From: Polaribacter glomeratus
GTDB taxonomy: Bacteria > Bacteroidota > Bacteroidia > Flavobacteriales > Flavobacteriaceae
Direction of reading: 5' to 3'
DNA length: 64,000 nt
NCBI RefSeq assembly: GCF_002954665.1
Contig: NZ_MSCM01000002.1
Span: 902,767-966,766 of the forward strand
Part shown: one piece after another, positions 1 to 64,000 of the stretch
How positions within the stretch are numbered: the first letter of the stretch is position 1
Layout: every line of letters begins with the position of its first letter
Program-made: the position numbers and the translations under genes
Notes under the pieces: model-generated
Seen by the model: the letters and a program-made list of their open reading frames with translations, nothing else
Databases searched by the model: none
Told to the model about the DNA's origin: nothing

Positions 1-1260
1 TGGCTCATTTTCAAATTCTATAAACCATTCGTGATACGGCAAACCCTTTGCTGGATCAACTTGCGGCGCAACTGTAAACTCGCTAATATTTATCTTTGTA
101 TTAGAAATTGAATCGTTTAGCGCTTTTTCAACTTCTTTACCAATAACGTGCTCGCCAAAGGCGGATATAAAATGTTTAATTCTACCCGTAACTTTAATTC
201 TATAAGGTTTTGTTGATGTAAATTCTACTGTATCCCCAATATTATATCCCCAAAGGCCGGCAGTTGTATTTAAAATGATCACGTAATTCACTCCAATTTT
301 TACATCTTTTAAAGAAATTCTTGTAGGATTCTCGTCAAAAAATTCTGTAGACGGAATAAATTCATAGAAAATTCCCGAGTCTAATTGCAACAACATTCCT
401 TTTTCTGTTTGACTATCTTGATAGGCAATAAATCCTTCGGATGCAGGATACAGTTCTATATAATCTATTTTTTTACCTATCAAGCTCTCAAATTTATTCT
501 TATAAGGTTCAAAATTTACACCTCCATAAATAAAGAAGTTAAAATTCGGAAATAATTCTGAAACTGATTTTCCTGTTTTTTCAATTAATTTTTCAAAATA
601 CATTTGTACCCAAGACGGAATGCCGCTAATTACAGACATATCCTCATTAATGGTTTCTTCTACAATTGCATTTACTTTGGTGTCCCAATCTTCAATACAA
701 TTGGTCTCCCAACTTGGCAATCTATTTTTGAGTAAATATTTAGGAACATAATGTGCTACAATACCACTTAATCGGCCTAATTTAACGCCATTTTTATCAC
801 TTAAAACAGGGCTTCCTTGTAAAAAAATCATTTTACCATCAACAAAACTTGCATCTTTTTTTTCTAGGATATAAAACAATAAAGCATTTCTTGCCGCTTT
901 AATGTGAGTTGGCATCGATTCTTTTGTAATAGGAATGTATTTAGCGCCCGATGTTGTCCCCGATGTTTTGGCAAAATAGAGCGGCTTTCCTGTCCAAAGA
1001 ACATCAGATTCACCAGCTACAATTCTGTCAACATAAGATCGTAAACCTTCGTAGTCAGAAACTTTTACACGTTTTTTAAAATCATCGTAAGTAACAATAT
1101 TTTTAAAATCGTGATCTTTACCAAAAGCAGTATTTTTAGCTTTGCTAATTAGATTTTTAAACACTTTATCTTGTGTTTTATGCGGATTGTTTGCCCACTT
1201 AAAAACTCTTTTTGTTGCAATTTTAGCAAACGGAATTGCAAATACAGACTTTATGCTCAT
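1..1260 (-). CDS. GH3 family protein (auxin-responsive promoter family), C-terminus cut by window edge
   Basis: The frame is open on the minus strand from an ATG at 1260 to the window edge, giving 420 codons without a stop. The protein starts MSIKSVFAIPFAK and carries the adenylate-forming ATP-binding motif TSGTTSGAKYIPIT near residue 100, then a GH3-like run with YGGVNFEPY and ELYPASEG. GH3 enzymes join amino acids to acyl acids through an acyl-adenylate, but bacterial members have no settled substrate, so the reaction here is unknown. It starts 2 bp after the stop of the M23 peptidase gene and is probably co-transcribed with it. The full family length is about 500 residues, so roughly 80 are missing. 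The fold is fairly certain and the function is not. Confidence 0.88.
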   Translation of the reverse strand, partial: MSIKSVFAIPFAKIATKRVFKWANNPHKTQDKVFKNLISKAKNTAFGKDHDFKNIVTYDDFKKRVKVSDYEGLRSYVDRIVAGESDVLWTGKPLYFAKTSGTTSGAKYIPITKESMPTHIKAARNALLFYILEKKDASFVDGKMIFLQGSPVLSDKNGVKLGRLSGIVAHYVPKYLLKNRLPSWETNCIEDWDTKVNAIVEETINEDMSVISGIPSWVQMYFEKLIEKTGKSVSELFPNFNFFIYGGVNFEPYKNKFESLIGKKIDYIELYPASEGFIAYQDSQTEKGMLLQLDSGIFYEFIPSTEFFDENPTRISLKDVKIGVNYVIILNTTAGLWGYNIGDTVEFTSTKPYRIKVTGRIKHFISAFGEHVIGKEVEKALNDSISNTKINISEFTVAPQVDPAKGLPYHEWFIEFENEP

Positions 1261-1262
1261 AG

Positions 1263-2123
1263 TTAAAAATCGATCAAATTTGTAGGATTGATGGCGTAAC
1301 CACCACTCCAAAGTTCAAAATGTAAATGTGGCCCAGTTGAAAGTTCACCGGTAGAACCAACGCTGGCAATTACTTCTCCAGATTTTACAAGATTGCCCTG
1401 CTCTTTTAGAAGATTACCATTGTGTTTGTAAACAGAAATATAATCGTAGGCATGTTTTAAAATAATTACATAACCCGTTTCAGTTGTCCAGCCAGAAAAA
1501 ATAACAGTTCCGTCTGCAATTGCCTTAACAGCTGTATTTGTTTTAGCAACAATATCTAACGCTAAATGATTTTTTTTAAGATTAAAACCTTGCGAAATTG
1601 TACCTGTTAAAGGCGCAAAAAATACAATTTTTACGTTTGTTAACGCATTATTCTGAATAGGAAAACGATCTTCTACATCTATTTTTTCTCTAAAAATAGA
1701 ATCTTCTTTAGAAGCATTTAACAAACTATCCTGAATTTTAATACTTTCTGATAATTGCAAAGAATCTAGTACTTCTGCTCTTATTTCTCCTGTTAAAATT
1801 GGTTGTAAAGCTTTTGTAAAATCTTGTAAAATGGTTAGTCTTTTCTTTAAAGAATCTGTCTGAATTGCTAATTTAGTAGCTTTTATTTTTAATTCTGTAG
1901 ATGAGTAACCAGGAATATATTGTTTTATGGGTGTAAAAGTGATAAAAAAAGTGGTAACAAAAATTAATAAAAAAGAAAGTACACCGCCTAAAACAAAAAC
2001 ATTTAACAAAGATAAACGCAAAGAAAAACGTTCTTCAAAAGTACCTTCGTTTAAAACAACCAACCTATATTTATTGGTTAATCTTTGTTTTAACTTACCT
2101 TTTTTCTTTTTATGCTTTCCCAC
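1263..2123 (-). CDS. M23 (LytM-type) zinc metallopeptidase with N-terminal membrane anchor
   Basis: This 286-residue protein has a basic cytoplasmic N-terminus (KHKKKKGK), one membrane helix at about 38-63, a linker with coiled-coil character (75-150) and a C-terminal LytM domain. The zinc-site residues are intact: H186 and D190 in NHLALD, and H266 and H268 in PHLHFE. It should be a single-pass inner-membrane protein cutting peptidoglycan cross-links in the periplasm, or an activator of amidases. All ligands are present, so it is probably active. It lies downstream of nadD (48 bp gap) and just upstream of the GH3 gene on the same strand. Confidence 0.92.
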   Translation of the reverse strand: MGKHKKKKGKLKQRLTNKYRLVVLNEGTFEERFSLRLSLLNVFVLGGVLSFLLIFVTTFFITFTPIKQYIPGYSSTELKIKATKLAIQTDSLKKRLTILQDFTKALQPILTGEIRAEVLDSLQLSESIKIQDSLLNASKEDSIFREKIDVEDRFPIQNNALTNVKIVFFAPLTGTISQGFNLKKNHLALDIVAKTNTAVKAIADGTVIFSGWTTETGYVIILKHAYDYISVYKHNGNLLKEQGNLVKSGEVIASVGSTGELSTGPHLHFELWSGGYAINPTNLIDF

Positions 2124-2171
2124 AAAATAGTGTTTTTATTGATATTTAGATACAACGTAAAAGTAGCGAAA

Positions 2172-2756
2172 CTATTTTTTATAAAAATTCATTTCATCAA
2201 TATACTCCCAAACTTCTTTGGTTAATAACGGTTTTACGTTCTTTTTATTTTTAATTCCGTTTCTAATCATTGTAGACGAAATTTGCACAATTGGCGCATT
2301 AACTAAATGAATTTTCGGATGATTTTTAAATTGATGTTCTACGGTTCCCTCTGCAATTCTTGGATACACATATATATGATGATGTTCTAGAATAGTTTCA
2401 TAATTTTTCCATTTATGAAAACTTTTTAAATTGTCTTCGCCCATAATTAGGCAAAATTCTTTCTCAGGATAATTTTCTAAAATATGTGCTAATGTAAAAA
2501 CCGTGTAATTTGGTTGCGGCAATTTAAACTCAATATCAGATGGTTTAATTTTTTTATAACCTTCTGTTGCTTTGTAAACAAGTTCAAATCTATGGTGATT
2601 GTCTAATAAAGAATTTTTCTTTTTAAACGGATTATGAGGTGTAACAACCATCCAGATTTCATCCAAATCAGAATGTTCAACCATATGATTTGCAATGATT
2701 AAATGACCAATATGAATTGGGTTAAATGTGCCAAAGTATAATCCTATTTTACTCAT
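2172..2756 (-). CDS. nadD: Nicotinate-nucleotide adenylyltransferase
   Basis: This 194-residue enzyme transfers AMP from ATP to nicotinate mononucleotide to make deamido-NAD in NAD synthesis. The nucleotidyltransferase signature GTFNPIHIGH is at 9-18 with the catalytic H15xxH18 pair, and ISSTMIR is at 159-165. The length is normal for the family. It sits between gmk and the M23 peptidase in a run of minus-strand housekeeping genes. The 93-bp gap to gmk shows no convincing terminator, so read-through from gmk is likely. Confidence 0.96.
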   Translation of the reverse strand: MSKIGLYFGTFNPIHIGHLIIANHMVEHSDLDEIWMVVTPHNPFKKKNSLLDNHHRFELVYKATEGYKKIKPSDIEFKLPQPNYTVFTLAHILENYPEKEFCLIMGEDNLKSFHKWKNYETILEHHHIYVYPRIAEGTVEHQFKNHPKIHLVNAPIVQISSTMIRNGIKNKKNVKPLLTKEVWEYIDEMNFYKK

Positions 2757-2849
2757 GCTATTAAGTTTGAAGCAGGAATTCTAAAGTTTAAATAAGAAAA
2801 TTTAGCTTAACTTTCTTTAAATTTTATTCCTCCAGGTTTCAGTCTTTTT

Positions 2850-3428
2850 TTATTTATTTAAAAAATCAGCAACTAACTCTTCTGCTTCTTTTAAAGCAAC
2901 TTCTAATTCGTAGTTTTTGATAATTTTATCAAATTGCGGTGCTGTTGCTAATTCTACAGAAGCTTTTGCAATACGCATATTAATTTTTTCTTCACTTTCT
3001 GTTTTACGCTTCTTTAAACGTATTTTTAATTCGTCTACACTTGGTGGTTTTACAAAAACCGATAGTGTTTCGTCTGGAAATTTCTTTTTAATTCGTAAAC
3101 CACCAACAACATCTATATCAAAAATAACGTGTTTTTTAAGTGCCCAAATACGTTCAATTTCACTGTTTAAAGTTCCGTAAAAACTATCTCTGTAAACTTC
3201 TTCCCATTCTAAAAATGCATCACTTTTAATGTGGTTTTTAAACTCTTTTAGAGAGATAAAGTAGTAATCAATTCCGTTTTCTTCAAAGCCTCTTGGTTCT
3301 CTAGAAGTTGCTGATATAGAGAATTCTAGATTAAGTTTTTCTTGTTTTAATAAGTGGCGAACGATAGTAGTTTTTCCAGAACCTGAAGGTGCTGAAAACA
3401 CAATTAATTTTCCTTTAAAATCTGACAT
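2850..3428 (-). CDS. gmk: Guanylate kinase
   Basis: This 192-residue cytosolic kinase phosphorylates GMP to GDP. The P-loop APSGSGKT spans 13-20, and the GMP-binding segment includes SATSREPRGFEENGIDYYF around 39-57. The length matches bacterial Gmk. It follows yicC in the same direction, a pairing common in bacteria and kept here, with 75 bp between them occupied by a short tandem and inverted repeat. Confidence 0.97.
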   Translation of the reverse strand: MSDFKGKLIVFSAPSGSGKTTIVRHLLKQEKLNLEFSISATSREPRGFEENGIDYYFISLKEFKNHIKSDAFLEWEEVYRDSFYGTLNSEIERIWALKKHVIFDIDVVGGLRIKKKFPDETLSVFVKPPSVDELKIRLKKRKTESEEKINMRIAKASVELATAPQFDKIIKNYELEVALKEAEELVADFLNK

Positions 3429-3503
3429 ATAATTTAGTTTTTGGTTGCTGGTTTTTGGTTGATGGTTTTTGCTAATAACTAAAAACGATCAACTAAAAAC
3501 CAA
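3429..3503. repeat. Tandem 14-bp repeat with inverted partner between yicC and gmk
   Basis: The unit TTTTTGGTTGCTGG (3438-3451) is followed by TTTTTGGTTGATGG (3452-3465) and a partial third copy. At 3478-3502 the complementary pattern appears (AACTAAAAAC twice). The transcript could fold into a long AU-rich hairpin between the yicC and gmk reading frames. Repeats of the general form CTAAAAACCAA are frequent between genes in Flavobacteriaceae, from memory. No protein is encoded here. Confidence 0.6.
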
Positions 3504-4370
3504 TTAAAGTACGTTTAAAATCTGTTCTTTAATTTGCTCAAGTTCGTTTTTCATTTGAATTACCGCTTTTTGCATTGGTGCAAAATTAGCTTTAGAACCT
3601 GTTGTATTTATTTCTCGTCCCATTTCTTGCACAATAAAACCTAGTTTTTTTCCATTAGAATCTTCAGTTTCTAAAGTTTGTAAAAAGTATTCTAAATGAT
3701 TTGCCAAACGCACTTTTTCTTCATTAATATCTAGTTTTTCTAGATAATAAATCAATTCTTGTTCAAAACGATTTTGATCTGTTTCTACTTTTAGATCATC
3801 AATAGCTTTTTGTAAACGCGCTTTTACGTTTTCAATTCTATCTGCATCAAAAGAATATACTTCTTCCAAATATTTTTTAATATTGGTAATTCTTTCTCTA
3901 AAATCGATTTCTAAAGAACCAGCTTCATCAATTCTATATTGTACAATTTCTTTAATTGCTAAATCAATATTTTGGTTAATGAGGTTCCATTCGTTTTCAT
4001 CTAATTCTTCGCGTTCAGTTTTTAGGGCATCAGGCATTAATATTGCCATTTTTAATAACTCGACATCATCACTTGAGCCAATAGAATAGATGCTTCTTAG
4101 TTGCTCTACGTATTGTTTTACAACCGCTTTGTTTACTGTTGTAGAAGTTTCATCCGCAGTCATTTCTACATAAATTGAAAAATCTATTTTACCTCTAACT
4201 AAAGCACTGGCTAGTTTTTTACGAACATCTAATTCTTTTTCTTTGTAATAAGAAGGAATTCGAACGTTTAAATCTAAATTTTTACTGTTTAGGGATTTTA
4301 TTTCTATGGTTACTTTTTTTGTTGGCAGTTGCAACACAGATTTTCCGTAACCTGTCATAGATTGAATCAT
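3504..4370 (-). CDS. yicC: YicC/YloC family endoribonuclease
   Basis: The 288-residue protein starts IQSMTGYGK, the typical YicC N-terminus, and ends with the conserved segment around GSKANFAPMQKAVIQMKNEL. E. coli and B. subtilis relatives are endoribonucleases involved in RNA turnover, and the family includes the stationary-phase protein YicC. The length is standard. It is followed by gmk, as in many bacteria. The family call is firm; the RNA targets in this organism are unknown. Confidence 0.94.
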   Translation of the reverse strand: MIQSMTGYGKSVLQLPTKKVTIEIKSLNSKNLDLNVRIPSYYKEKELDVRKKLASALVRGKIDFSIYVEMTADETSTTVNKAVVKQYVEQLRSIYSIGSSDDVELLKMAILMPDALKTEREELDENEWNLINQNIDLAIKEIVQYRIDEAGSLEIDFRERITNIKKYLEEVYSFDADRIENVKARLQKAIDDLKVETDQNRFEQELIYYLEKLDINEEKVRLANHLEYFLQTLETEDSNGKKLGFIVQEMGREINTTGSKANFAPMQKAVIQMKNELEQIKEQILNVL

Positions 4371-4440
4371 GCAATCGTTGTTTTAAATGAGGGGCAAATA
4401 TAAGTTTTATTTCGTGGAATTGATCAGTGTAAATTACTGC

Positions 4441-5349
4441 TTACGTTTTTAGAGACTTAGTAGTGTTTTTTACTTGTTTGGTAACTAAAAACACGCCAAA
4501 AAAGATGATGATTGTTGCAGAAATCTTTACTAAACTTAGAGAATCACTACCAACAATTAAGGCGTAAATAGTTGCTATTACTGGTTGTAGATAAATAAAA
4601 ACACTAACCGTTGTTGGTCTTAATTTTGTTAAACCATACAGATTAAAAAGATACGTTACACAGGTTGTAAAAATGACTACAAAACCAATATTTAGATACA
4701 TTTTTGTTGGTATTTCTTGCCAAACTACTTCTGTTAATTCGTTGTAAGAAAAAGGAATAACAAAAATTAAACCAAATAAATACAACCATTTTACAAAAAC
4801 AATTGGATGGTATTTTGCAATTAAATTTTTTGCTAAAACTAAATACAATCCATAAGAAGCGGCGTTTATAAAAACCAAAAAGTTTCCTAAATTACTATTT
4901 GTAGCATTTGCGTTGTTAGAGCTACCATACGTAATTAACAAAACTGCGCCAATTAAACCGATAAAAATTCCTAAAATTTTCTGTTTTTCAATGGGTTTTT
5001 TTATTAAAATACTCGAAAAAATAAGCACCATTATGGGGCTAGTTACCATCATTACAGAGGCGCTTATTGGTGTTGTTAAGCTTAATCCTTTAAAAAAGGC
5101 AAGCATGTTTAAGGTGATGCCAAAAAAGGAAGCAAACAATATTTTTTTATAATCTTCTTTTGCAACTTTTTGCGATTTAATAAACAAACCAGCTGTCCAA
5201 AAAACGATGGTTGCGCCAGAAACTCTTAAAAAAATAAAAGCATACGGTTTTATGTATAAGGGCATTACTTCTTTCGCAATTGTAAATGTTACTCCGTAAA
5301 TTAGGGTAGCAATAGAAACGGCAATTAATGCTACTATTCTTTTATCCAT
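4441..5349 (-). CDS. EamA/DMT family transporter
   Basis: This is an integral membrane protein of about 302 residues and ten predicted helices, formed by two EamA repeats, the first near 5-140 and the second near 155-295. EamA proteins export or import metabolites; the substrate cannot be read from sequence. I prefer the ATG at 5349 (MDKRIVALIAVSIATLIYG), which puts the first helix at the N-terminus as in relatives, over an upstream ATG at 5379 that would add ten residues. A series of hairpins ending in a terminator-like stem lies just upstream (5410-5520), so the gene may have a structured leader. Confidence 0.9.
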   Translation of the reverse strand: MDKRIVALIAVSIATLIYGVTFTIAKEVMPLYIKPYAFIFLRVSGATIVFWTAGLFIKSQKVAKEDYKKILFASFFGITLNMLAFFKGLSLTTPISASVMMVTSPIMVLIFSSILIKKPIEKQKILGIFIGLIGAVLLITYGSSNNANATNSNLGNFLVFINAASYGLYLVLAKNLIAKYHPIVFVKWLYLFGLIFVIPFSYNELTEVVWQEIPTKMYLNIGFVVIFTTCVTYLFNLYGLTKLRPTTVSVFIYLQPVIATIYALIVGSDSLSLVKISATIIIFFGVFLVTKQVKNTTKSLKT

Positions 5350-5409
5350 TAGGTAAATGAGCTCTAAAATTAGGCACAAAGTTGATGATAAATTTTAAAA
5401 TTGAGGCAC

Positions 5410-5520
5410 AAAAAAAGAGTTTCAATTTTATTGAAACTCTTTTTACTTTGGTTATCTAACTTTTGGTTAGTCCACCAAAGGTGGAATCCTTATAAGGCTA
5501 AAAATTGTTTTTTTTAGTTT
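5410..5520 (-). ncRNA. Possible structured leader or small RNA upstream of the EamA gene
   Basis: Read on the minus strand, 5520 to 5410 gives a run of small stems. These are CCTTATAAGG (5488-5497), TCCACC-AAA-GGTGGA (5471-5485), CTAAC-ttttg-GTTAG (5456-5470) and a 12-bp stem at 5413-5443 whose 3' side runs into seven T residues. The last looks like an intrinsic terminator placed 60 bp before the EamA start. This is the layout of an attenuator, riboswitch or short terminated RNA. I do not recognise a known riboswitch class, and a promoter is not clear, so this is inference from structure alone. Confidence 0.35.
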
Positions 5521-5578
5521 ATTCGTTAACAACACTTTAATGCAAGCATTTTTAATTTAAATTCGGATTTTTTGTCAC

Positions 5579-5611
5579 TTGCAAGATACAAATTTTATAA
5601 TACTATATTTG
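5579..5611 (+). promoter_or_regulatory. Bacteroidota-type promoter of upp
   Basis: The -7 element TATATTTG lies at 5604-5611 and a TTG at 5579-5581, with a 22-bp spacer, inside the 17-23 bp range known for Bacteroidota sigma factor promoters. It is 18 bp upstream of the upp ATG. Confidence 0.65.
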
Positions 5612-5629
5612 TTGCCATAATTTATTAAA

Positions 5630-6283
5630 ATGGAGATACACTATATTGGCGAATCGAATTCAGTTTTAAATACTTTTATAGCCGAAATAAGAGATAAAAA
5701 AATTCAAAAAGATTCTTTACGTTTTAGAAGAAATATAGAAAGAATTGGCGAAATTTTAAGCTATGAATTAAGTAAAAGTCTGTCTTATTTAAGTGTTTCT
5801 GTTGAAACTCCTTTAGCTACAAAAAACGTACAATTGCCAAATAATAACTTGGTTTTATGTTCTATACTTAGAGCGGGTTTACCTTTGCATCAAGGGCTTT
5901 TAAATTATTTTGATAAAGCAGAAAATGCTTTTATTTCTGCATATAGACATCATCCAAACAATGGTGAGGAATTTGAGATTATTGTAGAATACTTTGCATC
6001 ACCAGAAATAGAGAATAAAACTTTATTATTGGCAGACCCAATGCTGGCAACTGGTCAATCTTTAGTGGCTGTTTACGAAGCTATTAAGAAATACGGAACT
6101 CCCAAAGAATTACATGTAGTTGTAGTTATTGGATCTAGAGCTGGTATAGAATTTATAGATAAGCATTTTCCAGAAAACACCCATTTATGGATTGCTGCTA
6201 TTGACGAAGAACTAAACGAAAAAGGATATATTGTGCCTGGTTTAGGCGATGCAGGAGATTTGGCTTTTGGTCAAAAACTATAG
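5630..6283 (+). CDS. upp: Uracil phosphoribosyltransferase
   Basis: This 217-residue enzyme makes UMP from uracil and PRPP in pyrimidine salvage. The PRPP loop DPMLATGQS is at 136-144, and the uracil-binding C-terminus has VPGLGDAGD near 200-212. The length is close to the usual 208-210. It has its own promoter. Its stop codon overlaps the stop of the convergent DUF6427-type gene in the palindrome CTATAG (6278-6283), so no terminator separates the two. Confidence 0.95.
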   Translation: MEIHYIGESNSVLNTFIAEIRDKKIQKDSLRFRRNIERIGEILSYELSKSLSYLSVSVETPLATKNVQLPNNNLVLCSILRAGLPLHQGLLNYFDKAENAFISAYRHHPNNGEEFEIIVEYFASPEIENKTLLLADPMLATGQSLVAVYEAIKKYGTPKELHVVVVIGSRAGIEFIDKHFPENTHLWIAAIDEELNEKGYIVPGLGDAGDLAFGQKL

Positions 6284-7207
6284 AAAAAAACAAAAGAAAA
6301 TACTGCCAACTAAAAAGCCGTATAAAATTAAATTCTTAACACTGTTTTTTTTAATTAATTGAATTCCGTTTGTAATAATTACAGAAGCAGGGAATAATAT
6401 AAAAAGAACTTCCGATCCATTTTTAGCAGGTAATAAAGCTAAATAAATAAGTACAATTAAAAAATTTGTGATTAGTAAATTCCAACTTCTTCTAAATGTA
6501 TTACTAACGCCTATCGTTTTTGCTGATTTAAAAATTATAGAAAATAACGAAGCTATAAATATGCAAACAAAAAACCAGCTAAATTTTGTTTTGGTGTAAA
6601 GCTCAATATCAAAATTGAGATTAAAATCAAAAAGGCTTGTAAATACCTTCGTTTTATCAAACCAAAAAAAGTAAGTAAAATAAATAAATAAAGGTGTTAT
6701 AAAACCTGCAATAGGAGTAAAAAGAGTGTGTAAAGTTATTTTTTGATGTAAAGAAATACCAGTAAAAATTAGAATAAAAAATAAAATAGAAATAGGTTCT
6801 AAAATAAACAAGATTCCTAGCCAAAAGCCGCTATCAAACAATTTCTGAATTACTTTTTTTGACGAACGTAAACTGTAGAGTTTGCGTAAAAAAAACAAGT
6901 AAATTGTTACTAAAATAAGGGTTTTATAATTGCTTAATTCAGGTAAAACACAAATTACGAAAAGTGTAAAAAGAAAATAAGCATACGAATTATCAAAAGT
7001 TAGTTTATTTTTATTGAGTATAAAGTTGTAAAAGAAAAATACACTTAAAAAAAGTAGTAATAATAGAAAGCTCTGTAGTAGTTTATCCGCAGAAAAACCA
7101 ACTGTAAAAAAAGTAGAAACAGTAGCTATTAAATAACAGACAAGAAAGAAAACAAGTATACCTATAAAATTAATAGGTTTAGATTTGTTTAAAAAATTGG
7201 CTAGCAT
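6278..7207 (-). CDS. DUF6427-type polytopic membrane protein
   Basis: The 309-residue product is almost entirely hydrophobic, with about eight to ten predicted membrane helices and a short basic loop near 113-125 (LRSSKKVIQK). I recognise it as the flavobacterial family found beside upp, called DUF6427 in databases; function unknown. It converges with upp and diverges from the small gene at 7249. The high TM content makes a transport or assembly role possible, but nothing in the sequence shows it. Confidence 0.72.
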   Translation of the reverse strand: MLANFLNKSKPINFIGILVFFLVCYLIATVSTFFTVGFSADKLLQSFLLLLLFLSVFFFYNFILNKNKLTFDNSYAYFLFTLFVICVLPELSNYKTLILVTIYLFFLRKLYSLRSSKKVIQKLFDSGFWLGILFILEPISILFFILIFTGISLHQKITLHTLFTPIAGFITPLFIYFTYFFWFDKTKVFTSLFDFNLNFDIELYTKTKFSWFFVCIFIASLFSIIFKSAKTIGVSNTFRRSWNLLITNFLIVLIYLALLPAKNGSEVLFILFPASVIITNGIQLIKKNSVKNLILYGFLVGSIFFCFFL

Positions 7208-7248
7208 TGTTTCTTTTGTTATTTTTGCAACGTAAAGATAATTAAGTT

Positions 7249-7458
7249 ATGATAGCAAGCAATATTTTTAAGTGGATTGGTAGTTTATTTACCGAAATTT
7301 TATTTATCCCTTTTAACACATTACGCAAGGGAGATTTTAATTGGTGGTCTGCAAACACTATAAACTGGCTTTTTTTAGGCGTTTTATTAGTTTTATTTGC
7401 TTATTGGATGAAAGAATGTACAAAGTTCTTGAGAGAAGGAACAGAAGACAAGTCTTAA
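7249..7458 (+). CDS. Small membrane protein, DUF6341 type
   Basis: The 69-residue protein begins MIASNIFKWIGSLFTEILF, has a hydrophobic segment at about 40-56 (NWLFLGVLLVLFAYWM) and a charged tail. It matches the small flavobacterial DUF6341 family that accompanies DUF6427 and upp; these are sometimes misnamed uracil phosphoribosyltransferase because of that neighbourhood. It starts 9 bp upstream of trmB and probably shares its transcript. Function unknown. Confidence 0.75.
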   Translation: MIASNIFKWIGSLFTEILFIPFNTLRKGDFNWWSANTINWLFLGVLLVLFAYWMKECTKFLREGTEDKS

Positions 7459-7467
7459 ACCTGCATA

Positions 7468-8139
7468 TTGGGAAGCAAAAATAAACTAAAGCGTTTCGAA
7501 GAAAATGAAACGTTTCAAAATGTCATTCAACCTACTAGAGAAGAAGTTGTTACTAATTTTTCTTTAAAAGGGAAATGGCATTCTTTTTTTAAAAACGACA
7601 ATCCTATTGTTGTTGAGCTAGGTTGTGGTAAAGGAGAATACACCATTGCATTAGCTAAAAAAAATCCGAATAAAAACTTTATAGGAATTGATATAAAAGG
7701 CGCTCGTTTTTGGCGAGGAGCAAAAACTGCTATTGAAGAAAATCTTGATAATGTGGCTTTTGTAAGAACTCAAATTGAGTTGGTCGATTTTATTTTTGCT
7801 GAAAATGAAGTTTCAGAAATCTGGATTACTTTTCCAGATCCACAAATAAAGTTTCAGCGCACCAAGCATAGAATGACAAATGCTACTTTCTTAAAAAAAT
7901 ACCATCATATTTTAAATGAAAACGGAATTATGAATCTTAAAACAGATTCAGAATTTATGCATGGTTATACGTTAGGTTTGTTGCATGGAGAAGGACACGA
8001 AATTTTATATGCAAATCATACTGTTTATAAAAACGATGGTGCGCCAAAAGAAGTTACAGAAACACAAACTTTCTACGAAAACCAATATTTAGAAGTTGGT
8101 AAACCGATTACATATATTAAGTTTAGATTAAAATATTAG
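7468..8139 (+). CDS. trmB: tRNA (guanine-N7-)-methyltransferase, TTG start
   Basis: This 223-residue enzyme methylates G46 of tRNA using S-adenosylmethionine. The SAM motif LGCGKGEY is at 51-58, the TrmB motif TFPDPQ at 121-126, followed by KxxH..R (RTKHRM). The start is TTG at 7468: the product MGSKNKLKRFEENETF is the standard N-terminus in flavobacteria and there is no ATG nearby in frame, so TTG must be used. The gene follows the DUF6341-type gene after 9 bp. Confidence 0.95.
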   Translation: MGSKNKLKRFEENETFQNVIQPTREEVVTNFSLKGKWHSFFKNDNPIVVELGCGKGEYTIALAKKNPNKNFIGIDIKGARFWRGAKTAIEENLDNVAFVRTQIELVDFIFAENEVSEIWITFPDPQIKFQRTKHRMTNATFLKKYHHILNENGIMNLKTDSEFMHGYTLGLLHGEGHEILYANHTVYKNDGAPKEVTETQTFYENQYLEVGKPITYIKFRLKY

Positions 8140-8142
8140 TAT

Positions 8143-8170
8143 CGTCATTGCGAGGTACGAAGCAATCTGT
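8143..8170. repeat. Short intergenic repeat, family A (single arm)
   Basis: The sequence around CATTGCGAGGTACGAAGCAA, continuing ATCTG, resembles the left arm of the hairpin at 16217-16290. Sequences of this type are scattered between genes in many Bacteroidota genomes, from memory. Only one arm is present here, so it looks like a remnant. Confidence 0.6.
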
Positions 8171-8292
8171 TCTTTATTTTACAAAGATTTTTTTTAATTA
8201 TTTTTGAGCCTTTATAGCGTTTGATGAATCTCCAATTTTCTCTGCGGAACTCTGTGTCATAACTATTACATCAAATTTTATATCTTCACTAC

Positions 8293-8622
8293 ATGAAAGA
8301 AACCGACAATTTTTTTGATAAAGTGTACCAAGTTACACGCTTAATTCCCTTTGGCCGCGTTACAAGTTACGGCGCAATTGGTATTTATTTAGGCGCCGCA
8401 AAATCGGCAAGAATGGTTGGTTGGGCAATGAATAAATCTCATAATTTAGATGATGTTCCTGCGCACAGAGTTGTCAATAGAAAAGGATTATTGACAGGAA
8501 AACACCATTTCGATGGCACAAACTTAATGCAACAATTGCTAGAAAACGAAGGCATTGTGGTTATTGATAATCAAATTCAAGATTTAGAAAAAGTGTTTTG
8601 GAGTCCTACTGAGGAGTTATAA
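8293..8622 (+). CDS. Alkyltransferase-like (ATL) DNA-repair protein, MGMT fold without active cysteine
   Basis: The 109-residue protein has the DNA-binding part of O6-alkylguanine methyltransferase: IPFGRVTSYGAIG (18-30), the Arg-finger segment SARMVGWAM (38-46) and the active-site block VPAHRVVNRKG (55-65). In MGMT this block reads PCHRV with the acceptor Cys; here it is PAHRV with Ala57. ATL proteins (often PWHRV) bind O6-alkylguanine, flip it out and recruit nucleotide excision repair, so this is probably a damage sensor and not a methyltransferase. It converges with the Fic gene, sharing the stop palindrome TTATAA. Confidence 0.87.
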   Translation: MKETDNFFDKVYQVTRLIPFGRVTSYGAIGIYLGAAKSARMVGWAMNKSHNLDDVPAHRVVNRKGLLTGKHHFDGTNLMQQLLENEGIVVIDNQIQDLEKVFWSPTEEL

Positions 8623-9990
8623 AAAAGTTTCATTAAATTTTTCTCCTTTCCAATAATTAAAACTCTTTTTGTTGATGGCAACTTTCTTTAAAAAGCCTCT
8701 TTCGACTAATTCTTCAACATCTGTTCTTGCTGTTTGATTTGTAACAGTATATGTATTTTCAATTTCTTTAATAGTGAAAAGCTTTGCCCCGTTTTTCTCT
8801 AGTTTATATAAAATTTCAGCTTGTCTTTCATTAATCCCTTCAAATTTTAAAAATTTTAATAAATTTACTTCGTCTTTTTTCTTTTTTGCAACGTATTCTT
8901 TTAAATCTTCGAAAGCTTTTATTAAAACTTTTACTTGATAATGAATAAAATAAGTGACATCCATATCATCAATTTCTGTGTATATATAAGCTTTCTCGTA
9001 CTGAACTTTAGTTTGCATAATTACTCTAGAAATCGATAAATATTCTGTTAGCCAATATCCATTTTTTAATAAATACCAATAAAATATCGCTCTTGCAGTT
9101 CTTCCATTACCATCTACAAAAGGATGAATATAACCAACTAAGAAATGTAAAGTACTCGCTTTTACTATTGGGTGAATAAAATCTTCTTTTGGGTTATTGT
9201 TAAAAAAATCTACAAAAGATAGCATCAAACCATCCAGGTTTTCAAATTTTGGTGGCGTGTAAACTATTTCATCTGTAATTTCATTCACCACATTTACATC
9301 ATTACTTTTTCTAAAAACACCAACACTTTCAGTTTCCAAAGTGTTTTCTGTAACCAATCTATGCAGCTCGTATAATTTTTCTATAGAAATATCTTCTTCT
9401 TTATGCTCACTTATATATTGAATCGTTTTATAATTATTCAATATCATTTGTTCAGAATGCGTTTTTGGCTTTTTGTTTTTACGTAACATATCTTTCGCTT
9501 TTACACGAGTTGTTGTTGCACCTTCAATCATAGATGAGAACACAGCCTCTTCCATTAAAGCATTTTTTAAATATTGTTGTTTTTTTAATTCTGATAATAG
9601 CTGTTCTTTTTGTAAGCCTGCACCAAAGTTGAAGTCTAAATAATGGAGTTTTTGTTGGAGCGGAATGTTTATATTATAATAAAATGTTATATAATTGAAA
9701 TTTGAGTTCCACAGATATCTTCTTATTTGTGTTGATTTCCTTCTACTTTTAATTGCTTTCCAAATAATTTCTTCAGATTTTAATCCTATAAAATGATCTT
9801 TAATTCCATCAAAATTTATAAAACTTTCTAAGTCTTCATTTTTTAAGTATTTTATTTTATCCCAATAGTAGTATTTATCCTCAATCTTATAATTTAAATC
9901 TCCAATTATAAAAAGTATTTCATTTAAATAAACATCTGAAAGATTTTTATATTTTTCATTCTTCTCAAATTCTGGTGCTTTTTCAATCAT
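8617..9990 (-). CDS. Fic family protein (predicted AMPylase) with C-terminal winged helix
   Basis: This 457-residue protein has an N-terminal region of unknown role (1-100), a Fic_N-like segment, the inhibitory helix motif SSMIEG at 152-157 fitting [ST]xxxE[GN], and the catalytic motif HPFVDGNGRTAR at 289-300. A winged-helix domain lies near 385-450 (QTARTDVEELVERGFL). All catalytic residues match the active consensus, and the inhibitory glutamate E156 places it in the self-inhibited class with the motif N-terminal to the core. Fic enzymes transfer AMP to hydroxyl side chains of target proteins. The HTH suggests DNA binding, perhaps autoregulation at the direct repeat upstream (9993-10092). 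The target is unknown. Confidence 0.93.
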   Translation of the reverse strand: MIEKAPEFEKNEKYKNLSDVYLNEILFIIGDLNYKIEDKYYYWDKIKYLKNEDLESFINFDGIKDHFIGLKSEEIIWKAIKSRRKSTQIRRYLWNSNFNYITFYYNINIPLQQKLHYLDFNFGAGLQKEQLLSELKKQQYLKNALMEEAVFSSMIEGATTTRVKAKDMLRKNKKPKTHSEQMILNNYKTIQYISEHKEEDISIEKLYELHRLVTENTLETESVGVFRKSNDVNVVNEITDEIVYTPPKFENLDGLMLSFVDFFNNNPKEDFIHPIVKASTLHFLVGYIHPFVDGNGRTARAIFYWYLLKNGYWLTEYLSISRVIMQTKVQYEKAYIYTEIDDMDVTYFIHYQVKVLIKAFEDLKEYVAKKKKDEVNLLKFLKFEGINERQAEILYKLEKNGAKLFTIKEIENTYTVTNQTARTDVEELVERGFLKKVAINKKSFNYWKGEKFNETFL

Positions 9991-9992
9991 AA

Positions 9993-10092
9993 TATACGTT
10001 ATTTCCTAATTTTTGTAAAATTTACAAATAATTACAAATATACGTTTTATCCTAATATTTCCTAATTTATAAAAAATTTACAAATAATTACA
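9993..10092. repeat. Long direct repeat in the Fic promoter region (possible operator)
   Basis: Two imperfect copies of about 45 and 53 bp lie head to tail. Both begin TATACGTT (9993 and 10040), contain TTTCCTAATTT and end with the identical run TTTACAAATAATTACAAA (10021-10038 and 10075-10092). On the minus strand the copies hold TATATTTG-like -7 sequences. They sit directly upstream of the fic ATG at 9990. The layout suits binding by a dimeric regulator, and the Fic protein itself has a winged helix. Confidence 0.6.
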
Positions 10093-10204
10093 AAAAAAGT
10101 TAACATTACAACTTTGAACTTTATAAACTACTAAACTATAACTTCCACTTATCAACAAATAAATAATCACAATCTATTCACTTTATTTTCTTAATACTAA
10201 GGCG

Positions 10205-10212
10205 TATCTTTG
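10205..10212 (+). promoter_or_regulatory. -7 element upstream of the Mrp gene
   Basis: TATCTTTG fits the Bacteroidota consensus TAnnTTTG and lies 27 bp before the GTG start at 10239. A matching -33 TTG is not clear. Confidence 0.55.
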
Positions 10213-10238
10213 TAATCAAGATTAAATAAAAATAAGAC

Positions 10239-11378
10239 GTGAGTTTTACAAAGCAAGATATTTACAAAGCATTAGAAACTATCACAGCACCGGGGGAAGG
10301 CAAGAGCTTAATAGAAAACAATAATGTTACAAATGTGGTCACTTTTGGCGATGAAGTAATTGTTGATGTAACGATCAGCAACCCAACTTTACAAGCAAAG
10401 AAGAAAATTGAGTCAGAAATTTCGAAAGCAATTAAGACCGCTGTTGGAGAAAAAATTGAGGTGAAAATCAATGTAAAAGTTGAAAAACCTGAATCAAAAG
10501 AAACTCCAAATCAAATTAAAGGAAAAGCGATTCCTAACATCAAAAACATCATAGCAATTGCATCTGGTAAAGGTGGCGTTGGTAAATCTACCATCACATC
10601 AAATGTTGCAATTTCATTAGCTAAAATGGGTTTTAGTGTGGGTGTTTTAGACGCAGATGTCTATGGACCGTCACAACATATAATGTTTGATGTAGAAAAA
10701 GCAAGACCACTTTCTGTAAAAGTTGATGGTCGTTCAAAAATGCAACCTGTAGAAAATTACGGCGTAAAATTATTGTCTTTAGGGTTTTTTACAAATCCAG
10801 ATGAAGCTGTAATTTGGCGTGGACCGATGGCATCAAAAGCATTAAATCAGTTAATTTTTGATGGTAATTGGGGCGAATTAGATTTTCTTTTAATCGATTT
10901 ACCTCCAGGAACAGGAGACGTGCATTTATCAATTGTACAAGCTTTACCAATTAATGGTGCAGTTGTAGTTTCAACTCCTCAAAATATTGCGCTGGCAGAT
11001 GCCAAAAAAGGAGTTGCAATGTTTCAACAAAAAAGTATTAATGTGCCCGTTTTAGGAATTATCGAAAACATGGCCTATTTTACACCAGAAGAATTGCCAA
11101 ATAACAAGTATTATATCTTTGGTAAAGACGGTGCAAAAAACTTGGCAATCGATATTAAAACTAAATTTTTAGGCGAAATTCCGTTAGTACAAAGTATCAG
11201 AGAATCAGGAGATGTTGGGCATCCAGTAGCTTTACAAGAAGGTACTGTTCTAGAAAAATCATTTACAGATATTACCAAAGAAATCGTTTCAGAATTATTA
11301 AAAAGAAATTCTAATTTACCACCAACAGAAGTTGTGAGAATTACCACAATGAGTGGTTGTAGTTCAGTAAAAAAATAA
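10239..11378 (+). CDS. Mrp/NBP35 family ATP-binding Fe-S carrier protein, GTG start
   Basis: The 379-residue protein has an N-terminal MIP18/DUF59 domain (1-80) and a Mrp P-loop ATPase domain with the deviant Walker A GKGGVGKST at 110-118. Such proteins hold and deliver Fe-S clusters to apoproteins. The CxxC usually seen after ENM(A/S)YF is absent: the segment reads ENMAYFTPEELPNNKYYIFG. The only obvious cysteine of the C-terminal part is in the tail TTMSGCSS. The start is GTG (product MSFTKQDIYKAL), chosen because the DUF59 domain needs this whole N-terminus. The NifU-like gene follows after 4 bp, supporting an Fe-S role. Confidence 0.92.
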   Translation: MSFTKQDIYKALETITAPGEGKSLIENNNVTNVVTFGDEVIVDVTISNPTLQAKKKIESEISKAIKTAVGEKIEVKINVKVEKPESKETPNQIKGKAIPNIKNIIAIASGKGGVGKSTITSNVAISLAKMGFSVGVLDADVYGPSQHIMFDVEKARPLSVKVDGRSKMQPVENYGVKLLSLGFFTNPDEAVIWRGPMASKALNQLIFDGNWGELDFLLIDLPPGTGDVHLSIVQALPINGAVVVSTPQNIALADAKKGVAMFQQKSINVPVLGIIENMAYFTPEELPNNKYYIFGKDGAKNLAIDIKTKFLGEIPLVQSIRESGDVGHPVALQEGTVLEKSFTDITKEIVSELLKRNSNLPPTEVVRITTMSGCSSVKK

Positions 11379-11382
11379 GCAC

Positions 11383-11619
11383 ATGACAGCACAAGAAACA
11401 ATAGATAATGTAGAAAAAGCACTAGATGAAATTCGTCCTTTTTTAATGAATGATGGTGGCAATATCAAGTTGCTTTCTATAGAAGATTTTATTGTAAAAG
11501 TACAATTGCAAGGCGCTTGTACGGGTTGCTCTGTAAATCAAATGACGTTAAAAAACGGAGTGGAAGCAACTATAAAAAAATACGCGCCTCAAATTCAAGA
11601 AGTTATTAATGTTGCCTAA
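11383..11619 (+). CDS. NifU-like Fe-S scaffold (NFU domain only)
   Basis: This 78-residue protein is a single NFU domain with the cluster-binding pair C46xxC49 in GACTGCS, followed by QMTLKNGVEATIK. It would form a bridged 4Fe-4S cluster as a dimer and pass it on. It lies 4 bp behind the Mrp gene, so the two are almost certainly co-translated and may act in sequence. Length and motif are typical of stand-alone Nfu proteins. Confidence 0.94.
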   Translation: MTAQETIDNVEKALDEIRPFLMNDGGNIKLLSIEDFIVKVQLQGACTGCSVNQMTLKNGVEATIKKYAPQIQEVINVA

Positions 11620-11661
11620 CTGATGAAAATTAGTTTTTAAATTTTAACAATAGTATAACTT

Positions 11662-11816
11662 TGGGCGGTCCCTAAAAAGGTCGGGCTTTTCGTTATATCT
11701 TTTTTGAAAAAAACAAAAAAGGATGCCACTCCAATCCCTAACGCGCTCATCAACATAAAAAACATGTAATTATAAAAAACGAAGTAATCTCTTTATAGAC
11801 AAGAAGGTTGCTTCGT
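11662..11816. repeat. Intergenic repeat, family B, followed by a degenerate family A hairpin
   Basis: The stretch contains GGGCGGTCCCTAAAAAGG, then GGGCTTTTCGTTATATCTTT, an A-rich middle, AAAAAAGGATGCCACTCCAA and CCCTAACGCG. A similar pattern (CTATATCTTTTTT ... AAAAAAGGATGTCG ... CAATCAGGGCTAA) occurs at 14708-14820. At 11779-11816 an imperfect inverted pair, CGAAGTAATCT and AAGGTTGCTTCG, resembles the family A hairpin at 16217-16290. No coding frame is supported; the element fills the gap between the NifU-like and reductase genes. Confidence 0.62.
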
Positions 11817-11846
11817 TTCTTATAATTATTTAATAAAATAAAAAAA

Positions 11847-12902
11847 GTGATTACAACAGATATCTTAATTATTGGCGCAGGACCAACAGGTTTGTTTACC
11901 GTTTTTGAAGCGGGTTTGTTAAAGCTACGTTGTCATTTAATTGATGCTTTGCCGCAAGCTGGCGGTCAATGTTCAGAAATTTATCCGAAGAAACCAATTT
12001 ATGATATTCCTGCATATCCAGAAATTTTAGCAGGCGATTTAACAGATAAATTACTAGAACAGTGCAAACAATTCGAACCAGGTTTTACACTTGGCGAACG
12101 CGCAGAAACGATTGATAGACAAGAAGATGGTTCTTTTATTGTAACTACAAATAAAGGGACAAAACATCAGGCGAAAATTGTTGCAATTGCGGGTGGTTTA
12201 GGTAGTTTTGAACCCAGAAAACCGCCAATTCCTAATATTACAAATTTTGAAGATAAAGGTGTCGAATATATTATTCGTGACCCAGAATTTTATAGAAATA
12301 AAAAAGTCGTTATTTCTGGTGGAGGAGATTCTGCTTTAGATTGGTCAATTTTTTTAACCAATATTGCGTCATCAGTAACTTTAATTCACAGAAGAAACGA
12401 ATTTAGAGGTGCTTTAGATTCAGTTGATAAAGTACAGGAATTAAAAGACGCAGGTAAAATAACCATGATTACGCCTGCCGAAGTTAAAGGAATTGTTGGT
12501 ACTGATAAAGTAACAGGCGTTTCTGTGGTGCAAGAAGGCGGCGAAGAATTTACGATTGAAACAGATCATTTTATTCCGCTTTTTGGTTTGTCACCAAAAT
12601 TAGGTCCCATTGCAAATTGGGGATTAGAAATAGAGAAAAACGCTATTAAAGTAGATAACGCTTTAGATTACCAAACCAATATTCCAGGAATTTATGCAAT
12701 TGGTGATGTAAATACCTATCCGGGTAAATTAAAATTAATTTTATGCGGATTTCACGAAGCCACTTTAATGTGTCAAAGTGCTTTTCAACGTATTTTTCCT
12801 GATAAAAAGTATGTAATGAAATATACAACTGTTGGCGGAGTTGATGGTTTTGATGGTACAAGAAAAGAAGCACCAAAAGCTGTGATTAAAAAGATTGAGT
12901 AA
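11847..12902 (+). CDS. Ferredoxin/flavodoxin-NADP reductase, thioredoxin-reductase-like (YumC type), GTG start
   Basis: The 351-residue flavoprotein has the FAD Rossmann motif IIGAGPTGLF (8-17), the NADP motif VVISGGGDSALDW (about 150-162), and a C-terminal FAD contact GIYAIGDVNTYPGK. The redox CxxC of thioredoxin reductase is missing, which marks the ferredoxin-NADP reductase branch. It should move electrons between NADPH and ferredoxin or flavodoxin. The GTG start at 11847 gives MITTDILIIGAG, placing the FAD motif correctly. It follows the Mrp and NifU-like genes, so a role supplying electrons to Fe-S proteins is plausible. Confidence 0.9.
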   Translation: MITTDILIIGAGPTGLFTVFEAGLLKLRCHLIDALPQAGGQCSEIYPKKPIYDIPAYPEILAGDLTDKLLEQCKQFEPGFTLGERAETIDRQEDGSFIVTTNKGTKHQAKIVAIAGGLGSFEPRKPPIPNITNFEDKGVEYIIRDPEFYRNKKVVISGGGDSALDWSIFLTNIASSVTLIHRRNEFRGALDSVDKVQELKDAGKITMITPAEVKGIVGTDKVTGVSVVQEGGEEFTIETDHFIPLFGLSPKLGPIANWGLEIEKNAIKVDNALDYQTNIPGIYAIGDVNTYPGKLKLILCGFHEATLMCQSAFQRIFPDKKYVMKYTTVGGVDGFDGTRKEAPKAVIKKIE

Positions 12903-12916
12903 GTTATCTAGTTATT

Positions 12917-12945
12917 AAGAGTTTACGAAGCACTCTTTTATTTAA
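12917..12945 (+). terminator. Weak terminator after the reductase gene
   Basis: A 6-bp stem AAGAGT/ACTCTT (12917-12922 and 12932-12937) is followed by TTTATTTAATTTTT. It is short, so termination may be partial. Confidence 0.4.
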
Positions 12946-12978
12946 TTTTTTTCCTTATTTTAGATAAAAAATAGAATT

Positions 12979-13319
12979 ATGATAGCTTTGAATTCATTTC
13001 ATTTTAGTCCTTATGAATTCGGATTAGACTTATTTGGTTTACTTTTTTTTTTGGCTTAGGGTTTTTTGTTGTTATTCTTATATTGAATTTATATTATAAC
13101 AAAATTCCAAAAAGCACTAATTCAGTAAGTGAATTTTCCAATCCAATATATCAAACAAAAGATATTTTACTATAATCAAGTGGTAACGATGCTAATTTTT
13201 TGATTACACAAAGCGCAACATCATCATCATTGCTAAAAATTTTAGTGTTTGTACTTATTACTTTTGTAGTTCTCATTCCCGTAGATCAACTTTTTGCTGT
13301 CGCAAATTCTATTTACTAG
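12979..13319 (+). pseudogene. Decayed gene for a small two-helix membrane protein
   Basis: An ATG at 12979 opens MIALNSFHFSPYEFGLDLFG and then stops at 13057 after a run of ten T (13043-13052). Adding one base in that run restores the frame: a hydrophobic helix (FFFGLGFFVVILILNLYY), a polar linker (IPKSTNSVSEFSNPIYQTKD) and then TAA at 13173-13175. The same frame continues past that stop with SSGNDANFLITQSATSSS and a second helix (LLKILVFVLITFVVLIPV) to TAG at 13317. Two lesions in one frame with sensible protein on both sides point to a pseudogene. I do not recognise the family. Confidence 0.6.
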
Positions 13320-13534
13320 GTTTTTTAAAAATATACGTTCCTTTTTGTACCTTTGTTAATGTAACTAAATCGATTGAGATGTATTTAGACTTATTAACAC
13401 ATTTAAAATTCCTAATTAAGCGCAACCCAGAATGAGGGTTTATTGTATCAATTTTTCAATGTAAAAATATAATAAGTGCGCGCTCAAAAAAGCATTGTTA
13501 TATTGTTTTATGAACTCTTTAATACATTAATAAA
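13320..13534. other. Non-coding leader region of hmgA
   Basis: A -7-like element TACCTTTG lies at 13348-13355, which would give a transcript leader of about 175 nt before the hmgA ATG. Within it is an 18-codon frame (13379-13435, MYLDLLTHLKF) with no clear attenuator hairpin after it. I see no other structure here. Confidence 0.35.
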
Positions 13535-14704
13535 ATGCCTTTTTATCACAAATTAGGGAAAATTCCACCCAAAAGACATACGCAATTTCGTAAAAAAGAC
13601 GGAACTTTATATTACGAACAACTCTTTGGTACAATTGGTTTCGACGGAATGTCTACCAATTCTTATCACGAACACAGACCAACCATGGTTAAAGAGATTC
13701 GTAAACAATATTCTGTAAAGCCGAAAATTGCAAAAGCAAATAATATTCAATCGTATCGTTTCAGAGGATTTCAAGTTCCGCCAGAAAACGACTACTTAGA
13801 AAGCAGAAAAATTGTTTTAACAAACTCAGATTGTAATATTATTTTAGCTGCACCAAAAAAAGCTACAACCGATTATTTTTATAAAAACACAGATGCAGAC
13901 GAAGTTATTTTTATCCATAAAGGAACCGGAAAATTAAGAACACATCTTGGAAACATCGATTTTAAATATGGAGATTATTTAGTAATTCCGCGTGGAATTA
14001 TTTATAAACTAGATTTTGACGATGAAAATAATCGACTTTTTATTGTTGAATCCTATTCGCCGGTGTACACGCCAAAACGCTACAGAAACTATTTTGGGCA
14101 ATTATTAGAGCATTCGCCTTTTTGTGAACGCGATTTAAGAAGACCCTACGAGTTAGAAACGCACGATGAATTAGGCGATTTTTTAATCAAAGTAAAAAAA
14201 CAAGGCGAAATTATAGAAATGGTGTATGCTTCACATCCTTTTGATGTAGTTGGTTACGATGGTTATAATTTTCCGTATGCATTTTCAATTCACGATTTCG
14301 AACCAATTACGGGTAGAATTCATCAACCGCCACCAGTGCATCAAACTTTTGAAACAAATGCATTTGTAATTTGCAGTTTTGTGCCGCGTTTGTACGATTA
14401 TCATCCAAATTCAATTCCTGCGCCATACAATCATAGTAATATCGATTCAGACGAGGTTTTGTATTATGTAGATGGCGATTTTATGAGTAGAAACGACATT
14501 GAACAAGGTCATATTTCTTTACATCCCGCAGGAATTCCGCATGGTCCGCATCCAGGAGCAACCGAGCGTAGTATTGGTAAAACAGCAACCGAAGAATTAG
14601 CGGTTATGGTAGATACGTTTAAGCCGTTGATGGTTACAGAAGAAGCCATGAAAATTGCCGATGAAGAGTATTATAAATCTTGGTTGGAAGAGAATAAGCA
14701 TTAG
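13535..14704 (+). CDS. hmgA: Homogentisate 1,2-dioxygenase
   Basis: This 389-residue enzyme opens the ring of homogentisate to maleylacetoacetate using non-heme iron and oxygen, in tyrosine and phenylalanine breakdown. The C-terminal cupin holds the iron and substrate residues, seen as HQPPPVHQTFE (about 268-278) and HPAGIPHGPHPGATE (about 330-344). It is shorter than the human or Pseudomonas enzyme (about 435), which seems usual for this group. It lies upstream of the 4-hydroxyphenylpyruvate dioxygenase gene that makes its substrate, so the two encode consecutive steps. Confidence 0.94.
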   Translation: MPFYHKLGKIPPKRHTQFRKKDGTLYYEQLFGTIGFDGMSTNSYHEHRPTMVKEIRKQYSVKPKIAKANNIQSYRFRGFQVPPENDYLESRKIVLTNSDCNIILAAPKKATTDYFYKNTDADEVIFIHKGTGKLRTHLGNIDFKYGDYLVIPRGIIYKLDFDDENNRLFIVESYSPVYTPKRYRNYFGQLLEHSPFCERDLRRPYELETHDELGDFLIKVKKQGEIIEMVYASHPFDVVGYDGYNFPYAFSIHDFEPITGRIHQPPPVHQTFETNAFVICSFVPRLYDYHPNSIPAPYNHSNIDSDEVLYYVDGDFMSRNDIEQGHISLHPAGIPHGPHPGATERSIGKTATEELAVMVDTFKPLMVTEEAMKIADEEYYKSWLEENKH

Positions 14705-14707
14705 AAG

Positions 14708-14820
14708 ATATTTCCTGCTTTCCACTATATCTTTTTTCTGAGTTCTCGATACAAATTTGCGAAAAAGCAAATTCACTCGAACTAAGAAAAAAGGATGTCG
14801 TTTCAATCAGGGCTAAGCTT
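14708..14820. repeat. Intergenic repeat, family B, second copy
   Basis: The stretch holds ATATTTCCTGCTTTCCACTA, then a pair that can fold (TTTTTTCTGAGTTC and GAACTAAGAAAAAA around a GCAAATTTGC-like loop region), and ends with GGATGTCGTTTCAATCAGGG. It matches the plan of 11662-11748. The rest of the hmgA-hppD gap holds the hairpin at 14884-14916 and unremarkable AT-rich DNA. Confidence 0.62.
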
Positions 14821-14883
14821 GTTTAAAACTAATGGCTTTAATTAAGAAATAGCTAATTTTTAAACGCAAATTTTAAAACACAA

Positions 14884-14916
14884 AGACCTCACAGGTTTTA
14901 AAAACATGTGAGGTCT
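14884..14916. terminator. Perfect 10-bp hairpin between hmgA and hppD
   Basis: AGACCTCACA (14884-14893) pairs with TGTGAGGTCT (14907-14916), followed by AAAAAATAAAT. It is symmetric and could stop transcription on either strand. The core CCTCACAGGTTTT is common between genes in flavobacteria (from memory), so it may be a repeat element acting as a terminator. Confidence 0.5.
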
Positions 14917-15048
14917 AAAAAATAAATATCAATAAATAAAGATTGAAGAAAAATTTCAAGAATTTTAAAAGATGACAATGGGTTTACAAAATAAGCTCTA
15001 ATTTTCTCTATTCTTGCATCTATTCTCTCTTTTCTATAAAACAAAAAG

Positions 15049-16209
15049 ATGTCAAAAAAAATAGAATCAGTAAACTACGGTTTAGAAAAAATATTTGAAG
15101 GAGCACAAGATTTCCTTCCGTTATTAGGAACAGATTACGTAGAATTCTACGTTGGTAACGCAAAACAATCTGCACACTTTTATAAAACAGCATTTGGTTT
15201 TCAATCGCATGCCTATAAAGGTTTAGAAACCGGCTCTAAAGACTCAGTTAGTTATGTACTAACGCAAGATAAAATCAAAATTATCTTAACAACACCGTTA
15301 AATAGCAAATCACCAATAAACGATCATATTGTAAAACATGGCGATGGTGTAAAAGTAGTAGCGCTTTGGGTTGAAGATGCAAGACAAGCTTACAAAGAAA
15401 CTATATCAAGAGGTGCAAATTCGTACATGGAACCAACTGTCGAAAAAGACGAATTTGGTGAAGTTGTAAGAGCAGGAATTTATACCTACGGAGAAACGGT
15501 GCACATGTTTGTAGAGCGTAAAAACTATACTGGAGCATTTTTACCAGGATTTGTAAAATGGGAATCAGAGTATAATCCGCCAAGTTCAGGGTTAAAATAT
15601 ATAGATCATATGGTTGGTAATGTTGGCTGGAATCAAATGAATACTTGGGTAAAGTTTTATGAAGATGTAATGGGCTTTGTTAACTTTTTATCTTTTGATG
15701 ATAAACAAATTCACACAGAATATTCTGCATTAATGAGTAAAGTAATGTCTAACGGAAACGGTAGAATTAAGTTTCCAATTAATGAGCCAGCAAAAGGGAA
15801 AAAACGCTCTCAAATTGAAGAGTATTTAGATTTTTACGAAGGTGCAGGTGTGCAGCATATTGCAATGGCTACAGATGATATTATAAAAACTGTGTCGCAA
15901 TTAAAAGCAAACGGAATAGAGTTTTTATCAACGCCACCAGAAGCATATTACAGAGCAGTTCCTGGAAGATTAGAAACTTTTAGTCACGAATTAAAAGAGG
16001 ATATCGAAAAGTTAAAAGGTTTAGGAATTATGATAGATGCCGATGAAGAAGGCTATTTATTACAAATTTTTACAAAACCATTAGAAGACAGACCAACCTT
16101 GTTTTTTGAAATTATTCAAAGAATGGGCGCAAGAGGTTTTGGTGCAGGAAATTTTAAAGCATTGTTTGAATCTATAGAAAGAGAACAAGCTAAAAGAGGA
16201 ACTTTATAA
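15049..16209 (+). CDS. hppD: 4-hydroxyphenylpyruvate dioxygenase
   Basis: This 386-residue enzyme converts 4-hydroxyphenylpyruvate to homogentisate. It has two vicinal-oxygen-chelate halves. The iron ligands are visible as H in IDHMVGNVGWNQM (about 187), H in GVQHIAMATDD (about 269) and E in LFFEIIQRMGARGFG near 349. The C-terminal helix segment FGAGNFKALFESIEREQ is the family signature. Its product feeds HmgA, encoded just upstream. A perfect hairpin repeat at 16217-16290 follows the gene. Confidence 0.97.
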   Translation: MSKKIESVNYGLEKIFEGAQDFLPLLGTDYVEFYVGNAKQSAHFYKTAFGFQSHAYKGLETGSKDSVSYVLTQDKIKIILTTPLNSKSPINDHIVKHGDGVKVVALWVEDARQAYKETISRGANSYMEPTVEKDEFGEVVRAGIYTYGETVHMFVERKNYTGAFLPGFVKWESEYNPPSSGLKYIDHMVGNVGWNQMNTWVKFYEDVMGFVNFLSFDDKQIHTEYSALMSKVMSNGNGRIKFPINEPAKGKKRSQIEEYLDFYEGAGVQHIAMATDDIIKTVSQLKANGIEFLSTPPEAYYRAVPGRLETFSHELKEDIEKLKGLGIMIDADEEGYLLQIFTKPLEDRPTLFFEIIQRMGARGFGAGNFKALFESIEREQAKRGTL

Positions 16210-16216
16210 AAGTTAG

Positions 16217-16290
16217 GTCATTGTAAGGCACGAAGCAATCTGTCAAAATAAGTAGTAATTATTAGCAGATTGCTTCGTGCCTTTAAATGG
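16217..16290. repeat. Family A hairpin repeat with perfect 16-bp arms
   Basis: GGCACGAAGCAATCTG (16227-16242) pairs perfectly with CAGATTGCTTCGTGCC (16265-16281 region), with a 22-base AT-rich loop. The left arm is preceded by GTCATTG as at 8147. The symmetry suggests a REP-like element; it could also act as a terminator or 3' end stabiliser for hppD. Confidence 0.72.
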
Positions 16291-16372
16291 CGTTAAAGAA
16301 TAGTAAGAAAAAGAGAAACTATTTTTTTATACTGTTATATCAACGAATTGAGAGAGAATAAGTTTTAAAAAA

Positions 16373-16510
16373 ATGAACAAACCATTAAAAGCATTACTAA
16401 ACTTGGTTGAAAAGCTAACAAAGGGAAATCCTATTTTAAGAATTTTAATCTTTGCAATTTTAATTTTTTGTGTTTTTTTAGTTTGTGCATCAATTGTTAT
16501 GTATTTATAG
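16373..16510 (+). CDS. Small single-pass membrane protein (45 aa)
   Basis: An ATG at 16373 opens a 45-codon frame: an amphipathic basic start (MNKPLKALLNLVEKLTKGNP) and one clear helix (ILRILIFAILIFCVFLVCASIVMYL) ending at the TAG. The split between a positive N-terminal part and one membrane helix is what real small membrane proteins show, and the upstream AGAGAGAATAAG is purine-rich. It lies between hppD and the tryptophan dioxygenase gene. I do not recognise the family. Confidence 0.5.
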   Translation: MNKPLKALLNLVEKLTKGNPILRILIFAILIFCVFLVCASIVMYL

Positions 16511-16660
16511 TACAAAATAAAAGTAGGATTTTTAGAAACGAAACTTATTGAGTTTACTTGTAATTCTATAAATCTCAATTTTTATTCTAAATTGCGAGCA
16601 AATCCAATAGTCAAAATCATAATGGTTCTTGGCACAAATCATTTTGAATCTAAAAAGAAA

Positions 16661-17578
16661 ATGGAAAGAGAAGAAGTTTTAAAAGCGATAGAAGAAAAGT
16701 ACGATAAACTAGGTGTTCCTGTAGATGCTATGTTAGAAGGTTTGCTTTGGAGTACACCAATTACGTATTGGGATTATATTCAAACAGATGCACTTTTAGG
16801 TTTGCAAATACCAAGAACAACGCAGCCAGATGAAATGGTTTTTATCATGTATCATCAAGTAAATGAGCTGTTGTTTAAAATGATTTTATGGGAAATTGAT
16901 CAAGTTGCAAAAACCGAAGAAGTTTCTGCCGATAAATTTTCTATGCATTTAGGTAGAATCAGTAGGTATTTTGATATGCTTTGCAGCTCTTTTGATGTGA
17001 TGGCAGACGGCATGGAAAAAGAACAATATTTAAAATTTAGAAATACCCTAACGCCCGCAAGCGGATTTCAAAGTGCACAATACCGTAAAATTGAATTTGC
17101 ATCCACAGAATTAATTAATTTAATTGATGCGCGTTTTAGAGCGGATATTGATAGAAATTCATCTTTTAAAAATGCATACAATCATTTGTATTGGCAAGCT
17201 GCAGGTAAGAATTATACTACGGGTCAAAAATCAACTCTCTTAAATCTTTTTGAAAAAAAATATATGGGAGATTTTATCGATTTTATGGAAGATTATAATG
17301 ATATTAATTTGTCTTTAAAATTTAAACAACTTCCTAAAGAAACGCAAGAAAACGAAGATCTAATTAAAGCAATGCGTCATTACGATTACACAGTAAATGT
17401 AAAATGGGTAATGGCCCATTACCATGCTGCTGGTAAGTATTTAGGCGGTAAAGATAAAGATTTAGAAGCAACAGGAGGCAGTAGCTGGCGAAAATATATG
17501 CATCCAAAATACCAGCGAAGAATCTTCTATCCTTTTTTATGGAGTGAAGAAGAATTGAAAAATTGGGGTACATTCTAA
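16661..17578 (+). CDS. Tryptophan 2,3-dioxygenase family protein
   Basis: The protein is about 305 residues from the ATG at 16661 (MEREEVLKAIEEKYDKLG). A farther ATG at 16622 would add 13 residues, and I prefer the shorter form because relatives start near it. Family marks are MYHQVNELLFKM (TDO heme/substrate helix), TPASGFQSAQYRK, and near the C-terminus HYHAAGKYLGG with GGSSWRKYMHP, which holds the proximal heme His. TDO oxidises tryptophan to N-formylkynurenine. No kynurenine genes are adjacent; its neighbours are tyrosine-degrading enzymes, so it may take a different indole or aromatic substrate. The heme-dioxygenase fold is well supported. Confidence 0.87.
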   Translation: MEREEVLKAIEEKYDKLGVPVDAMLEGLLWSTPITYWDYIQTDALLGLQIPRTTQPDEMVFIMYHQVNELLFKMILWEIDQVAKTEEVSADKFSMHLGRISRYFDMLCSSFDVMADGMEKEQYLKFRNTLTPASGFQSAQYRKIEFASTELINLIDARFRADIDRNSSFKNAYNHLYWQAAGKNYTTGQKSTLLNLFEKKYMGDFIDFMEDYNDINLSLKFKQLPKETQENEDLIKAMRHYDYTVNVKWVMAHYHAAGKYLGGKDKDLEATGGSSWRKYMHPKYQRRIFYPFLWSEEELKNWGTF

Positions 17579-17595
17579 AAATCATAAATTTATAT

Positions 17596-17637
17596 TAAAA
17601 AGGCGTTTACAAATTATTTGAAACGACTTTTTTTGTT
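17596..17637 (+). terminator. Terminator after the tryptophan dioxygenase gene
   Basis: AAAAAGGCGTTT (17597-17608) pairs with AAACGACTTTTTT (17621-17633) with one mismatch and a 12-base loop, ending in a T run. Confidence 0.55.
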
Positions 17638-17682
17638 TTTGGAACGGTAATTGTCATTCCTTTTTTATAAGTTTGATCTTTT

Positions 17683-18453
17683 ATGAAAAAATATATCCTA
17701 TTACTTTTTGTTTTATTCTTTTTGACAACAACTTTTAGTCAAGAAAAACCCGTTGCTTTTAAAAGTGGAGAATGGCTTCGCTATAAAATGAGTTATAGTG
17801 GTTTTATACGAGCTGGAACTGCAGTTTTAGAGGTTAATGAGAAAGAATATAATGGTAAAAAAGTATTTTACTCTAAAGGTACTGGTTGGACTTCTGGTAT
17901 GATTAAATGGTTTTTTGAAGTAGATGATTTGTATGAGTCTTATTTTGATAAAGACAATGTAAAGCCTTATCTTTTTAAGAGAAAGATTGATGAAGGTGGT
18001 TATAAAAAGCATAGAATAACGTCTTTTAATCACGAATCTAAAAAAGCCTACGTTCAAGATTTTACAACACAAAAAGACACTTCGGTAGCTTTTACCAATG
18101 TGCAAGATATGCTGTCTTCTTTCTATTTTTTAAGAAACACAAATACTCAAGATTTAAAAGTTGGAGACGAAATAAAACTAGATTTGTTTTTAGATGCTCA
18201 AGTTTACCCTTTTAAGCTTCGTTTTTTAGGGAAAGAAGTGTTAAAAACTAATTTTGGAAAAGTCAATACTTTAATTTTTAGACCTTTGGTTCAATCGGGT
18301 AGGATTTTTAAAGAGCAAGAAAGCGTAACACTTTGGATAACGGATGATGCAAATAAAATTCCAATAAAAATGGCAGCTTCTTTAAGAGTAGGTTCTTTAA
18401 TAGCAGAATTGGAAGGTTATAGAGGTTTGGCAAATCCTTTTCAAAGTTTTTAG
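17683..18453 (+). CDS. DUF3108 domain secreted protein
   Basis: The 256-residue protein has a signal peptide (MKKYILLLFVLFFLTTTFSQ), then a DUF3108 domain beginning with FKSGEWLRYKMSYSGFIRAG and rich in beta strands. DUF3108 proteins are periplasmic or outer-membrane-associated and of unknown function. The protein lies 71 bp upstream of the M23 lipoprotein in the same direction, so both may act on the cell envelope. No catalytic motif is visible. Confidence 0.86.
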   Translation: MKKYILLLFVLFFLTTTFSQEKPVAFKSGEWLRYKMSYSGFIRAGTAVLEVNEKEYNGKKVFYSKGTGWTSGMIKWFFEVDDLYESYFDKDNVKPYLFKRKIDEGGYKKHRITSFNHESKKAYVQDFTTQKDTSVAFTNVQDMLSSFYFLRNTNTQDLKVGDEIKLDLFLDAQVYPFKLRFLGKEVLKTNFGKVNTLIFRPLVQSGRIFKEQESVTLWITDDANKIPIKMAASLRVGSLIAELEGYRGLANPFQSF

Positions 18454-18524
18454 AAAAGTTTAACAAAACTACGCTGTCAACTTCTAGTTTTTAGACTCAA
18501 AATAAATCAATTTTATTTGTACTT

Positions 18525-19820
18525 TTGAAATCTATCCAAAAAACTATAAAATTTTTGAAAAAAATAGCAGTTTTATTAGCGCTTATTTTGAGTTTCTCAG
18601 CTTGTAAAAAAGAAGAAAAGAAGCCTACAGTTAAAATCGAAAAGAAAAAACCAGAAATTAAATTTGGTTATAAGTTAGATGATTATAAAGTGATTCAAGA
18701 CACTATTAAAAATGGTGTAAGTTTTGGTCAAATTTTAGACAGACACCACGTTTATTATCCAAAGATAAATGAAATTGCAACTTCTATTACAGGTATTTTT
18801 GATGTTAGAAGAGTAAGAGCAGGTAAGCCTTATCTTATTTTAGCAAGCAAAGATTCTACAGAACAAGCTCAGATTTTTATTTATAAACACGATAAAATAA
18901 ATGCAACAGTTGTAGATTTTAAAGATTCGTTAATTACTGCAAGGCATTTTAAAAAACCCATTAATGTTGTAGAAAAAGAAGCAAGAGGAGTCATAAATTC
19001 AAGTCTTTCTGAAACTATGGATGGTTTGGGATTAAGACCTAACTTAACTTGGGAAATTGCAGATATTTATGCATGGACTTTAGATTTTTATGCACTTCAA
19101 AAAGGAGATTCTTTTAAATTTATTTATGAAGAAAAATTCATAGACGATACTATTTCTGCAGGTTATGGTAATATAAAGTCTGCAGTTTTTAAACACAAGG
19201 GTAAATACTTATATGCTTTTAGATATATTAAAGATTCAGTATCTGGCATTGCCGAATATTATGATGAAAAAGGTAATATGTTGCGTAGTCAGTTTTTGAA
19301 AGCTCCAATCAAATTTCAATATAGAATTTCATCAAGATATAATTTAACTAGAAGAATTGCTTATTACGGTAACAAAATAAGACCTCATAAAGGTACTGAT
19401 TTTGCTGCAAATCTTGGTACGCCAATTATTGCAACTGCCAGTGGAACAGTTATTGAATCCGAAAGAAGAGGTGGTAACGGTAACTATGTAAAAATTAAAC
19501 ACAACAGCACTTATTCTACGCAATATTTGCACATGAGTAAAAGAAAGGTAAACAAAGGTAATCATGTAAGACAAGGAGATGTAATTGGTTGGGTAGGAAT
19601 GACAGGTAATACAGGCGGACCGCACGTGTGTTATCGATTTTGGAAATTTGGTAAACAAGTAGATCCTTTAAAAGAAAAGTTACCAACAGCAGAGCATTTG
19701 CCAGCTAGTATTAAACCTGCATATTATAAGTTTATACAACCTTTAAAATATCAACTAGAAAATAAAAAAGTTCCAGTAAAAAAACCCCAAGAACTTACTG
19801 AAACGATTGCAAAAAAATAA
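18525..19820 (+). CDS. M23 family peptidase lipoprotein with HxC in place of HxH, TTG start
   Basis: The 431-residue protein starts at TTG 18525 (no ATG is available upstream of the lipobox) and has a lipobox SFSAC with Cys27. The region 45-260 is an N-terminal beta-domain found in this Bacteroidota group, and 283-385 is the LytM domain. H288 and D292 (RPHKGTD) are present, as is YLHM at H336, but the second motif is PHVCYRFWK: H367 is kept and the zinc ligand His is replaced by C369. Cys can bind zinc, so activity is possible. The pgi gene follows after 3 bp. A -7-like TTTATTTG ends 5 bp before the TTG, so the mRNA may be nearly leaderless. Confidence 0.88.
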   Translation: MKSIQKTIKFLKKIAVLLALILSFSACKKEEKKPTVKIEKKKPEIKFGYKLDDYKVIQDTIKNGVSFGQILDRHHVYYPKINEIATSITGIFDVRRVRAGKPYLILASKDSTEQAQIFIYKHDKINATVVDFKDSLITARHFKKPINVVEKEARGVINSSLSETMDGLGLRPNLTWEIADIYAWTLDFYALQKGDSFKFIYEEKFIDDTISAGYGNIKSAVFKHKGKYLYAFRYIKDSVSGIAEYYDEKGNMLRSQFLKAPIKFQYRISSRYNLTRRIAYYGNKIRPHKGTDFAANLGTPIIATASGTVIESERRGGNGNYVKIKHNSTYSTQYLHMSKRKVNKGNHVRQGDVIGWVGMTGNTGGPHVCYRFWKFGKQVDPLKEKLPTAEHLPASIKPAYYKFIQPLKYQLENKKVPVKKPQELTETIAKK

Positions 19821-19823
19821 AAA

Positions 19824-21392
19824 ATGGCTTTAAAAAACATCAACCCAACTACAACCAATTCTTGGAAAGAATTAACCAATCATTTTAAAGATATTGAAAA
19901 CATCAATATTAAAGATTTAAGTAAAGACGAGAACAGAAAAGAAGATTTTTCTATTCAATTTGATGATTTACTGGTTGATTTTTCTAAAAATAGAATCACA
20001 AAAAAAACGATTCAATTATTAGTAGCATTAGCGAAAGAAGTAGGATTAAAAGACGCAATTGAGAGTCAGTTTTCTGGTGAAAAAATAAATGTAACAGAAG
20101 ATAGAGCAGTTATGCATACTGCTTTAAGAAGTACTTCTGATGTTCCTGTTTTGGTTGAAGGAAAAAATATAAAACCACAAATACAAACTGCTTTAAGAAA
20201 GATAAAAAGCTTTAGTAATAAAGTTATTTCAGGTAAGTGGAAAGGATATACCGGTAAATCGATTACTGATATTGTAAATATTGGAATTGGTGGATCGGAT
20301 CTTGGACCAGATATGATTGTAGAATCTTTACAGTTTTATAAAAACCAATTAACAACTCATTTTGTCTCTAATATTGATGGAGATCATGTTTCTGAAATCA
20401 TCAAGAAACTAAACCCAGAGACCACCTTGTTTGTAATCGTTTCTAAAACATTTACAACACAAGAAACCATTACAAATGCAGAAACTTTAAAGAATTGGTT
20501 TTTAAAATCGGCAACTATTTTTGACATTCCAAAACACTTCGTAGCAGTTTCTTCCAATTTAGAAGCCGTAGATAATTTTGGGATTGATAAAGGCAACGTT
20601 TTCCCGATGTGGGATTGGGTTGGAGGTCGTTTTTCTTTATGGTCTGCGGTTGGTTTGTCTATCAGTTTATCTGTGGGTTATGATAATTACAAAGCGCTTT
20701 TAGAAGGTGCAGAAGAAATGGATATCCACTTTAGAAATGAAGATTTTGATAAAAACATTCCTGTTATATTAGCGCTTATCAGCATTTGGTACAATAATTT
20801 TTACCTAGCAGAAACCGAAGCTGTTTTGCCATATTCTCAGTATTTAAAGAAACTTCCAGATTATTTGCAACAAGCAATTATGGAAAGTAACGGAAAGGGT
20901 GTTGATAGAAACGGACATAAAGTTGATTATCAAACAGGAACAATTGTTTGGGGAAGTACAGGTACAAATATGCAACACGCTTTTATGCAGTTAGTGCATC
21001 AAGGTACAAAGTTAATTCCTGCAGATTTTATTGGTTATAAGCAATCCTTATATGGATTAACCGATCACCATAAAAAATTAATGGCAAATTATTATGGTCA
21101 AATGGAGGCTTTAGCTTTTGGTAAAAGCAAAGAAGAGGTTCATTTAGAATTAAAGTTCTCTGGCGATGAGGATAAAATAAATCAATTATTACCTTTTAAA
21201 GTTTTTGAAGGAAACAGACCAAGTAATGCTATTCTTTTTGATAAATTAACACCTAGGTCTTTAGGTAAATTAGTTGCAATGTATGAGCACAAAATCTATA
21301 CCCAAGGTATATTATGGAACATCTATAGTTTTGATCAATTTGGAGTTGAATTAGGTAAAGAACTTGCGAAAAAACTATTAAAAACCCAGTAG
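19824..21392 (+). CDS. pgi: Glucose-6-phosphate isomerase
   Basis: This 522-residue glycolytic enzyme interconverts glucose-6-phosphate and fructose-6-phosphate. Signatures are [12 protein letters not shown] (about 152-163), [14 protein letters not shown] (about 264-277), and near the C-terminus [20 protein letters not shown] with the active-site Lys region following. The length is typical of the non-cupin family. It sits 3 bp behind the M23 lipoprotein, an arrangement without obvious functional logic. Confidence 0.97.
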
Positions 21393-21412
21393 TTTTTAGG
21401 TTTTAATCCTTG

Positions 21413-21485
21413 TTAATCAGTAATTTAACAAGCTCTTAATTTTGTGTTAATAAGTTGTTCATATTTAACAGGTTGGTAATTAACC
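21413..21485 (+). promoter_or_regulatory. Upstream array of 11-bp-spaced TTAACA-like hexamers (TonB receptor 1)
   Basis: Hexamers TTAACA (21425), TTAATT (21436), TTAATA (21447) and TTCATA (21458) are exactly 11 bp apart. TTAACC at 21480 is in register two units later, and TTAATC at 21413 is one base off. The next unit (21469) does not match. The array is about 90-150 bp upstream of the -7 element. Confidence 0.5.
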
Positions 21486-21534
21486 AAAAAGCATTTTTTT
21501 TTTACATTTATTTATCTTAATTTCGCGTTAAAAT

Positions 21535-21579
21535 TTAACATTAAGTTAACATACCAGTGCTGTAAAAGAAAGATTTTTG
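21535..21579 (+). promoter_or_regulatory. TTAACA direct repeat plus -7 element, TonB receptor 1 promoter
   Basis: TTAACA at 21535 and again at 21546 (11-bp period, spacer TTAAG) precede the -7 element GATTTTTG, with the first T of TTTG at 21576. The distance from the last hexamer to TTTG is 30 bp, identical to three other promoters near 54-57 kb. There is no -33 TTG at normal spacing, consistent with activator dependence. Confidence 0.62.
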
Positions 21580-21607
21580 CAGAAATTTAATAACATATAA
21601 TTAAACA

Positions 21608-24190
21608 ATGAAAAATTTTAAAAACTTATTATTTATAGCCTTGTTCTTTGTAACGGCTACAGTTTTAGGACAAACTAAAATTTCGGGTATTATCGTTGAT
21701 GAAACAAATCAACCATTGCCAGGAGCAAGTGTTTTAGAAAAAGGTACTAAAAATGGTACTACAACAGATTTTGATGGTAATTTTACATTAACTCCTAAAT
21801 CAAATTCTGGTGTTCTTGTAGTCTCTTTTATTGGTTACACCAGAAAAGAAGTTGCTTTCTCTTCGTCTAAAGCAAACATTGGTACTATTAAATTAGCTGA
21901 AGATGCAGGTTCTTTGGATGAAATAGTTGTAATGGCTACATCATTTGCTATTGATAGAAAAACCCCAGTTGCGGTTTCTACAATTAAAGCGTCGGATATT
22001 GAAAGAAAATTAGGAACGCAAGAATTTCCTGAAATTTTAAAATCTACTCCAGGGGTATATGCTACCAAATCTGGTGGTGGTTTTGGAGACGGTCGTATTA
22101 ACATGCGTGGTTTTAACTCAGAAAATGTTGCGGTTATGATTAACGGAGTTCCAGTTAATGATATGGAAAACGGAAGAGTATATTGGTCTAACTGGGCTGG
22201 TTTATCAGATGTTACATCTGCTATGCAGGTGCAAAGAGGTCTTGGAGCTGCTAAGGTAGCTGTACCTTCTATTGGAGGAACAATTAATATTTTATCTAAA
22301 ACTTCTGATGTAGAAAAAGGTGGTAATATTATTGCTTCAACAGGTAATAATGGATTCCAAAAATATGGTTTCACATTATCAACAGGTTTAATGGATAATG
22401 GTTTTGCTTCTACAGTGTCTTTTTCAAAGACTTCTGGAGAGGGTTATGTAGATGGTACTCAGTTTGAAGGTTATAACTATTTTGTAAACTTTTCTAAGGA
22501 TATAAACGATAGTCATAAATTATCTTTTACAACTTTTGGTTCGCCTCAAAGACATGGTCAAAGACAAAACAGAAGTACAATTGCTACAATTAGAAATGCA
22601 CAATCAGGGATTCGTTTTAATCCAGATTGGGGTTATAAAAATGGCCAAGTAACACATATAGAGGATAATTTTTACCATAAATCGCAAACATCATTAAACC
22701 ACTATTGGACTATTAGTGATGTAACATCATTATCAACTGCAGCATACGCTTCATATGGTAGTGGTGGTGGAGGTGGTACAGCAGGTACTAATAGAGATCT
22801 ATTTAATCAAAGATTAGGTGGTGCAGATCAACCCGTAGATTTCGATAATATTGTTGCTATAAATAGAGCAAATGGTTCTTTAGGTTCTGAAGCTATTTTA
22901 AGAGCTTCTAGAAATGATCACGAATGGTATGGAGTATTGTCTACATTTAAAACAAAATTAAATGATAATTTAGACTTAATTGCTGGTGTAGATTGGAGAA
23001 CTTATGTAGGAAGACACTACAGAGAGGTTACCGATTTATTAGGAGGTGACTACTTTTTAGATGTTAATAGTAGAGGTGTTGGAAATAATGTAAACCGTTC
23101 TAGTGACGCTCTTCAAGTTGGTGATAAAATGGGTTATAATAATGACGGAAATGTAGGTTGGTTAGGTTTCTTTGGTCAATTAGAATATGGAACTGATGAT
23201 TTTAATGCTTTTTTATCTACTTCTGTTCAAAGAAGTTCATATCAAAGAGTAGATTATTTTCAATATGATTTAAGTACAGAAGCTGGTAGAGACTTAGCTA
23301 CTACTGATAAAGTAAATTTAGATGGTTATAGTATAAAAGGTGGAGCAAATTATAGAATAGATGATGTTCAAAACATATTTGCAAACATTGGTTACTTTGA
23401 AAGACCCGCAATTTTTGATGCAGTATATCAAGGATTTAATAATACAAACGTAAATGCAAATGCTGAAAATGAAAAGATTTTTAGTATGGAATTAGGATAC
23501 GGAATTAGAAGTGAGAAATTCGCTGCAAACATAAATATTTACAGAACACAATGGAATGACAGAAGTTTCTCAAGAAGCATACCTGCAGATCCTACAGTTA
23601 CTGGTTCAGAAGATTTTACAGCAAATCTTTTAGGCGTTAATGCTCTACATCAAGGTGTTGAGTTTGATTTTACGTACAAGTATTCAGATAAATTAAATTT
23701 TACAGGTATGCTTTCTTTAGGAGACTGGACGAATGCTAACGATTTAATAGATGTGCCAATTTTTGATGAAAATCAAGTTCAAAGAGGTACGTTAGATTTA
23801 CTTGTTGATGGATTAAAAGTTTCTGATGCTGCACAAACAACCGCTGCTTTGGGAATGTTATACAATTTTTGGGACAAATCTTCTATTACAGTAGATTATA
23901 ATTATTTTGCAGATATGTATGCGCAAATTAATCCTCTAGATAGAGCTGATTTTGATCCAAGTACTCCTTCAGTAAGAGGAGGTAACGCATGGAAAGCACC
24001 TAACTATAGTACATTTGACGCAAGTTTCCGTCATGGTTTTAACCTTGGTGAATTCGATACTACGGTTACAGTTCGTGTAAACAACTTGTTAGACACAGAA
24101 TATGTAGCTGATGCTCTAGATGCTGCTGACCCATTAGTTTGGTTTGGATTTGGTAGAACTTTTAGCTTAGATTTAAAAATTAAATTTTAA
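21608..24190 (+). CDS. TonB-dependent outer-membrane receptor
   Basis: This 860-residue receptor has a signal peptide (1-21), a carboxypeptidase-regulatory-like domain (about 24-105, ISGIIVDETNQPLPGASV), a plug (about 120-232, with FPEILKSTPGVYATKSGGG and INMRGFNSENVAVMINGVPV), and a 22-strand barrel ending in Phe (LDLKIKF). It imports a substrate across the outer membrane using TonB energy. The lipoprotein gene 14 bp downstream is probably its partner, in a SusC/SusD-like relation though the lipoprotein is not SusD. The promoter repeats suggest joint control with the phosphate transporter at 52-54 kb. The ligand is unknown. Confidence 0.93.
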   Translation: MKNFKNLLFIALFFVTATVLGQTKISGIIVDETNQPLPGASVLEKGTKNGTTTDFDGNFTLTPKSNSGVLVVSFIGYTRKEVAFSSSKANIGTIKLAEDAGSLDEIVVMATSFAIDRKTPVAVSTIKASDIERKLGTQEFPEILKSTPGVYATKSGGGFGDGRINMRGFNSENVAVMINGVPVNDMENGRVYWSNWAGLSDVTSAMQVQRGLGAAKVAVPSIGGTINILSKTSDVEKGGNIIASTGNNGFQKYGFTLSTGLMDNGFASTVSFSKTSGEGYVDGTQFEGYNYFVNFSKDINDSHKLSFTTFGSPQRHGQRQNRSTIATIRNAQSGIRFNPDWGYKNGQVTHIEDNFYHKSQTSLNHYWTISDVTSLSTAAYASYGSGGGGGTAGTNRDLFNQRLGGADQPVDFDNIVAINRANGSLGSEAILRASRNDHEWYGVLSTFKTKLNDNLDLIAGVDWRTYVGRHYREVTDLLGGDYFLDVNSRGVGNNVNRSSDALQVGDKMGYNNDGNVGWLGFFGQLEYGTDDFNAFLSTSVQRSSYQRVDYFQYDLSTEAGRDLATTDKVNLDGYSIKGGANYRIDDVQNIFANIGYFERPAIFDAVYQGFNNTNVNANAENEKIFSMELGYGIRSEKFAANINIYRTQWNDRSFSRSIPADPTVTGSEDFTANLLGVNALHQGVEFDFTYKYSDKLNFTGMLSLGDWTNANDLIDVPIFDENQVQRGTLDLLVDGLKVSDAAQTTAALGMLYNFWDKSSITVDYNYFADMYAQINPLDRADFDPSTPSVRGGNAWKAPNYSTFDASFRHGFNLGEFDTTVTVRVNNLLDTEYVADALDAADPLVWFGFGRTFSLDLKIKF

Positions 24191-24204
24191 TAAATTTTAA
24201 AAAA

Positions 24205-25278
24205 ATGAAAAAAATATTTTATTCTTTCGCAATCCTTTCTTTGTTGTTTACATCATGTAACCCAATGGAAGATATTTATGCAGAAATTGATGCTCAAGAA
24301 GTAGTAATTTCTGGAGAATCAGTATACACATTATCAGATGCTGACTATACAGCTTTAAAATTAAATTTTGGAAATTTTAGTAACTTAAATGATGCTAAAA
24401 CAATGTTGCCTGCTTTTTTATCTAGAAAGTATCCTGCTTGGGGTAAAGAATCTTTAGCAGCCGTAACTTTCAAGTTATTCAATAAGAAAAACGATCAAAA
24501 AAGTTTAATTACTTATAAAGCAAACGATCAAGACTATACAGATGCAGGACTAAGGTTTCCTAATATATCTAATTATGAGCAAATGCTTCAATTATTAAAT
24601 TCTTTATATCCTACACCTGATAATAGAGTTTTAGTGTCTTTAACATACACAGAACGCGATAGTGGTATAAATAGTGAAGTAGAAGATGGCTTTATTTATT
24701 CTAATGGAACTTGGGAGAAGTCAAGTGGAATTACTCTAGATGAATACAAAGCAATGGGAGAGTCTAGAGCTCAATTTTCTAGTGAAGATGAAGCCCTAGT
24801 TAAAATACCAGTTTATTTAAAAAATAAATTAGCTTATGAAGCACCAAAGGCAGGTGATATCGAAGGCGTTATGTATAAGTTATACGATAGTAATGATAGA
24901 GTTGTAAAAAGTTATGTTGTGTTTTTTATTTATGACGGTGCAAACTGGGCTAAATATAACAATGTAATTAATCAAACTATAAAATTTGGTCACGATGGTA
25001 TAAGTTGGGTTCCAGATAATACTGTAAAATATACTTTAACTAATGCAGATTATACTTTAGTTGGTAATGGTCAATATAATAATTTTGATGTAAGAACAGG
25101 TAAAGCAGAAGAGCCAGAAACTAAACGATTGGAAAAAATAAACACAATTTTATTAAATAATTTCCCTTCATCAACAGATGGTCAAAAATACATTGTTTCT
25201 TACAACATTTACAATGGAGCTAATGATGTTTGGAGTTTAGCTGTTATTAAAGAAGGAAATGCTTACGTAAAACAATAA
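24205..25278 (+). CDS. Surface lipoprotein made of about four internal repeats, partner of TonB receptor 1
   Basis: The 357-residue protein has a lipobox LLFTSC (Cys18) followed by NPMEDIYAE; acidic residues after Cys fit a Bacteroidota surface-export signal. The mature part contains about four related units that start near 40, 115, 178 and 273. The clearest are YTLSDADYTALKLNFGNF and YTLTNADYTLVGNGQYNNF, each followed by a helix, a K(Y/N)P-like turn and a strand ending YxLYN or FKLFN. I do not recognise the family. Being 14 bp behind the receptor it probably binds the same ligand at the cell surface. A strong terminator follows. Confidence 0.85.
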   Translation: MKKIFYSFAILSLLFTSCNPMEDIYAEIDAQEVVISGESVYTLSDADYTALKLNFGNFSNLNDAKTMLPAFLSRKYPAWGKESLAAVTFKLFNKKNDQKSLITYKANDQDYTDAGLRFPNISNYEQMLQLLNSLYPTPDNRVLVSLTYTERDSGINSEVEDGFIYSNGTWEKSSGITLDEYKAMGESRAQFSSEDEALVKIPVYLKNKLAYEAPKAGDIEGVMYKLYDSNDRVVKSYVVFFIYDGANWAKYNNVINQTIKFGHDGISWVPDNTVKYTLTNADYTLVGNGQYNNFDVRTGKAEEPETKRLEKINTILLNNFPSSTDGQKYIVSYNIYNGANDVWSLAVIKEGNAYVKQ

Positions 25279-25303
25279 GCAATTAACCATAAACTTTATA
25301 AAA

Positions 25304-25330
25304 AACCACCTCGTTTGAGGTGGTTTTTTT
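25304..25330 (+). terminator. Strong intrinsic terminator after the receptor-lipoprotein operon
   Basis: A perfect 9-bp stem AACCACCTC/GAGGTGGTT with a 4-base loop is followed by seven T residues. Confidence 0.85.
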
Positions 25331-25378
25331 ATGTATAAAATTAGTAACTTTACAGTATTAAAATTAAACAACATTATT

Positions 25379-25801
25379 ATGAAAGACATTCATTCTTATT
25401 GGGCGTATTTAGTCTTGGCAATTTTAGTTTTTGCAGTTGTAAATGCTATCATAGGGTTTACTCAAAAAAAACAATTTAAAGATAAAGATTTACGAATTGG
25501 GTTATTTACTTTAATAGTAGCTCACATTCAATTATTAATAGGTTTAGGCTGGTATTTTATGTCTCCTTGGTTTCAAATGCTAAAAACAGATGCAGCATCA
25601 GTAATGAAAGACAAAGCAGCACGTTTGTTAGCCGTAGAACATCCAGTAATGATGATTTTAGCAATTGTTTTTATAACAATTGGTTGGTCTAAACACAAGA
25701 AAAAAACAGAAGATACAGCCAAATTTAAAACATTTGCAATTTTTTACGGAATAGCTTTGTTACTAATACTATCTAAAATTCCTTGGAGTAACTGGTTTTA
25801 A
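25379..25801 (+). CDS. Four-helix membrane protein, possible b-type cytochrome
   Basis: I start this 140-residue protein at the ATG at 25379 (MKDIHSYWAYLVLAIL); the in-frame ATG at 25331 directly follows the terminator and would add a non-hydrophobic extension. Four helices lie at about 8-27, 40-60, 87-104 and 117-132. His residues sit at the helix ends or within (H5, H49 in VAHIQLL, H88 in VEHPVMM), which could bind heme. Similar flavobacterial proteins carry the label cytochrome B, from memory. It lies 2 bp before plsC and close to an acyl-ACP desaturase, so a role supplying electrons for lipid desaturation is possible but unproven. Confidence 0.75.
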   Translation: MKDIHSYWAYLVLAILVFAVVNAIIGFTQKKQFKDKDLRIGLFTLIVAHIQLLIGLGWYFMSPWFQMLKTDAASVMKDKAARLLAVEHPVMMILAIVFITIGWSKHKKKTEDTAKFKTFAIFYGIALLLILSKIPWSNWF

Positions 25802-25803
25802 GT

Positions 25804-26532
25804 ATGAAAATTATAAGCTTTATTTTATCATCAATTTTTGCATTGGTGTTTTATGTACTTTTAATTATTTTTCATCCTTTACAATGGATTGGGTTAAAAG
25901 TTTTTGGTTACAATGGACACAAATTTGTAGTAGATTATATGAATTTTGTTTTAACAAAATCATTATTAATTTTAGGTACGCCAGTATCCGTAGTAAATAA
26001 GCAAGAGTTGCCAGAAAATACAACTCTAATTTTTGTTTCTAATCACCAAGGCATGTTTGATATTCCGCCAATAATTTGGGCATTTAGAAAGTACCATCCA
26101 AAATTTGTATCTAAAATAGAGTTAGGAAAAGGTATACCTAGTATTTCGTTTAATTTAAGACATGGAGGAGCGGCTTTGATTAACAGAAAAGATCCAAAAC
26201 AAGCAATTTCTGCTTTAAGTGATTTTGCCAAAAAGATACATAAAAATAAGTGGTCGGCAGTCATTTTTCCTGAGGGAACAAGAAGCAGAGACGGCAAACC
26301 AAAAGATTTTGCTGTAAACGGATTAAAAGTGCTTACAAAATATAATAAAGAAGGATTTGTTGTACCTTTAACTATTCACAACTCTTGGAAAGTTTTTAAA
26401 TATGGAAAGTTTCCTTTAGGAATTTTTAGTCCAATTACGATTACAACACACCAACCAATAAAAATCGATTCTTTACCTTTTGATGAATTATTAGCACAAA
26501 CAGAAAAAGTGATAAAAGAACACCTAAAATGA
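25804..26532 (+). CDS. plsC: 1-acyl-sn-glycerol-3-phosphate acyltransferase
   Basis: This 242-residue membrane-bound acyltransferase makes phosphatidic acid from lysophosphatidic acid. Motif I is NHQGMFD (H81, D86), motif III is FPEGTR (155-160), and INRKD (127-131) matches motif II. N-terminal helices (3-25) anchor it. It is 2 bp after the four-helix protein and 7 bp before the desaturase gene, forming a lipid-synthesis operon. Confidence 0.92.
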   Translation: MKIISFILSSIFALVFYVLLIIFHPLQWIGLKVFGYNGHKFVVDYMNFVLTKSLLILGTPVSVVNKQELPENTTLIFVSNHQGMFDIPPIIWAFRKYHPKFVSKIELGKGIPSISFNLRHGGAALINRKDPKQAISALSDFAKKIHKNKWSAVIFPEGTRSRDGKPKDFAVNGLKVLTKYNKEGFVVPLTIHNSWKVFKYGKFPLGIFSPITITTHQPIKIDSLPFDELLAQTEKVIKEHLK

Positions 26533-26539
26533 TACAATT

Positions 26540-27520
26540 ATGTCTATAAAGAATATCAGAATGGAAGTAATGCAAACACTGGAAAAAAACATTGACAGTT
26601 TTGTAGATCAATTTTTAATTCCAGCAGAAAAAATATGGCAACCAACAGATTTTTTGCCAAACTCACAAAAAGACTCATTTATTTCTGAAGTAGAGGAAAT
26701 TAGAGAACTATCTAAAGAATTACACGACGATTTCTGGGTGGTTTTAGTGGGTGATACAATTACCGAAGAAGCTTTACCAACCTATGAATCTTGGTTATTA
26801 GACATCGACGGAATTTCTCAACAACCAGACAATGGTTGGGCAAGATGGATAAGAGCTTGGACATCCGAAGAAAATAGACATGGCGATGTTTTAAATAAAT
26901 ACTTGTATTTATCTGGTCGTGTAAATATGCGAGAAGTAGAAATTTCTACGCAGCATTTAATTGCTGATGGTTTTGATATAGGTACCGCAACTGATCCTTA
27001 TAAAAACTTTATTTACACAAGTTTTCAAGAACTAGCAACCTATGTTTCTCACAACAATGTAGCAAAAATTGCAAAACAAAAAGGTCATAAATCGTTAGCA
27101 AAAATGTCTAAAATTATTGCAGGTGACGAAATGCGTCATCACCAGGCATATTCTCATTTTGTAAAAGAGATTTTTAAGATAGATCCGTCAGAAATGATGT
27201 TGGCTTTTCAACACATGATGAAACATAAAATTGTAATGCCTGCTTTGCATTTAAGAGAATCTTTTGGTGCAAAAGGTAGTTTGTTTGATGATTTTTCTAC
27301 GGTTGCGCAAAGAATCGGTGTGTATACTGGCTTTGATTATGTTGATATTCTAAAAAAATTGACTGTAAGTTGGGAAATAGACAAAATAACAAACCTTACT
27401 CCAGAAGCAGAAAAAGCAAGAGATTACCTAATGAAACTGCCAGAAAGAATGCAGCGAATTACAGAGAGAATTAAAGTTCCGAATACAAAGTTTGAGTTTA
27501 AATGGATGATACCAGCTTAA
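26540..27520 (+). CDS. Acyl-[acyl-carrier-protein] desaturase
   Basis: The 326-residue soluble di-iron enzyme inserts a double bond in acyl-ACP. The two metal motifs are SEENRHGD (about 110-117) and GDEMRHHQAYSHF (about 194-206), each matching EExRH of the stearoyl-ACP desaturase family. The start may also be the ATG 7 codons in; both keep the domain whole. It needs electrons from ferredoxin or a similar donor; the upstream four-helix protein is one candidate and the ferredoxin reductase at 11.8 kb another. Desaturation matters for membrane fluidity in cold marine bacteria. Confidence 0.93.
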   Translation: MSIKNIRMEVMQTLEKNIDSFVDQFLIPAEKIWQPTDFLPNSQKDSFISEVEEIRELSKELHDDFWVVLVGDTITEEALPTYESWLLDIDGISQQPDNGWARWIRAWTSEENRHGDVLNKYLYLSGRVNMREVEISTQHLIADGFDIGTATDPYKNFIYTSFQELATYVSHNNVAKIAKQKGHKSLAKMSKIIAGDEMRHHQAYSHFVKEIFKIDPSEMMLAFQHMMKHKIVMPALHLRESFGAKGSLFDDFSTVAQRIGVYTGFDYVDILKKLTVSWEIDKITNLTPEAEKARDYLMKLPERMQRITERIKVPNTKFEFKWMIPA

Positions 27521-27548
27521 AAATAATTCTGAGTATATAAAATGGTAT

Positions 27549-27585
27549 AAACCCTTTGGATGTAAAAATCTCGAAGGGTTTTTTT
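27549..27585 (+). terminator. Terminator after the desaturase operon
   Basis: An 8-bp stem AAACCCTT/AAGGGTTT with a 17-base loop ends in a T run. Confidence 0.65.
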
Positions 27586-27608
27586 ATAGATTAGTTTTAA
27601 TTAAAACT

Positions 27609-28124
27609 TTAAATGTTTAAGTTAATTTCAAATAAACAGACTGCATCTTTTTTATAATGTTCGGGTAAACTGTCGGTGTTTTTTAAATTAAACATCCCAA
27701 GAAAATTAAAACCAGAATTTTTATAATGTTCAATTAATTTGATGTTTTTTCCTAACGTATCTAATCGAATAAACTGAATTCCTTTCTCGAATGCCATTTT
27801 TTTTGCCCATTCAACAATTGTAACAACATAATTATTTCCTCTAAACTTAGGGTTCGTGGCAATTCTATGAATATAAATAGCTGGATCTTTATTTTTTTCT
27901 TCCCAAATTTGAGCATCACTAAAAGTAATTGCCCAAATACATGCAATTTTGTTATGTATCAATAATTTAAATTGTCTGTTTTCTGCAATTTCAGTGGTTA
28001 CCAGTTCTCTTTTAAAATTAGGCCAAACAATCACTTTGTCTTTCGTTTTTTGATACTCGGACGCTGTTTTATAAAATTCAAATACGGTATCAATATCTGC
28101 AATTGTTACATTTTTAATTTCCAT
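27609..28124 (-). CDS. GNAT family N-acetyltransferase
   Basis: The protein is 171 residues from the ATG at 28124 (MEIKNVTIADIDTVFEFY); an ATG at 28166 would add a hydrophobic run and overlap the nitrilase gene, so I reject it. The acetyl-CoA-binding motif A reads IHRIATNPKFRGNNYVVTIV, in the QxxGxG/A position of the fold though degenerate, then ..LDTLGKNIKLIEHYKNSGF. The acceptor is unknown. It lies 4 bp downstream of the nitrilase-family gene on the same strand. Confidence 0.87.
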   Translation of the reverse strand: MEIKNVTIADIDTVFEFYKTASEYQKTKDKVIVWPNFKRELVTTEIAENRQFKLLIHNKIACIWAITFSDAQIWEEKNKDPAIYIHRIATNPKFRGNNYVVTIVEWAKKMAFEKGIQFIRLDTLGKNIKLIEHYKNSGFNFLGMFNLKNTDSLPEHYKKDAVCLFEINLNI

Positions 28125-28128
28125 GATT

Positions 28129-28917
28129 TTATTTAGAATAATTAATATGAAAAGAATCCATATCATTTAAAAAACCTAATTTTTCTCTTACCGTATTTTG
28201 ATTTTTTTTATTGACGGTTGCACTAATAACTCCAACCTCATTTTTGGTCAAACTAGAAAGTTCCTCGCCCAGATAATCAATAATTAAAGAGTTTCCAGAA
28301 TATTCGTAATTACTAGCATCTGTGCCTGTTCTATTTACACCAACAACGTAACTCATATTTTCTATGGCACGCGCTTTTAAAAGTGTTTTCCAAGCTTTTA
28401 TTCTTGTAATTGGCCAATTTGCCATAAAGATTAAAAGATCGTAATTTTCGGTATTTCTAGCCCAAACAGGAAAACGTAAATCATAACAAATAAAGGGGCA
28501 AATTCGCCATCCTTTGTAGGTAACAATTAACTTTTCTGTGCCAGAAGTGTATACTTTATGTTCGCCAGCCAAGGTAAAAGAATGTCTTTTATTGTAAGTT
28601 TCAATTTTTCCTGACGGATGCACAAAAACCAATCTATTGTAATAATTTTCACCCTCATTAATCACCAAACTTCCGGTTATGGCAATTTGCTTTTCTGTTG
28701 CTATTTTTAGCATCCAAAAAACTGAAATTCCATCCATTTTTTCAGCTACTTTTTTAGGGTTCATGGTAAAACCGGTGGTAAACATTTCTGGTAAAACAAT
28801 TAGATCGGTAGTTTCTGGTAAACTGTTTATTTTTTCTTCAAAAAAAGCTAAATTTTTCGTCGGATTCTCCCAAAATAAATCCGCCTGAATACCTACAACA
28901 TGTAATTCGTTTTTCAT
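28129..28917 (-). CDS. Nitrilase family amidohydrolase, omega-amidase/YafV type
   Basis: This 262-residue enzyme has the Glu-Lys-Cys triad: E44 in LPEMFTTGF, K110 in YNKRHSF, C144 in FICYDLRFP. This subgroup includes omega-amidases that hydrolyse alpha-ketoglutaramate or alpha-ketosuccinamate, a repair reaction that follows glutamine transamination. The length and motifs match that branch; the substrate is inferred. It is followed after 4 bp by the GNAT gene. Confidence 0.9.
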   Translation of the reverse strand: MKNELHVVGIQADLFWENPTKNLAFFEEKINSLPETTDLIVLPEMFTTGFTMNPKKVAEKMDGISVFWMLKIATEKQIAITGSLVINEGENYYNRLVFVHPSGKIETYNKRHSFTLAGEHKVYTSGTEKLIVTYKGWRICPFICYDLRFPVWARNTENYDLLIFMANWPITRIKAWKTLLKARAIENMSYVVGVNRTGTDASNYEYSGNSLIIDYLGEELSSLTKNEVGVISATVNKKNQNTVREKLGFLNDMDSFHINYSK

Positions 28918-28986
28918 TAAAATAAATTTAAAGATTACAGCGCTATAAATGTAAGTTTTTGTAATTTAGGAAACCAAAAAAAAGCT

Positions 28987-31725
28987 ATGCAATCTTTTAT
29001 TTCTGAAACTTTAGATGATATTTTACAAACTACAAAATCGTTTGAAAACGTTGTTTTTATATTGCCATCACAAAGAGCAAAAGTATTTGTAAAACAAACC
29101 TTTAAAGACAAAATTTCTGTAGGGTTTTTGCCAGAAATGCTAAATATAGAGCAGTTTATACATCAAATATCTGGCGTGCAAAAAGCAGATAACATTCAGT
29201 TATTATTTCATTTTTACACCATTTACAAAAGTGTTGATAAGAATCCAGATTCTTTTGACACATTTTCTACTTGGGCATTAACCGTTTTACAAGATTTTAA
29301 TGAAATTGACCAGCATCTTATAAATACAAAAGAGATTTTTACCTATTTAAGAGATATTGAACGTTTGCGAAAATGGTCTGTAAAAGGCACGTTTAAAGAA
29401 ACGGAATTGATAAAAGATCATTATTCTTTTTTAGAGAAACTAAATAATTATTACACTGCTTTTTATCAGTTTTTATTGGATGAAAATATAGGGTATCAAG
29501 GTTTAATGTATAGAGAAGCTTCTAAAAAAGTAGCTACCTATTTAGACAAAAACGCCGATAAAAAGTTCTTTTTTATTGGTTTTAATGCACTTAATAAAGC
29601 AGAAGAATTCTTATTTCAGAAAGTTTTAGAAAATGGGAATTCAGAAATTTATTGGGATATTGATGAAGCATTTTTTAACTCGAATCACCAAGCTGGTAAA
29701 TTTGTCAGAAAATATAAAAAAGAGTGGAAGTATTTTGAAAAAAACAAACTTAAATCTTTAGGAAATTCATTTTCAGCACCAAAAAAAATACAAGTTATTG
29801 GTGCTGCAAAAAATAATACTCAAATAAAATATATTGGCGAAATTTTAGAAGAAAACCCTGATTTTAAAAACACAGCGCTGGTTTTAGCGGATGAAACGTT
29901 GCTGCCAATTACGTTAAATTCATTGCCTAAAAACATAAAGGCAATTAATATTACCATGGGGTATCCTTTAAAAGATATCCCAACAACAAGTTTATTGTTT
30001 TCTGTTTTTCAATTGTTTGTTTCGCAAGAAAAATTGCAAAAAAGCATGCTTAATGAGTATTATTATAAAGATGTAATTCGTTTTTTTAAACACCAATCTA
30101 TTTATGGGTTGATTTCTAATATTGATGATTTTACATCAGAAATTGCAGCAGAGAATCAAACCTTTATTAGTGAAAAGTTGCTTGCCAAGTTTTTAGAAAA
30201 TCAGCCAATAGAAGTAAAAAAGGTAATTTTAAATCTCTTTAAAAGCTTTGATACTGTGTCAAATTTTATTGAGAGAATTTTAGATTTAATCAACCTTTTA
30301 AAAGAGGATATAAACGATTTAGAAAAGGAATATTTATTCCGTTTTTACACCGTTTTTACGCAGTTAAAAACTTTGCAAAATGAATTTGAGTATTTTACAG
30401 ATTTAAAAACATTATCGCTTTTTTTTAGACAATTAATAGGTTCAGAAAGTTTATCGTTTCAAGGAGAACCGCTTAAAGGATTGCAATTAATGGGGATGTT
30501 AGAAACGCGCGTTTTAGATTTTGAAAACATCATTTTAGCATCTGCAAACGAAGGCGTTTTGCCAGCAAGTAGTCAGCAAAATTCTTTTATTCCGTTTGAT
30601 GTAAAAGTCGAATTTGGTTTGCCAACCTACAGAGAAAAAGACGCTATTTTCTCCTATCATTTTTTTCGATTAATTCAAAGAGCAAAAAATATTTTTATAC
30701 TCTACAACACAGAACATGATGTTTTTGGAAGTGGCGAAAAAAGTAGGTTTGTAACACAATTAGAAATGATGAGAACAGATATTGTTCATAAAATTGTTTC
30801 GCCAAAAGTAGTTGCGCAAAAAACCGAATTAAAAGAAATTGCTAAAAATGAGTTGGTTTTTGAACGCTTAAAAGAATTGGCAAAACAAGGTTTTTCGCCA
30901 TCTTCTTTAACCAACTATTTATACAATCCTGTTGCTTTTTACAAACAGAAAATTCTGCGAATCAAGGAATTTGATGATGTAGAAGAAACTGTTGCGTACA
31001 ATACGTTAGGAACCGTTGTGCACGAAACTTTAGATGAATTGTACAAACCTTTTATTGGTCAATTTTTAACTGCGGATGACATTTTAGAAATGGAAAAAAT
31101 AGCCAAAGAGTTGGTGGTAAAACATTTTAAAATCCAATTTAAAAATGGCGATTTATCTACAGGGAAAAATCGTTTAATTTTTGAAGTAGCTAATAGATTT
31201 GTTACTAACTTTTTATCCCAAGAAAAGTTGCTGTTAAAGGATAAAAAAAATCAGTTAAAAATTATTGCTACAGAAGAAAACTTATCCGCAGAAATAGAAA
31301 TTGATGGCATTGATTTCCCTATTAAAATTCATGGAAATGTAGATCGAGTTGATGAATTAAATGGCGAAATTAGAATTATTGATTATAAATCTGGAATGGT
31401 GCAAAGCTCGGAATTAAAAGTGCTAGACTTTGAACAATTACGAACAAAAGAGCAGTATAAAGCAATTCAGGTTTTATTGTATGGCTATTTATTTACAAAA
31501 AGTAAAAACTTTGATAGTTCTAAAACGTTAAAAGCAGGAATATTTTCTTTCAAAAATTTAAACCAAGGTTTTTTAAGCATTAACTTTTCATCAAACTATA
31601 GAAATCCAGATTATACAATTACCCAAGAAAAACTAGAAGAATTTTTAGTTCGAATAAAAGAATACATCAAAGAAATTTACAACCCAGCAATTGGTTTTAT
31701 CGAGCCGCCAGATTTAAAGTATTAA
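28987..31725 (+). CDS. PD-(D/E)XK nuclease family protein, AddB/RecB-like
   Basis: The 912-residue protein has a helicase-like N-terminal region (FVILPSQRAKVFVKQ, without an intact Walker A, as in AddB) and a C-terminal RecB-type nuclease domain from about 630. There, Y-x3-L...HETLDELY, the acidic DRVDELNGEIRIIDYKSG (about 785-802) and the Q/Y motif EQYKAIQVLLYGY are seen. It probably acts in double-strand break end processing with a RecB-like helicase encoded elsewhere. Its TAA is directly followed by the stop of the universal stress gene on the other strand, with no spacer. Confidence 0.88.
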   Translation: MQSFISETLDDILQTTKSFENVVFILPSQRAKVFVKQTFKDKISVGFLPEMLNIEQFIHQISGVQKADNIQLLFHFYTIYKSVDKNPDSFDTFSTWALTVLQDFNEIDQHLINTKEIFTYLRDIERLRKWSVKGTFKETELIKDHYSFLEKLNNYYTAFYQFLLDENIGYQGLMYREASKKVATYLDKNADKKFFFIGFNALNKAEEFLFQKVLENGNSEIYWDIDEAFFNSNHQAGKFVRKYKKEWKYFEKNKLKSLGNSFSAPKKIQVIGAAKNNTQIKYIGEILEENPDFKNTALVLADETLLPITLNSLPKNIKAINITMGYPLKDIPTTSLLFSVFQLFVSQEKLQKSMLNEYYYKDVIRFFKHQSIYGLISNIDDFTSEIAAENQTFISEKLLAKFLENQPIEVKKVILNLFKSFDTVSNFIERILDLINLLKEDINDLEKEYLFRFYTVFTQLKTLQNEFEYFTDLKTLSLFFRQLIGSESLSFQGEPLKGLQLMGMLETRVLDFENIILASANEGVLPASSQQNSFIPFDVKVEFGLPTYREKDAIFSYHFFRLIQRAKNIFILYNTEHDVFGSGEKSRFVTQLEMMRTDIVHKIVSPKVVAQKTELKEIAKNELVFERLKELAKQGFSPSSLTNYLYNPVAFYKQKILRIKEFDDVEETVAYNTLGTVVHETLDELYKPFIGQFLTADDILEMEKIAKELVVKHFKIQFKNGDLSTGKNRLIFEVANRFVTNFLSQEKLLLKDKKNQLKIIATEENLSAEIEIDGIDFPIKIHGNVDRVDELNGEIRIIDYKSGMVQSSELKVLDFEQLRTKEQYKAIQVLLYGYLFTKSKNFDSSKTLKAGIFSFKNLNQGFLSINFSSNYRNPDYTITQEKLEEFLVRIKEYIKEIYNPAIGFIEPPDLKY

Positions 31726-32517
31726 TTATTTTCCTTTTAAAATCAATAAAGGCACATTTGTGTAAAACTCTTCTTTTAAAACGGTGTTTTTTTCCCACAG
31801 TTTTTTAAAGAAACCTCTTTTACGTCTAAAAACGCACAACATATCTGGTTGATGCTTTTGAAAATGCTCTAAAACTCCTTGAAAAGTTGTCGCATTTTCA
31901 GTAATTGTTAACGATGATTTAAGATTTTCTAACTCCTTACTTAAAACTAAATCTTCATCAGTATAGTCAGCCGTTTTTACTTGTAATAAGTTTACTTCAC
32001 AATTAAATTTCTTTACTATAAATTGTAGCGGTCTTAGCGCCGTTTTGCTTTTTACAATTCCTGAATTAAACGCCATTAAAATATTTTTAACAGGTGTGTA
32101 TTTATATCCGTCAGGAACAGCCAAAATTGGTAAATCTGTTTGTTTAACTAATTTACCAGCCGTTTTTCCTAAAAAAATTTCTTCTTTTATAGAATTACTT
32201 CTAGCGCCAACAATTATTAAATCTACATTTAATTCATTGTCAATAGCTTCCACACTGTCTACTAGAGAACCTTTTGCAGAAATTAAGTTTACTGTTACAT
32301 TTTTTCTATCGACAGAATTTACAATTGCACGCAAATACAAATTGGTTTCGCGTTCAATAATTGTATTTACATTTATCATAACTCCCGCTTTAGATTGCAC
32401 GCTATATGCTCTAAAAACTAGAATGTTAGCATTTACTTCTGCGGCAAAGTCAATAGCAAATTGTAAAGTGTTTTGTGCACTTTCTGTAGATCCGATAGGT
32501 ACTAAAATGTTTTTCAT
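31726..32517 (-). CDS. Universal stress protein with two UspA domains
   Basis: The 263-residue protein has two Usp units. The first (1-135, MKNILVPIGSTESAQNTLQF) has an ATP-loop-like GARSNSIKEEIFLGKTAGKLV near 103-123; the second (about 143-263) is more divergent and starts VKNILMAFNSG. Tandem Usp proteins are usual in Bacteroidota. The partner or stress signal is not evident. It converges with the nuclease gene with no gap. Confidence 0.92.
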   Translation of the reverse strand: MKNILVPIGSTESAQNTLQFAIDFAAEVNANILVFRAYSVQSKAGVMINVNTIIERETNLYLRAIVNSVDRKNVTVNLISAKGSLVDSVEAIDNELNVDLIIVGARSNSIKEEIFLGKTAGKLVKQTDLPILAVPDGYKYTPVKNILMAFNSGIVKSKTALRPLQFIVKKFNCEVNLLQVKTADYTDEDLVLSKELENLKSSLTITENATTFQGVLEHFQKHQPDMLCVFRRKRGFFKKLWEKNTVLKEEFYTNVPLLILKGK

Positions 32518-32610
32518 ACTATAATTTTATAGGTTGCAAAGTTACTCATTTTTCAGAAAGTAAAGCAACTTCAAACTTTTTAGATATGTACCTTTACCAA
32601 AAATATATTT

Positions 32611-33939
32611 TTGAAAACTAATATTAGCTTTAAGCATATTAATAAATTGGCGATTCCGGCTTTAATTGCGGGCATTGCAGAGCCTTTGTTATCTATTACA
32701 GACACCGCAATTATTGGTAATATAGATGTAAATGCAACAGAAAGTTTAGCAGCTGTAGGTATTGTTGGCGCATTTATTTCTATGTTAATTTGGGTTTTTG
32801 GCCAAATTAGAAGTGCTATTTCTTCTATAATTTCTCAGTATGTTGGTGCCAATAAATTGGATGAAATAAAATCGTTGCCAGCGCAAGCAATTGCGATTGT
32901 TGTGTTAGGTAGTTTATTAATTTTAGCAATTTCTTATCCGTTTGCGGCACAGATTTTTCAATTTTATAATGCATCAGGTGCTGTTTTAGATGCGTGTGTT
33001 GTTTATTTTAAAATTAGAATTTTTGGATTTCCTTTTTCGCTTTTTGTGTTTGCTGTATTCGGAATTTTTAGAGGCTTACAAAACACTTTTTATCCTATGA
33101 TAATAGCAATTGTTGGCGCTTTATTAAACGTTGTTTTAGATGTTGCTTTTGTATACGGAATTGAAGGATTTATCCCTGCAATGAATATAGAAGGCGCAGC
33201 GTATGCAAGTGTAATTGCTCAAATTACGATGGCAGTAATTGCATTGGTTTTGCTGATGAAAAAAACATCGATTTCCTTAAAAATAAGCTTTCCTTTTCAT
33301 GAACAAATACCCAATTTAATGGGAATGATTGGTAATTTGTTCATTAGAACAATCGCTTTAAATACAGCCTTATATTTTGCAACTTCTTTTGCCACAGGGT
33401 ACGGTAAAGAATACATTGCAGCTTACACAATTGGCCTAAACCTTTGGATGTTAGGTGCTTTTATGATTGATGGATTTTCTAGTGCAGGTAATATTTTATC
33501 AGGAAAATTATTAGGCGCAAAAGAGTATACAACATTGGTAATATTGAGTAATAAATTATTAAAATATGGCCTTTTTATGGGTGCGGCTATTGCAGCAACT
33601 TCCTTTTTATTTTATTATTCTATTGGTCAAGTTTTTACAAAAGATCCGTTAGTTTTAGAACAATTTTATGATGTTTTCTGGATTGTGATTTTAACGCAAC
33701 CCATTAGTGCCGTTACTTTTATTTTTGACGGAATGTTTAAAGGAATGGGAGAAATGAAATACTTAAGAAATGTGTTAATTCTTTCTACAGGATTTGTTTT
33801 TATACCCACACTGTTCTTTTTTGATTGGCTAGATTATAAATTAATGGCTATTTGGATTGCTTTTACGCTTTGGATTTTAGCAAGAGGGATTCCATTAATT
33901 ATTAAGTTTAGAAGTAAGTTTATACCTTTAACGATATAA
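32611..33939 (+). CDS. MATE family efflux transporter, TTG start
   Basis: This 442-residue protein has twelve predicted helices in two MatE repeats. It starts at TTG 32611 (product MKTNISFKHINKLAIPALIAG, the standard beginning with the first helix following); no upstream in-frame ATG exists. MATE proteins expel drugs or metabolites in exchange for Na+ or H+. Of the branches, DinF-like is closest in feel, by motif DTAIIGNIDVNATESLAAVG. The substrate is unknown. Confidence 0.92.
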   Translation: MKTNISFKHINKLAIPALIAGIAEPLLSITDTAIIGNIDVNATESLAAVGIVGAFISMLIWVFGQIRSAISSIISQYVGANKLDEIKSLPAQAIAIVVLGSLLILAISYPFAAQIFQFYNASGAVLDACVVYFKIRIFGFPFSLFVFAVFGIFRGLQNTFYPMIIAIVGALLNVVLDVAFVYGIEGFIPAMNIEGAAYASVIAQITMAVIALVLLMKKTSISLKISFPFHEQIPNLMGMIGNLFIRTIALNTALYFATSFATGYGKEYIAAYTIGLNLWMLGAFMIDGFSSAGNILSGKLLGAKEYTTLVILSNKLLKYGLFMGAAIAATSFLFYYSIGQVFTKDPLVLEQFYDVFWIVILTQPISAVTFIFDGMFKGMGEMKYLRNVLILSTGFVFIPTLFFFDWLDYKLMAIWIAFTLWILARGIPLIIKFRSKFIPLTI

Positions 33940-34031
33940 AGAATGATTCTAAAATTAGCTCAAATTGTATTTTTGTTAGGATAATTTTAGTAAATTAATT
34001 AAGTTCGCAGGACATTAATACATAAAAAAAA

Positions 34032-34649
34032 ATGAATTTAAAAAGAATTATTTTATCATTAACAGTTCTTGTTTTGTTAGGAAGTTGTGCTTCTGGTTAC
34101 AAAGCAATTAATCCTAGTACTATTAATTATTATTCTAGCGCTGCTGATAAATCGGTTACATTGCAGTATAAATACGAATTATTAGATAAGAAGTACAAAA
34201 AGAAAGAAGTAGCAAAAGGCGTACGATTAGTTGCTATTAAAATTACAAATAATTCTAACGAAGACTTAGTTTTTGGAGACGACATTAGCTTAACATACGA
34301 CGATGGTTCTAAATTATATATCATGGATAATGATAAAGTTTATAGTTCTTTAAAGCAAAAACCTGCAACTTATTTATGGTATTTATTGCTTACACCAATG
34401 AATTTATACACGAACAAATCGCAGAACGGTTTTCAAACAGAAACAAGTTCTACACCAATAGGTCTTATAGTTGGTCCTGGTTTAGCTGGTGGTAATATGA
34501 TTGCGGCAACTTCTGCAAATAAAAAGTTTGAACAAAACTTGTTAGACTATAATATAAATGGTGCTACTATTAAAAAAGGAGAAACCGTTTCTGGTTTAAT
34601 TGGCCTAAGAGCAGATGGTTATAATTCAATTAAAATTAAAGTAAACTAA
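34032..34649 (+). CDS. Lipoprotein of unknown function
   Basis: The 205-residue protein has a signal peptide and lipobox LGSCASG (Cys19), then a beta-rich region (VAIKITNNSNEDLVFGDDISL, 68-88) and a glycine-rich hydrophobic stretch (PIGLIVGPGLAGGNMIAAT). The central part resembles FxLYD-like folds that bind nothing known. I do not recognise the family. It stands alone, with a strong terminator behind it. Confidence 0.8.
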   Translation: MNLKRIILSLTVLVLLGSCASGYKAINPSTINYYSSAADKSVTLQYKYELLDKKYKKKEVAKGVRLVAIKITNNSNEDLVFGDDISLTYDDGSKLYIMDNDKVYSSLKQKPATYLWYLLLTPMNLYTNKSQNGFQTETSSTPIGLIVGPGLAGGNMIAATSANKKFEQNLLDYNINGATIKKGETVSGLIGLRADGYNSIKIKVN

Positions 34650-34675
34650 AAAATATTTTATTTTTCATAAATTTT

Positions 34676-34708
34676 AAAAGTCATTACGCTATCTGTAATG
34701 ACTTTTTT
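34676..34708 (+). terminator. Strong terminator after the lipoprotein gene
   Basis: A perfect 12-bp stem AAAAGTCATTAC/GTAATGACTTTT with a 7-base loop is followed by T residues. Confidence 0.85.
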
Positions 34709-34888
34709 ATTTGTATATTTTGTTCGCTTTAAAATAGGAATTTAAAATTTAGAATTCCTCTTGTTTTTTGGAACGCTTATTGTTGTTTGTAAAGAGAAAA
34801 ATGAATTTTATTTTGTTTATTTTTTTATCACCTTTAATTTTTTAAAGACTTTTATTTAGGAAAACAAAATGTATAAAAACTAAATTAC

Positions 34889-36346
34889 TTGAGAATATTT
34901 AAAAACATATCACTTAGAATACGCATTTTTTTATCTATGATTTTATTGGTGCTTTTGGCATCCATTTTAATTTTAGCAGTTACCGTTTATCAATATGACG
35001 AACAAACAAAAGATTATAATATTCAGCGTTTTGAGCGTAAAGAAGCCACAACACAAGAAACAATTGAGTTAGAATTAACCAATAAAACTAGTTATTTAGT
35101 AAATACAGAAAATTTATCAAAAATATTTCAAGAACGTATTTATGAAATTTCATCTATTAACAAATTAAATATATCCATTTTTGATTTATATGGCAATTTG
35201 TTAATTTCCTCCAAAACAAATGCTTTTGAAGAGCTTAAAATAAAACCGCTAAATAACGTTGTTTTAAACGAACTATCTCAAAATTCAAATCATAAAATAT
35301 TAAAAAGTAGAGAAGATGATGGTGTTGGGTATCAAACATCATACTCATATATAAATGATCCTAAATTTAAAAGAATTGGTATTCTAGAATTGCAATTTAC
35401 GCAAGACAATTCAGAAATAGAAGACGAATTAACCGAATTTATGTATCGATTAGGTTTGGTGTATTTGCTGATGTTTATAATTGCCATTGGAATGGCATAT
35501 TTATTATCTAGTTATATTACAAGATCCATACAAACTATTTCTGATAAAATGCAACAAACGCGTTTAAATGAACGTAACGAAAAAATAATCTTAAATGCAG
35601 CAAGTTCAGAAATTGAGGTTTTAGTAGAAGCGTACAATAATATGATTGATCAACTAGAAGAAAGTGCTGTAAAGTTAGCAAAAAGCGAGCGTGAACAAGC
35701 TTGGCGAGAAATGGCGAAACAAGTTGCACACGAAATTAAAAACCCACTAACACCAATGCGACTGTCAGTGCAAAGTTTTGAGCGAAAGTTTAACCCTGAA
35801 GATAAAGATATTAGAGAAAAATTAGCAGAATATAGTAAAACATTAATTCAGCAAATAGATGTAATGAGTTCTATTGCATCTGCTTTTTCTGATTTTGCGA
35901 AGATGCCAACTCAAAAAAAAGAAAAGATAGAAATCATTAGTGTTGTAAAATTAGCTTTAGAGATTTTTAACGAAGATTTTATTAGCTACAATCCAAAAGA
36001 AAAAGAACTATATGCCAATTTAGACAAAACTCAACTGATAAGAATTGTTACAAATTTGGTTAAAAATGCAACGCAAGCAACAGAAAGTGAAGAAAACCCA
36101 ATAATTGATGTGGTTGTTTCATCAGAAAAAAATAATGTAAAAATTACGGTTACTGATAATGGAAAAGGAATACCAGATAAAGTAAAAGACTTAATTTTTG
36201 AACCAAAATTCACAACAAAATCAAGCGGAATGGGTTTAGGTTTAGCTATGATTAAAAATATTATAAAAGCGTATGATGGCACAATTTCTTTTACATCCGA
36301 AGAAGGAGTTGGAACTGTTTTTACGGTAATTTTACCAAAAATATAA
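34889..36346 (+). CDS. Sensor histidine kinase with HAMP domain, TTG start
   Basis: This 485-residue membrane kinase has TM1 at about 10-34, an extracytoplasmic sensor region (35-185), TM2 (186-210), a HAMP domain (208-262), an H-box with H281 in VAHEIKNPLTPMRLS, and an ATPase domain with N, G1 (DNGKGIPDKV) and G2 (GMGLGLAMIK) boxes. The architecture resembles NtrY-like kinases. The TTG start is needed: no ATG lies upstream in frame before TM1. There is no adjacent response regulator, so its partner is elsewhere. The crotonase gene follows after 32 bp. Confidence 0.93.
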   Translation: MRIFKNISLRIRIFLSMILLVLLASILILAVTVYQYDEQTKDYNIQRFERKEATTQETIELELTNKTSYLVNTENLSKIFQERIYEISSINKLNISIFDLYGNLLISSKTNAFEELKIKPLNNVVLNELSQNSNHKILKSREDDGVGYQTSYSYINDPKFKRIGILELQFTQDNSEIEDELTEFMYRLGLVYLLMFIIAIGMAYLLSSYITRSIQTISDKMQQTRLNERNEKIILNAASSEIEVLVEAYNNMIDQLEESAVKLAKSEREQAWREMAKQVAHEIKNPLTPMRLSVQSFERKFNPEDKDIREKLAEYSKTLIQQIDVMSSIASAFSDFAKMPTQKKEKIEIISVVKLALEIFNEDFISYNPKEKELYANLDKTQLIRIVTNLVKNATQATESEENPIIDVVVSSEKNNVKITVTDNGKGIPDKVKDLIFEPKFTTKSSGMGLGLAMIKNIIKAYDGTISFTSEEGVGTVFTVILPKI

Positions 36347-36378
36347 AAATAACAATTTTTTATCTTAAACTATAAAAC

Positions 36379-37161
36379 ATGAAATTTGACAACATTTTAG
36401 TAGCAAAAAACAATAATATAGCACAAGTAACCATTAACAGACCTAGTAAATTAAATGCCTTAAACAGCGCAATAATTCATGAATTAAGTGAAGCTTTTGT
36501 AGCTTTAGAAGACGATGAAGATATTAAAGTAATTGTACTTACAGGAAGCGGAGATAAAGCTTTTGTTGCAGGTGCAGATATTTCTGAATTTGCTCATTTT
36601 TCTGTTGATGAAGGCGGAACTTTAGCAAGAAAAGGACAAGAAATGTTGTTTAATTTAATTGAAAATTTATCAACGCCAGTTATTGCTGCAATTAATGGTT
36701 TTGCATTAGGTGGTGGTTTAGAATTGGCAATGGCGTGTCATTTTAGAATCGCATCAGACAATGCAAAAATGGGCTTGCCAGAAGTTTCGTTAGGCGTAAT
36801 TCCGGGTTATGGCGGCACACAACGTTTGCCGCAATTGGTAGGTAAAGGCAAAGCAATGGAAATGATTATGACCGCAACAATGATTCCTGCTACTGAAGCT
36901 TTTAGTTGTGGTTTGGTAAATCATGTAACAACGCCAGAAGAATTATTGCCTTTAGCAGAAAAGATTGCTGGTAAAATTATGCGAAATTCATCTGTAGCAA
37001 TTTCTGCTGCAATTAGAGCTGTAAACGCAAATTTTGAAGATGGCACAAATGGTTTTGATGTAGAAATTGAAGAATTTGGAGAATGTTTTGGCACCAACGA
37101 CTTTAAAGAAGGAACAACCGCTTTTTTAGAAAAAAGAAAGCCTAATTTTCCCGGTAAATAA
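36379..37161 (+). CDS. Enoyl-CoA hydratase/isomerase (crotonase) family protein
   Basis: The 260-residue protein has the crotonase signature INGFALGGGLELAMACH (about 105-121) with the first catalytic Glu, the second in PEVSLGVIPGYGGTQRL (about 134-150), and an oxyanion-hole segment GDKAFVAGADI (58-68). It probably hydrates 2-enoyl-CoA in fatty or amino acid breakdown. The C-terminus includes the usual KEGTTAFLEKRKPNF. It sits behind the kinase gene with a perfect terminator after it. Confidence 0.93.
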   Translation: MKFDNILVAKNNNIAQVTINRPSKLNALNSAIIHELSEAFVALEDDEDIKVIVLTGSGDKAFVAGADISEFAHFSVDEGGTLARKGQEMLFNLIENLSTPVIAAINGFALGGGLELAMACHFRIASDNAKMGLPEVSLGVIPGYGGTQRLPQLVGKGKAMEMIMTATMIPATEAFSCGLVNHVTTPEELLPLAEKIAGKIMRNSSVAISAAIRAVNANFEDGTNGFDVEIEEFGECFGTNDFKEGTTAFLEKRKPNFPGK

Positions 37162-37188
37162 GGATTATTATCAAAAAATAGTAACAAG

Positions 37189-37218
37189 AAAAACGAGCCA
37201 ATTAAGGCTCGTTTTTTT
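37189..37218 (+). terminator. Terminator after the crotonase gene
   Basis: AAACGAGCC (37191-37199) pairs with GGCTCGTTT (37206-37214), loop 6 bases, then a run of T. Confidence 0.82.
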
Positions 37219-37248
37219 TAAATTCACAATTTAACCTCACTAATCAAT

Positions 37249-37833
37249 TTAAATTTTAAATTCATTAATGTAACTTTTAGCATTACAGTATACAATAACT
37301 TTATAATTTCCTTTTAGATTATCGTCTAGTCTATAAGCTCTTTTTACTATTTCTTGATCTTTTAGAGTTTCAGAAAAAATTTCTTCTCCTTCATAAAATA
37401 AGGTAATTAAGATAGGTTTTTTATCAAAATTGATTTTAGAAATTAAAACCAAACTTTCTTCGTTTCTTATGATTGGTTTAAAAATTATTTCTTCGGAGTC
37501 TTCTATAAAAGTTACCTTATTTTCTTTAACCGTGATCGACTTTATAATAATAAGATATTCTTTATTTAATTCAATAGTGTAAAGTCCGTTATTTAAAGAC
37601 GATACATCAAAAAATTTGATTAATTCGCCTTGTATAGAAACAGTTTCGGAATGTAGTTGAACTCCGTTTTTATCTTTTACTGTTAATAGTTGTCCTTTTT
37701 TAACATCTTTAAATACTACTTTTACTTTTTTAGCATCTACAGTTGTCTTAAAATCTTTTTCATTGTTTGCGTAGTTAAATAATGTTCCTAACATAAATAC
37801 TACTACTAATACATTTCTTTTAATTGTTTTCAT
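37249..37833 (-). CDS. Secreted protein of unknown function
   Basis: The protein is 194 residues from the ATG at 37833 (MKTIKRNVLVVVFMLGTLFNYA, a signal peptide), which I prefer to the ATG at 37863. The remainder is beta-rich and charged, with two similar sections (LLTVKDKNGVQLHSETVSIQG and LITLFYEGEEIFSETLKDQE), each a short Ig-like unit ending in NGLYTIEL or KGNYKVIV. This recalls the beta-sandwich tails of secreted Bacteroidota proteins, but no family is recognised. It is monocistronic. Confidence 0.78.
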   Translation of the reverse strand: MKTIKRNVLVVVFMLGTLFNYANNEKDFKTTVDAKKVKVVFKDVKKGQLLTVKDKNGVQLHSETVSIQGELIKFFDVSSLNNGLYTIELNKEYLIIIKSITVKENKVTFIEDSEEIIFKPIIRNEESLVLISKINFDKKPILITLFYEGEEIFSETLKDQEIVKRAYRLDDNLKGNYKVIVYCNAKSYINEFKI

Positions 37834-38009
37834 ATTATAAATTTTTAGTAATTTATACTGCAAATTTAGGATAGTACTCTAGTTTTAAAAACAACACAAT
37901 TGGTGTATTTGTGTCTTATTTTAACTGTAAACTTAATGTTAATTTTATGTAGAGTTAAAATAACACACAATGTGGATAAATTTATATAGATACTTATTTG
38001 GTTCTTTTG

Positions 38010-38017
38010 TATTTTTG
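38010..38017 (+). promoter_or_regulatory. -7 element just upstream of the AraC-type regulator
   Basis: TATTTTTG fits TAnnTTTG and ends 8 bp before the ATG at 38026, so the predicted transcript start is within about 5 nt of the start codon. The mRNA may be nearly leaderless. Confidence 0.5.
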
Positions 38018-38025
38018 CATTAAAT

Positions 38026-38898
38026 ATGATACAGATAAAACCAACTTTAGAAAAAATAACGCCCAATTTTGGTAGTTCTTTATTGGTTAAAAAACATGAG
38101 GAGTTTTTAAAAAAGAAAACCCCTTTTTGGCACTTTCATCCAGAAATAGAATTAGTGTATGTTAATAAAGGAAAAGGGAAAAGACATATTGGCAATCATA
38201 TTAGTTATTTTAATAATAGTCAATTAGTTTTAATAGGTTCTAATTTGCCACATGTTGGTTATATAGATCGTTTAACTACCAATGGTTCTGAAACTTTAAT
38301 ACAATTTAAGCCAGATTTTTTAGGATCTGAATTTTTTAAAATTCCAGAGATGATGGCAGTTGATGCGCTTTTTGAACGTGCAAAAAAAGGAATTCGATTT
38401 AATATTGAAATAAAGCAAAGAATAGGTGCTAAAATAGAGGCTTTAGTAGCACTAGATGGTGTTCAAAGAATTGTCTCTTTTTTAGAAATTTTGAATGATT
38501 TAGCTACTACGGATGATTATACGCTGCTAAATGCAAACGGTTTTGCTTTTGAAACCAGCCCGCAAGACAGCAATAAAATAGAGGTTATTTACAATCATAT
38601 TAATCAACATTTTAGCGGACATATAAGTTTAGATGAAATTTCTGAATTGGTAAGTATGACGGTTCCTGCTTTTTGTAGATATTTTAAAAAATCTACAGGA
38701 AAAACATTTACAAAATTGGTAAACGAATACAGAGTAGTGCATGCAACTAAATTATTAGCAGAAAGTAACTCTAGTATTGCAGATGTAAGTTTTGAATGCG
38801 GATTTAATAATTTTTCTCATTTCAATAAATTATTTAAAAACTTTACAGGAAAAAGTGCTTCGAAGTATAGAAGTGAAATGAAAAATTTAATTCAGTAA
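38026..38898 (+). CDS. AraC family transcriptional regulator
   Basis: The 290-residue protein has an N-terminal cupin (about 15-120, with FWHFHPEIELVYVNKGKG as its ligand-binding strand) and a C-terminal pair of HTH motifs (190-285, HISLDEISELVSMTVPAF and IADVSFECGFNNFSHFNKLF). It would sense a small molecule and switch nearby or distant genes. The gene ends 6 bp before a 57-codon frame. The ligand is unknown. Confidence 0.93.
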   Translation: MIQIKPTLEKITPNFGSSLLVKKHEEFLKKKTPFWHFHPEIELVYVNKGKGKRHIGNHISYFNNSQLVLIGSNLPHVGYIDRLTTNGSETLIQFKPDFLGSEFFKIPEMMAVDALFERAKKGIRFNIEIKQRIGAKIEALVALDGVQRIVSFLEILNDLATTDDYTLLNANGFAFETSPQDSNKIEVIYNHINQHFSGHISLDEISELVSMTVPAFCRYFKKSTGKTFTKLVNEYRVVHATKLLAESNSSIADVSFECGFNNFSHFNKLFKNFTGKSASKYRSEMKNLIQ

Positions 38899-38904
38899 AT
38901 ACAG

Positions 38905-39078
38905 ATGAAAACTAAAATAGACAAAGCAATTGAGTACTATACTTTTAAAAGTGAAGAGATTTTAAACTTTATAAATTCTAATGATAATTTAACTGTTGAG
39001 CAAATAATAGAAAAAGGAGAAGAGTTATCTATCTTAGAATCTAAAATTACAGCGTTAGAAGTAGCCAAAGTAAGTTAA
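38905..39078 (+). CDS. Small helical protein (57 aa) behind the AraC regulator
   Basis: An ATG at 38905, 6 bp after the regulator stop, opens a 57-codon frame: MKTKIDKAIEYYTFKSEEIL, then a region with LTVEQIIEKGEELSILESKITALEV of coiled-coil character. The tight spacing, high Lys/Glu content and clean start support a real gene translated with the regulator. I do not recognise it; a partner or inhibitor role is speculation. Confidence 0.55.
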   Translation: MKTKIDKAIEYYTFKSEEILNFINSNDNLTVEQIIEKGEELSILESKITALEVAKVS

Positions 39079-39168
39079 AATTTACTTTAAACGATCAGTG
39101 AGTCTTAGTTTTTACTTCTATAAGCAGCGTAATATCGTGCCTTTTTTCTGATGCAGAGTACTGAAAAA

Positions 39169-39828
39169 CTACAGCTCACCATTCCATTCATTATAAAATT
39201 GCGCCAAAAAAGTTTCCATAAATTGATGTCTTTCTAATGCGATTTTTTTACCAGTTTTAGTATTCATTTTATCCTTTAAAAGCAACAATTTTTCATAAAA
39301 ATGATTAATAGTTGGCGCATCAGATTTTTTATATTCTTCTTTAGCCATCTCTAAATTTGGTAGAATTTCAGGATTGTAAAGCGTTCTGTTTTTAAAACCG
39401 CCATAATTAAAACAACGCGCAACACCAATAGCGCCAATTGCGTCTAATCTGTCTGCATCTTGCACAACCTCTAGTTCTTTTGATGTAAACTTTTTATCAG
39501 TTTTAGAAAGTGAGTTTTTAAAAGAGATGAATTTTATAATATTAAGTACATGTGTAATAGTTTTGGCATCAACTTTTTCTTTTTTAAGAAATTCAGCAGC
39601 CATTTTAGGACCAATAGTTTCATCACCGTTATAAAATTTTGGATCTGCAATATCGTGTAACAAAGCACCTAAAGAAACTACAAAAATATCAACATTTTCA
39701 TCCTTAGAAATTAAAACAGTATTTTTAAAAACACGCTCAATATGAAACCAGTCATGGCCGCCTTCTGCATTTTTTAATTCGGTTTTAACAAACTCGATGG
39801 TGTTTTGTATAATTTTTTCTTGATTCAT
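39169..39828 (-). CDS. HD domain phosphohydrolase
   Basis: The 219-residue protein has H25 and H29 (GHDWFHIERV), the H58-D59 metal pair (ALLHDIADPKF) and a later VQDADRLDAIGAIG with the fourth ligand Asp. This arrangement matches YedJ-like HD hydrolases, which act on nucleotides or phosphates of unknown identity. It lies 1 bp downstream of a small membrane-protein gene on the same strand. Confidence 0.92.
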   Translation of the reverse strand: MNQEKIIQNTIEFVKTELKNAEGGHDWFHIERVFKNTVLISKDENVDIFVVSLGALLHDIADPKFYNGDETIGPKMAAEFLKKEKVDAKTITHVLNIIKFISFKNSLSKTDKKFTSKELEVVQDADRLDAIGAIGVARCFNYGGFKNRTLYNPEILPNLEMAKEEYKKSDAPTINHFYEKLLLLKDKMNTKTGKKIALERHQFMETFLAQFYNEWNGEL

Positions 39829-39829
39829 A

Positions 39830-40069
39830 TTATTTTCTTGAGGCGAGTTCTTTTTTAATATTTTTTATTTCAAAAAGCATTACAAATAACATTGGGGCAA
39901 AAAATAAAGGTAAAAAGGTTTTAATAGAAATGCCATTTTCTAGCGTGTAAAAAACAGAAAAAACAACCATCAAAAAGAGAACAATTCCTTGAATAATTAA
40001 CATTATTTTCTGCGTTTTCAATTTCTTTATTAATTCTTTTTCTGTGTAGGTAGATAGTACTGAAGCCAT
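39830..40069 (-). CDS. Small two-helix membrane protein
   Basis: The 79-residue protein has a charged N-terminus (STYTEKELIKKLKTQK), helices at about 17-41 (IMLIIQGIVLFLMVVFSVFY) and 49-65 (IKTFLPLFFAPMLFVMLF), and a charged C-terminus (EIKNIKKELASRK). It precedes the HD hydrolase gene with a 1-bp gap. This is a known kind of flavobacterial small redox-independent membrane protein of unknown function; I do not recognise a family name. Confidence 0.78.
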   Translation of the reverse strand: MASVLSTYTEKELIKKLKTQKIMLIIQGIVLFLMVVFSVFYTLENGISIKTFLPLFFAPMLFVMLFEIKNIKKELASRK

Positions 40070-40093
40070 GTGTTGGGTTTTCTTAAAAATAAG

Positions 40094-40119
40094 AAATCCA
40101 CGTGTAAAAACGTGGATTT
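40094..40119 (-). terminator. Terminator between the bacilliredoxin and small membrane-protein genes
   Basis: AAATCCACG/CGTGGATTT is a 9-bp stem with an 8-base loop; read on the minus strand it is followed by CTTATTTTT. Confidence 0.6.
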
Positions 40120-40161
40120 AGTTTTGTATTTTAATACTATAAAATGGTGCTACAAAAAATA

Positions 40162-40572
40162 TTAACAGTGCTCATTATAAGCAGCAGCAAGATTTTGTGC
40201 AATCATTTGTGCAGATCTACCTTCTATATGATGGCGCTCTAACATATGAACCAAGCTACCATCTTTAAACAATGCAATTGCAGGTGATGATGCAGGAAAA
40301 GGAATCATAAATTCTCTTGCTTTTTGAGTAGACTCTTTTTCTACACCAGCAAAAACTGTTGTTAAGTTTGTAGGCACTTTATCTGCACCTAAAGAAGCAA
40401 TTGCTCCTGGTCTTGCAGTACCAGCTGCACAACCGCAAACAGAGTTTACCATTACTAAAGTTGTTCCTTTTTTTGCGATGGCTTGCTCTACATCTTCACT
40501 AGTATATAATGCTTTAAAACCTGCGTTAGTTAATTCGTCGCGCATTGGTTTTACTAATTCTTCTGGATACAT
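40162..40572 (-). CDS. BrxA/BrxB family bacilliredoxin
   Basis: The 136-residue protein starts MYPEELVKPMRDEL at 40572 (an upstream ATG would add a hydrophobic tail absent from relatives). The redox motif C46-G-C48 in VNSVCGCAAGTARPG is the bacilliredoxin signature. In Firmicutes these remove bacillithiol from oxidised proteins; flavobacteria are reported to use such systems, but presence of bacillithiol here is not shown by the sequence. Confidence 0.92.
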   Translation of the reverse strand: MYPEELVKPMRDELTNAGFKALYTSEDVEQAIAKKGTTLVMVNSVCGCAAGTARPGAIASLGADKVPTNLTTVFAGVEKESTQKAREFMIPFPASSPAIALFKDGSLVHMLERHHIEGRSAQMIAQNLAAAYNEHC

Positions 40573-40724
40573 AATTATAAATTTAGATTGCAAAGATAAA
40601 AATAAAATAAGCAAAATTCAAGGTGAAAATTAATAGTTATACAATAGGCACATCAATAAAATTGATATTTTATTTTAAAACACGCATGTTTTCTTATATT
40701 TGGACTTAATTTTTTATAATTTTT

Positions 40725-41483
40725 ATGGGTAGTTTCACAAAATGGTTAGGTGCAGGTTTAGGATTTACATTAGGAGGTCCAATAGGAGCAGCAATTGGCT
40801 TTGCCGTTGGTAGCTTTGTAGATGGGGTTTCTTTAGAGGATATAAAAGGTGAGCGAAAAAGCCTTGAAGAAAGAGTTGGTCAAAATAACGGAAATGCAAA
40901 CACCAATTCTGGAGACTTTGAAATGAGTCTCTTAGTATTGGCCTCCATCGTTATAAAATCTGATGGAAAAGTAGATCAAAGAGAATTAGATTACGTTCGC
41001 AACCAGTTTGTTAGCATGTATGGCAAAGAACGAGCAAATAGCGCTTTTAAACTTTTTAAAGGAATTATTAAAAAAGAAGTTTCTGCACGCCAAGTTTGTA
41101 TTCAAATTAGAACGCACATGCCGCATTCGTCTCGCTTACAATTAATACACTTTTTGTTTGGTATCGCTAAAGCGGATGGATTTGTAATTCCGTCAGAAAT
41201 TGAAGAAATAAAAAAAATTGCTGGCTATTTATATATCAATCAAAATGATTTTGAGTCTATTAAGGCAATGTTTTATGATGAATCTGACGCAGCGTATAAA
41301 ATTTTAGAGATTGCAAAAGAGGCTACAGACGACGAAGTTAAAAAAGCATACCGCGTAATGGCTAAAAAATACCATCCAGATAAATTACAAGATTTAGGGC
41401 CAGAGCACATAAACGGAGCGCAAGAAAAATTTCAAAGCATACAATCTGCGTATGAAAAAATAAAAAATGAACGCGCAATGTAA
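40725..41483 (+). CDS. TerB-like/DnaJ domain protein (DjlA-like)
   Basis: The 252-residue protein has a glycine-rich N-terminal helix (GAGLGFTLGGPIGAAIGFAV, 9-28) that may insert in the membrane, a TerB-like domain (about 66-170) and a C-terminal J domain with the HPD tripeptide at 217-219 (KKYHPDKLQ). It should stimulate DnaK ATPase activity at the membrane. The order of domains is that of DjlA. It precedes ileS by 148 bp in the same direction. Confidence 0.9.
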   Translation: MGSFTKWLGAGLGFTLGGPIGAAIGFAVGSFVDGVSLEDIKGERKSLEERVGQNNGNANTNSGDFEMSLLVLASIVIKSDGKVDQRELDYVRNQFVSMYGKERANSAFKLFKGIIKKEVSARQVCIQIRTHMPHSSRLQLIHFLFGIAKADGFVIPSEIEEIKKIAGYLYINQNDFESIKAMFYDESDAAYKILEIAKEATDDEVKKAYRVMAKKYHPDKLQDLGPEHINGAQEKFQSIQSAYEKIKNERAM

Positions 41484-41631
41484 ATGGCATTTTTAAGGCT
41501 TAAAATAACTGAGAACTAAACTTAAGACTTCAATTTTCTATAACTTTTAGCCTTTTCAACTTTGCTAGTTTCAACTGTCCAAAATTCCAAGAAATTCAGT
41601 AATTTCGCAATCTTATTAGAAAAGATAGAAA

Positions 41632-44600
41632 ATGAGCGCGAAATTTCCTGAGTATAAAGGTCTTGACTTACCAAAAGTAGCAGAAGAAATTCTAAACTAT
41701 TGGCAAGAGAATAACATATTTGAAAAAAGTGTAACTACAAGAGAAGGTGCAGAACCTTATGTTTTTTTTGAAGGACCTCCTTCTGCAAACGGACTTCCAG
41801 GAGTTCACCATGTTTTAGCGCGCGCTATTAAAGATATTTTTCCACGTTATAAAACCATGAAAGGTTACCAAGTAAAGCGAAAAGCTGGTTGGGATACGCA
41901 TGGTTTGCCAATAGAATTAGGTGTAGAAAAAGAATTAGGAATTACCAAAGAAGATATTGGTAAAACTATTTCTGTAGAAGATTACAACGCAGCTTGTAGA
42001 AAAGCAGTAATGCGTTACACAGATATTTGGAACGATTTAACCCAGAAAATGGGATATTGGGTAGATATGGAAGATCCATATATTACCTACGAACCAAAAT
42101 ATATGGAGTCTGTTTGGTGGCTTTTAAAAGAAATTTATAACAAAAAATTAATTTACAAAGGCTATACAATTCAGCCATATTCACCAAAAGCAGGTACAGG
42201 TTTAAGTTCTCACGAGTTAAATCAGCCAGGAACCTATCAAGATGTAACCGATACAACAGTTGTAGCACAATTTAAAGCGATAGAAAACACACTTCCGGCA
42301 TTTTTACAAAACCAAGGAACTATTTATTTCATCGCTTGGACAACAACACCTTGGACTTTGCCTTCTAATACTGCATTAACGGTTGGTCCAAAAATTGAAT
42401 ATGTTTTAGTCGATACGTTTAATCAATATACATTTGAACCTATAAAAGTAATTTTAGCTAAAAAGTTAGTTGGAAAACAATTTGGTGGTAAAAATAGTTT
42501 CCTAGTCGAAACTTCAGAGGAATTAAGTTCTTATAATTCGGGTGATAAAAAAATCCCTTTTTATGTAATTAAAGAGTTTATTGGTAAAGATTTGGTGAAT
42601 AGTAAGTACGAACAATTATTAGATTATTGTCTTCCAAACGACAATCCGCAAGATGCTTTTAGAGTAATAGCTGGTGATTTTGTTACTACAGAAGACGGAA
42701 CAGGAATTGTACACACAGCGCCAACTTTTGGAGCAGATGATGCAATTGTTGCAAAACAAGCGGTGCCAGAAATTCCGCCAATGTTGGTAAAAGACGAGAA
42801 CGATAATTTAGTTCCGTTGGTTAATTTACAAGGAAAATTTAGATCAGAAGTAAACGATCCTATTTATGGTTTTGCAGGAGAATATGTAAAATCAGAATAT
42901 TTAAATGAAGCTGATTTTGAAGTAGAATTAAAAAATCAGCAAAAAAATTTAACGGAAGTTTTAAAAAATCAAGATAAATATTTATCTGTGGATGAAAGAC
43001 TTGGGTTAAAACTTAAAAATGAAAACAAGGCTTTTAAAGTAGAAAAATATAAGCACAGTTATCCAAATTGTTGGCGAACTGATAAACCTATTTTATATTA
43101 TCCGTTAGATTCTTGGTTTATTAAAGTTACGGATGTAAAAGATAGAATGCACGAGTTAAACAAAACGATTAACTGGAAACCAGAGTCTACAGGAACTGGT
43201 CGTTTTGGAAACTGGTTGGCAAATGCAAACGATTGGAATTTATCGCGTTCTCGTTATTGGGGGATTCCGTTACCAATCTGGAGAACGGAAGACGGAAAAG
43301 AAGAAATCTGTATCGGTTCTGTAAAAGAATTGAAAGAAGAAATGGAACGCGCCGTTCAGGCGGGCATTTTAAAATCTGATATATATGAAGATTTTGAAGT
43401 CGGAAATATGTCGGAAGAAAACTATGCGAAAATAGATTTACATAAAAATATTGTGGATCAAATTGTGTTAGTTTCTCCATCTGGCCAACCAATGAATCGT
43501 GAAAATGATTTAATTGATGTTTGGTTCGATTCTGGTTCTATGCCTTATGCACAGTGGCATTATCCATTTGAAAACAAACAAAAAATTGATGAGAATGAAT
43601 CTTTTCCTGCAGATTTTATCGCAGAAGGTGTAGATCAAACAAGAGGTTGGTTTTATACTTTACACGCAATTGCAACGATGGTTTTTGATTCTGTTGCCTA
43701 TAAAAATGTAGTTTCTAACGGATTAGTTTTAGATAAAAACGGACATAAAATGTCTAAACGTTTAGGAAATGCAACAGATCCTTTTACAACATTAGCAACC
43801 TATGGAGCAGATGCAACACGTTGGTATATGATTGCAAACGCAAACCCTTGGGATAATTTAAAATTCGATTTAGAAGGAATTGAAGAAGTGAAACGTAAGT
43901 TTTTCGGAACTTTATACAACACGTATTCGTTCTTTACTTTATACACAAATATTGACGGTTTTGCTTATGAAGAAGCAGATATTCCGTTAGAAAAAAGACC
44001 AGAAATAGACCGTTGGATTTTATCAGAATTACACACTTTAATTAATAAAGCAGATACATTCTATGAAGAATATGAACCTACAAGAGCTGCGAGAGCAATA
44101 TCAGACTTTACACAAGATTATTTAAGTAATTGGTATGTACGTTTAAGTAGAAGACGTTTTTGGAAAGGAGATTATCAAACAGATAAAATTTCTGCATATC
44201 AAACATTATATACGTGTATGATTACGATTGCAAAATTAGGTTCGCCAATTGCACCTTTTTTTATGGATCGTTTATATCAAGATTTAAATTCTGTTACAGG
44301 TAAAGAATCATCAGAAAGTATTCATCTATCAGATTTCCCGGTTTATGATGAACGTTTTGTTGATAAATCTTTAGAACGTAAAATGGAAAGTGCACAAACT
44401 ATATCTTCTTTAGTACTTTCATTAAGAGCTAAAGAAAAGATAAAAGTGCGTCAGCCATTGCAAAAAATTATGATTCCGGTTGATAATGATCAACAAAAGG
44501 AAGAGATTTTAGCAGTTGTTAATTTGATTAAACACGAAGTTAATATTAAAGAAATTCAATTATTAGAAGACGCTTCAGGTATTTTAATTAAACAAATTAA

Positions 44601-45108
44601 GCCTAATTTTAAAACATTAGGACCTAAATTTGGTAAAGATATGCGTGCTATTGCAGCAGCAGTTGGTGCCTTTAAAAAAGAAGATATTAACAAAATAGAG
44701 AAAGTTGGAAACATTGTACTTTCTATTAATGGAAAAAATATTACTTTGGATCTTGAAGATGTAGAAATATCATCAAAAGATATAGAAGGTTGGTTAGTTG
44801 CAAACGAAGGTTCGTTAACAGTTGCTTTAGATGTTACGATTACAGAGGAATTGCGTAAAGAAGGTGTTGCCAGAGAATTGGTAAATAGAATTCAGAATGC
44901 ACGTAAAGACGCTGGTTTAGATGTAACGGATAAAATTAAATTAACAGTTTTAAACAATCAAAACTTACAACAATCAATCACTGATAATAAAGAGTACATA
45001 ATGAGTGAAACATTAACTAAAGAATTGGTTTTTGTTGATGTGTTAAACGATGGTACAGAAATTGAATTTGATACCATTAAAAGTAGAATATTAATCGAAA
45101 AAGCTTAG
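41632..45108 (+). CDS. ileS: Isoleucyl-tRNA synthetase, eukaryote-like type
   Basis: The 1158-residue enzyme charges tRNA-Ile. The HIGH equivalent reads GVHHVLAR (about 57-64), and KMSKR is at 706-710. The N-terminus (PEYKGLDLPKVAEEILNYW), length above 1100 and wording of motifs match the eukaryotic/archaeal-like branch, as opposed to the roughly 940-residue zinc-finger bacterial type. That branch is associated with mupirocin resistance. An editing domain lies at about 230-470. The DksA-like gene follows after 4 bp. Confidence 0.96.
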   Translation: MSAKFPEYKGLDLPKVAEEILNYWQENNIFEKSVTTREGAEPYVFFEGPPSANGLPGVHHVLARAIKDIFPRYKTMKGYQVKRKAGWDTHGLPIELGVEKELGITKEDIGKTISVEDYNAACRKAVMRYTDIWNDLTQKMGYWVDMEDPYITYEPKYMESVWWLLKEIYNKKLIYKGYTIQPYSPKAGTGLSSHELNQPGTYQDVTDTTVVAQFKAIENTLPAFLQNQGTIYFIAWTTTPWTLPSNTALTVGPKIEYVLVDTFNQYTFEPIKVILAKKLVGKQFGGKNSFLVETSEELSSYNSGDKKIPFYVIKEFIGKDLVNSKYEQLLDYCLPNDNPQDAFRVIAGDFVTTEDGTGIVHTAPTFGADDAIVAKQAVPEIPPMLVKDENDNLVPLVNLQGKFRSEVNDPIYGFAGEYVKSEYLNEADFEVELKNQQKNLTEVLKNQDKYLSVDERLGLKLKNENKAFKVEKYKHSYPNCWRTDKPILYYPLDSWFIKVTDVKDRMHELNKTINWKPESTGTGRFGNWLANANDWNLSRSRYWGIPLPIWRTEDGKEEICIGSVKELKEEMERAVQAGILKSDIYEDFEVGNMSEENYAKIDLHKNIVDQIVLVSPSGQPMNRENDLIDVWFDSGSMPYAQWHYPFENKQKIDENESFPADFIAEGVDQTRGWFYTLHAIATMVFDSVAYKNVVSNGLVLDKNGHKMSKRLGNATDPFTTLATYGADATRWYMIANANPWDNLKFDLEGIEEVKRKFFGTLYNTYSFFTLYTNIDGFAYEEADIPLEKRPEIDRWILSELHTLINKADTFYEEYEPTRAARAISDFTQDYLSNWYVRLSRRRFWKGDYQTDKISAYQTLYTCMITIAKLGSPIAPFFMDRLYQDLNSVTGKESSESIHLSDFPVYDERFVDKSLERKMESAQTISSLVLSLRAKEKIKVRQPLQKIMIPVDNDQQKEEILAVVNLIKHEVNIKEIQLLEDASGILIKQIKPNFKTLGPKFGKDMRAIAAAVGAFKKEDINKIEKVGNIVLSINGKNITLDLEDVEISSKDIEGWLVANEGSLTVALDVTITEELRKEGVARELVNRIQNARKDAGLDVTDKIKLTVLNNQNLQQSITDNKEYIMSETLTKELVFVDVLNDGTEIEFDTIKSRILIEKA

Positions 45109-45112
45109 AAAA

Positions 45113-45490
45113 ATGTCAGATATTAAAGTAAAATATTCAGAAGCAGACCTGCAAGAATTTAAAGAAATTATAAATAAGAAAATTGCCAGAGCAAAAGAAG
45201 ATTTAGAATTGTTAGAGCGCGCTTATAAAAATAATTCAGATAATGGTACAGATGATACATCGCCATCTTTTAAATCTTTTGATGAAGGTTCTGAAGTAAT
45301 GAACAAAGAATCAAATGTGCAATTAGCAATTAGACAAGAAAAGTTTATAAGAGATTTAAAAAACGCACTAATGCGCATAGAAAATAAAACCTATGGTGTT
45401 TGCAGAGTTACTGGTAAATTAATACAGAAAGAGCGTTTAAAATTAGTGCCTCATGCTACATTAAGTATTGATGCCAAAAGAGCTCAATAA
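45113..45490 (+). CDS. TraR/DksA family protein lacking zinc cysteines
   Basis: The 125-residue protein has the DksA coiled coil (about 10-75, with acidic tip NGTDDTSPSFKSFDEGSEVM) and a globular end YGVCRVTGKLIQKERLKLVP. A classic DksA has four Cys for one zinc; here only Cys99 is left, so it does not bind zinc in the usual way. It should still enter the RNA polymerase secondary channel and work with ppGpp, but this is inference. It is 4 bp behind ileS and followed by a terminator. Confidence 0.9.
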   Translation: MSDIKVKYSEADLQEFKEIINKKIARAKEDLELLERAYKNNSDNGTDDTSPSFKSFDEGSEVMNKESNVQLAIRQEKFIRDLKNALMRIENKTYGVCRVTGKLIQKERLKLVPHATLSIDAKRAQ

Positions 45491-45510
45491 CTAGTTTAAT
45501 TAAAATTTAT

Positions 45511-45537
45511 AAAGCTTCTTTACAAGAAGCTTTTTTT
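45511..45537 (+). terminator. Terminator after the ileS-dksA-like operon
   Basis: A perfect 10-bp stem AAAGCTTCTT/AAGAAGCTTT with a 3-base loop runs into T residues; the next gene starts directly after. Confidence 0.82.
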
Positions 45538-46191
45538 ATGAAAGAAATAATTTCAATAATATTTTTATTTGTTTCTATAGCACTCTTTTCTCAAAAGAGA
45601 GCTGTAAAAAAGTTTGAAACTAATTTACAAGAAATTGAAGTTTCTACGATTGGTTTAGATAATCTTATACTAGAGAATTCAACTTCAGAATTTATTGAAA
45701 TTGCGCTGTTTGCAGAAAACCCAAATGAGCAGCATATTCTTTTAAATACAGAAAACAATGTGGTTAAGATTGCATTTGTAATTGAAGAACTACAAACAGA
45801 AGAAACAATTTTTAGAAAATTTATTACCAAAAGATTACAACGAGCAGCTGTAGTTGTAAAAATACCTAAAGGAAAAAAAGTAACAATTTTTGGAGAAAAC
45901 ATTAATATAGAATCTAAAAGTTATCAAGGAAGTTTAGCTGTTTTTATAGATGAAGGGATTTTAAAATTACATGAAATTGAAGCAGATACAGCAATAAAGT
46001 TATATGAAGGCAGTATTTATGCATCGCTTAAAAATGCAAATATTGAGCTAACTTCTAAGCTCGGAAAAATAAAAGTTGATAATATTTTGTACGAAAAAAC
46101 ATATCAAAATAAATCAGAAAAAAACCAAAAAAAATTCGCTGTAACAAGTCTAAAAGCTAATATTTACTTAACTACTCAAAAAACGCAATAA
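45538..46191 (+). CDS. Secreted beta-repeat protein of unknown function
   Basis: The 217-residue protein has a short signal peptide (MKEIISIIFLFVSIALFSQ) and a beta-rich body that reads like a degraded DUF4097-type helix (IPKGKKVTIFGENINIESK, GSLAVFIDEGILKLHEIEA, GSIYASLKNANIELTSKLG). Similar proteins in Bacteroidota are exported and uncharacterised. Its ATG lies on the edge of the terminator that ends the preceding operon, so it may be expressed from read-through or a promoter in the hairpin. lspA follows after 34 bp. Confidence 0.8.
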   Translation: MKEIISIIFLFVSIALFSQKRAVKKFETNLQEIEVSTIGLDNLILENSTSEFIEIALFAENPNEQHILLNTENNVVKIAFVIEELQTEETIFRKFITKRLQRAAVVVKIPKGKKVTIFGENINIESKSYQGSLAVFIDEGILKLHEIEADTAIKLYEGSIYASLKNANIELTSKLGKIKVDNILYEKTYQNKSEKNQKKFAVTSLKANIYLTTQKTQ

Positions 46192-46225
46192 TATTCTTAT
46201 TTTTGTGTGCACAAATTCTATAAAA

Positions 46226-46843
46226 ATGTCGAAAAAGAACCTCGCAATTCTTACTATTTTATGTACTATTATTTTAGATCAGGTTATTAAAATCTATATA
46301 AAAACGAACTTTGTTTTAGGAGAAGAGGTCGTGGTTTTCGATTGGTTTAAAATCCATTTTGTAGAAAACAACGGTATGGCAATGGGCTTTGAGTTTGGTG
46401 GTAAAGCGGGCAAACTTTTCTTAACTGTTTTTAGATTGTTTGCAGTTACGGCAATTATGTACTGGCTAATTGGTACTATAAAAACAAAAGTACACAATGC
46501 AGTAATTATTGCTATTTCATTAATATTTTCAGGTGCAATAGGTAACATTATAGATTCTGTTTTTTATGGTGCAATTTTTGACGATTCTACCAATAAAGTA
46601 GCAACGTTGTTTGCAGACCAACCTTACGGTTCTATTTTTCATGGTAAAGTGGTAGATATGTTTTATTTTCCTATTTGGAGTGGAAACTTACCAAGTTGGA
46701 TTCCTTTTATGGGCGGAGAAACATATACTTTTTTTCAATATATTTTTAATCCTGCGGATGCTTACATAACTATTGGTGTAGCATTGCTTTTTATTTTTAG
46801 CAAACAAGCTTTTCCTAAAGAAGAAAAGAAAATAGAAGCATAG
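46226..46843 (+). CDS. lspA: Lipoprotein signal peptidase with loop insertion
   Basis: The protein has 205 residues from the ATG at 46226 (MSKKNLAILTILCTII); a GTG at 46205 would add seven. Four membrane helices hold the catalytic aspartates, in GNIIDSVFYG and VVDMFYFPIW. Between them is an insertion of about 30 residues (AIFDDSTNKVATLFADQPYG), making it longer than the usual 160-170. It removes the signal peptide of lipoproteins, many of which are encoded in this window. Confidence 0.95.
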   Translation: MSKKNLAILTILCTIILDQVIKIYIKTNFVLGEEVVVFDWFKIHFVENNGMAMGFEFGGKAGKLFLTVFRLFAVTAIMYWLIGTIKTKVHNAVIIAISLIFSGAIGNIIDSVFYGAIFDDSTNKVATLFADQPYGSIFHGKVVDMFYFPIWSGNLPSWIPFMGGETYTFFQYIFNPADAYITIGVALLFIFSKQAFPKEEKKIEA

Positions 46844-47057
46844 TTTTTAGATAAAAAAGCCACAAATTAGCCAGGTTATTGAGCATATGTTCTTTATGTA
46901 ATTAATTGCTTGAAATTGATTTATAAGTGTTTACGGCTAGTTTATAGACTCTTGTAAACACTTAGGCAAAACTATTTATATTAGAGTGAATTCGATTTTT
47001 CATCACATTTGTATCGAGAAGTTTTTTACTTTTGTCTAAAAATATAACATCATTAAA

Positions 47058-47663
47058 ATGCATACTATAAAATATATTATCGTTTTTTTTATCGGTTTTT
47101 TCATTGCTAAATTTTGGTATGATAAAAAAGAGGAAAATCATCAAAAAGAGGAGATACAAGTTGTTGTAAATTCGATTAAAAATATTAGTAAGCTAGTTGT
47201 TTCTAAAGCAAACTTCTCTGAAATTTATAATTATTCGGATTCTAAAAAATACTTTTACGATTATGTTTCTTTTGATAAAAAAGCCATTATTACAGTAAAT
47301 GCTAATGTTGAGGTTGGTTATGATTTGTCTAAATTAGAAATTCAAATAGATTCTTTAAAGAAAAAAATTTACATTAATAAAATACCGGAGGAAGAAATTA
47401 CCATTTCGCCAGATGTAAAATATTTCGATTTACAACAAAGTCAGTTTAACACCTTTTCTAAAGAAGATTTAAATAAAATAAATAAGAAAAGCATTGACAA
47501 AATTAAGCAAACAATACAATTAACGAATTTAAAAACTGCTGCCATAACTCGTTTTTTTGAGGAAATATCTAAAATTTATCAATTATCAGCTATTTACGGT
47601 TGGGAAGTTGTAGACAATACAAATTCTGGTTTTTCAGTAAATTTAGGCAACAGATTAGACTAG
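47058..47663 (+). CDS. DUF4230 domain protein
   Basis: The 201-residue protein has one N-terminal helix (about 4-20, IKYIIVFFIGFFIAKFWY) followed by a DUF4230 domain (SISKLVVSKANF-like start, ITVNANVEVGYDLSKL, PEEEITISPDVKYFD). Such proteins are membrane-anchored with the domain outside and of unknown function. It is 30 bp before uvrC in the same direction but no functional link is evident. Confidence 0.86.
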   Translation: MHTIKYIIVFFIGFFIAKFWYDKKEENHQKEEIQVVVNSIKNISKLVVSKANFSEIYNYSDSKKYFYDYVSFDKKAIITVNANVEVGYDLSKLEIQIDSLKKKIYINKIPEEEITISPDVKYFDLQQSQFNTFSKEDLNKINKKSIDKIKQTIQLTNLKTAAITRFFEEISKIYQLSAIYGWEVVDNTNSGFSVNLGNRLD

Positions 47664-47693
47664 TTTATTAGTGTAAAAACGTTATTTTTGACC

Positions 47694-49490
47694 ATGTCTG
47701 CATCTTTAGAACTTCAAGTACAAACCTTACCAAGTGAACCTGGAGTGTATCAATATTTTGATAAAGAAGATGTAATAATCTACATCGGCAAAGCCAAAAA
47801 TTTAAAGAAAAGAGTTGCTTCCTACTTTAACAAAAACCACGAAAATGGTAAAACGCGTGTTCTTGTAAAAAAGATTGTCAACATAAAGCACATTGTTGTA
47901 AATACAGAAACAGACGCACTTTTATTAGAAAATAACTTAATTAAAAAGTACAAACCAAAGTACAATGTTCTTTTAAAAGACGATAAAAGTTATCCTTGGA
48001 TTTGTATTAAAAAAGAGCGTTTTCCAAGATTATTTATGACCAGAAGAGTTATCAAAGATGGCTCAGAATATTTTGGTCCTTATACCTCTGTAAGAACCGT
48101 AAGAGTTTTATTAGACTTGATAAAAGAACTCTATCCTTTAAGAACTTGTACATCCGATTTAAGTCAAAATAACATTAGCGAAGGCAAATATAAAGTCTGT
48201 TTAGAATATCATTTAAAAAATTGTAAAGGGGCTTGCGAAGGTTTAGAAACCGAAGCGAACTATAATGATTCTATCAAAGAAATTAGAAATATAATTAAAG
48301 GTAATTTTAAAGAAAGTTTAGAGAAATTTCAAGAAATGATGTTTCATTTTGCCGAAAAAATGGAGTTTGAAGAAGCGCAAAAAATTAAAGAGAAATTATA
48401 TTTGTTAGGCAATTATCAATCAAAATCTACAATCGTAAATCCGTCTATAAATAATGTAGATGTGTTTTCTATTATTTCTGATGAAACACACGGATACGCA
48501 AATTTTTTAAAGATTTCTAACGGATCAATTATTCAATCTCACACTACAGAAATCAAGAAGAAATTAGACGAAACAGATAAAGAGCTACTAGAGCTTTTTA
48601 TTGTAGAAATTAGGCAACGTTTTAACTCGCAATCGCCAGAAATTTATGTGCCTTTTAAAGTAAATATTGGTGAGGGTATTAAAGTTACTATTCCTGTTTT
48701 AGGCGATAAAAAACGTATTGTAGAACTGTCTGAAAGAAATGCAAAGTATTTTAGAATGGAGCAGTTTAAGCAAATTAAAATTGTAGATCCAGACAGGCAT
48801 GTAAAGAGAATTATGGCGCAAATGAAAAAAGATTTACGCCTTTCTGTAGAGCCAAGACATATAGAATGTTTTGACAACTCTAACATTCAAGGTACAAACC
48901 CTGTGGCTGCTTGCGTAGTTTTTAAAGATGGAAAACCAAGTAAAAAAGAATATAGACATTACAATATAAAAACGGTTGAAGGTCCAGATGATTTTGCATC
49001 TATGGAGGAAGTTGTGTATAGAAGGTACAAGCGTTTATTGGCAGAAGATGAACCTTTGCCACAATTAATAATTGTAGATGGAGGAAAAGGACAATTATCG
49101 TCTGCTTTAAAAAGCCTAGATATTTTGGGTTTGCGTGGTAAAATTGCCATTATCGGAATTGCAAAACGTTTGGAAGAAATTTATTATCCAGATGATCCAA
49201 TACCTTTATATTTAGATAAAAAGTCTGAAACTTTAAAAATTACACAGTATTTAAGAAACGAAGCACACAGATTCGGAATTACTTTTCATAGAAATAAACG
49301 TAGTAAAAGCGCTATACAATCTGAGTTAGAGCAAATTCCTGATGTTGGTGCACAGACTATTACAACTTTATTGCGTAAATTTAAATCGGCAAAACGCGTA
49401 AAAGAAGCTTCTTTTGCAGATTTAATTGAAACAATTGGCAACGCGAGAGCTATAAAAGTACACGAATATTATCATCCCAAAAAAGAATGA
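47694..49490 (+). CDS. uvrC: UvrABC excinuclease subunit C
   Basis: The 598-residue protein starts at ATG 47694 (MSASLELQVQTLPSEPGVYQ), with the GIY-YIG domain at about 10-92 (YIGKAKNLKKR), the UVR helix (about 205-240, EMMFHFAEKMEFEEAQKIKE), the RNase H-like nuclease domain (IECFDNSNIQG, IVDGGKGQLSSAL, about 385-480) and a helix-hairpin-helix tail. It makes both cuts in nucleotide excision repair. The ATL protein at 8293 would feed the same pathway. The patatin gene overlaps its stop by 4 bp (ATGA). Confidence 0.97.
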   Translation: MSASLELQVQTLPSEPGVYQYFDKEDVIIYIGKAKNLKKRVASYFNKNHENGKTRVLVKKIVNIKHIVVNTETDALLLENNLIKKYKPKYNVLLKDDKSYPWICIKKERFPRLFMTRRVIKDGSEYFGPYTSVRTVRVLLDLIKELYPLRTCTSDLSQNNISEGKYKVCLEYHLKNCKGACEGLETEANYNDSIKEIRNIIKGNFKESLEKFQEMMFHFAEKMEFEEAQKIKEKLYLLGNYQSKSTIVNPSINNVDVFSIISDETHGYANFLKISNGSIIQSHTTEIKKKLDETDKELLELFIVEIRQRFNSQSPEIYVPFKVNIGEGIKVTIPVLGDKKRIVELSERNAKYFRMEQFKQIKIVDPDRHVKRIMAQMKKDLRLSVEPRHIECFDNSNIQGTNPVAACVVFKDGKPSKKEYRHYNIKTVEGPDDFASMEEVVYRRYKRLLAEDEPLPQLIIVDGGKGQLSSALKSLDILGLRGKIAIIGIAKRLEEIYYPDDPIPLYLDKKSETLKITQYLRNEAHRFGITFHRNKRSKSAIQSELEQIPDVGAQTITTLLRKFKSAKRVKEASFADLIETIGNARAIKVHEYYHPKKE

Positions 49491-51685
49491 AAAAGTTTAT
49501 AGCAACCTGTTTTTTATTGATTTCTATCTGTTTTTATGGTCAAGAAAAACAACCAAAAATAGGATTGGTTTTAAGTGGTGGTGGTGCAAAAGGGTTTGCA
49601 CATGTTGGTGTTTTAAAAGAAATTGACAAAGCAGGCATAAGGTTAGATTATATTGGCGGTACTAGCATGGGCGCTATTGTTGGTGGCTTATATGCTGCTG
49701 GTTACTCTGCAGATCAAATAGAAGTGATTATTAAAGAAACCGATTTTTTATCGCTAGTAAGAGATCAATTACCAAGAAATTCAGAAACCTTTTTTGAGAA
49801 AGAATATGGTGAAAACACCATGATTACGTTACCTGTAAAAAGAGGTGTTATTGGTTTACCAAGGGCAATTTCGAAAGGGCAAAATGTACTTAATTTATTA
49901 TTAGAACTATTTGATTCATTAGATGGAAATCAAGATTTTTCTAAATTATCCGTTCCGTTTTTTTGTATTGCTACGGATGTTGAAACTGGGGGAGAAGTGA
50001 TATTAGAAAAAGGTTCTTTACCCTTGGCATTAAGAGCAAGTGGTTCTTTTCCTACTTTATTAAACCCAGTTGTTTTAAATGGTAAATTATTAGTTGATGG
50101 AGGAATTGCAAATAATTTTCCTGTAAGCGTCATGAAATCCAAAGGAATCGATATTGTTATTGGGGTAGATGTAGAGGGAAGGTTGTATAAAAAAGAAAAT
50201 TTAAATTCTGCCATAGCTATTATGAATCAGATAATGAGTTATCAGATGTACAATAAAACAAGCAAAGAGAAAGAGAAAATTGATGTTTATATTCATCCAG
50301 ATATTAACAACTTTAGTGTGGTTGATTTTGATAAAAAAGATGAAATTTTAAAAATAGGAATTGATGAAGCCGCAAAATATTCAGAAGTTTTTAAAGAATT
50401 AGCGGCGAAACAAAAGGTAAAAAGAAAAAGAGAAGAATTAAAACTAAGTAACGAAAAGTTGTTAATTTCTAGTATTGCTATAGACGGATCAAAAGATTAT
50501 ACAAGATCTTTTGTTTTAGGTAAATTAAAGTTAAAAGAAGGAGATAGTACTACAAGAAGAGAAATAACAAAAAAGATTTATCTGTTATCAGCAACCAAAA
50601 ATTATGATCGTATAGAGTACAATTTAATTAAAAAGATAGATCAATCTTATTTATTAAGTTTTTACTTACAAGAAACGAAAGAAAATGCCAGTTTAAAATT
50701 GGGGGTTCATTACGATTTTTTATATAAGTCTAGTTTGTTAGCAAATTACAGTCAAAAACATTTATTAGTAGACAATGATAAGTTTTCTCTAGATATGATT
50801 TTAGGAGATAATTTAAGGTATAACTTAAATTATTTTGTAGACAATGGGTTTTATATTAGTTATGGCTTTAGATCTAGGTATAATCATTTTACATCTAACT
50901 CAAAGTACAACCCAATAGTGTCTAGTTTTACGAACGTTAATAATATCAATTTAAAATATACCGATATTACTAATCAATTTTTTATTCAAACCACTTTTGA
51001 TAGAAAATTTGCTTTAGGTTTAGGGGCGGAACATAAATACATAAAAGCAACAACGGCTACAATAACGATAAACGATCAAGCAATAATTATCGATAAAAGT
51101 AATTATTTTAATACCTATGGTTATTTAAAGTTAGATACCTATGACAAAAAAAACTTTCCTACAAAAGGATATTTTGCCGACTTAAATTTTAAATGGTATT
51201 TAGCTTCTTCGGATTATAATAATGACTTTCAAAGTTTTGGACAAACGAAAGGTACTTTAGGTTTTGCAAAAACATTTTGGGATAAACTTACTTTTCAGTT
51301 AACGAATGAAGCTGGTTTTACTTTAAAAAACCCTGATTCAGAGGTTTTTGACTTTTATTTAGGCGGATACAATCAAAATTATATAAATACTTTTGTTGCC
51401 TTTTATGGGTATGATTTTGCAGAACTTTCTAACAATACTTTTGTAAAGTCTGAGTTTAATTTTAGATATGCCCTTGCAGATAATCATTACGCCATTTTTA
51501 TTGCAAATTATGGAAGATTGGGTGAAAATGTTTTTAAAAATATAGACCTATTTAAAGACATTAAGTCTGGCTATGCTTTAGGTTATAGTTATAACAGCTT
51601 AATAGGTCCTTTAGAAATTAAATACAGTTGGTCGCCAGAGATTAATCAAAATTTTTGGTTGTTTAATTTAGGGTTTTGGTTTTAA
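49487..51685 (+). CDS. Patatin-like phospholipase fused to an outer-membrane barrel (type Vd-like)
   Basis: The 732-residue protein has a signal peptide (1-18), a patatin domain (about 24-290) with GGGAKG (31-36), catalytic Ser60 in GTSMG, and Asp in VDGGIANN (about 204). A POTRA-like part (about 325-395, LISSIAIDGSKDYTRSFVLG) and a barrel up to the terminal Phe (WLFNLGFWF) follow. This order matches PlpD of Pseudomonas, a self-secreting type Vd lipase. It may expose phospholipase on the surface, or act in the periplasm. Translation is coupled to uvrC by the 4-bp overlap. Confidence 0.9.
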   Translation: MKKFIATCFLLISICFYGQEKQPKIGLVLSGGGAKGFAHVGVLKEIDKAGIRLDYIGGTSMGAIVGGLYAAGYSADQIEVIIKETDFLSLVRDQLPRNSETFFEKEYGENTMITLPVKRGVIGLPRAISKGQNVLNLLLELFDSLDGNQDFSKLSVPFFCIATDVETGGEVILEKGSLPLALRASGSFPTLLNPVVLNGKLLVDGGIANNFPVSVMKSKGIDIVIGVDVEGRLYKKENLNSAIAIMNQIMSYQMYNKTSKEKEKIDVYIHPDINNFSVVDFDKKDEILKIGIDEAAKYSEVFKELAAKQKVKRKREELKLSNEKLLISSIAIDGSKDYTRSFVLGKLKLKEGDSTTRREITKKIYLLSATKNYDRIEYNLIKKIDQSYLLSFYLQETKENASLKLGVHYDFLYKSSLLANYSQKHLLVDNDKFSLDMILGDNLRYNLNYFVDNGFYISYGFRSRYNHFTSNSKYNPIVSSFTNVNNINLKYTDITNQFFIQTTFDRKFALGLGAEHKYIKATTATITINDQAIIIDKSNYFNTYGYLKLDTYDKKNFPTKGYFADLNFKWYLASSDYNNDFQSFGQTKGTLGFAKTFWDKLTFQLTNEAGFTLKNPDSEVFDFYLGGYNQNYINTFVAFYGYDFAELSNNTFVKSEFNFRYALADNHYAIFIANYGRLGENVFKNIDLFKDIKSGYALGYSYNSLIGPLEIKYSWSPEINQNFWLFNLGFWF

Positions 51686-51686
51686 T

Positions 51687-51718
51687 AAAAAAACCATGAA
51701 TTGCTTCACGGTTTTTTT
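51687..51718. terminator. Bidirectional terminator between the patatin and PiT genes
   Basis: AAACCATGAA/TTCACGGTTT is a stem with one A-C mismatch and a 4-base loop, flanked by A and T runs so it can serve both convergent genes. Confidence 0.75.
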
Positions 51719-51739
51719 ATTATTAAGAAGATGAGCTTA

Positions 51740-53995
51740 TTATTTTTTCATTTGTTTTGTGCTTAAGTAAAACTCTTCATAAGTTTGTAATAAACTTATT
51801 AATGCACTTATTAAATCTTTTGTTTCTAGTAAAATACTAAAATATAAAGTGGTGTTTTTAGGACTTGTTTCATCAGTTCTAATCCTTGCAACTTGTTTCT
51901 CTATTGATAAAGAAACGCTCTTTAATAATTGATTTTTCTCTTTTAATAGATTATTAAGATCATCGAAATTTCTGCTTTCAAAAACAGCTGCTTCTTTTGT
52001 TAATAAAGCAGATAGCTCAACATCAATTTCTTTTAAATCTTTAATTTGAGGTTTCTTAAGGTTTTTATGATTGTTGTTAACGTGTTTAAAACTAGCTCTA
52101 GAAATATAACTAATAGATTGGGCAACATCTTGCAAGTAGCCTAAAACCATAATATAAAACCTACTAGCTTGTACAGAGGTATCATCTAAAGATTTAATAA
52201 AATAGAAAACACCGTCTTTTAAATTATCTATTTCATTATTTAATTTTTCTACGTGCTTGTCTGTTTTACGTAATTTGTTTAAATCATGATTTGTTAAGTC
52301 ATCTACAACATTTGTGTATAATTTATTTACACGGTTTATTACTTCGGATATATGATCTGCACTTTCTTCAATTACCCCGTTAATTGTAATTAATTCTTCT
52401 CTTTCTATGTATTGTTGTTTTTTAACTTCTTTAGATTTATTTCTAAGAATTAAAGTATTTCTACCCATTAAAACAGCAACTAATACTAATAAAATAGGGA
52501 TCATTACCATGTCCCAACTAATTAAATAAGCAACCAAGGCGGCAGCAAAAAAAGCAACAATTGCGGTTAAAAACCAACCACCAATTACGTTAATTACACC
52601 TGCAACTCTATAAACAGCGCTTTCTCGGCCCCAAGCTCTATCTGCTAAAGAAGTACCCATTGCAACCATAAAAGTTACATATGTTGTAGATAAAGGTAAT
52701 TTCATAGAAGTGGCAACAGAAATTAAGATTCCCGCTACAATTAAGTTTACAGATGCTCTAATCATATCAAAAGCAGGCAATTCAAATTTTCTGTCTTTGG
52801 GTAATTTTATAACAGGTTTAAGAAATTTAGAATCTATAAAATCTAATGTAGACTTTGGTACTAAATAGCTAATACCAGTATTAATAGACATGGCTGCTCT
52901 TACCACTATTCTTGACAATCCGTTTGGTTGAAATTTTTCATGTCCATCACCTTGACGAGATAAATCGATACCTGTTTTTATTACATTTTGCGCTTTGCTA
53001 GAGGTCCATAAAGTAATAACCATAATTGTACCAGCAAGGAGTAGTAACCAAACATTTGATGGTACTTTATCTGCTAAGCTACCCATAGAATATGCGTCTG
53101 CAGCAATACCAGAACCTACCCAATCTTGATAAGAATTTAAAGCAGCAATTGGTACACCAACAAAGTTTACCAAATCGTTTCCAGAAAATGCCATTGCTAA
53201 AGAGAATGTACCAATTCCTATAATTAATTTTAGAATATTAATTTTAAAATATTGAATTAATAGCTGCGAAATAACAGACCAAGCAACAAAACTTCCTGTT
53301 ATTATAACGAAAGTATTTCCTTCTATTAAATGACTTACTTCTTCATAGAAAGGAGTTCCTTTTATACCTTTAATAATAATAAAATAGGTAATTGCGGTTA
53401 TTGCAAAACCACCAAAAAGAGCACTTATATAGGTTGCTCTTTTTTCAAAATTAAAAGTATAAATTAATCTTGAAAAAAATTGTACAAGTGCACCAACAGA
53501 AAAGGCGATAACAACCGAGAGGAGAATTCCGTATATAATTTCAAATGCTTTTTCGTGGTTAATGTAGTTCCAAATATCTAAAATTGATTCAGAATCGTTT
53601 GCGTAAATTTTAAGTAAAGAAATACAAACAGCAGCACCTAATAATTCAAAAACTATAGAAACGGTTGTTGATGTTGGCATTCCAAGGGAATTAAATATAT
53701 CTAATAAAAGAATATCTGTAATCATTACAGCCATAAAAATGATCATAATGTCTTGAAACATAAACATATTAGGGTTAAAAATTCCTTTACGAGCAACTTC
53801 CATCATTCCGCTAGAGGTTACTGCACCAAAAAAAACACCTAAACTGGCAATGATCATAATCTTTTTTACTGGTATCGCTTTAGAGCCAATTGCAGAATTT
53901 AAGAAGTTAACAGCATCATTACTAACACCTACAACTAAGTCTACGATAGCAAGAACAGCTAAAGCAACAAGCATTAAAATATAAGGATCTCCCAT
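51740..53995 (-). CDS. PiT family inorganic phosphate transporter with C-terminal PhoU-like domain
   Basis: The 751-residue protein has a transport core of about ten helices with the repeated signatures GVSNDAVNF (about 23-31) and SGNDLVNFVGVP (about 268-280). An extra C-terminal region (about 520-751) is helical and looks PhoU-like (EESADHISEVINRVNKLY). Stand-alone PiT proteins are near 420-500 residues, so this is a fusion or an extended form. It imports phosphate with H+ or Na+. Its promoter carries the same 11-bp hexamer pair as the divergent TonB receptor, in line with phosphate control. Confidence 0.92.
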   Translation of the reverse strand: MGDPYILMLVALAVLAIVDLVVGVSNDAVNFLNSAIGSKAIPVKKIMIIASLGVFFGAVTSSGMMEVARKGIFNPNMFMFQDIMIIFMAVMITDILLLDIFNSLGMPTSTTVSIVFELLGAAVCISLLKIYANDSESILDIWNYINHEKAFEIIYGILLSVVIAFSVGALVQFFSRLIYTFNFEKRATYISALFGGFAITAITYFIIIKGIKGTPFYEEVSHLIEGNTFVIITGSFVAWSVISQLLIQYFKINILKLIIGIGTFSLAMAFSGNDLVNFVGVPIAALNSYQDWVGSGIAADAYSMGSLADKVPSNVWLLLLAGTIMVITLWTSSKAQNVIKTGIDLSRQGDGHEKFQPNGLSRIVVRAAMSINTGISYLVPKSTLDFIDSKFLKPVIKLPKDRKFELPAFDMIRASVNLIVAGILISVATSMKLPLSTTYVTFMVAMGTSLADRAWGRESAVYRVAGVINVIGGWFLTAIVAFFAAALVAYLISWDMVMIPILLVLVAVLMGRNTLILRNKSKEVKKQQYIEREELITINGVIEESADHISEVINRVNKLYTNVVDDLTNHDLNKLRKTDKHVEKLNNEIDNLKDGVFYFIKSLDDTSVQASRFYIMVLGYLQDVAQSISYISRASFKHVNNNHKNLKKPQIKDLKEIDVELSALLTKEAAVFESRNFDDLNNLLKEKNQLLKSVSLSIEKQVARIRTDETSPKNTTLYFSILLETKDLISALISLLQTYEEFYLSTKQMKK

Positions 53996-54020
53996 TTTTA
54001 TTTTTAAATATTAAACGAAG

Positions 54021-54065
54021 CAAAGTTAATTAGTCATTATTTTTGAGACGTTATCTTAATGTTAT
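54021..54065 (-). promoter_or_regulatory. PiT promoter: ATAACA/ATAACG pair and -7 element
   Basis: On the minus strand ATAACA begins at 54065 and ATAACG at 54054, 11 bp apart with spacer TTAAG. The -7 element TAACTTTG has the first T of TTTG at 54024, 30 bp downstream of the second hexamer. The hexamer pair and the spacer match the TonB receptor 1 promoter. Confidence 0.6.
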
Positions 54066-54160
54066 GAAATTTTAGTTAAAATTACATTAAAAACACATTG
54101 TCTTAAAGGAAATTTAACTAAAAAATTTTTCACCAAAATACTCATTTTCTCTCAACTTAG

Positions 54161-54238
54161 GTAACAATTACTTAACAGATTATTAACTGAATCATAATTT
54201 ACAAATAACATAGAGTTTACAAAGTAGATACAATTTTG
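54161..54238 (+). promoter_or_regulatory. TonB receptor 2 promoter: six hexamers with exact 11-bp period
   Basis: GTAACA (54161), TTAACA (54172), TTAACT (54183), ATAATT (54194), ATAACA (54205) and TTTACA (54216) are each 11 bp apart. The -7 element CAATTTTG has TTTG starting at 54235, 30 bp after the ATAACA at 54205. The array resembles a PhoB or PhoP box, which is also an 11-bp direct repeat. Confidence 0.65.
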
Positions 54239-54260
54239 CAGAAGTAATTAAACGATAAAA

Positions 54261-56966
54261 ATGAGAAAAATTTTATGTATTGCTTTGTTAATTTTGAGTC
54301 AACTTATAAATGCTCAAGACAAAGGCACATTAAAAGGAACGTTAACAGATAAAGAAACGAATAATGAGTCTTTACCTTTTGCAAACGTACTTATTAAAGG
54401 TACTACTATAGGTACAACCACAGATTTTGATGGTAACTATTCTATTAAAGTTCCTGCAGGAAACCATATTGTAGTTTTTAGTTTTTTAGGATATAAATCT
54501 ATAGAGAAATCTTTTTCAATTAAGGTTGGTGAAACGGTAGTAATTAATCAATTATTATCTGCAGAAGAAGGTGTTGCTTTAGATGACATTATTATAACGA
54601 CAACATCAAGTAAAGAAACTGCAACAGCTTTAATTTTAGAGCAAAAGAAAGCAGTATCAATCAAAACAACAATTGGTGCTCAAGAATTGGCTATAAAAGG
54701 AGTTTCTGACGCAGAAGGCGCAGTAACTAAAACAGCCGGAGTTTCTAAAGGAGCAAAAAATGTTATTGTTAGGGGTTTGGGAGATAGATATAACTCAACT
54801 ACATTAAATGGATTGCCTTTGCCATCGGAAGATCCTGAGTATAAAAATATTTCTTTAGACTTTTTTGATACAGGTATTATAAAAAATATTGAAGTCAATA
54901 AGGTTTTTACATCCGATTTAAGTGGTGATGTTGGTGGCGCAAATATCAATATTTCATCAAAAGAATTAGTTAAAAGAAGCATGTTTACTATTAGTGGTTC
55001 TGTTGGCGCAAATACGCAAACAGTTTCTAAAGATTTTTTAACAATTGCTGGCACAAATAAATTTGGTACTCAAAATTTAGGAATTCCTGTTAATGATTTA
55101 ACAAAGTATAGTTTCAGTAATTCATGGAAACCAGAAAGTCAGAATTTTCAATTAAATAATAATTTCTCTTTCGCAGGAGGAAGAAAATATGATATTAAAG
55201 ACGATACATTTAGCTTTTATATCGTTGGTGGTTTTGATGGAAGTTATAATTATATTGATGGTAACATTAAACAAACTACCAGTTCTGGTGAGGTTTTTCA
55301 AGACCAAGATTTCACGAAATACGATTATACGGTTTCTCAAATGATCATGGCAAACTTAAATTATAAGTTTGAAGCTGGTCATAATATTGCATACAATCAT
55401 TTATTTATACATAACAACAAACAATCTGTGGGTGATTACTTCGGATTTAACAATCCTGAGCAAGATGGCGATTTAGAGTTTCAAAGAAGACAACAAACGA
55501 ATAACAATGAATTGTATGTAAATCAATTAATTGCAAATTATAAGTTTTCTGATCGATTAAATTTCGAAACAAAAGGTTCTTTAAATTTTATTAGAGGAAA
55601 TGAGCCAGATAGAAGAACGAACAAATATCTTTTAAGAGACGATTATTATAGTCCTCAAACAAGTTCTGCAGGAGAAAATGAGCGTTATTTTGCCAAGTTA
55701 GAAGAAAATGATTACGCGGCTAACGGTAAATTTTCTTACAAATTAAAAAAAGGTGAAGACATTAGTGTTTTAGAACTTGGTGGAGATTACAGATATACAG
55801 AACGTTTGTTTTCTGCAACAATTTTTAATCATGATTTTTCTAGCCGAGTTGCTATTGATTTAGAAAACCCGGATGCCATTTTTAATCAAAATTCTATAGA
55901 CAATTCTATTTTCGAATTAGAAACAGGTAGAGGAAGTGCAAATAATCCTAATGCATTTATACCTTTTACATATAGAGGGAAAAGACAAATATTTGGTGCT
56001 TTTGGTAATTTAGTATATCAATTTAGTGATAATTTTATTGCTTCTTTTGGTGCAAGATTTGAGAAAATTCAGCAGCTAGTTACTTACAATACCAATATAG
56101 CACAATCTGCTATTGATGGCGCATCTAACTTAGATAGAACGTATGTTTTGCCAAGTTTTAATATAAAATATAATTTTAACGAAAACAGTATTGTTAGAAT
56201 TGCAGGTAGCCAATCGTATACTTTTCCTCAGTTTAAAGAAACGGCACCGTTTAAATATCAAGATATTAGTTTTTCATCACAAGGTAATCCAGATTTAAAA
56301 CCATCAGACAATTATAATTTAGATGCTAAATATGAGTATTATTTTTCTTCATCAGAATTGATAACAGTTACTGGGTTCTATAAATTTATAAAAGACCCAA
56401 TTGCTAGAAGTGAAATTCCTTCTGGTGGTAATACGTTAACGTATTTAAATGTTGGTAATGACGCAAGTGTTTATGGATTGGAGTTAGAAGCAAGAAAAAG
56501 CATTTACAAAATAGAAGATAAAGACTTAGAAATTATGGCAGGTTTAAATACTTCGTTGTTAATGTCTAATGTTAATTTAGATAAAAGTTCTGTTGCTCAA
56601 TTTACAAATGCAACCAGTAATTTAGAAGGCGCAACGCCATTTTTATTAAATGCAGATATTTCTATCAACAAAAAGATTGAAGACAATACGTTTATCTCGT
56701 CAATAGTATTTAATTATTTCAGCGAGAGAGTTTATTCTATAGGTACAAGAGGTTTTGAAAATGTATTAGAAAAAGGAATTCCAACGTTAGACTTGGTTTC
56801 TTCTTATGAATTTAATAAACATTATAGTATTAAATTAAAGGCGATTAACTTATTAAACCCAGACTTTCAGATATCTAGAGCAGGTTTTAATGGAGGTGAT
56901 AATGTAGTGTTAAGAAATTATAAAAAAGGTGTTAACCTAAGTATAGGTTTCTCTTACAATTTATAG
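54261..56966 (+). CDS. TonB-dependent outer-membrane receptor
   Basis: The 901-residue receptor has a signal peptide (1-18), a carboxypeptidase-regulatory-like domain (about 22-105, LKGTLTDKETNNESLPFANV), a plug (about 130-240, VIVRGLGDRYNSTTLNGLPL, NKVFTSDLSGDVGGANINI) and a barrel ending LSIGFSYNL. It lies divergent from the PiT transporter and 117 bp before the beta-repeat lipoprotein. The intervening promoter array suggests phosphate-responsive control, so it may take up a phosphorus compound; the ligand is not shown by the sequence. Confidence 0.93.
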   Translation: MRKILCIALLILSQLINAQDKGTLKGTLTDKETNNESLPFANVLIKGTTIGTTTDFDGNYSIKVPAGNHIVVFSFLGYKSIEKSFSIKVGETVVINQLLSAEEGVALDDIIITTTSSKETATALILEQKKAVSIKTTIGAQELAIKGVSDAEGAVTKTAGVSKGAKNVIVRGLGDRYNSTTLNGLPLPSEDPEYKNISLDFFDTGIIKNIEVNKVFTSDLSGDVGGANINISSKELVKRSMFTISGSVGANTQTVSKDFLTIAGTNKFGTQNLGIPVNDLTKYSFSNSWKPESQNFQLNNNFSFAGGRKYDIKDDTFSFYIVGGFDGSYNYIDGNIKQTTSSGEVFQDQDFTKYDYTVSQMIMANLNYKFEAGHNIAYNHLFIHNNKQSVGDYFGFNNPEQDGDLEFQRRQQTNNNELYVNQLIANYKFSDRLNFETKGSLNFIRGNEPDRRTNKYLLRDDYYSPQTSSAGENERYFAKLEENDYAANGKFSYKLKKGEDISVLELGGDYRYTERLFSATIFNHDFSSRVAIDLENPDAIFNQNSIDNSIFELETGRGSANNPNAFIPFTYRGKRQIFGAFGNLVYQFSDNFIASFGARFEKIQQLVTYNTNIAQSAIDGASNLDRTYVLPSFNIKYNFNENSIVRIAGSQSYTFPQFKETAPFKYQDISFSSQGNPDLKPSDNYNLDAKYEYYFSSSELITVTGFYKFIKDPIARSEIPSGGNTLTYLNVGNDASVYGLELEARKSIYKIEDKDLEIMAGLNTSLLMSNVNLDKSSVAQFTNATSNLEGATPFLLNADISINKKIEDNTFISSIVFNYFSERVYSIGTRGFENVLEKGIPTLDLVSSYEFNKHYSIKLKAINLLNPDFQISRAGFNGGDNVVLRNYKKGVNLSIGFSYNL

Positions 56967-56982
56967 GTTTTAGTTAATTTTA

Positions 56983-57038
56983 ATAACAATTCTTTAAGGT
57001 TTAGTTAAAGTAAAATAAACCTTGTTAGTTCAACTTTG
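56983..57038 (+). promoter_or_regulatory. Promoter of the beta-repeat lipoprotein: three 11-bp-spaced hexamers and -7 element
   Basis: ATAACA (56983), TTAAGG (56994) and TTAAAG (57005) are 11 bp apart. The -7 element CAACTTTG has TTTG starting at 57035, again 30 bp after the last hexamer. The gene therefore probably has its own promoter and is not only read through from the receptor. Confidence 0.58.
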
Positions 57039-57083
57039 TAGAAGTTAATCAAACTAATAGTTTAAACAAATTAATAAGAAAAA

Positions 57084-58253
57084 ATGAAAAAAACAATTTT
57101 ATCAATCGTAACAATTGCTTCTTTAGTATTTACAGGATGTTCTTTAAGTGAAGATGATAACACACCGGTTGATTCAGGAACTGTTACACCTCAAAATTTA
57201 GCAGGAAACTTAACATCAGATTTAACCATAAAATCTGGAATTGCTCATAATTTAACAGGAGCTCTTTTAGTAAAAGATGGCGCAACCTTAACAATTGAAG
57301 CTGGTACAACTATTAATGCTTTGGCAGGTGGTACCGATGTGTATATTTTGGTAGAAAAAGGTGGTAAATTAATTGCAAACGGAACGGCTGCAAACCCAAT
57401 TAAATTTACTTCTAGCGCAACGAGCCCAAAAGCTGGTGATTGGGGCGGAATTATCTTAAACGGTAATGCGCCTTTAAGTCGCCAATCTGGTTCACAAAGT
57501 AATGCTGCAACAGAAGTAAAAAACTCAATTTTATTTGGTGGTTCTGATGCTGCAGATAATTCTGGAATTTTAAATTACGTAATTTTAGAGTTTACAGGAG
57601 CAAGAATTGATGACGAAGCAGAACACAATGGTTTAACCTTAAACGGTGTTGGTTCTGGTACAATTATTTCTAACATTGCTATTTTAAATGGCGATGATGA
57701 CGGTATTGAGTTTTTTGGAGGAACAGTAAATGCATCAAACATTTTAGTGGTAAATGCTAAGGACGATATGTTCGATTTTACCCAAGGTTATGCGGGTACT
57801 TGTACTAACTTATATGGTATTAGAGAAAACGGTTATACAGCTGTAACTTCAGATCCAAGAGGAATTGAAGCAGATGGTAATTTAGATGGTAACTCTCCTT
57901 CGGATATCAACGAATCTAAGTTTACAATTAATGGTGTAACAATTATTAACAATGCAGATGGTGTAGAAATGTCTGACGGAATTAAAATCAGAAGAGGTGC
58001 TACTGCTACCGTTACAAATGCTTATTTAGTTTTAGGTTCTGGAGCAAAATTTGGAGATGTAATTGATTTACAAGATTCTAAATCTGATGCAGATGATGCA
58101 ACTAAAATAACAGCGGTTGCTAGTATTGCAAACGGTTTAGATATTACAGATATAAAAAATACAGTAAGTGGTGGAGCAACGATTGTTTTAACAGCTGGTA
58201 CAAGTGGCGGTGCAGATAAATCTGTATTTGCTTGGACAGGATATTCTTTTTAA
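57084..58253 (+). CDS. Surface lipoprotein with right-handed parallel-beta-type repeats
   Basis: The 389-residue protein has a lipobox LVFTGC (Cys19) followed by SLSEDDNTPVD, an acidic surface-export signal. The body has repeated G-rich strands typical of a beta-helix (LLVKDGATLTIEAGTTINA, GDWGGIILNGNAPLSRQSG, NGLTLNGVGSGTIISNI, DDGIEFFGGTVNASNILVV, GVEMSDGIKIRRGATATV). Many Asp and Asn residues in turns could bind calcium. It is coupled to TonB receptor 2 by position and shares its promoter type, so it may be the surface binding partner. The catalytic role, if any, is unknown. Confidence 0.87.
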   Translation: MKKTILSIVTIASLVFTGCSLSEDDNTPVDSGTVTPQNLAGNLTSDLTIKSGIAHNLTGALLVKDGATLTIEAGTTINALAGGTDVYILVEKGGKLIANGTAANPIKFTSSATSPKAGDWGGIILNGNAPLSRQSGSQSNAATEVKNSILFGGSDAADNSGILNYVILEFTGARIDDEAEHNGLTLNGVGSGTIISNIAILNGDDDGIEFFGGTVNASNILVVNAKDDMFDFTQGYAGTCTNLYGIRENGYTAVTSDPRGIEADGNLDGNSPSDINESKFTINGVTIINNADGVEMSDGIKIRRGATATVTNAYLVLGSGAKFGDVIDLQDSKSDADDATKITAVASIANGLDITDIKNTVSGGATIVLTAGTSGGADKSVFAWTGYSF

Positions 58254-58276
58254 CTCGTTAGAAACTTATAAATAAT

Positions 58277-58309
58277 AAAAAAAGCAGACTTTCTAAAGTC
58301 TGCTTTTTT
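58277..58309. terminator. Bidirectional terminator between the beta-repeat and metal-binding lipoprotein genes
   Basis: AAAAAGCAGACTTT/AAAGTCTGCTTTTT forms a near-perfect 12-13 bp stem with a very small loop, flanked by A and T runs. Confidence 0.85.
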
Positions 58310-58329
58310 GTGTTTGTAATAGGTTTAAT

Positions 58330-58758
58330 TTAGCTCTTTTTATCAGCACAACAAGCCATTTTACAGTCTTCTTTACAAGCTGTTTTTTCTGCTTTCATTT
58401 CGCAACTTTCTTTGCAAGCATCAGAGCAAGTATGTGCTTTTGCACTTGTATTAACTTTACTTTCTGAGGCTTTATACAATTCGCCTCCTGCAATTGCACC
58501 CACAAAAGCAATTAAATCTTCTTTAGATGTTTTATTTGCATCAAACTCAATGTTTGCAATGCTATCTGTAAAAATAACTTTCGCACCTAAAACTCCTTCT
58601 TTTTTAGATAATTTAGATTGAATGGTTTTTGCACAACCAATTTCGCAAGTCATACCAGAAATAGCTAAAGAAATAGTTTCTTTTTTTACTTCTTTTTGAC
58701 ATCCTGTTAAAATAAAACAAGCAATTGCAACTGAGAATATTATTTTTTTTATTTTCAT
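58330..58758 (-). CDS. Heavy-metal-associated (HMA) lipoprotein with Cys-rich tail
   Basis: The protein has 142 residues from the ATG at 58758 (MKIKKIIFSVAIACF); an upstream ATG at 58848 would precede the signal peptide with 30 non-export residues, so I reject it. Lipobox LTGC (Cys20) is followed by an HMA domain (28-95) whose motif is GMTCEIGC, a CxxxC (C38, C42) where most have CxxC. The tail (about 108-142) has nine more Cys in CSDACKESCEM, CKEDCKMACC. It probably binds copper or zinc in the cell envelope. Confidence 0.87.
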   Translation of the reverse strand: MKIKKIIFSVAIACFILTGCQKEVKKETISLAISGMTCEIGCAKTIQSKLSKKEGVLGAKVIFTDSIANIEFDANKTSKEDLIAFVGAIAGGELYKASESKVNTSAKAHTCSDACKESCEMKAEKTACKEDCKMACCADKKS

Positions 58759-58905
58759 GGGATAGAATTTAAGGGTTTTATAATTATTGATAAACGTTAA
58801 AAAAGGGTTATCAGATTTTATGATCGATTCATTATACAAATTTATCAATAATAAAGGATGTATTTGAATAATTATTGGACTTTTGCAAAAAAATTAATCC
58901 AACAT

Positions 58906-59778
58906 ATGAATAATCAGCAAAAAAAGTGGTTGTATTTGGTGTTACTTTCATTGGTTTGGGGAAGTTCTTTTATCCTGATGAAAAAAGCTTTAATTGGTTT
59001 AACACCTGTTCAATTAGGTGCTTTGCGTATTTTAATTGCTGGTTTTTTTTTGCTGATGATAGGTTTTAAGAGTTTAAAAGAAATTAGGAAGAGACATTAT
59101 AAATACATTCTTTACACAGCACTTTTGGGTACTTTTTTTCCAGTATTTTTATTTGCATTTGCTGTTTCTGGCATTGATAGTTCTATTACGGCTATTTTAA
59201 ACTCGCTTACCCCTTTTAACACCTTTATTGTTGGTGTGTTGGTTTTTGGGTTTTCTTTTAAAAAGCAGCAATTTTTAGGGATTATTATCGGTTTAATTGG
59301 TACTTTATTATTAATTTTAAAAGGCGCAGATTTAAACCCGAATCAAAATTATTGGTTTTCTATATTAGTAGTAATAGGTTCTGTTGGATATGCTTTTAAT
59401 GTGAATATTGTAAAAAGGTATTTGCATGATATTAGTGCGTTAAGTATTGTTACAGGCAACTTTTTGTTACTGGTAATTCCGGCTTTTATAGTTTTAGCAT
59501 GTACAGACTTTTTTAGCACCTTTGAGTATACAGAAACTAAAATGACGGCGCTAGGTTATCTTACTATTTTAGCAATTTTAGGAACAGGTGTTGCAAAAGT
59601 GTTTTATAATAAAATGGTGCACTTGGCATCGCCTATATTTGCATCTTCTGTAACTTATCTAATACCGATTGTTGCTGTTTTTTGGGGGATTTTAGACGGA
59701 GAAAAATTAGATTTATTGCAATTTTTTGCGGCTATAATTATAATGTTTGGCGTCTATTTGGTAAACAAGAAGAAGTAG
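58906..59778 (+). CDS. EamA/DMT family transporter
   Basis: The protein has 290 residues from the ATG at 58906 (MNNQQKKWLYLVLLSLVWG), which starts with the first helix; the longer frame from 58858 would contain a -7-like GACTTTTG at 58878-58885, so I take 58906. It has ten predicted helices in two EamA units. Metabolite exporter by family; the substrate is unknown. The second gene of this family in the window, only distantly similar to that at 4441-5349. Confidence 0.88.
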   Translation: MNNQQKKWLYLVLLSLVWGSSFILMKKALIGLTPVQLGALRILIAGFFLLMIGFKSLKEIRKRHYKYILYTALLGTFFPVFLFAFAVSGIDSSITAILNSLTPFNTFIVGVLVFGFSFKKQQFLGIIIGLIGTLLLILKGADLNPNQNYWFSILVVIGSVGYAFNVNIVKRYLHDISALSIVTGNFLLLVIPAFIVLACTDFFSTFEYTETKMTALGYLTILAILGTGVAKVFYNKMVHLASPIFASSVTYLIPIVAVFWGILDGEKLDLLQFFAAIIIMFGVYLVNKKK

Positions 59779-59894
59779 TTTCTTTAGGAAGAATGAAGAA
59801 CGAGATTGCGACAAAAAAACAAGAAGATAAATAACCTTTTAAATGCTGATAAAACAAGGGTTTTGCAGATAAAATTATTTTATTACAAACAATA

Positions 59895-59924
59895 TTGTTC
59901 AATATTAAAAAATATGTATATTTG
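59895..59924 (+). promoter_or_regulatory. Strong Bacteroidota promoter of rplU-rpmA
   Basis: TTG (59895-59897), a 19-bp spacer and TATATTTG (59917-59924) match the Bacteroidota consensus exactly. The transcript should begin near 59930. Confidence 0.82.
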
Positions 59925-59930
59925 CATCCG

Positions 59931-59950
59931 CATTTTCAGCATTGAAAATG
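59931..59950 (+). promoter_or_regulatory. Hairpin in the rplU leader
   Basis: CATTTTCA-gcat-TGAAAATG is a perfect 8-bp stem with a 4-base loop at the start of the rplU leader, about 35 nt before the ATG. It could be a target for feedback control by L21 or only stabilise the message. Confidence 0.45.
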
Positions 59951-59984
59951 AATTAATTAAGTATTAATACGCAAAACAAAAAGT

Positions 59985-60491
59985 ATGTACGCAATCGTAG
60001 AGATAGCAGGGCAGCAGTTTAAAGTAGCAAAAGACCAAAAAGTATACGTTCACCGTTTACAAGGAGAAGCAGGATCAAAAGTAACTTTTGATAACGTTCT
60101 TTTACTTGATAACGCTGGTAATGTAACAATTGGCGCCCCAGCTATAGAAGGAGCTTCTGTAACAGCTCAAATTTTAAGTCACTTAAAAGGTGATAAAGTA
60201 ATCGTTTTCAAAAAGAAAAGAAGAAAAGGTTTCAAAAAGAAAAACGGACACAGACAGTATTTAAGCGAGATTCAAATTGAGTCTATTGCTGCTACTGGTG
60301 GTACAAAATCAGTAAAAAAAGAAGAAGCTCCTAAAAAGGAAGCTGCTCCTAAAGCTGATGTAAAAGAAGAAGCTACAACAGATTATAATTCTATGACTGT
60401 TGCAGAATTAAAAGATGCTGCTAAAGAACAGGGTATCTCTGGATATACTTCTTTAAAGAAAGCTGAATTAATCGAAGCTTTAACTAAATAA
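59985..60491 (+). CDS. rplU: Ribosomal protein L21 with C-terminal SAP-like extension
   Basis: The L21 core is residues 1-103 ([20 protein letters not shown], ending [13 protein letters not shown]). It is followed by a Lys/Glu/Ala-rich linker (104-135) and a C-terminal helix-extended-helix unit (134-168, [28 protein letters not shown]). Bacterial L21 is usually near 103 residues, so about 65 residues are added; the tail resembles SAP/LEM/Rho-N-type nucleic-acid-binding motifs. It forms an operon with rpmA. Confidence 0.94.
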
Positions 60492-60518
60492 AAAATTCAA
60501 TTTTAAAACCATAACATC

Positions 60519-60779
60519 ATGGCACATAAAAAAGGAGTAGGTAGTTCGAAGAATGGTAGAGAATCAGAATCGAAACGTCTAGGAGTAAAAATATTTGGAG
60601 GTCAAGCAGCAATAGCTGGTAACATCCTTGTTCGTCAAAGAGGAACAACACACAATCCAGGAGAAAATGTTTACATGGGTAAAGATCATACTTTACATGC
60701 AAAAGTAGACGGAGTTGTTGAATTCAGAAAGAAAAGAAACGACAAGTCTTATGTATCTATAACTCCATTCGAAGCTTAA
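60519..60779 (+). CDS. rpmA: Ribosomal protein L27
   Basis: The 86-residue protein starts [19 protein letters not shown] and has the L27 signature [18 protein letters not shown] near 31-50. Its N-terminal tail reaches the peptidyl-transferase centre. It follows rplU after 27 bp and ends before a strong terminator. Confidence 0.98.
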
Positions 60780-60806
60780 GAAATTAAGACTTTTAAAAGT
60801 TATTTT

Positions 60807-60841
60807 AAAACACTCAAACAAGCAATTGTTTGAGTGTTTTT
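60807..60841 (+). terminator. Strong terminator after rpmA
   Basis: AAAACACTCAAACAA/TTGTTTGAGTGTTTT is a perfect 15-bp stem with a 4-base loop ending in T residues. Confidence 0.88.
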
Positions 60842-60981
60842 GTCTTATAATGTTTTCTGTGCAATTTTCTTTTACGCTTTAAACTTATAAGGTTTACAAT
60901 TACCATACTCTTTTCAAAGTAACTTTTTTATGCTTGCTAATATAAGCAACAAACCAACTTCTATTTTGTATTTTTACCCCA

Positions 60982-62214
60982 ATGAGTTTCTTATATAACA
61001 TATTTGTTTTTATAGCAACAATGCTACTTTCACTATTCGCTTTATTTAATAAAAAATTAAGGCTTTTTGTAGATGGAAGAAAAGAAACTTTTTCTAAAAC
61101 TGCTGCATTAAAAAATGAAAATACAATTTGGATTCACGCGGCATCTTTAGGTGAATTTGAGCAAGCAATACCAATTATAGAAAGATTAAAAAAAGAGTAT
61201 AATCAATATAAAATTTTAGTTACTTTTTTTTCACCTTCAGGATATGAAATCCGCAAAAATTATAATTTAGCAGATGTTGTTTGTTATATGCCGGTAGATA
61301 GTAAGGCGAATGCAATAAAATTTATAAAAAAAGTAAATCCTACTTTGGCAATTTTTATAAAATATGAATTTTGGCCAAATTTTTTAAACGAATTAAAAAA
61401 GAAAGAGGTTCCTACAATTTTAGTTTCAGGAATTTTAAGAGAAAACCAAATTTTCTTTAAGTTTTATGGCGGATTTATGCGAAAATCCTTACAAGCTTTT
61501 CATCACTTCTTTGTGCAAAATAAAACTTCTCAAGAATTATTAAATGCTATCAACTTTAAAAATGTTAGCATTGCGGGTGACACTCGTTTTGATAGAGTTT
61601 CTAAAATTTTAGAACAAGATAATTCACTAGATTTTATTAACGAATTTAAAAACAATCAATACACAATTATAGCAGGAAGTACTTGGCACGAAGACGAAGA
61701 ATTGTTAATACATTATATTAACAACAAAGCATCAGAAAACGAGAAATTTATAATTGCGCCTCATACTATTAAGCAAGAAGCAATTTTAGAATTACAGAAA
61801 TCTATCAACAAAAAAACGGTTTTATTTTCTGATAAAGCGGATAAAAACCTATCAGAATATCAAGTTTTTATTATTAATACTATTGGTATTTTAACTAAAA
61901 TTTACGCTATCGCGGATGTTGCATATGTTGGTGGAGGTTTAAACACAGGATTGCACAATATTTTAGAACCTGCAACTTTCGGGATTCCTGTAATTATTGG
62001 TAACAAATACAGTAAATTTAAAGAAGCTGTTGATTTAGTAAAGTTAAAAGGATGTATTTCAATTAGCAATCAAAATGAATTTTCTAGTATTTTTGATAGA
62101 CTAAAAATGGATGAAGATTATAGAAAATCAACAGGGGAAATCAATCAAAATTATATTCAAGAAAATCTTGGAGCAACCAAAAAAATTATGGATTATTTAA
62201 AAGATAAATTATAA
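60982..62214 (+). CDS. waaA: 3-deoxy-D-manno-octulosonic acid (Kdo) transferase
   Basis: The 410-residue enzyme adds Kdo to lipid A precursor at the inner membrane. Marks are an N-terminal anchor (4-22), TIWIHAASLGEFEQAIPI (about 48-65) and the C-terminal GGGLNTGLHNILEPATFGIP near 323-342, all of family GT30. It is required for lipopolysaccharide. There is a 63-bp gap to the YeeE/YedE-type gene. Confidence 0.95.
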   Translation: MSFLYNIFVFIATMLLSLFALFNKKLRLFVDGRKETFSKTAALKNENTIWIHAASLGEFEQAIPIIERLKKEYNQYKILVTFFSPSGYEIRKNYNLADVVCYMPVDSKANAIKFIKKVNPTLAIFIKYEFWPNFLNELKKKEVPTILVSGILRENQIFFKFYGGFMRKSLQAFHHFFVQNKTSQELLNAINFKNVSIAGDTRFDRVSKILEQDNSLDFINEFKNNQYTIIAGSTWHEDEELLIHYINNKASENEKFIIAPHTIKQEAILELQKSINKKTVLFSDKADKNLSEYQVFIINTIGILTKIYAIADVAYVGGGLNTGLHNILEPATFGIPVIIGNKYSKFKEAVDLVKLKGCISISNQNEFSSIFDRLKMDEDYRKSTGEINQNYIQENLGATKKIMDYLKDKL

Positions 62215-62277
62215 ATTAATATCCGTTCTGTTTCATTCTTTATTGAGTGTGGTAGCGAGGAAAAAAATGAAAAAAAT

Positions 62278-62838
62278 ATGGATTTTATACTACAACCTTG
62301 GGCTTGGTATGTTGGTGGTCCGCTCATAGCAATTTCGCTATTATTGTATTTTTACTTTGGTAAAAACTTTGGAGCTTCCACAAATTTTGAAACTATTTGC
62401 ACCATTTTTGGGGCGGATAAAGTATCTGATTATTTTAAAAAAGATTGGAAAGATCAAAAATTCGCATTGTTTTTTGTGATTGGATTAATTATTGGTGGTT
62501 TCATAGCTGCTAATTACTTAATTCCAAATCAAGCAATAGATTTGAACCCAAAAACGGTTCAAGAACTTACAGATTTAGGATTTGCTAATGTTGGAAATCA
62601 GTATTTTCCTGATGAAATATTTAGTGATGAGGTGGTTTTTTCTTTAAAAGGGTTTTTAATTCTTTTAGTTTCTGGCTTACTTATAGGTTTTGGAACGCGT
62701 TACGCTGGCGGTTGCACATCGGGCCACGCAATTACGGGTTTAAGTAGCTTACAATTGCCCTCTTTATTGGCTGTAATTGGCTTTTTTATTGGAGGCATTA
62801 TTGCTACGTGGGTTATAATTCCAATTTTGTTTGGTTAA
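62278..62838 (+). CDS. YeeE/YedE family membrane protein
   Basis: The 186-residue protein has four to five helices and the family motif GFGTRYAGGCTSGHAITG (about 138-155) with a conserved Cys. YeeE of E. coli imports thiosulfate through conserved cysteines. Together with the next gene it forms a split version of the two-repeat YeeE, so the pair may be a sulfur-compound transporter. Confidence 0.88.
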   Translation: MDFILQPWAWYVGGPLIAISLLLYFYFGKNFGASTNFETICTIFGADKVSDYFKKDWKDQKFALFFVIGLIIGGFIAANYLIPNQAIDLNPKTVQELTDLGFANVGNQYFPDEIFSDEVVFSLKGFLILLVSGLLIGFGTRYAGGCTSGHAITGLSSLQLPSLLAVIGFFIGGIIATWVIIPILFG

Positions 62839-62853
62839 ATAGTATAAAAAGTT

Positions 62854-62930
62854 TTCGACCAGCTCAGGCTAACATATGTTTTGTCAATTGAAATTCTGAG
62901 TGTCAAACTGAGCTTGTCGAAGTTTAAAAA
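62854..62930. repeat. Intergenic inverted repeat, family C
   Basis: TTCGACCAGCTCAGGCTAACA (62854-62874) forms an imperfect inverted pair with TGTCAAACTGAGCTTGTCGA, which ends near 62920. Sequences like GTCAAACTGAGCTTGTCGAA are scattered between genes in flavobacteria (from memory). It could fold into a hairpin in the YeeE/YedE transcript. Confidence 0.6.
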
Positions 62931-62939
62931 TATAATAAA

Positions 62940-63353
62940 ATGAAAAACATCAAATTTTTAATTTTAGGAATTTTTTTCGCAATTGTTCTAAGTAAATCAC
63001 AAGCTATTTCGTGGTATCGTTTTTATGAAATGTTTAAATTTCAGTCTTTTCATATGTACGGCATTATTGGTGGAGCGGTAGTAATTTCTATGATTTTTAT
63101 GCAATTGTTTAAACACGGAAAGATAAAAGACATCAACGGTAATAAAATTGTTCCGAAACCTAAAAAAGAGGGTTTTGTTAGTACTATTTTAGGTGGAACT
63201 TTGTTTGGTTTAGGTTGGGGAATTTCAGGAGCTTGTGCAGCACCGATATTTGTAATTCTTGGGTTTAAATTAATTCCGGCGCTTATTTTATTAGCGGGAG
63301 CACTTTTAGGAGCTTTCATATATGGAGTCTTGAGCAAAAAATTACCAAATTAA
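62940..63353 (+). CDS. YeeE/YedE-type (DUF6691-like) membrane protein
   Basis: The 137-residue protein has four helices and the motif GLGWGISGACAAPIFVILG (about 92-110) with its Cys, the second-half signature of YedE; the usual GACPGP is altered to GACAAP. It lies behind the gene for the first half, with repeat C between. The pair probably assembles as one transporter for thiosulfate or a related sulfur compound. Confidence 0.86.
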   Translation: MKNIKFLILGIFFAIVLSKSQAISWYRFYEMFKFQSFHMYGIIGGAVVISMIFMQLFKHGKIKDINGNKIVPKPKKEGFVSTILGGTLFGLGWGISGACAAPIFVILGFKLIPALILLAGALLGAFIYGVLSKKLPN

Positions 63354-63406
63354 AGTGATTATTGTCATATCTCAATAATTTAAAAGAAGCTAATTTAGCA
63401 AACCAA

Positions 63407-64000
63407 ATGAGCAAATTAATAGACAGTTTTGGAAGAAAAATGGAATATGTAAGGTTAGCGGTTACAGATCGTTGTAATCTACGTTGCCAATATTGCATGC
63501 CTGCTCATGGAATAGACATTGTACCAAGACAAGAATTACTCAGTTTTAAAGAAATGTATCGTCTGGTTCGTGTTTTAACCGAATTAGGTGTTAAAAAAGT
63601 GCGTTTAACAGGTGGTGAGCCTTTTGTGCGAAAAGATTTTGTGGGTTTTTTAGAAATGTTGTCTTACAATGATTTGTTAGATGAAATTAATATTACAACA
63701 AACGGAGCCTTAATTTCTCATCATATTTCAACAATTGAAAAGCTTAAAAAAGTAAAAAAAATAAACCTTAGTATTGATAGTTTAGATAGAGATAAGTTCG
63801 CAAAAATTACAAGAAGAGATGTTTTTCCTGAAGTTTACAAAACTTTTGAACTGCTTGAACAAAGTAGTTTAGACTTAAAACTAAATGTAGTGGTGCAATC
63901 TGGTTTTAATACTGATGAAATTGTTGATTTTGTAAGATTGACCAAAGATAAGAATGTTGCAATACGTTTTATAGAAGAAATGCCTTTTAACGGAAAAGGG
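63407..64000 (+). CDS. moaA: GTP 3',8-cyclase (molybdenum cofactor biosynthesis), cut by window edge
   Basis: The frame runs from the ATG at 63407 to the window edge (198 codons). It has the radical SAM motif CNLRCQYC (residues about 24-31), RLTGGEPFVRKD (about 66-77) and INITTNGALI. MoaA starts molybdopterin synthesis by rearranging GTP. Roughly 130 residues at the C-terminus, with the second cluster motif, are missing from the window. Confidence 0.96.
   Translation, partial: MSKLIDSFGRKMEYVRLAVTDRCNLRCQYCMPAHGIDIVPRQELLSFKEMYRLVRVLTELGVKKVRLTGGEPFVRKDFVGFLEMLSYNDLLDEINITTNGALISHHISTIEKLKKVKKINLSIDSLDRDKFAKITRRDVFPEVYKTFELLEQSSLDLKLNVVVQSGFNTDEIVDFVRLTKDKNVAIRFIEEMPFNGKG

Follow-up and report, generated by a model that had tools for sequence, protein, structure and literature searches.

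The 64,000-nt stretch of the Polaribacter glomeratus genome analysed here (the window; the whole genome is 4.06 Mb) contains an intergenic region in which TTAACA-like hexamers recur every 11 bp upstream of two divergent genes, and the question it raises is whether these repeats are the operators of a phosphate regulon. A first-pass annotation had proposed that such hexamers lie at a constant 30 bp from the TTTG of the -7 element and that a Pho-type regulator binds them. We confirmed that the reported hexamer arrays with their fixed -7 distance are real. Judged from sequence, we are also highly confident that they represent PhoB-type operators of a Pho regulon, set in constant register to the -7 element of Bacteroidota.

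The intergenic region separates a gene for a PiT-family phosphate transporter (PF01384; 51740-53995, minus strand) from that for TonB-dependent receptor 2 (54261-56966, plus strand), which is accompanied by its lipoprotein partner (57084-58253, plus strand). Polaribacter filamentus frames (L237) matched all three with 94-95% identity. As the annotation had stated, hexamers with an 11-bp period can be read directly in both divergent promoters, six on the receptor side and two on the PiT side. The receptor-2 array (54161-54221, plus strand), a proposed PhoB operator with room for up to three dimers, consists of GTAACA (54161), TTAACA (54172), TTAACT (54183), ATAATT (54194), ATAACA (54205) and TTTACA (54216), and its -7 TTTG (54235-54238) starts 30 bp past hexamer 54205. 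On the minus strand, ATAACA at 54065 and ATAACG at 54054 form a putative Pho-type box of the PiT promoter, ATAACA-N5-ATAACG (54049-54065), with the TTTG (54021-54024) 30 bp past hexamer 54054; PiT orthologues in relatives carry corresponding boxes. The promoter of receptor 1 (21608-24190, plus strand; lipoprotein partner at 24205-25278, plus strand) has the putative box TTAACA-N5-TTAACA (21535-21551, plus strand), and its TTTG (21576-21579) is found 30 bp past hexamer 21546; orthologues of receptor 1 in relatives are preceded by the same box. Thus, the proposed 30-bp rule was exact at 54205, 54054 (minus strand) and 21546, but its fourth instance, before the receptor-2 lipoprotein, was weak. 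There, an array of ATAACA, TTAAGG, TTAAAG and TAAACC (56983-57021, plus strand) precedes a TTTG at 57035, and since the hexamer at the 30-bp position, TTAAAG at 57005, matches in 4 of 6 letters only, this array is considered tentative.

To score these promoters, a weight matrix comprising two hexamers and the -7 element was trained on 25 promoters of relatives (11 PiT and 14 receptor 1), with the own genome excluded, and applied to the window on both strands, 127,910 positions in all. The three highest scores were found at the reported promoters, 21535 (33.0), 54065 on the minus strand (25.3) and 54194 (9.8). The 57005 promoter scored 2.5, a value reached by only 8 positions of the window. Allowing one mismatch, the six-fold array matched once in the window and never in 100 shuffles. 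A degenerate pattern of two hexamers and TTTG gave 4 matches against 0.65 expected, a number reached by 1 of 100 shuffles; these were the three reported promoters and a site at 12874 on the minus strand. A pair score of 10 was reached by none of the 50 other genes of the window, 23 of which are without a usable TTTG. For rplU, named by the annotation as a control lacking the hexamer, the -30 position of the single usable TTTG indeed reads AATATT.

Loose patterns behaved differently. In the own genome, TTAACA-N5-TTAACA with one mismatch was found 144 times and its reversal 160 times; when the TTTG was included and one mismatch allowed, TAACA-N6-TAACA occurred 17 times against 11, not clearly above the control; and a sister form with an N13 gap, again with one mismatch, occurred 6 times against 15. 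Such counts are uninformative, and the evidence therefore rests on exact geometry and conservation. The annotation had argued that the period and the constant distance are not cheap in AT-rich DNA, but the loose period-11 repeat alone is no commoner than its reversal. Strict patterns and one-mismatch scans alike returned few further members in the own genome outside the three promoters of the window; candidates such as L090, L097 and L101 sit upstream of genes.

Across genomes, the exact pattern was strongly enriched. TAACA-N6-TAACA-N24-TTTGC was found 126 times in 299 Flavobacteriaceae genomes (236 genera), compared with 3 occurrences of the reversed pattern, and 110 of the 126 precede genes for PiT (92), related TonB receptors (16) or the lipoprotein (2). 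The annotation had named a genome scan with hits unrelated to phosphorus genes as a result that would speak against it; the scan instead placed most matches on phosphate-linked genes. Fetching and classifying 124 of the matches assigned 91 to PiT, 9 to receptor-2-like, 6 to receptor-1-like and 2 to lipoprotein genes, leaving 16 with other genes or none; the remaining two, the own receptor 1 and the PiT gene of G020, were assigned separately. In a set of 39 genomes, exact TAACA-N6-TAACA-N24-TTTG matched 41 times against 8 for the reversal. By best match of the downstream frames, 11 of the 41 belonged to PiT and 16 to receptor-1-like genes (one in another family), with one match each for a Na/Pi cotransporter, a porin-like gene, a receptor divergent to phoB and a secreted nuclease; the other 10 had other genes or none, five of them lying inside reading frames. 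Matches elsewhere (16 of 126 and 11 of 41, respectively) were counted against the Pho reading.

In 24 genomes, the gap to TTTGC was allowed any length between 5 and 35; 24 of 44 matches fell at 24 and 4 at 13, 11 bp apart, and varying the core spacing from 0 to 14 placed 24 of 45 matches at N6. The N13 spacing occurred 29 times in the 299 genomes against 2 reversed, and counting one doubly fetched locus once, 20 of these 29 belonged to porin genes of the phosphate-selective type, 2 to PstS, 1 each to a receptor-2-like and a lipoprotein gene, and 5 to other genes or none. PiT promoters of the genus were where the pattern was first noticed, and common descent accounts for some of the PiT matches, but the spacers have drifted apart (median pairwise identity 0.38 over 24 nt) while box and distance were kept, and several unrelated genes carry both.

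Measured from TTTG, the hexamers start 19, 30, 41, 52, 63 and 74 bp upstream, a single 11-bp phase. Averaging 17 receptor-2 promoters over 78 offsets gave 74, 30, 19, 63, 52 and 41 as the best six, all equal to 8 modulo 11, and 6 paralogues show the same phase; ranked by mean, this phase came first in 6 of 7 gene classes and second in receptor 1. Usage of the offsets differed by class, with PiT and receptor 1 using 41 and 30, porins and several pstS genes 30 and 19, and receptor 2 all six. The constant distance of 30 bp thus stood at three promoters of the window, but the rule is broader than proposed, having six offsets. A pair score of at least 10, reached by less than 1% of dinucleotide shuffles, was obtained for 15 of 25 PiT, 13 of 17 receptor-2, 5 of 6 receptor-2 paralogue, 6 of 8 porin, 5 of 9 pstS and 6 of 6 lipoprotein promoters, the last including that of the window. 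The 15 of 15 obtained for receptor 1 is circular and provides no independent test, since those promoters were found with the pattern itself. At 57005 the phase holds for the window and for 5 close orthologues, but kinship alone could explain agreement among such close relatives, and 57005 stays tentative.

For pstS, 13 loci with strong matches were read, of which 8 were scored together with the locus of the relative G033. Three (L197, L199 and L203) were left out because the gene starts directly behind the end of a porin-like frame, and L202 and L205, where no box-like sequence was seen, were likewise outside the scored set. One of the nine scored promoters (L201) had no TTTG in range and instead carries a TTTACA-TTAACC pair at the 41/30 register before TTTA. 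None of 8 phoB promoters reached a pair score of 10 for a forward box. A box before phoB, allowing autoregulation, is common in Pho systems, but it is not universal.

Considered apart from the motif, the gene context also points to phosphate. The relative G033 has phoB-phoR in divergent orientation to pstS. Behind pstS come the pst genes and a PhoU-like gene, named here from sequence and gene order, then a gene for a Na/Pi cotransporter that includes a PhoU domain, and one resembling a porin gene; boxes are located upstream of pstS, the cotransporter and this porin-like gene. A further TTAACA array of the same locus (L158, about 3340-3400) lies far upstream of pstS, nearer to phoB, in pstS orientation. 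In relatives belonging to several families (G035, G025 and G027, together with G020, G010 and G011 of the own genus), genes like phoB and phoR diverge from receptor 2 and its lipoprotein. In other relatives the pair is found beside a porin and PiT, and the one porin scanned matched PF07396 (phosphate-selective porin O and P). The porin gene of several relatives lies between PiT and receptor 2 (for example L171:6765-8306), whereas in the window (53996-54260), G015 and some GTDB loci (L233, L260 and L262) no porin was seen and PiT directly faces receptor 2.

A GTDB scan with one genome per species, using the last three receptor-2 repeats and the TTTG as the pattern, returned 47 matches. Of these, 44 precede receptor-2-like genes (43 by tblastn, and L223 by its first residues), one precedes a lipoprotein gene beside phoBR in Sinomicrobium, and two, in a Clostridia bin and a Flavobacterium, were unrelated. 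The divergent side held phoB at 7 of the 47 loci and PiT or a porin at 20, while the remaining 20 showed neither in the sequence examined. The own genome gave only two weak PstS-like matches to PF12849, so the pst operon could not be used as a test there.

A few matches lie before genes of other kinds. The exact pattern was located 24-26 bp before a gene for a 164-aa lipoprotein in three loci (L359:171-662, L412:170-661 and L423:172-663), a possible new Pho member; only that of L359 was scanned, and it contains a CAP domain (PF00188). An N13-type box lies upstream of a frame with a glycerophosphodiester phosphodiesterase domain (PF03009; L328:1571-2476), and another box lies upstream of a protein with Endonuclease_1 and lamin-tail domains (L083:1574-3043), the domain set of Pi-induced extracellular nucleases described for F. 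johnsoniae (PMC8115612).

Which regulator might bind these arrays? The best PhoB-like protein of the own genome is encoded at C2:1198294-1198950 on the minus strand (217.6 bits, compared with 152.7 for the next), and a PhoR-like kinase gene adjoins it, away from the window. Neither candidate reaches the curated cut-off of its model (PhoB or PhoR), and although the effector domain of the PhoB candidate is related to that of E. coli PhoB (1gxp; E = 3.8e-13), 15 other OmpR-type entries score better. PhoB is therefore the natural but unproven binder of the arrays.

An alternative is that another OmpR-family regulator with an 11-bp direct-repeat site binds the arrays, for example one for envelope stress whose targets include phosphate transport. 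Two further regulators of the genome (C1:113959 and C1:1462905) match nearly the whole PhoB model, and the phoB promoter itself is without a forward box, as this alternative would allow. However, several relatives, including members of other families, have phoBR divergent to the array, and the box is common to pstS, Na/Pi cotransporter, porin and PiT promoters, which makes a different OmpR-type regulator unlikely. We judge it still less probable, and indeed very improbable, that the arrays act as phased A/T-rich bent DNA or a UP-like element with no specific regulator. The 30% GC content and the 11-bp period would suit such an element, as would a loose repeat that is genome-wide no commoner than its reversal; but the reversed pattern, of equal composition, was nearly absent from the 299 genomes, the forward matches cluster at phosphate-linked genes, and box and distance were retained across diverged spacers.

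Chance is the least credible source of the arrays. Single hexamers are cheap in AT-rich DNA, and the one-mismatch count with TTTG in the own genome was not clearly above that of its reversal, but cross-genome counts, matrix ranks, shuffles and gap histograms all oppose a chance origin, and the 126 matches against 3 refute it, except perhaps for 57005. Given the enrichment of the exact pattern, its phosphate-linked targets and the position of phoBR divergent to receptor 2 in several relatives, the Pho-type regulator proposed by the annotation is supported, and a PhoB-type protein remains the preferred binder.

If PhoB is the binder, low phosphate would lead the histidine kinase PhoR to phosphorylate PhoB, a member of the OmpR family, and PhoB dimers would then occupy paired WTAACA half-sites, spaced by 11 bp, in head-to-tail orientation. 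Half-sites at fixed distances of 74, 63, 52, 41, 30 and 19 bp before the TTTG of the Bacteroidota sigma-A -7 element would place PhoB on one face of the DNA against RNA polymerase, and the six half-sites of receptor 2 could hold three dimers. The bound PhoB would activate transcription, switching on uptake across the inner membrane by PiT together with the two TonB receptor/lipoprotein systems.

The -7 elements agree in part with this scheme. The Bacteroidota -7 consensus is given as TAnnTTTG (PMC9723704), from which that of receptor 2, CAATTTTG, departs. Receptor, lipoprotein and porin promoters have the TA in 5 of 51 cases compared with 16 of 33 control promoters (Fisher p = 0.0002, which is too small because orthologous promoters are not independent), and family-wide pattern matches have GA at that position in 79 of 124. 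The poor -7 elements at 54231-54238, 21572-21579 and related loci are consistent with activator dependence. Against a general rule of weak -7 elements, 18 of 22 PiT promoters of relatives keep the TA. One could tentatively imagine a graded Pho switch of the Flavobacteriaceae, which we consider possible but somewhat doubtful: promoters with a weak -7 element (GA, CA or GT in place of TA) would be wholly PhoB-dependent, six-site arrays would load three successive dimers against an RNA polymerase specific to Bacteroidota and give receptor 2 a steeper response than two-site promoters, and TonB receptor, beta-helix lipoprotein, porin and PiT would form one phosphate route independent of Pst.

Because the TTAACA arrays resemble the sites of phosphate-starvation regulators, the two outer-membrane systems most likely scavenge phosphorus, carrying phosphorus compounds across the outer membrane. 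In F. johnsoniae, orphan TonB receptors and lipoproteins are induced under phosphate limitation (PMC8115612). Among them, the receptor Fjoh_0545 and the lipoprotein FII, Fjoh_0546, which belong to the phoBR cluster, changed by +8.0 and +9.9 upon Pi depletion (fold-change column of Table 1, values that the text of PMC8115612 treats as log2). That paper relates the modelled structure of FII to a polygalacturonase and its sequence to a low-Pi lipoprotein of Caulobacter, to which FI, FII and FIII are all described as homologous. For the receptor-2 lipoprotein of the window, the lipoprotein cysteine C19 was invariant among 23 sequences (its own and those of 22 relatives), and the structural model (pLDDT 78.2) has strands throughout, a predicted beta-helix. 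Foldseek matched it to beta-helix proteins, best to phage tailspikes and at weaker E-values to pectate lyases, with a tailspike as the single match at E <= 0.001. Receptor 2, whose match to TIGR01782 is below the cut-off of that model, and its lipoprotein are thus probably of the PUSIV/ElpS type, judging from context, fold and the systems described in PMC8115612 and PMC2996285. The receptor-1 lipoprotein has no Pfam or NCBIfam match; 14 fetched stretches gave 5 candidate frames for its relatives, 4 of them longer (525-533 aa).

Pho boxes themselves are known, but a consensus, geometry or regulon of this kind for Bacteroidota or Flavobacteriaceae was not found in the literature searched, which did contain papers on phosphate responses; nor was an operator sequence for the Pi-induced TonB receptors and lipoproteins of F. 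johnsoniae, or a Bacillus PhoP consensus. The words promoter, motif and PHO box are absent from the main text of PMC8115612, and the passages of PMC4796936 mark putative Pho boxes at plcP of marine bacteria with no sequence. An exact, alignable box at a fixed distance from the -7 element would make the Pho regulon predictable in flavobacterial genomes and, as a predicted Pho box, would link both receptor systems found in the window with phosphorus. The geometry between box and -7 element would also give direct mutational access to the way in which an OmpR-family activator acts on a Bacteroidota promoter.

The PhoP box of Bacillus subtilis consists of TTAACA-like direct repeats, with a hexamer nearly identical to that of the window, while the PhoB box of E. 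coli has the core TGTCA, compared with TAACA in flavobacteria, and a fixed placement before the promoter core. Within the same phylum, PhoB of Bacteroides fragilis binds the pst promoter in gel shifts, and expression of pstC is nearly lost without it; the passages of PMC3547664 that describe this state no site sequence or consensus. The PUSIV system of F. johnsoniae is alike in pairing a TonB receptor with the FII lipoprotein, a pair that lies beside phoBR and is strongly induced by Pi depletion (PMC8115612), whereas the pair of the window adjoins PiT and phoBR is elsewhere in the genome. ElpS (CC0171) of Caulobacter crescentus is similarly a phosphate-starvation lipoprotein with its gene beside a TonB receptor gene, although cc0171 was reported to be expressed alike whether the medium was rich or poor, and a type II system secretes the lipoprotein (passages of PMC2996285). 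As a class, Pho boxes are 11-nt direct repeats, B. subtilis being among the bacteria with similar features, and the E. coli PhoB box has two of them (passages of PMC4415409). The flavobacterial repeats are like the B. subtilis PhoP box in lying about 11 bp apart at phosphate genes, but they differ from it in standing in fixed register with the -7 TTTG and in following one another up to six in succession.
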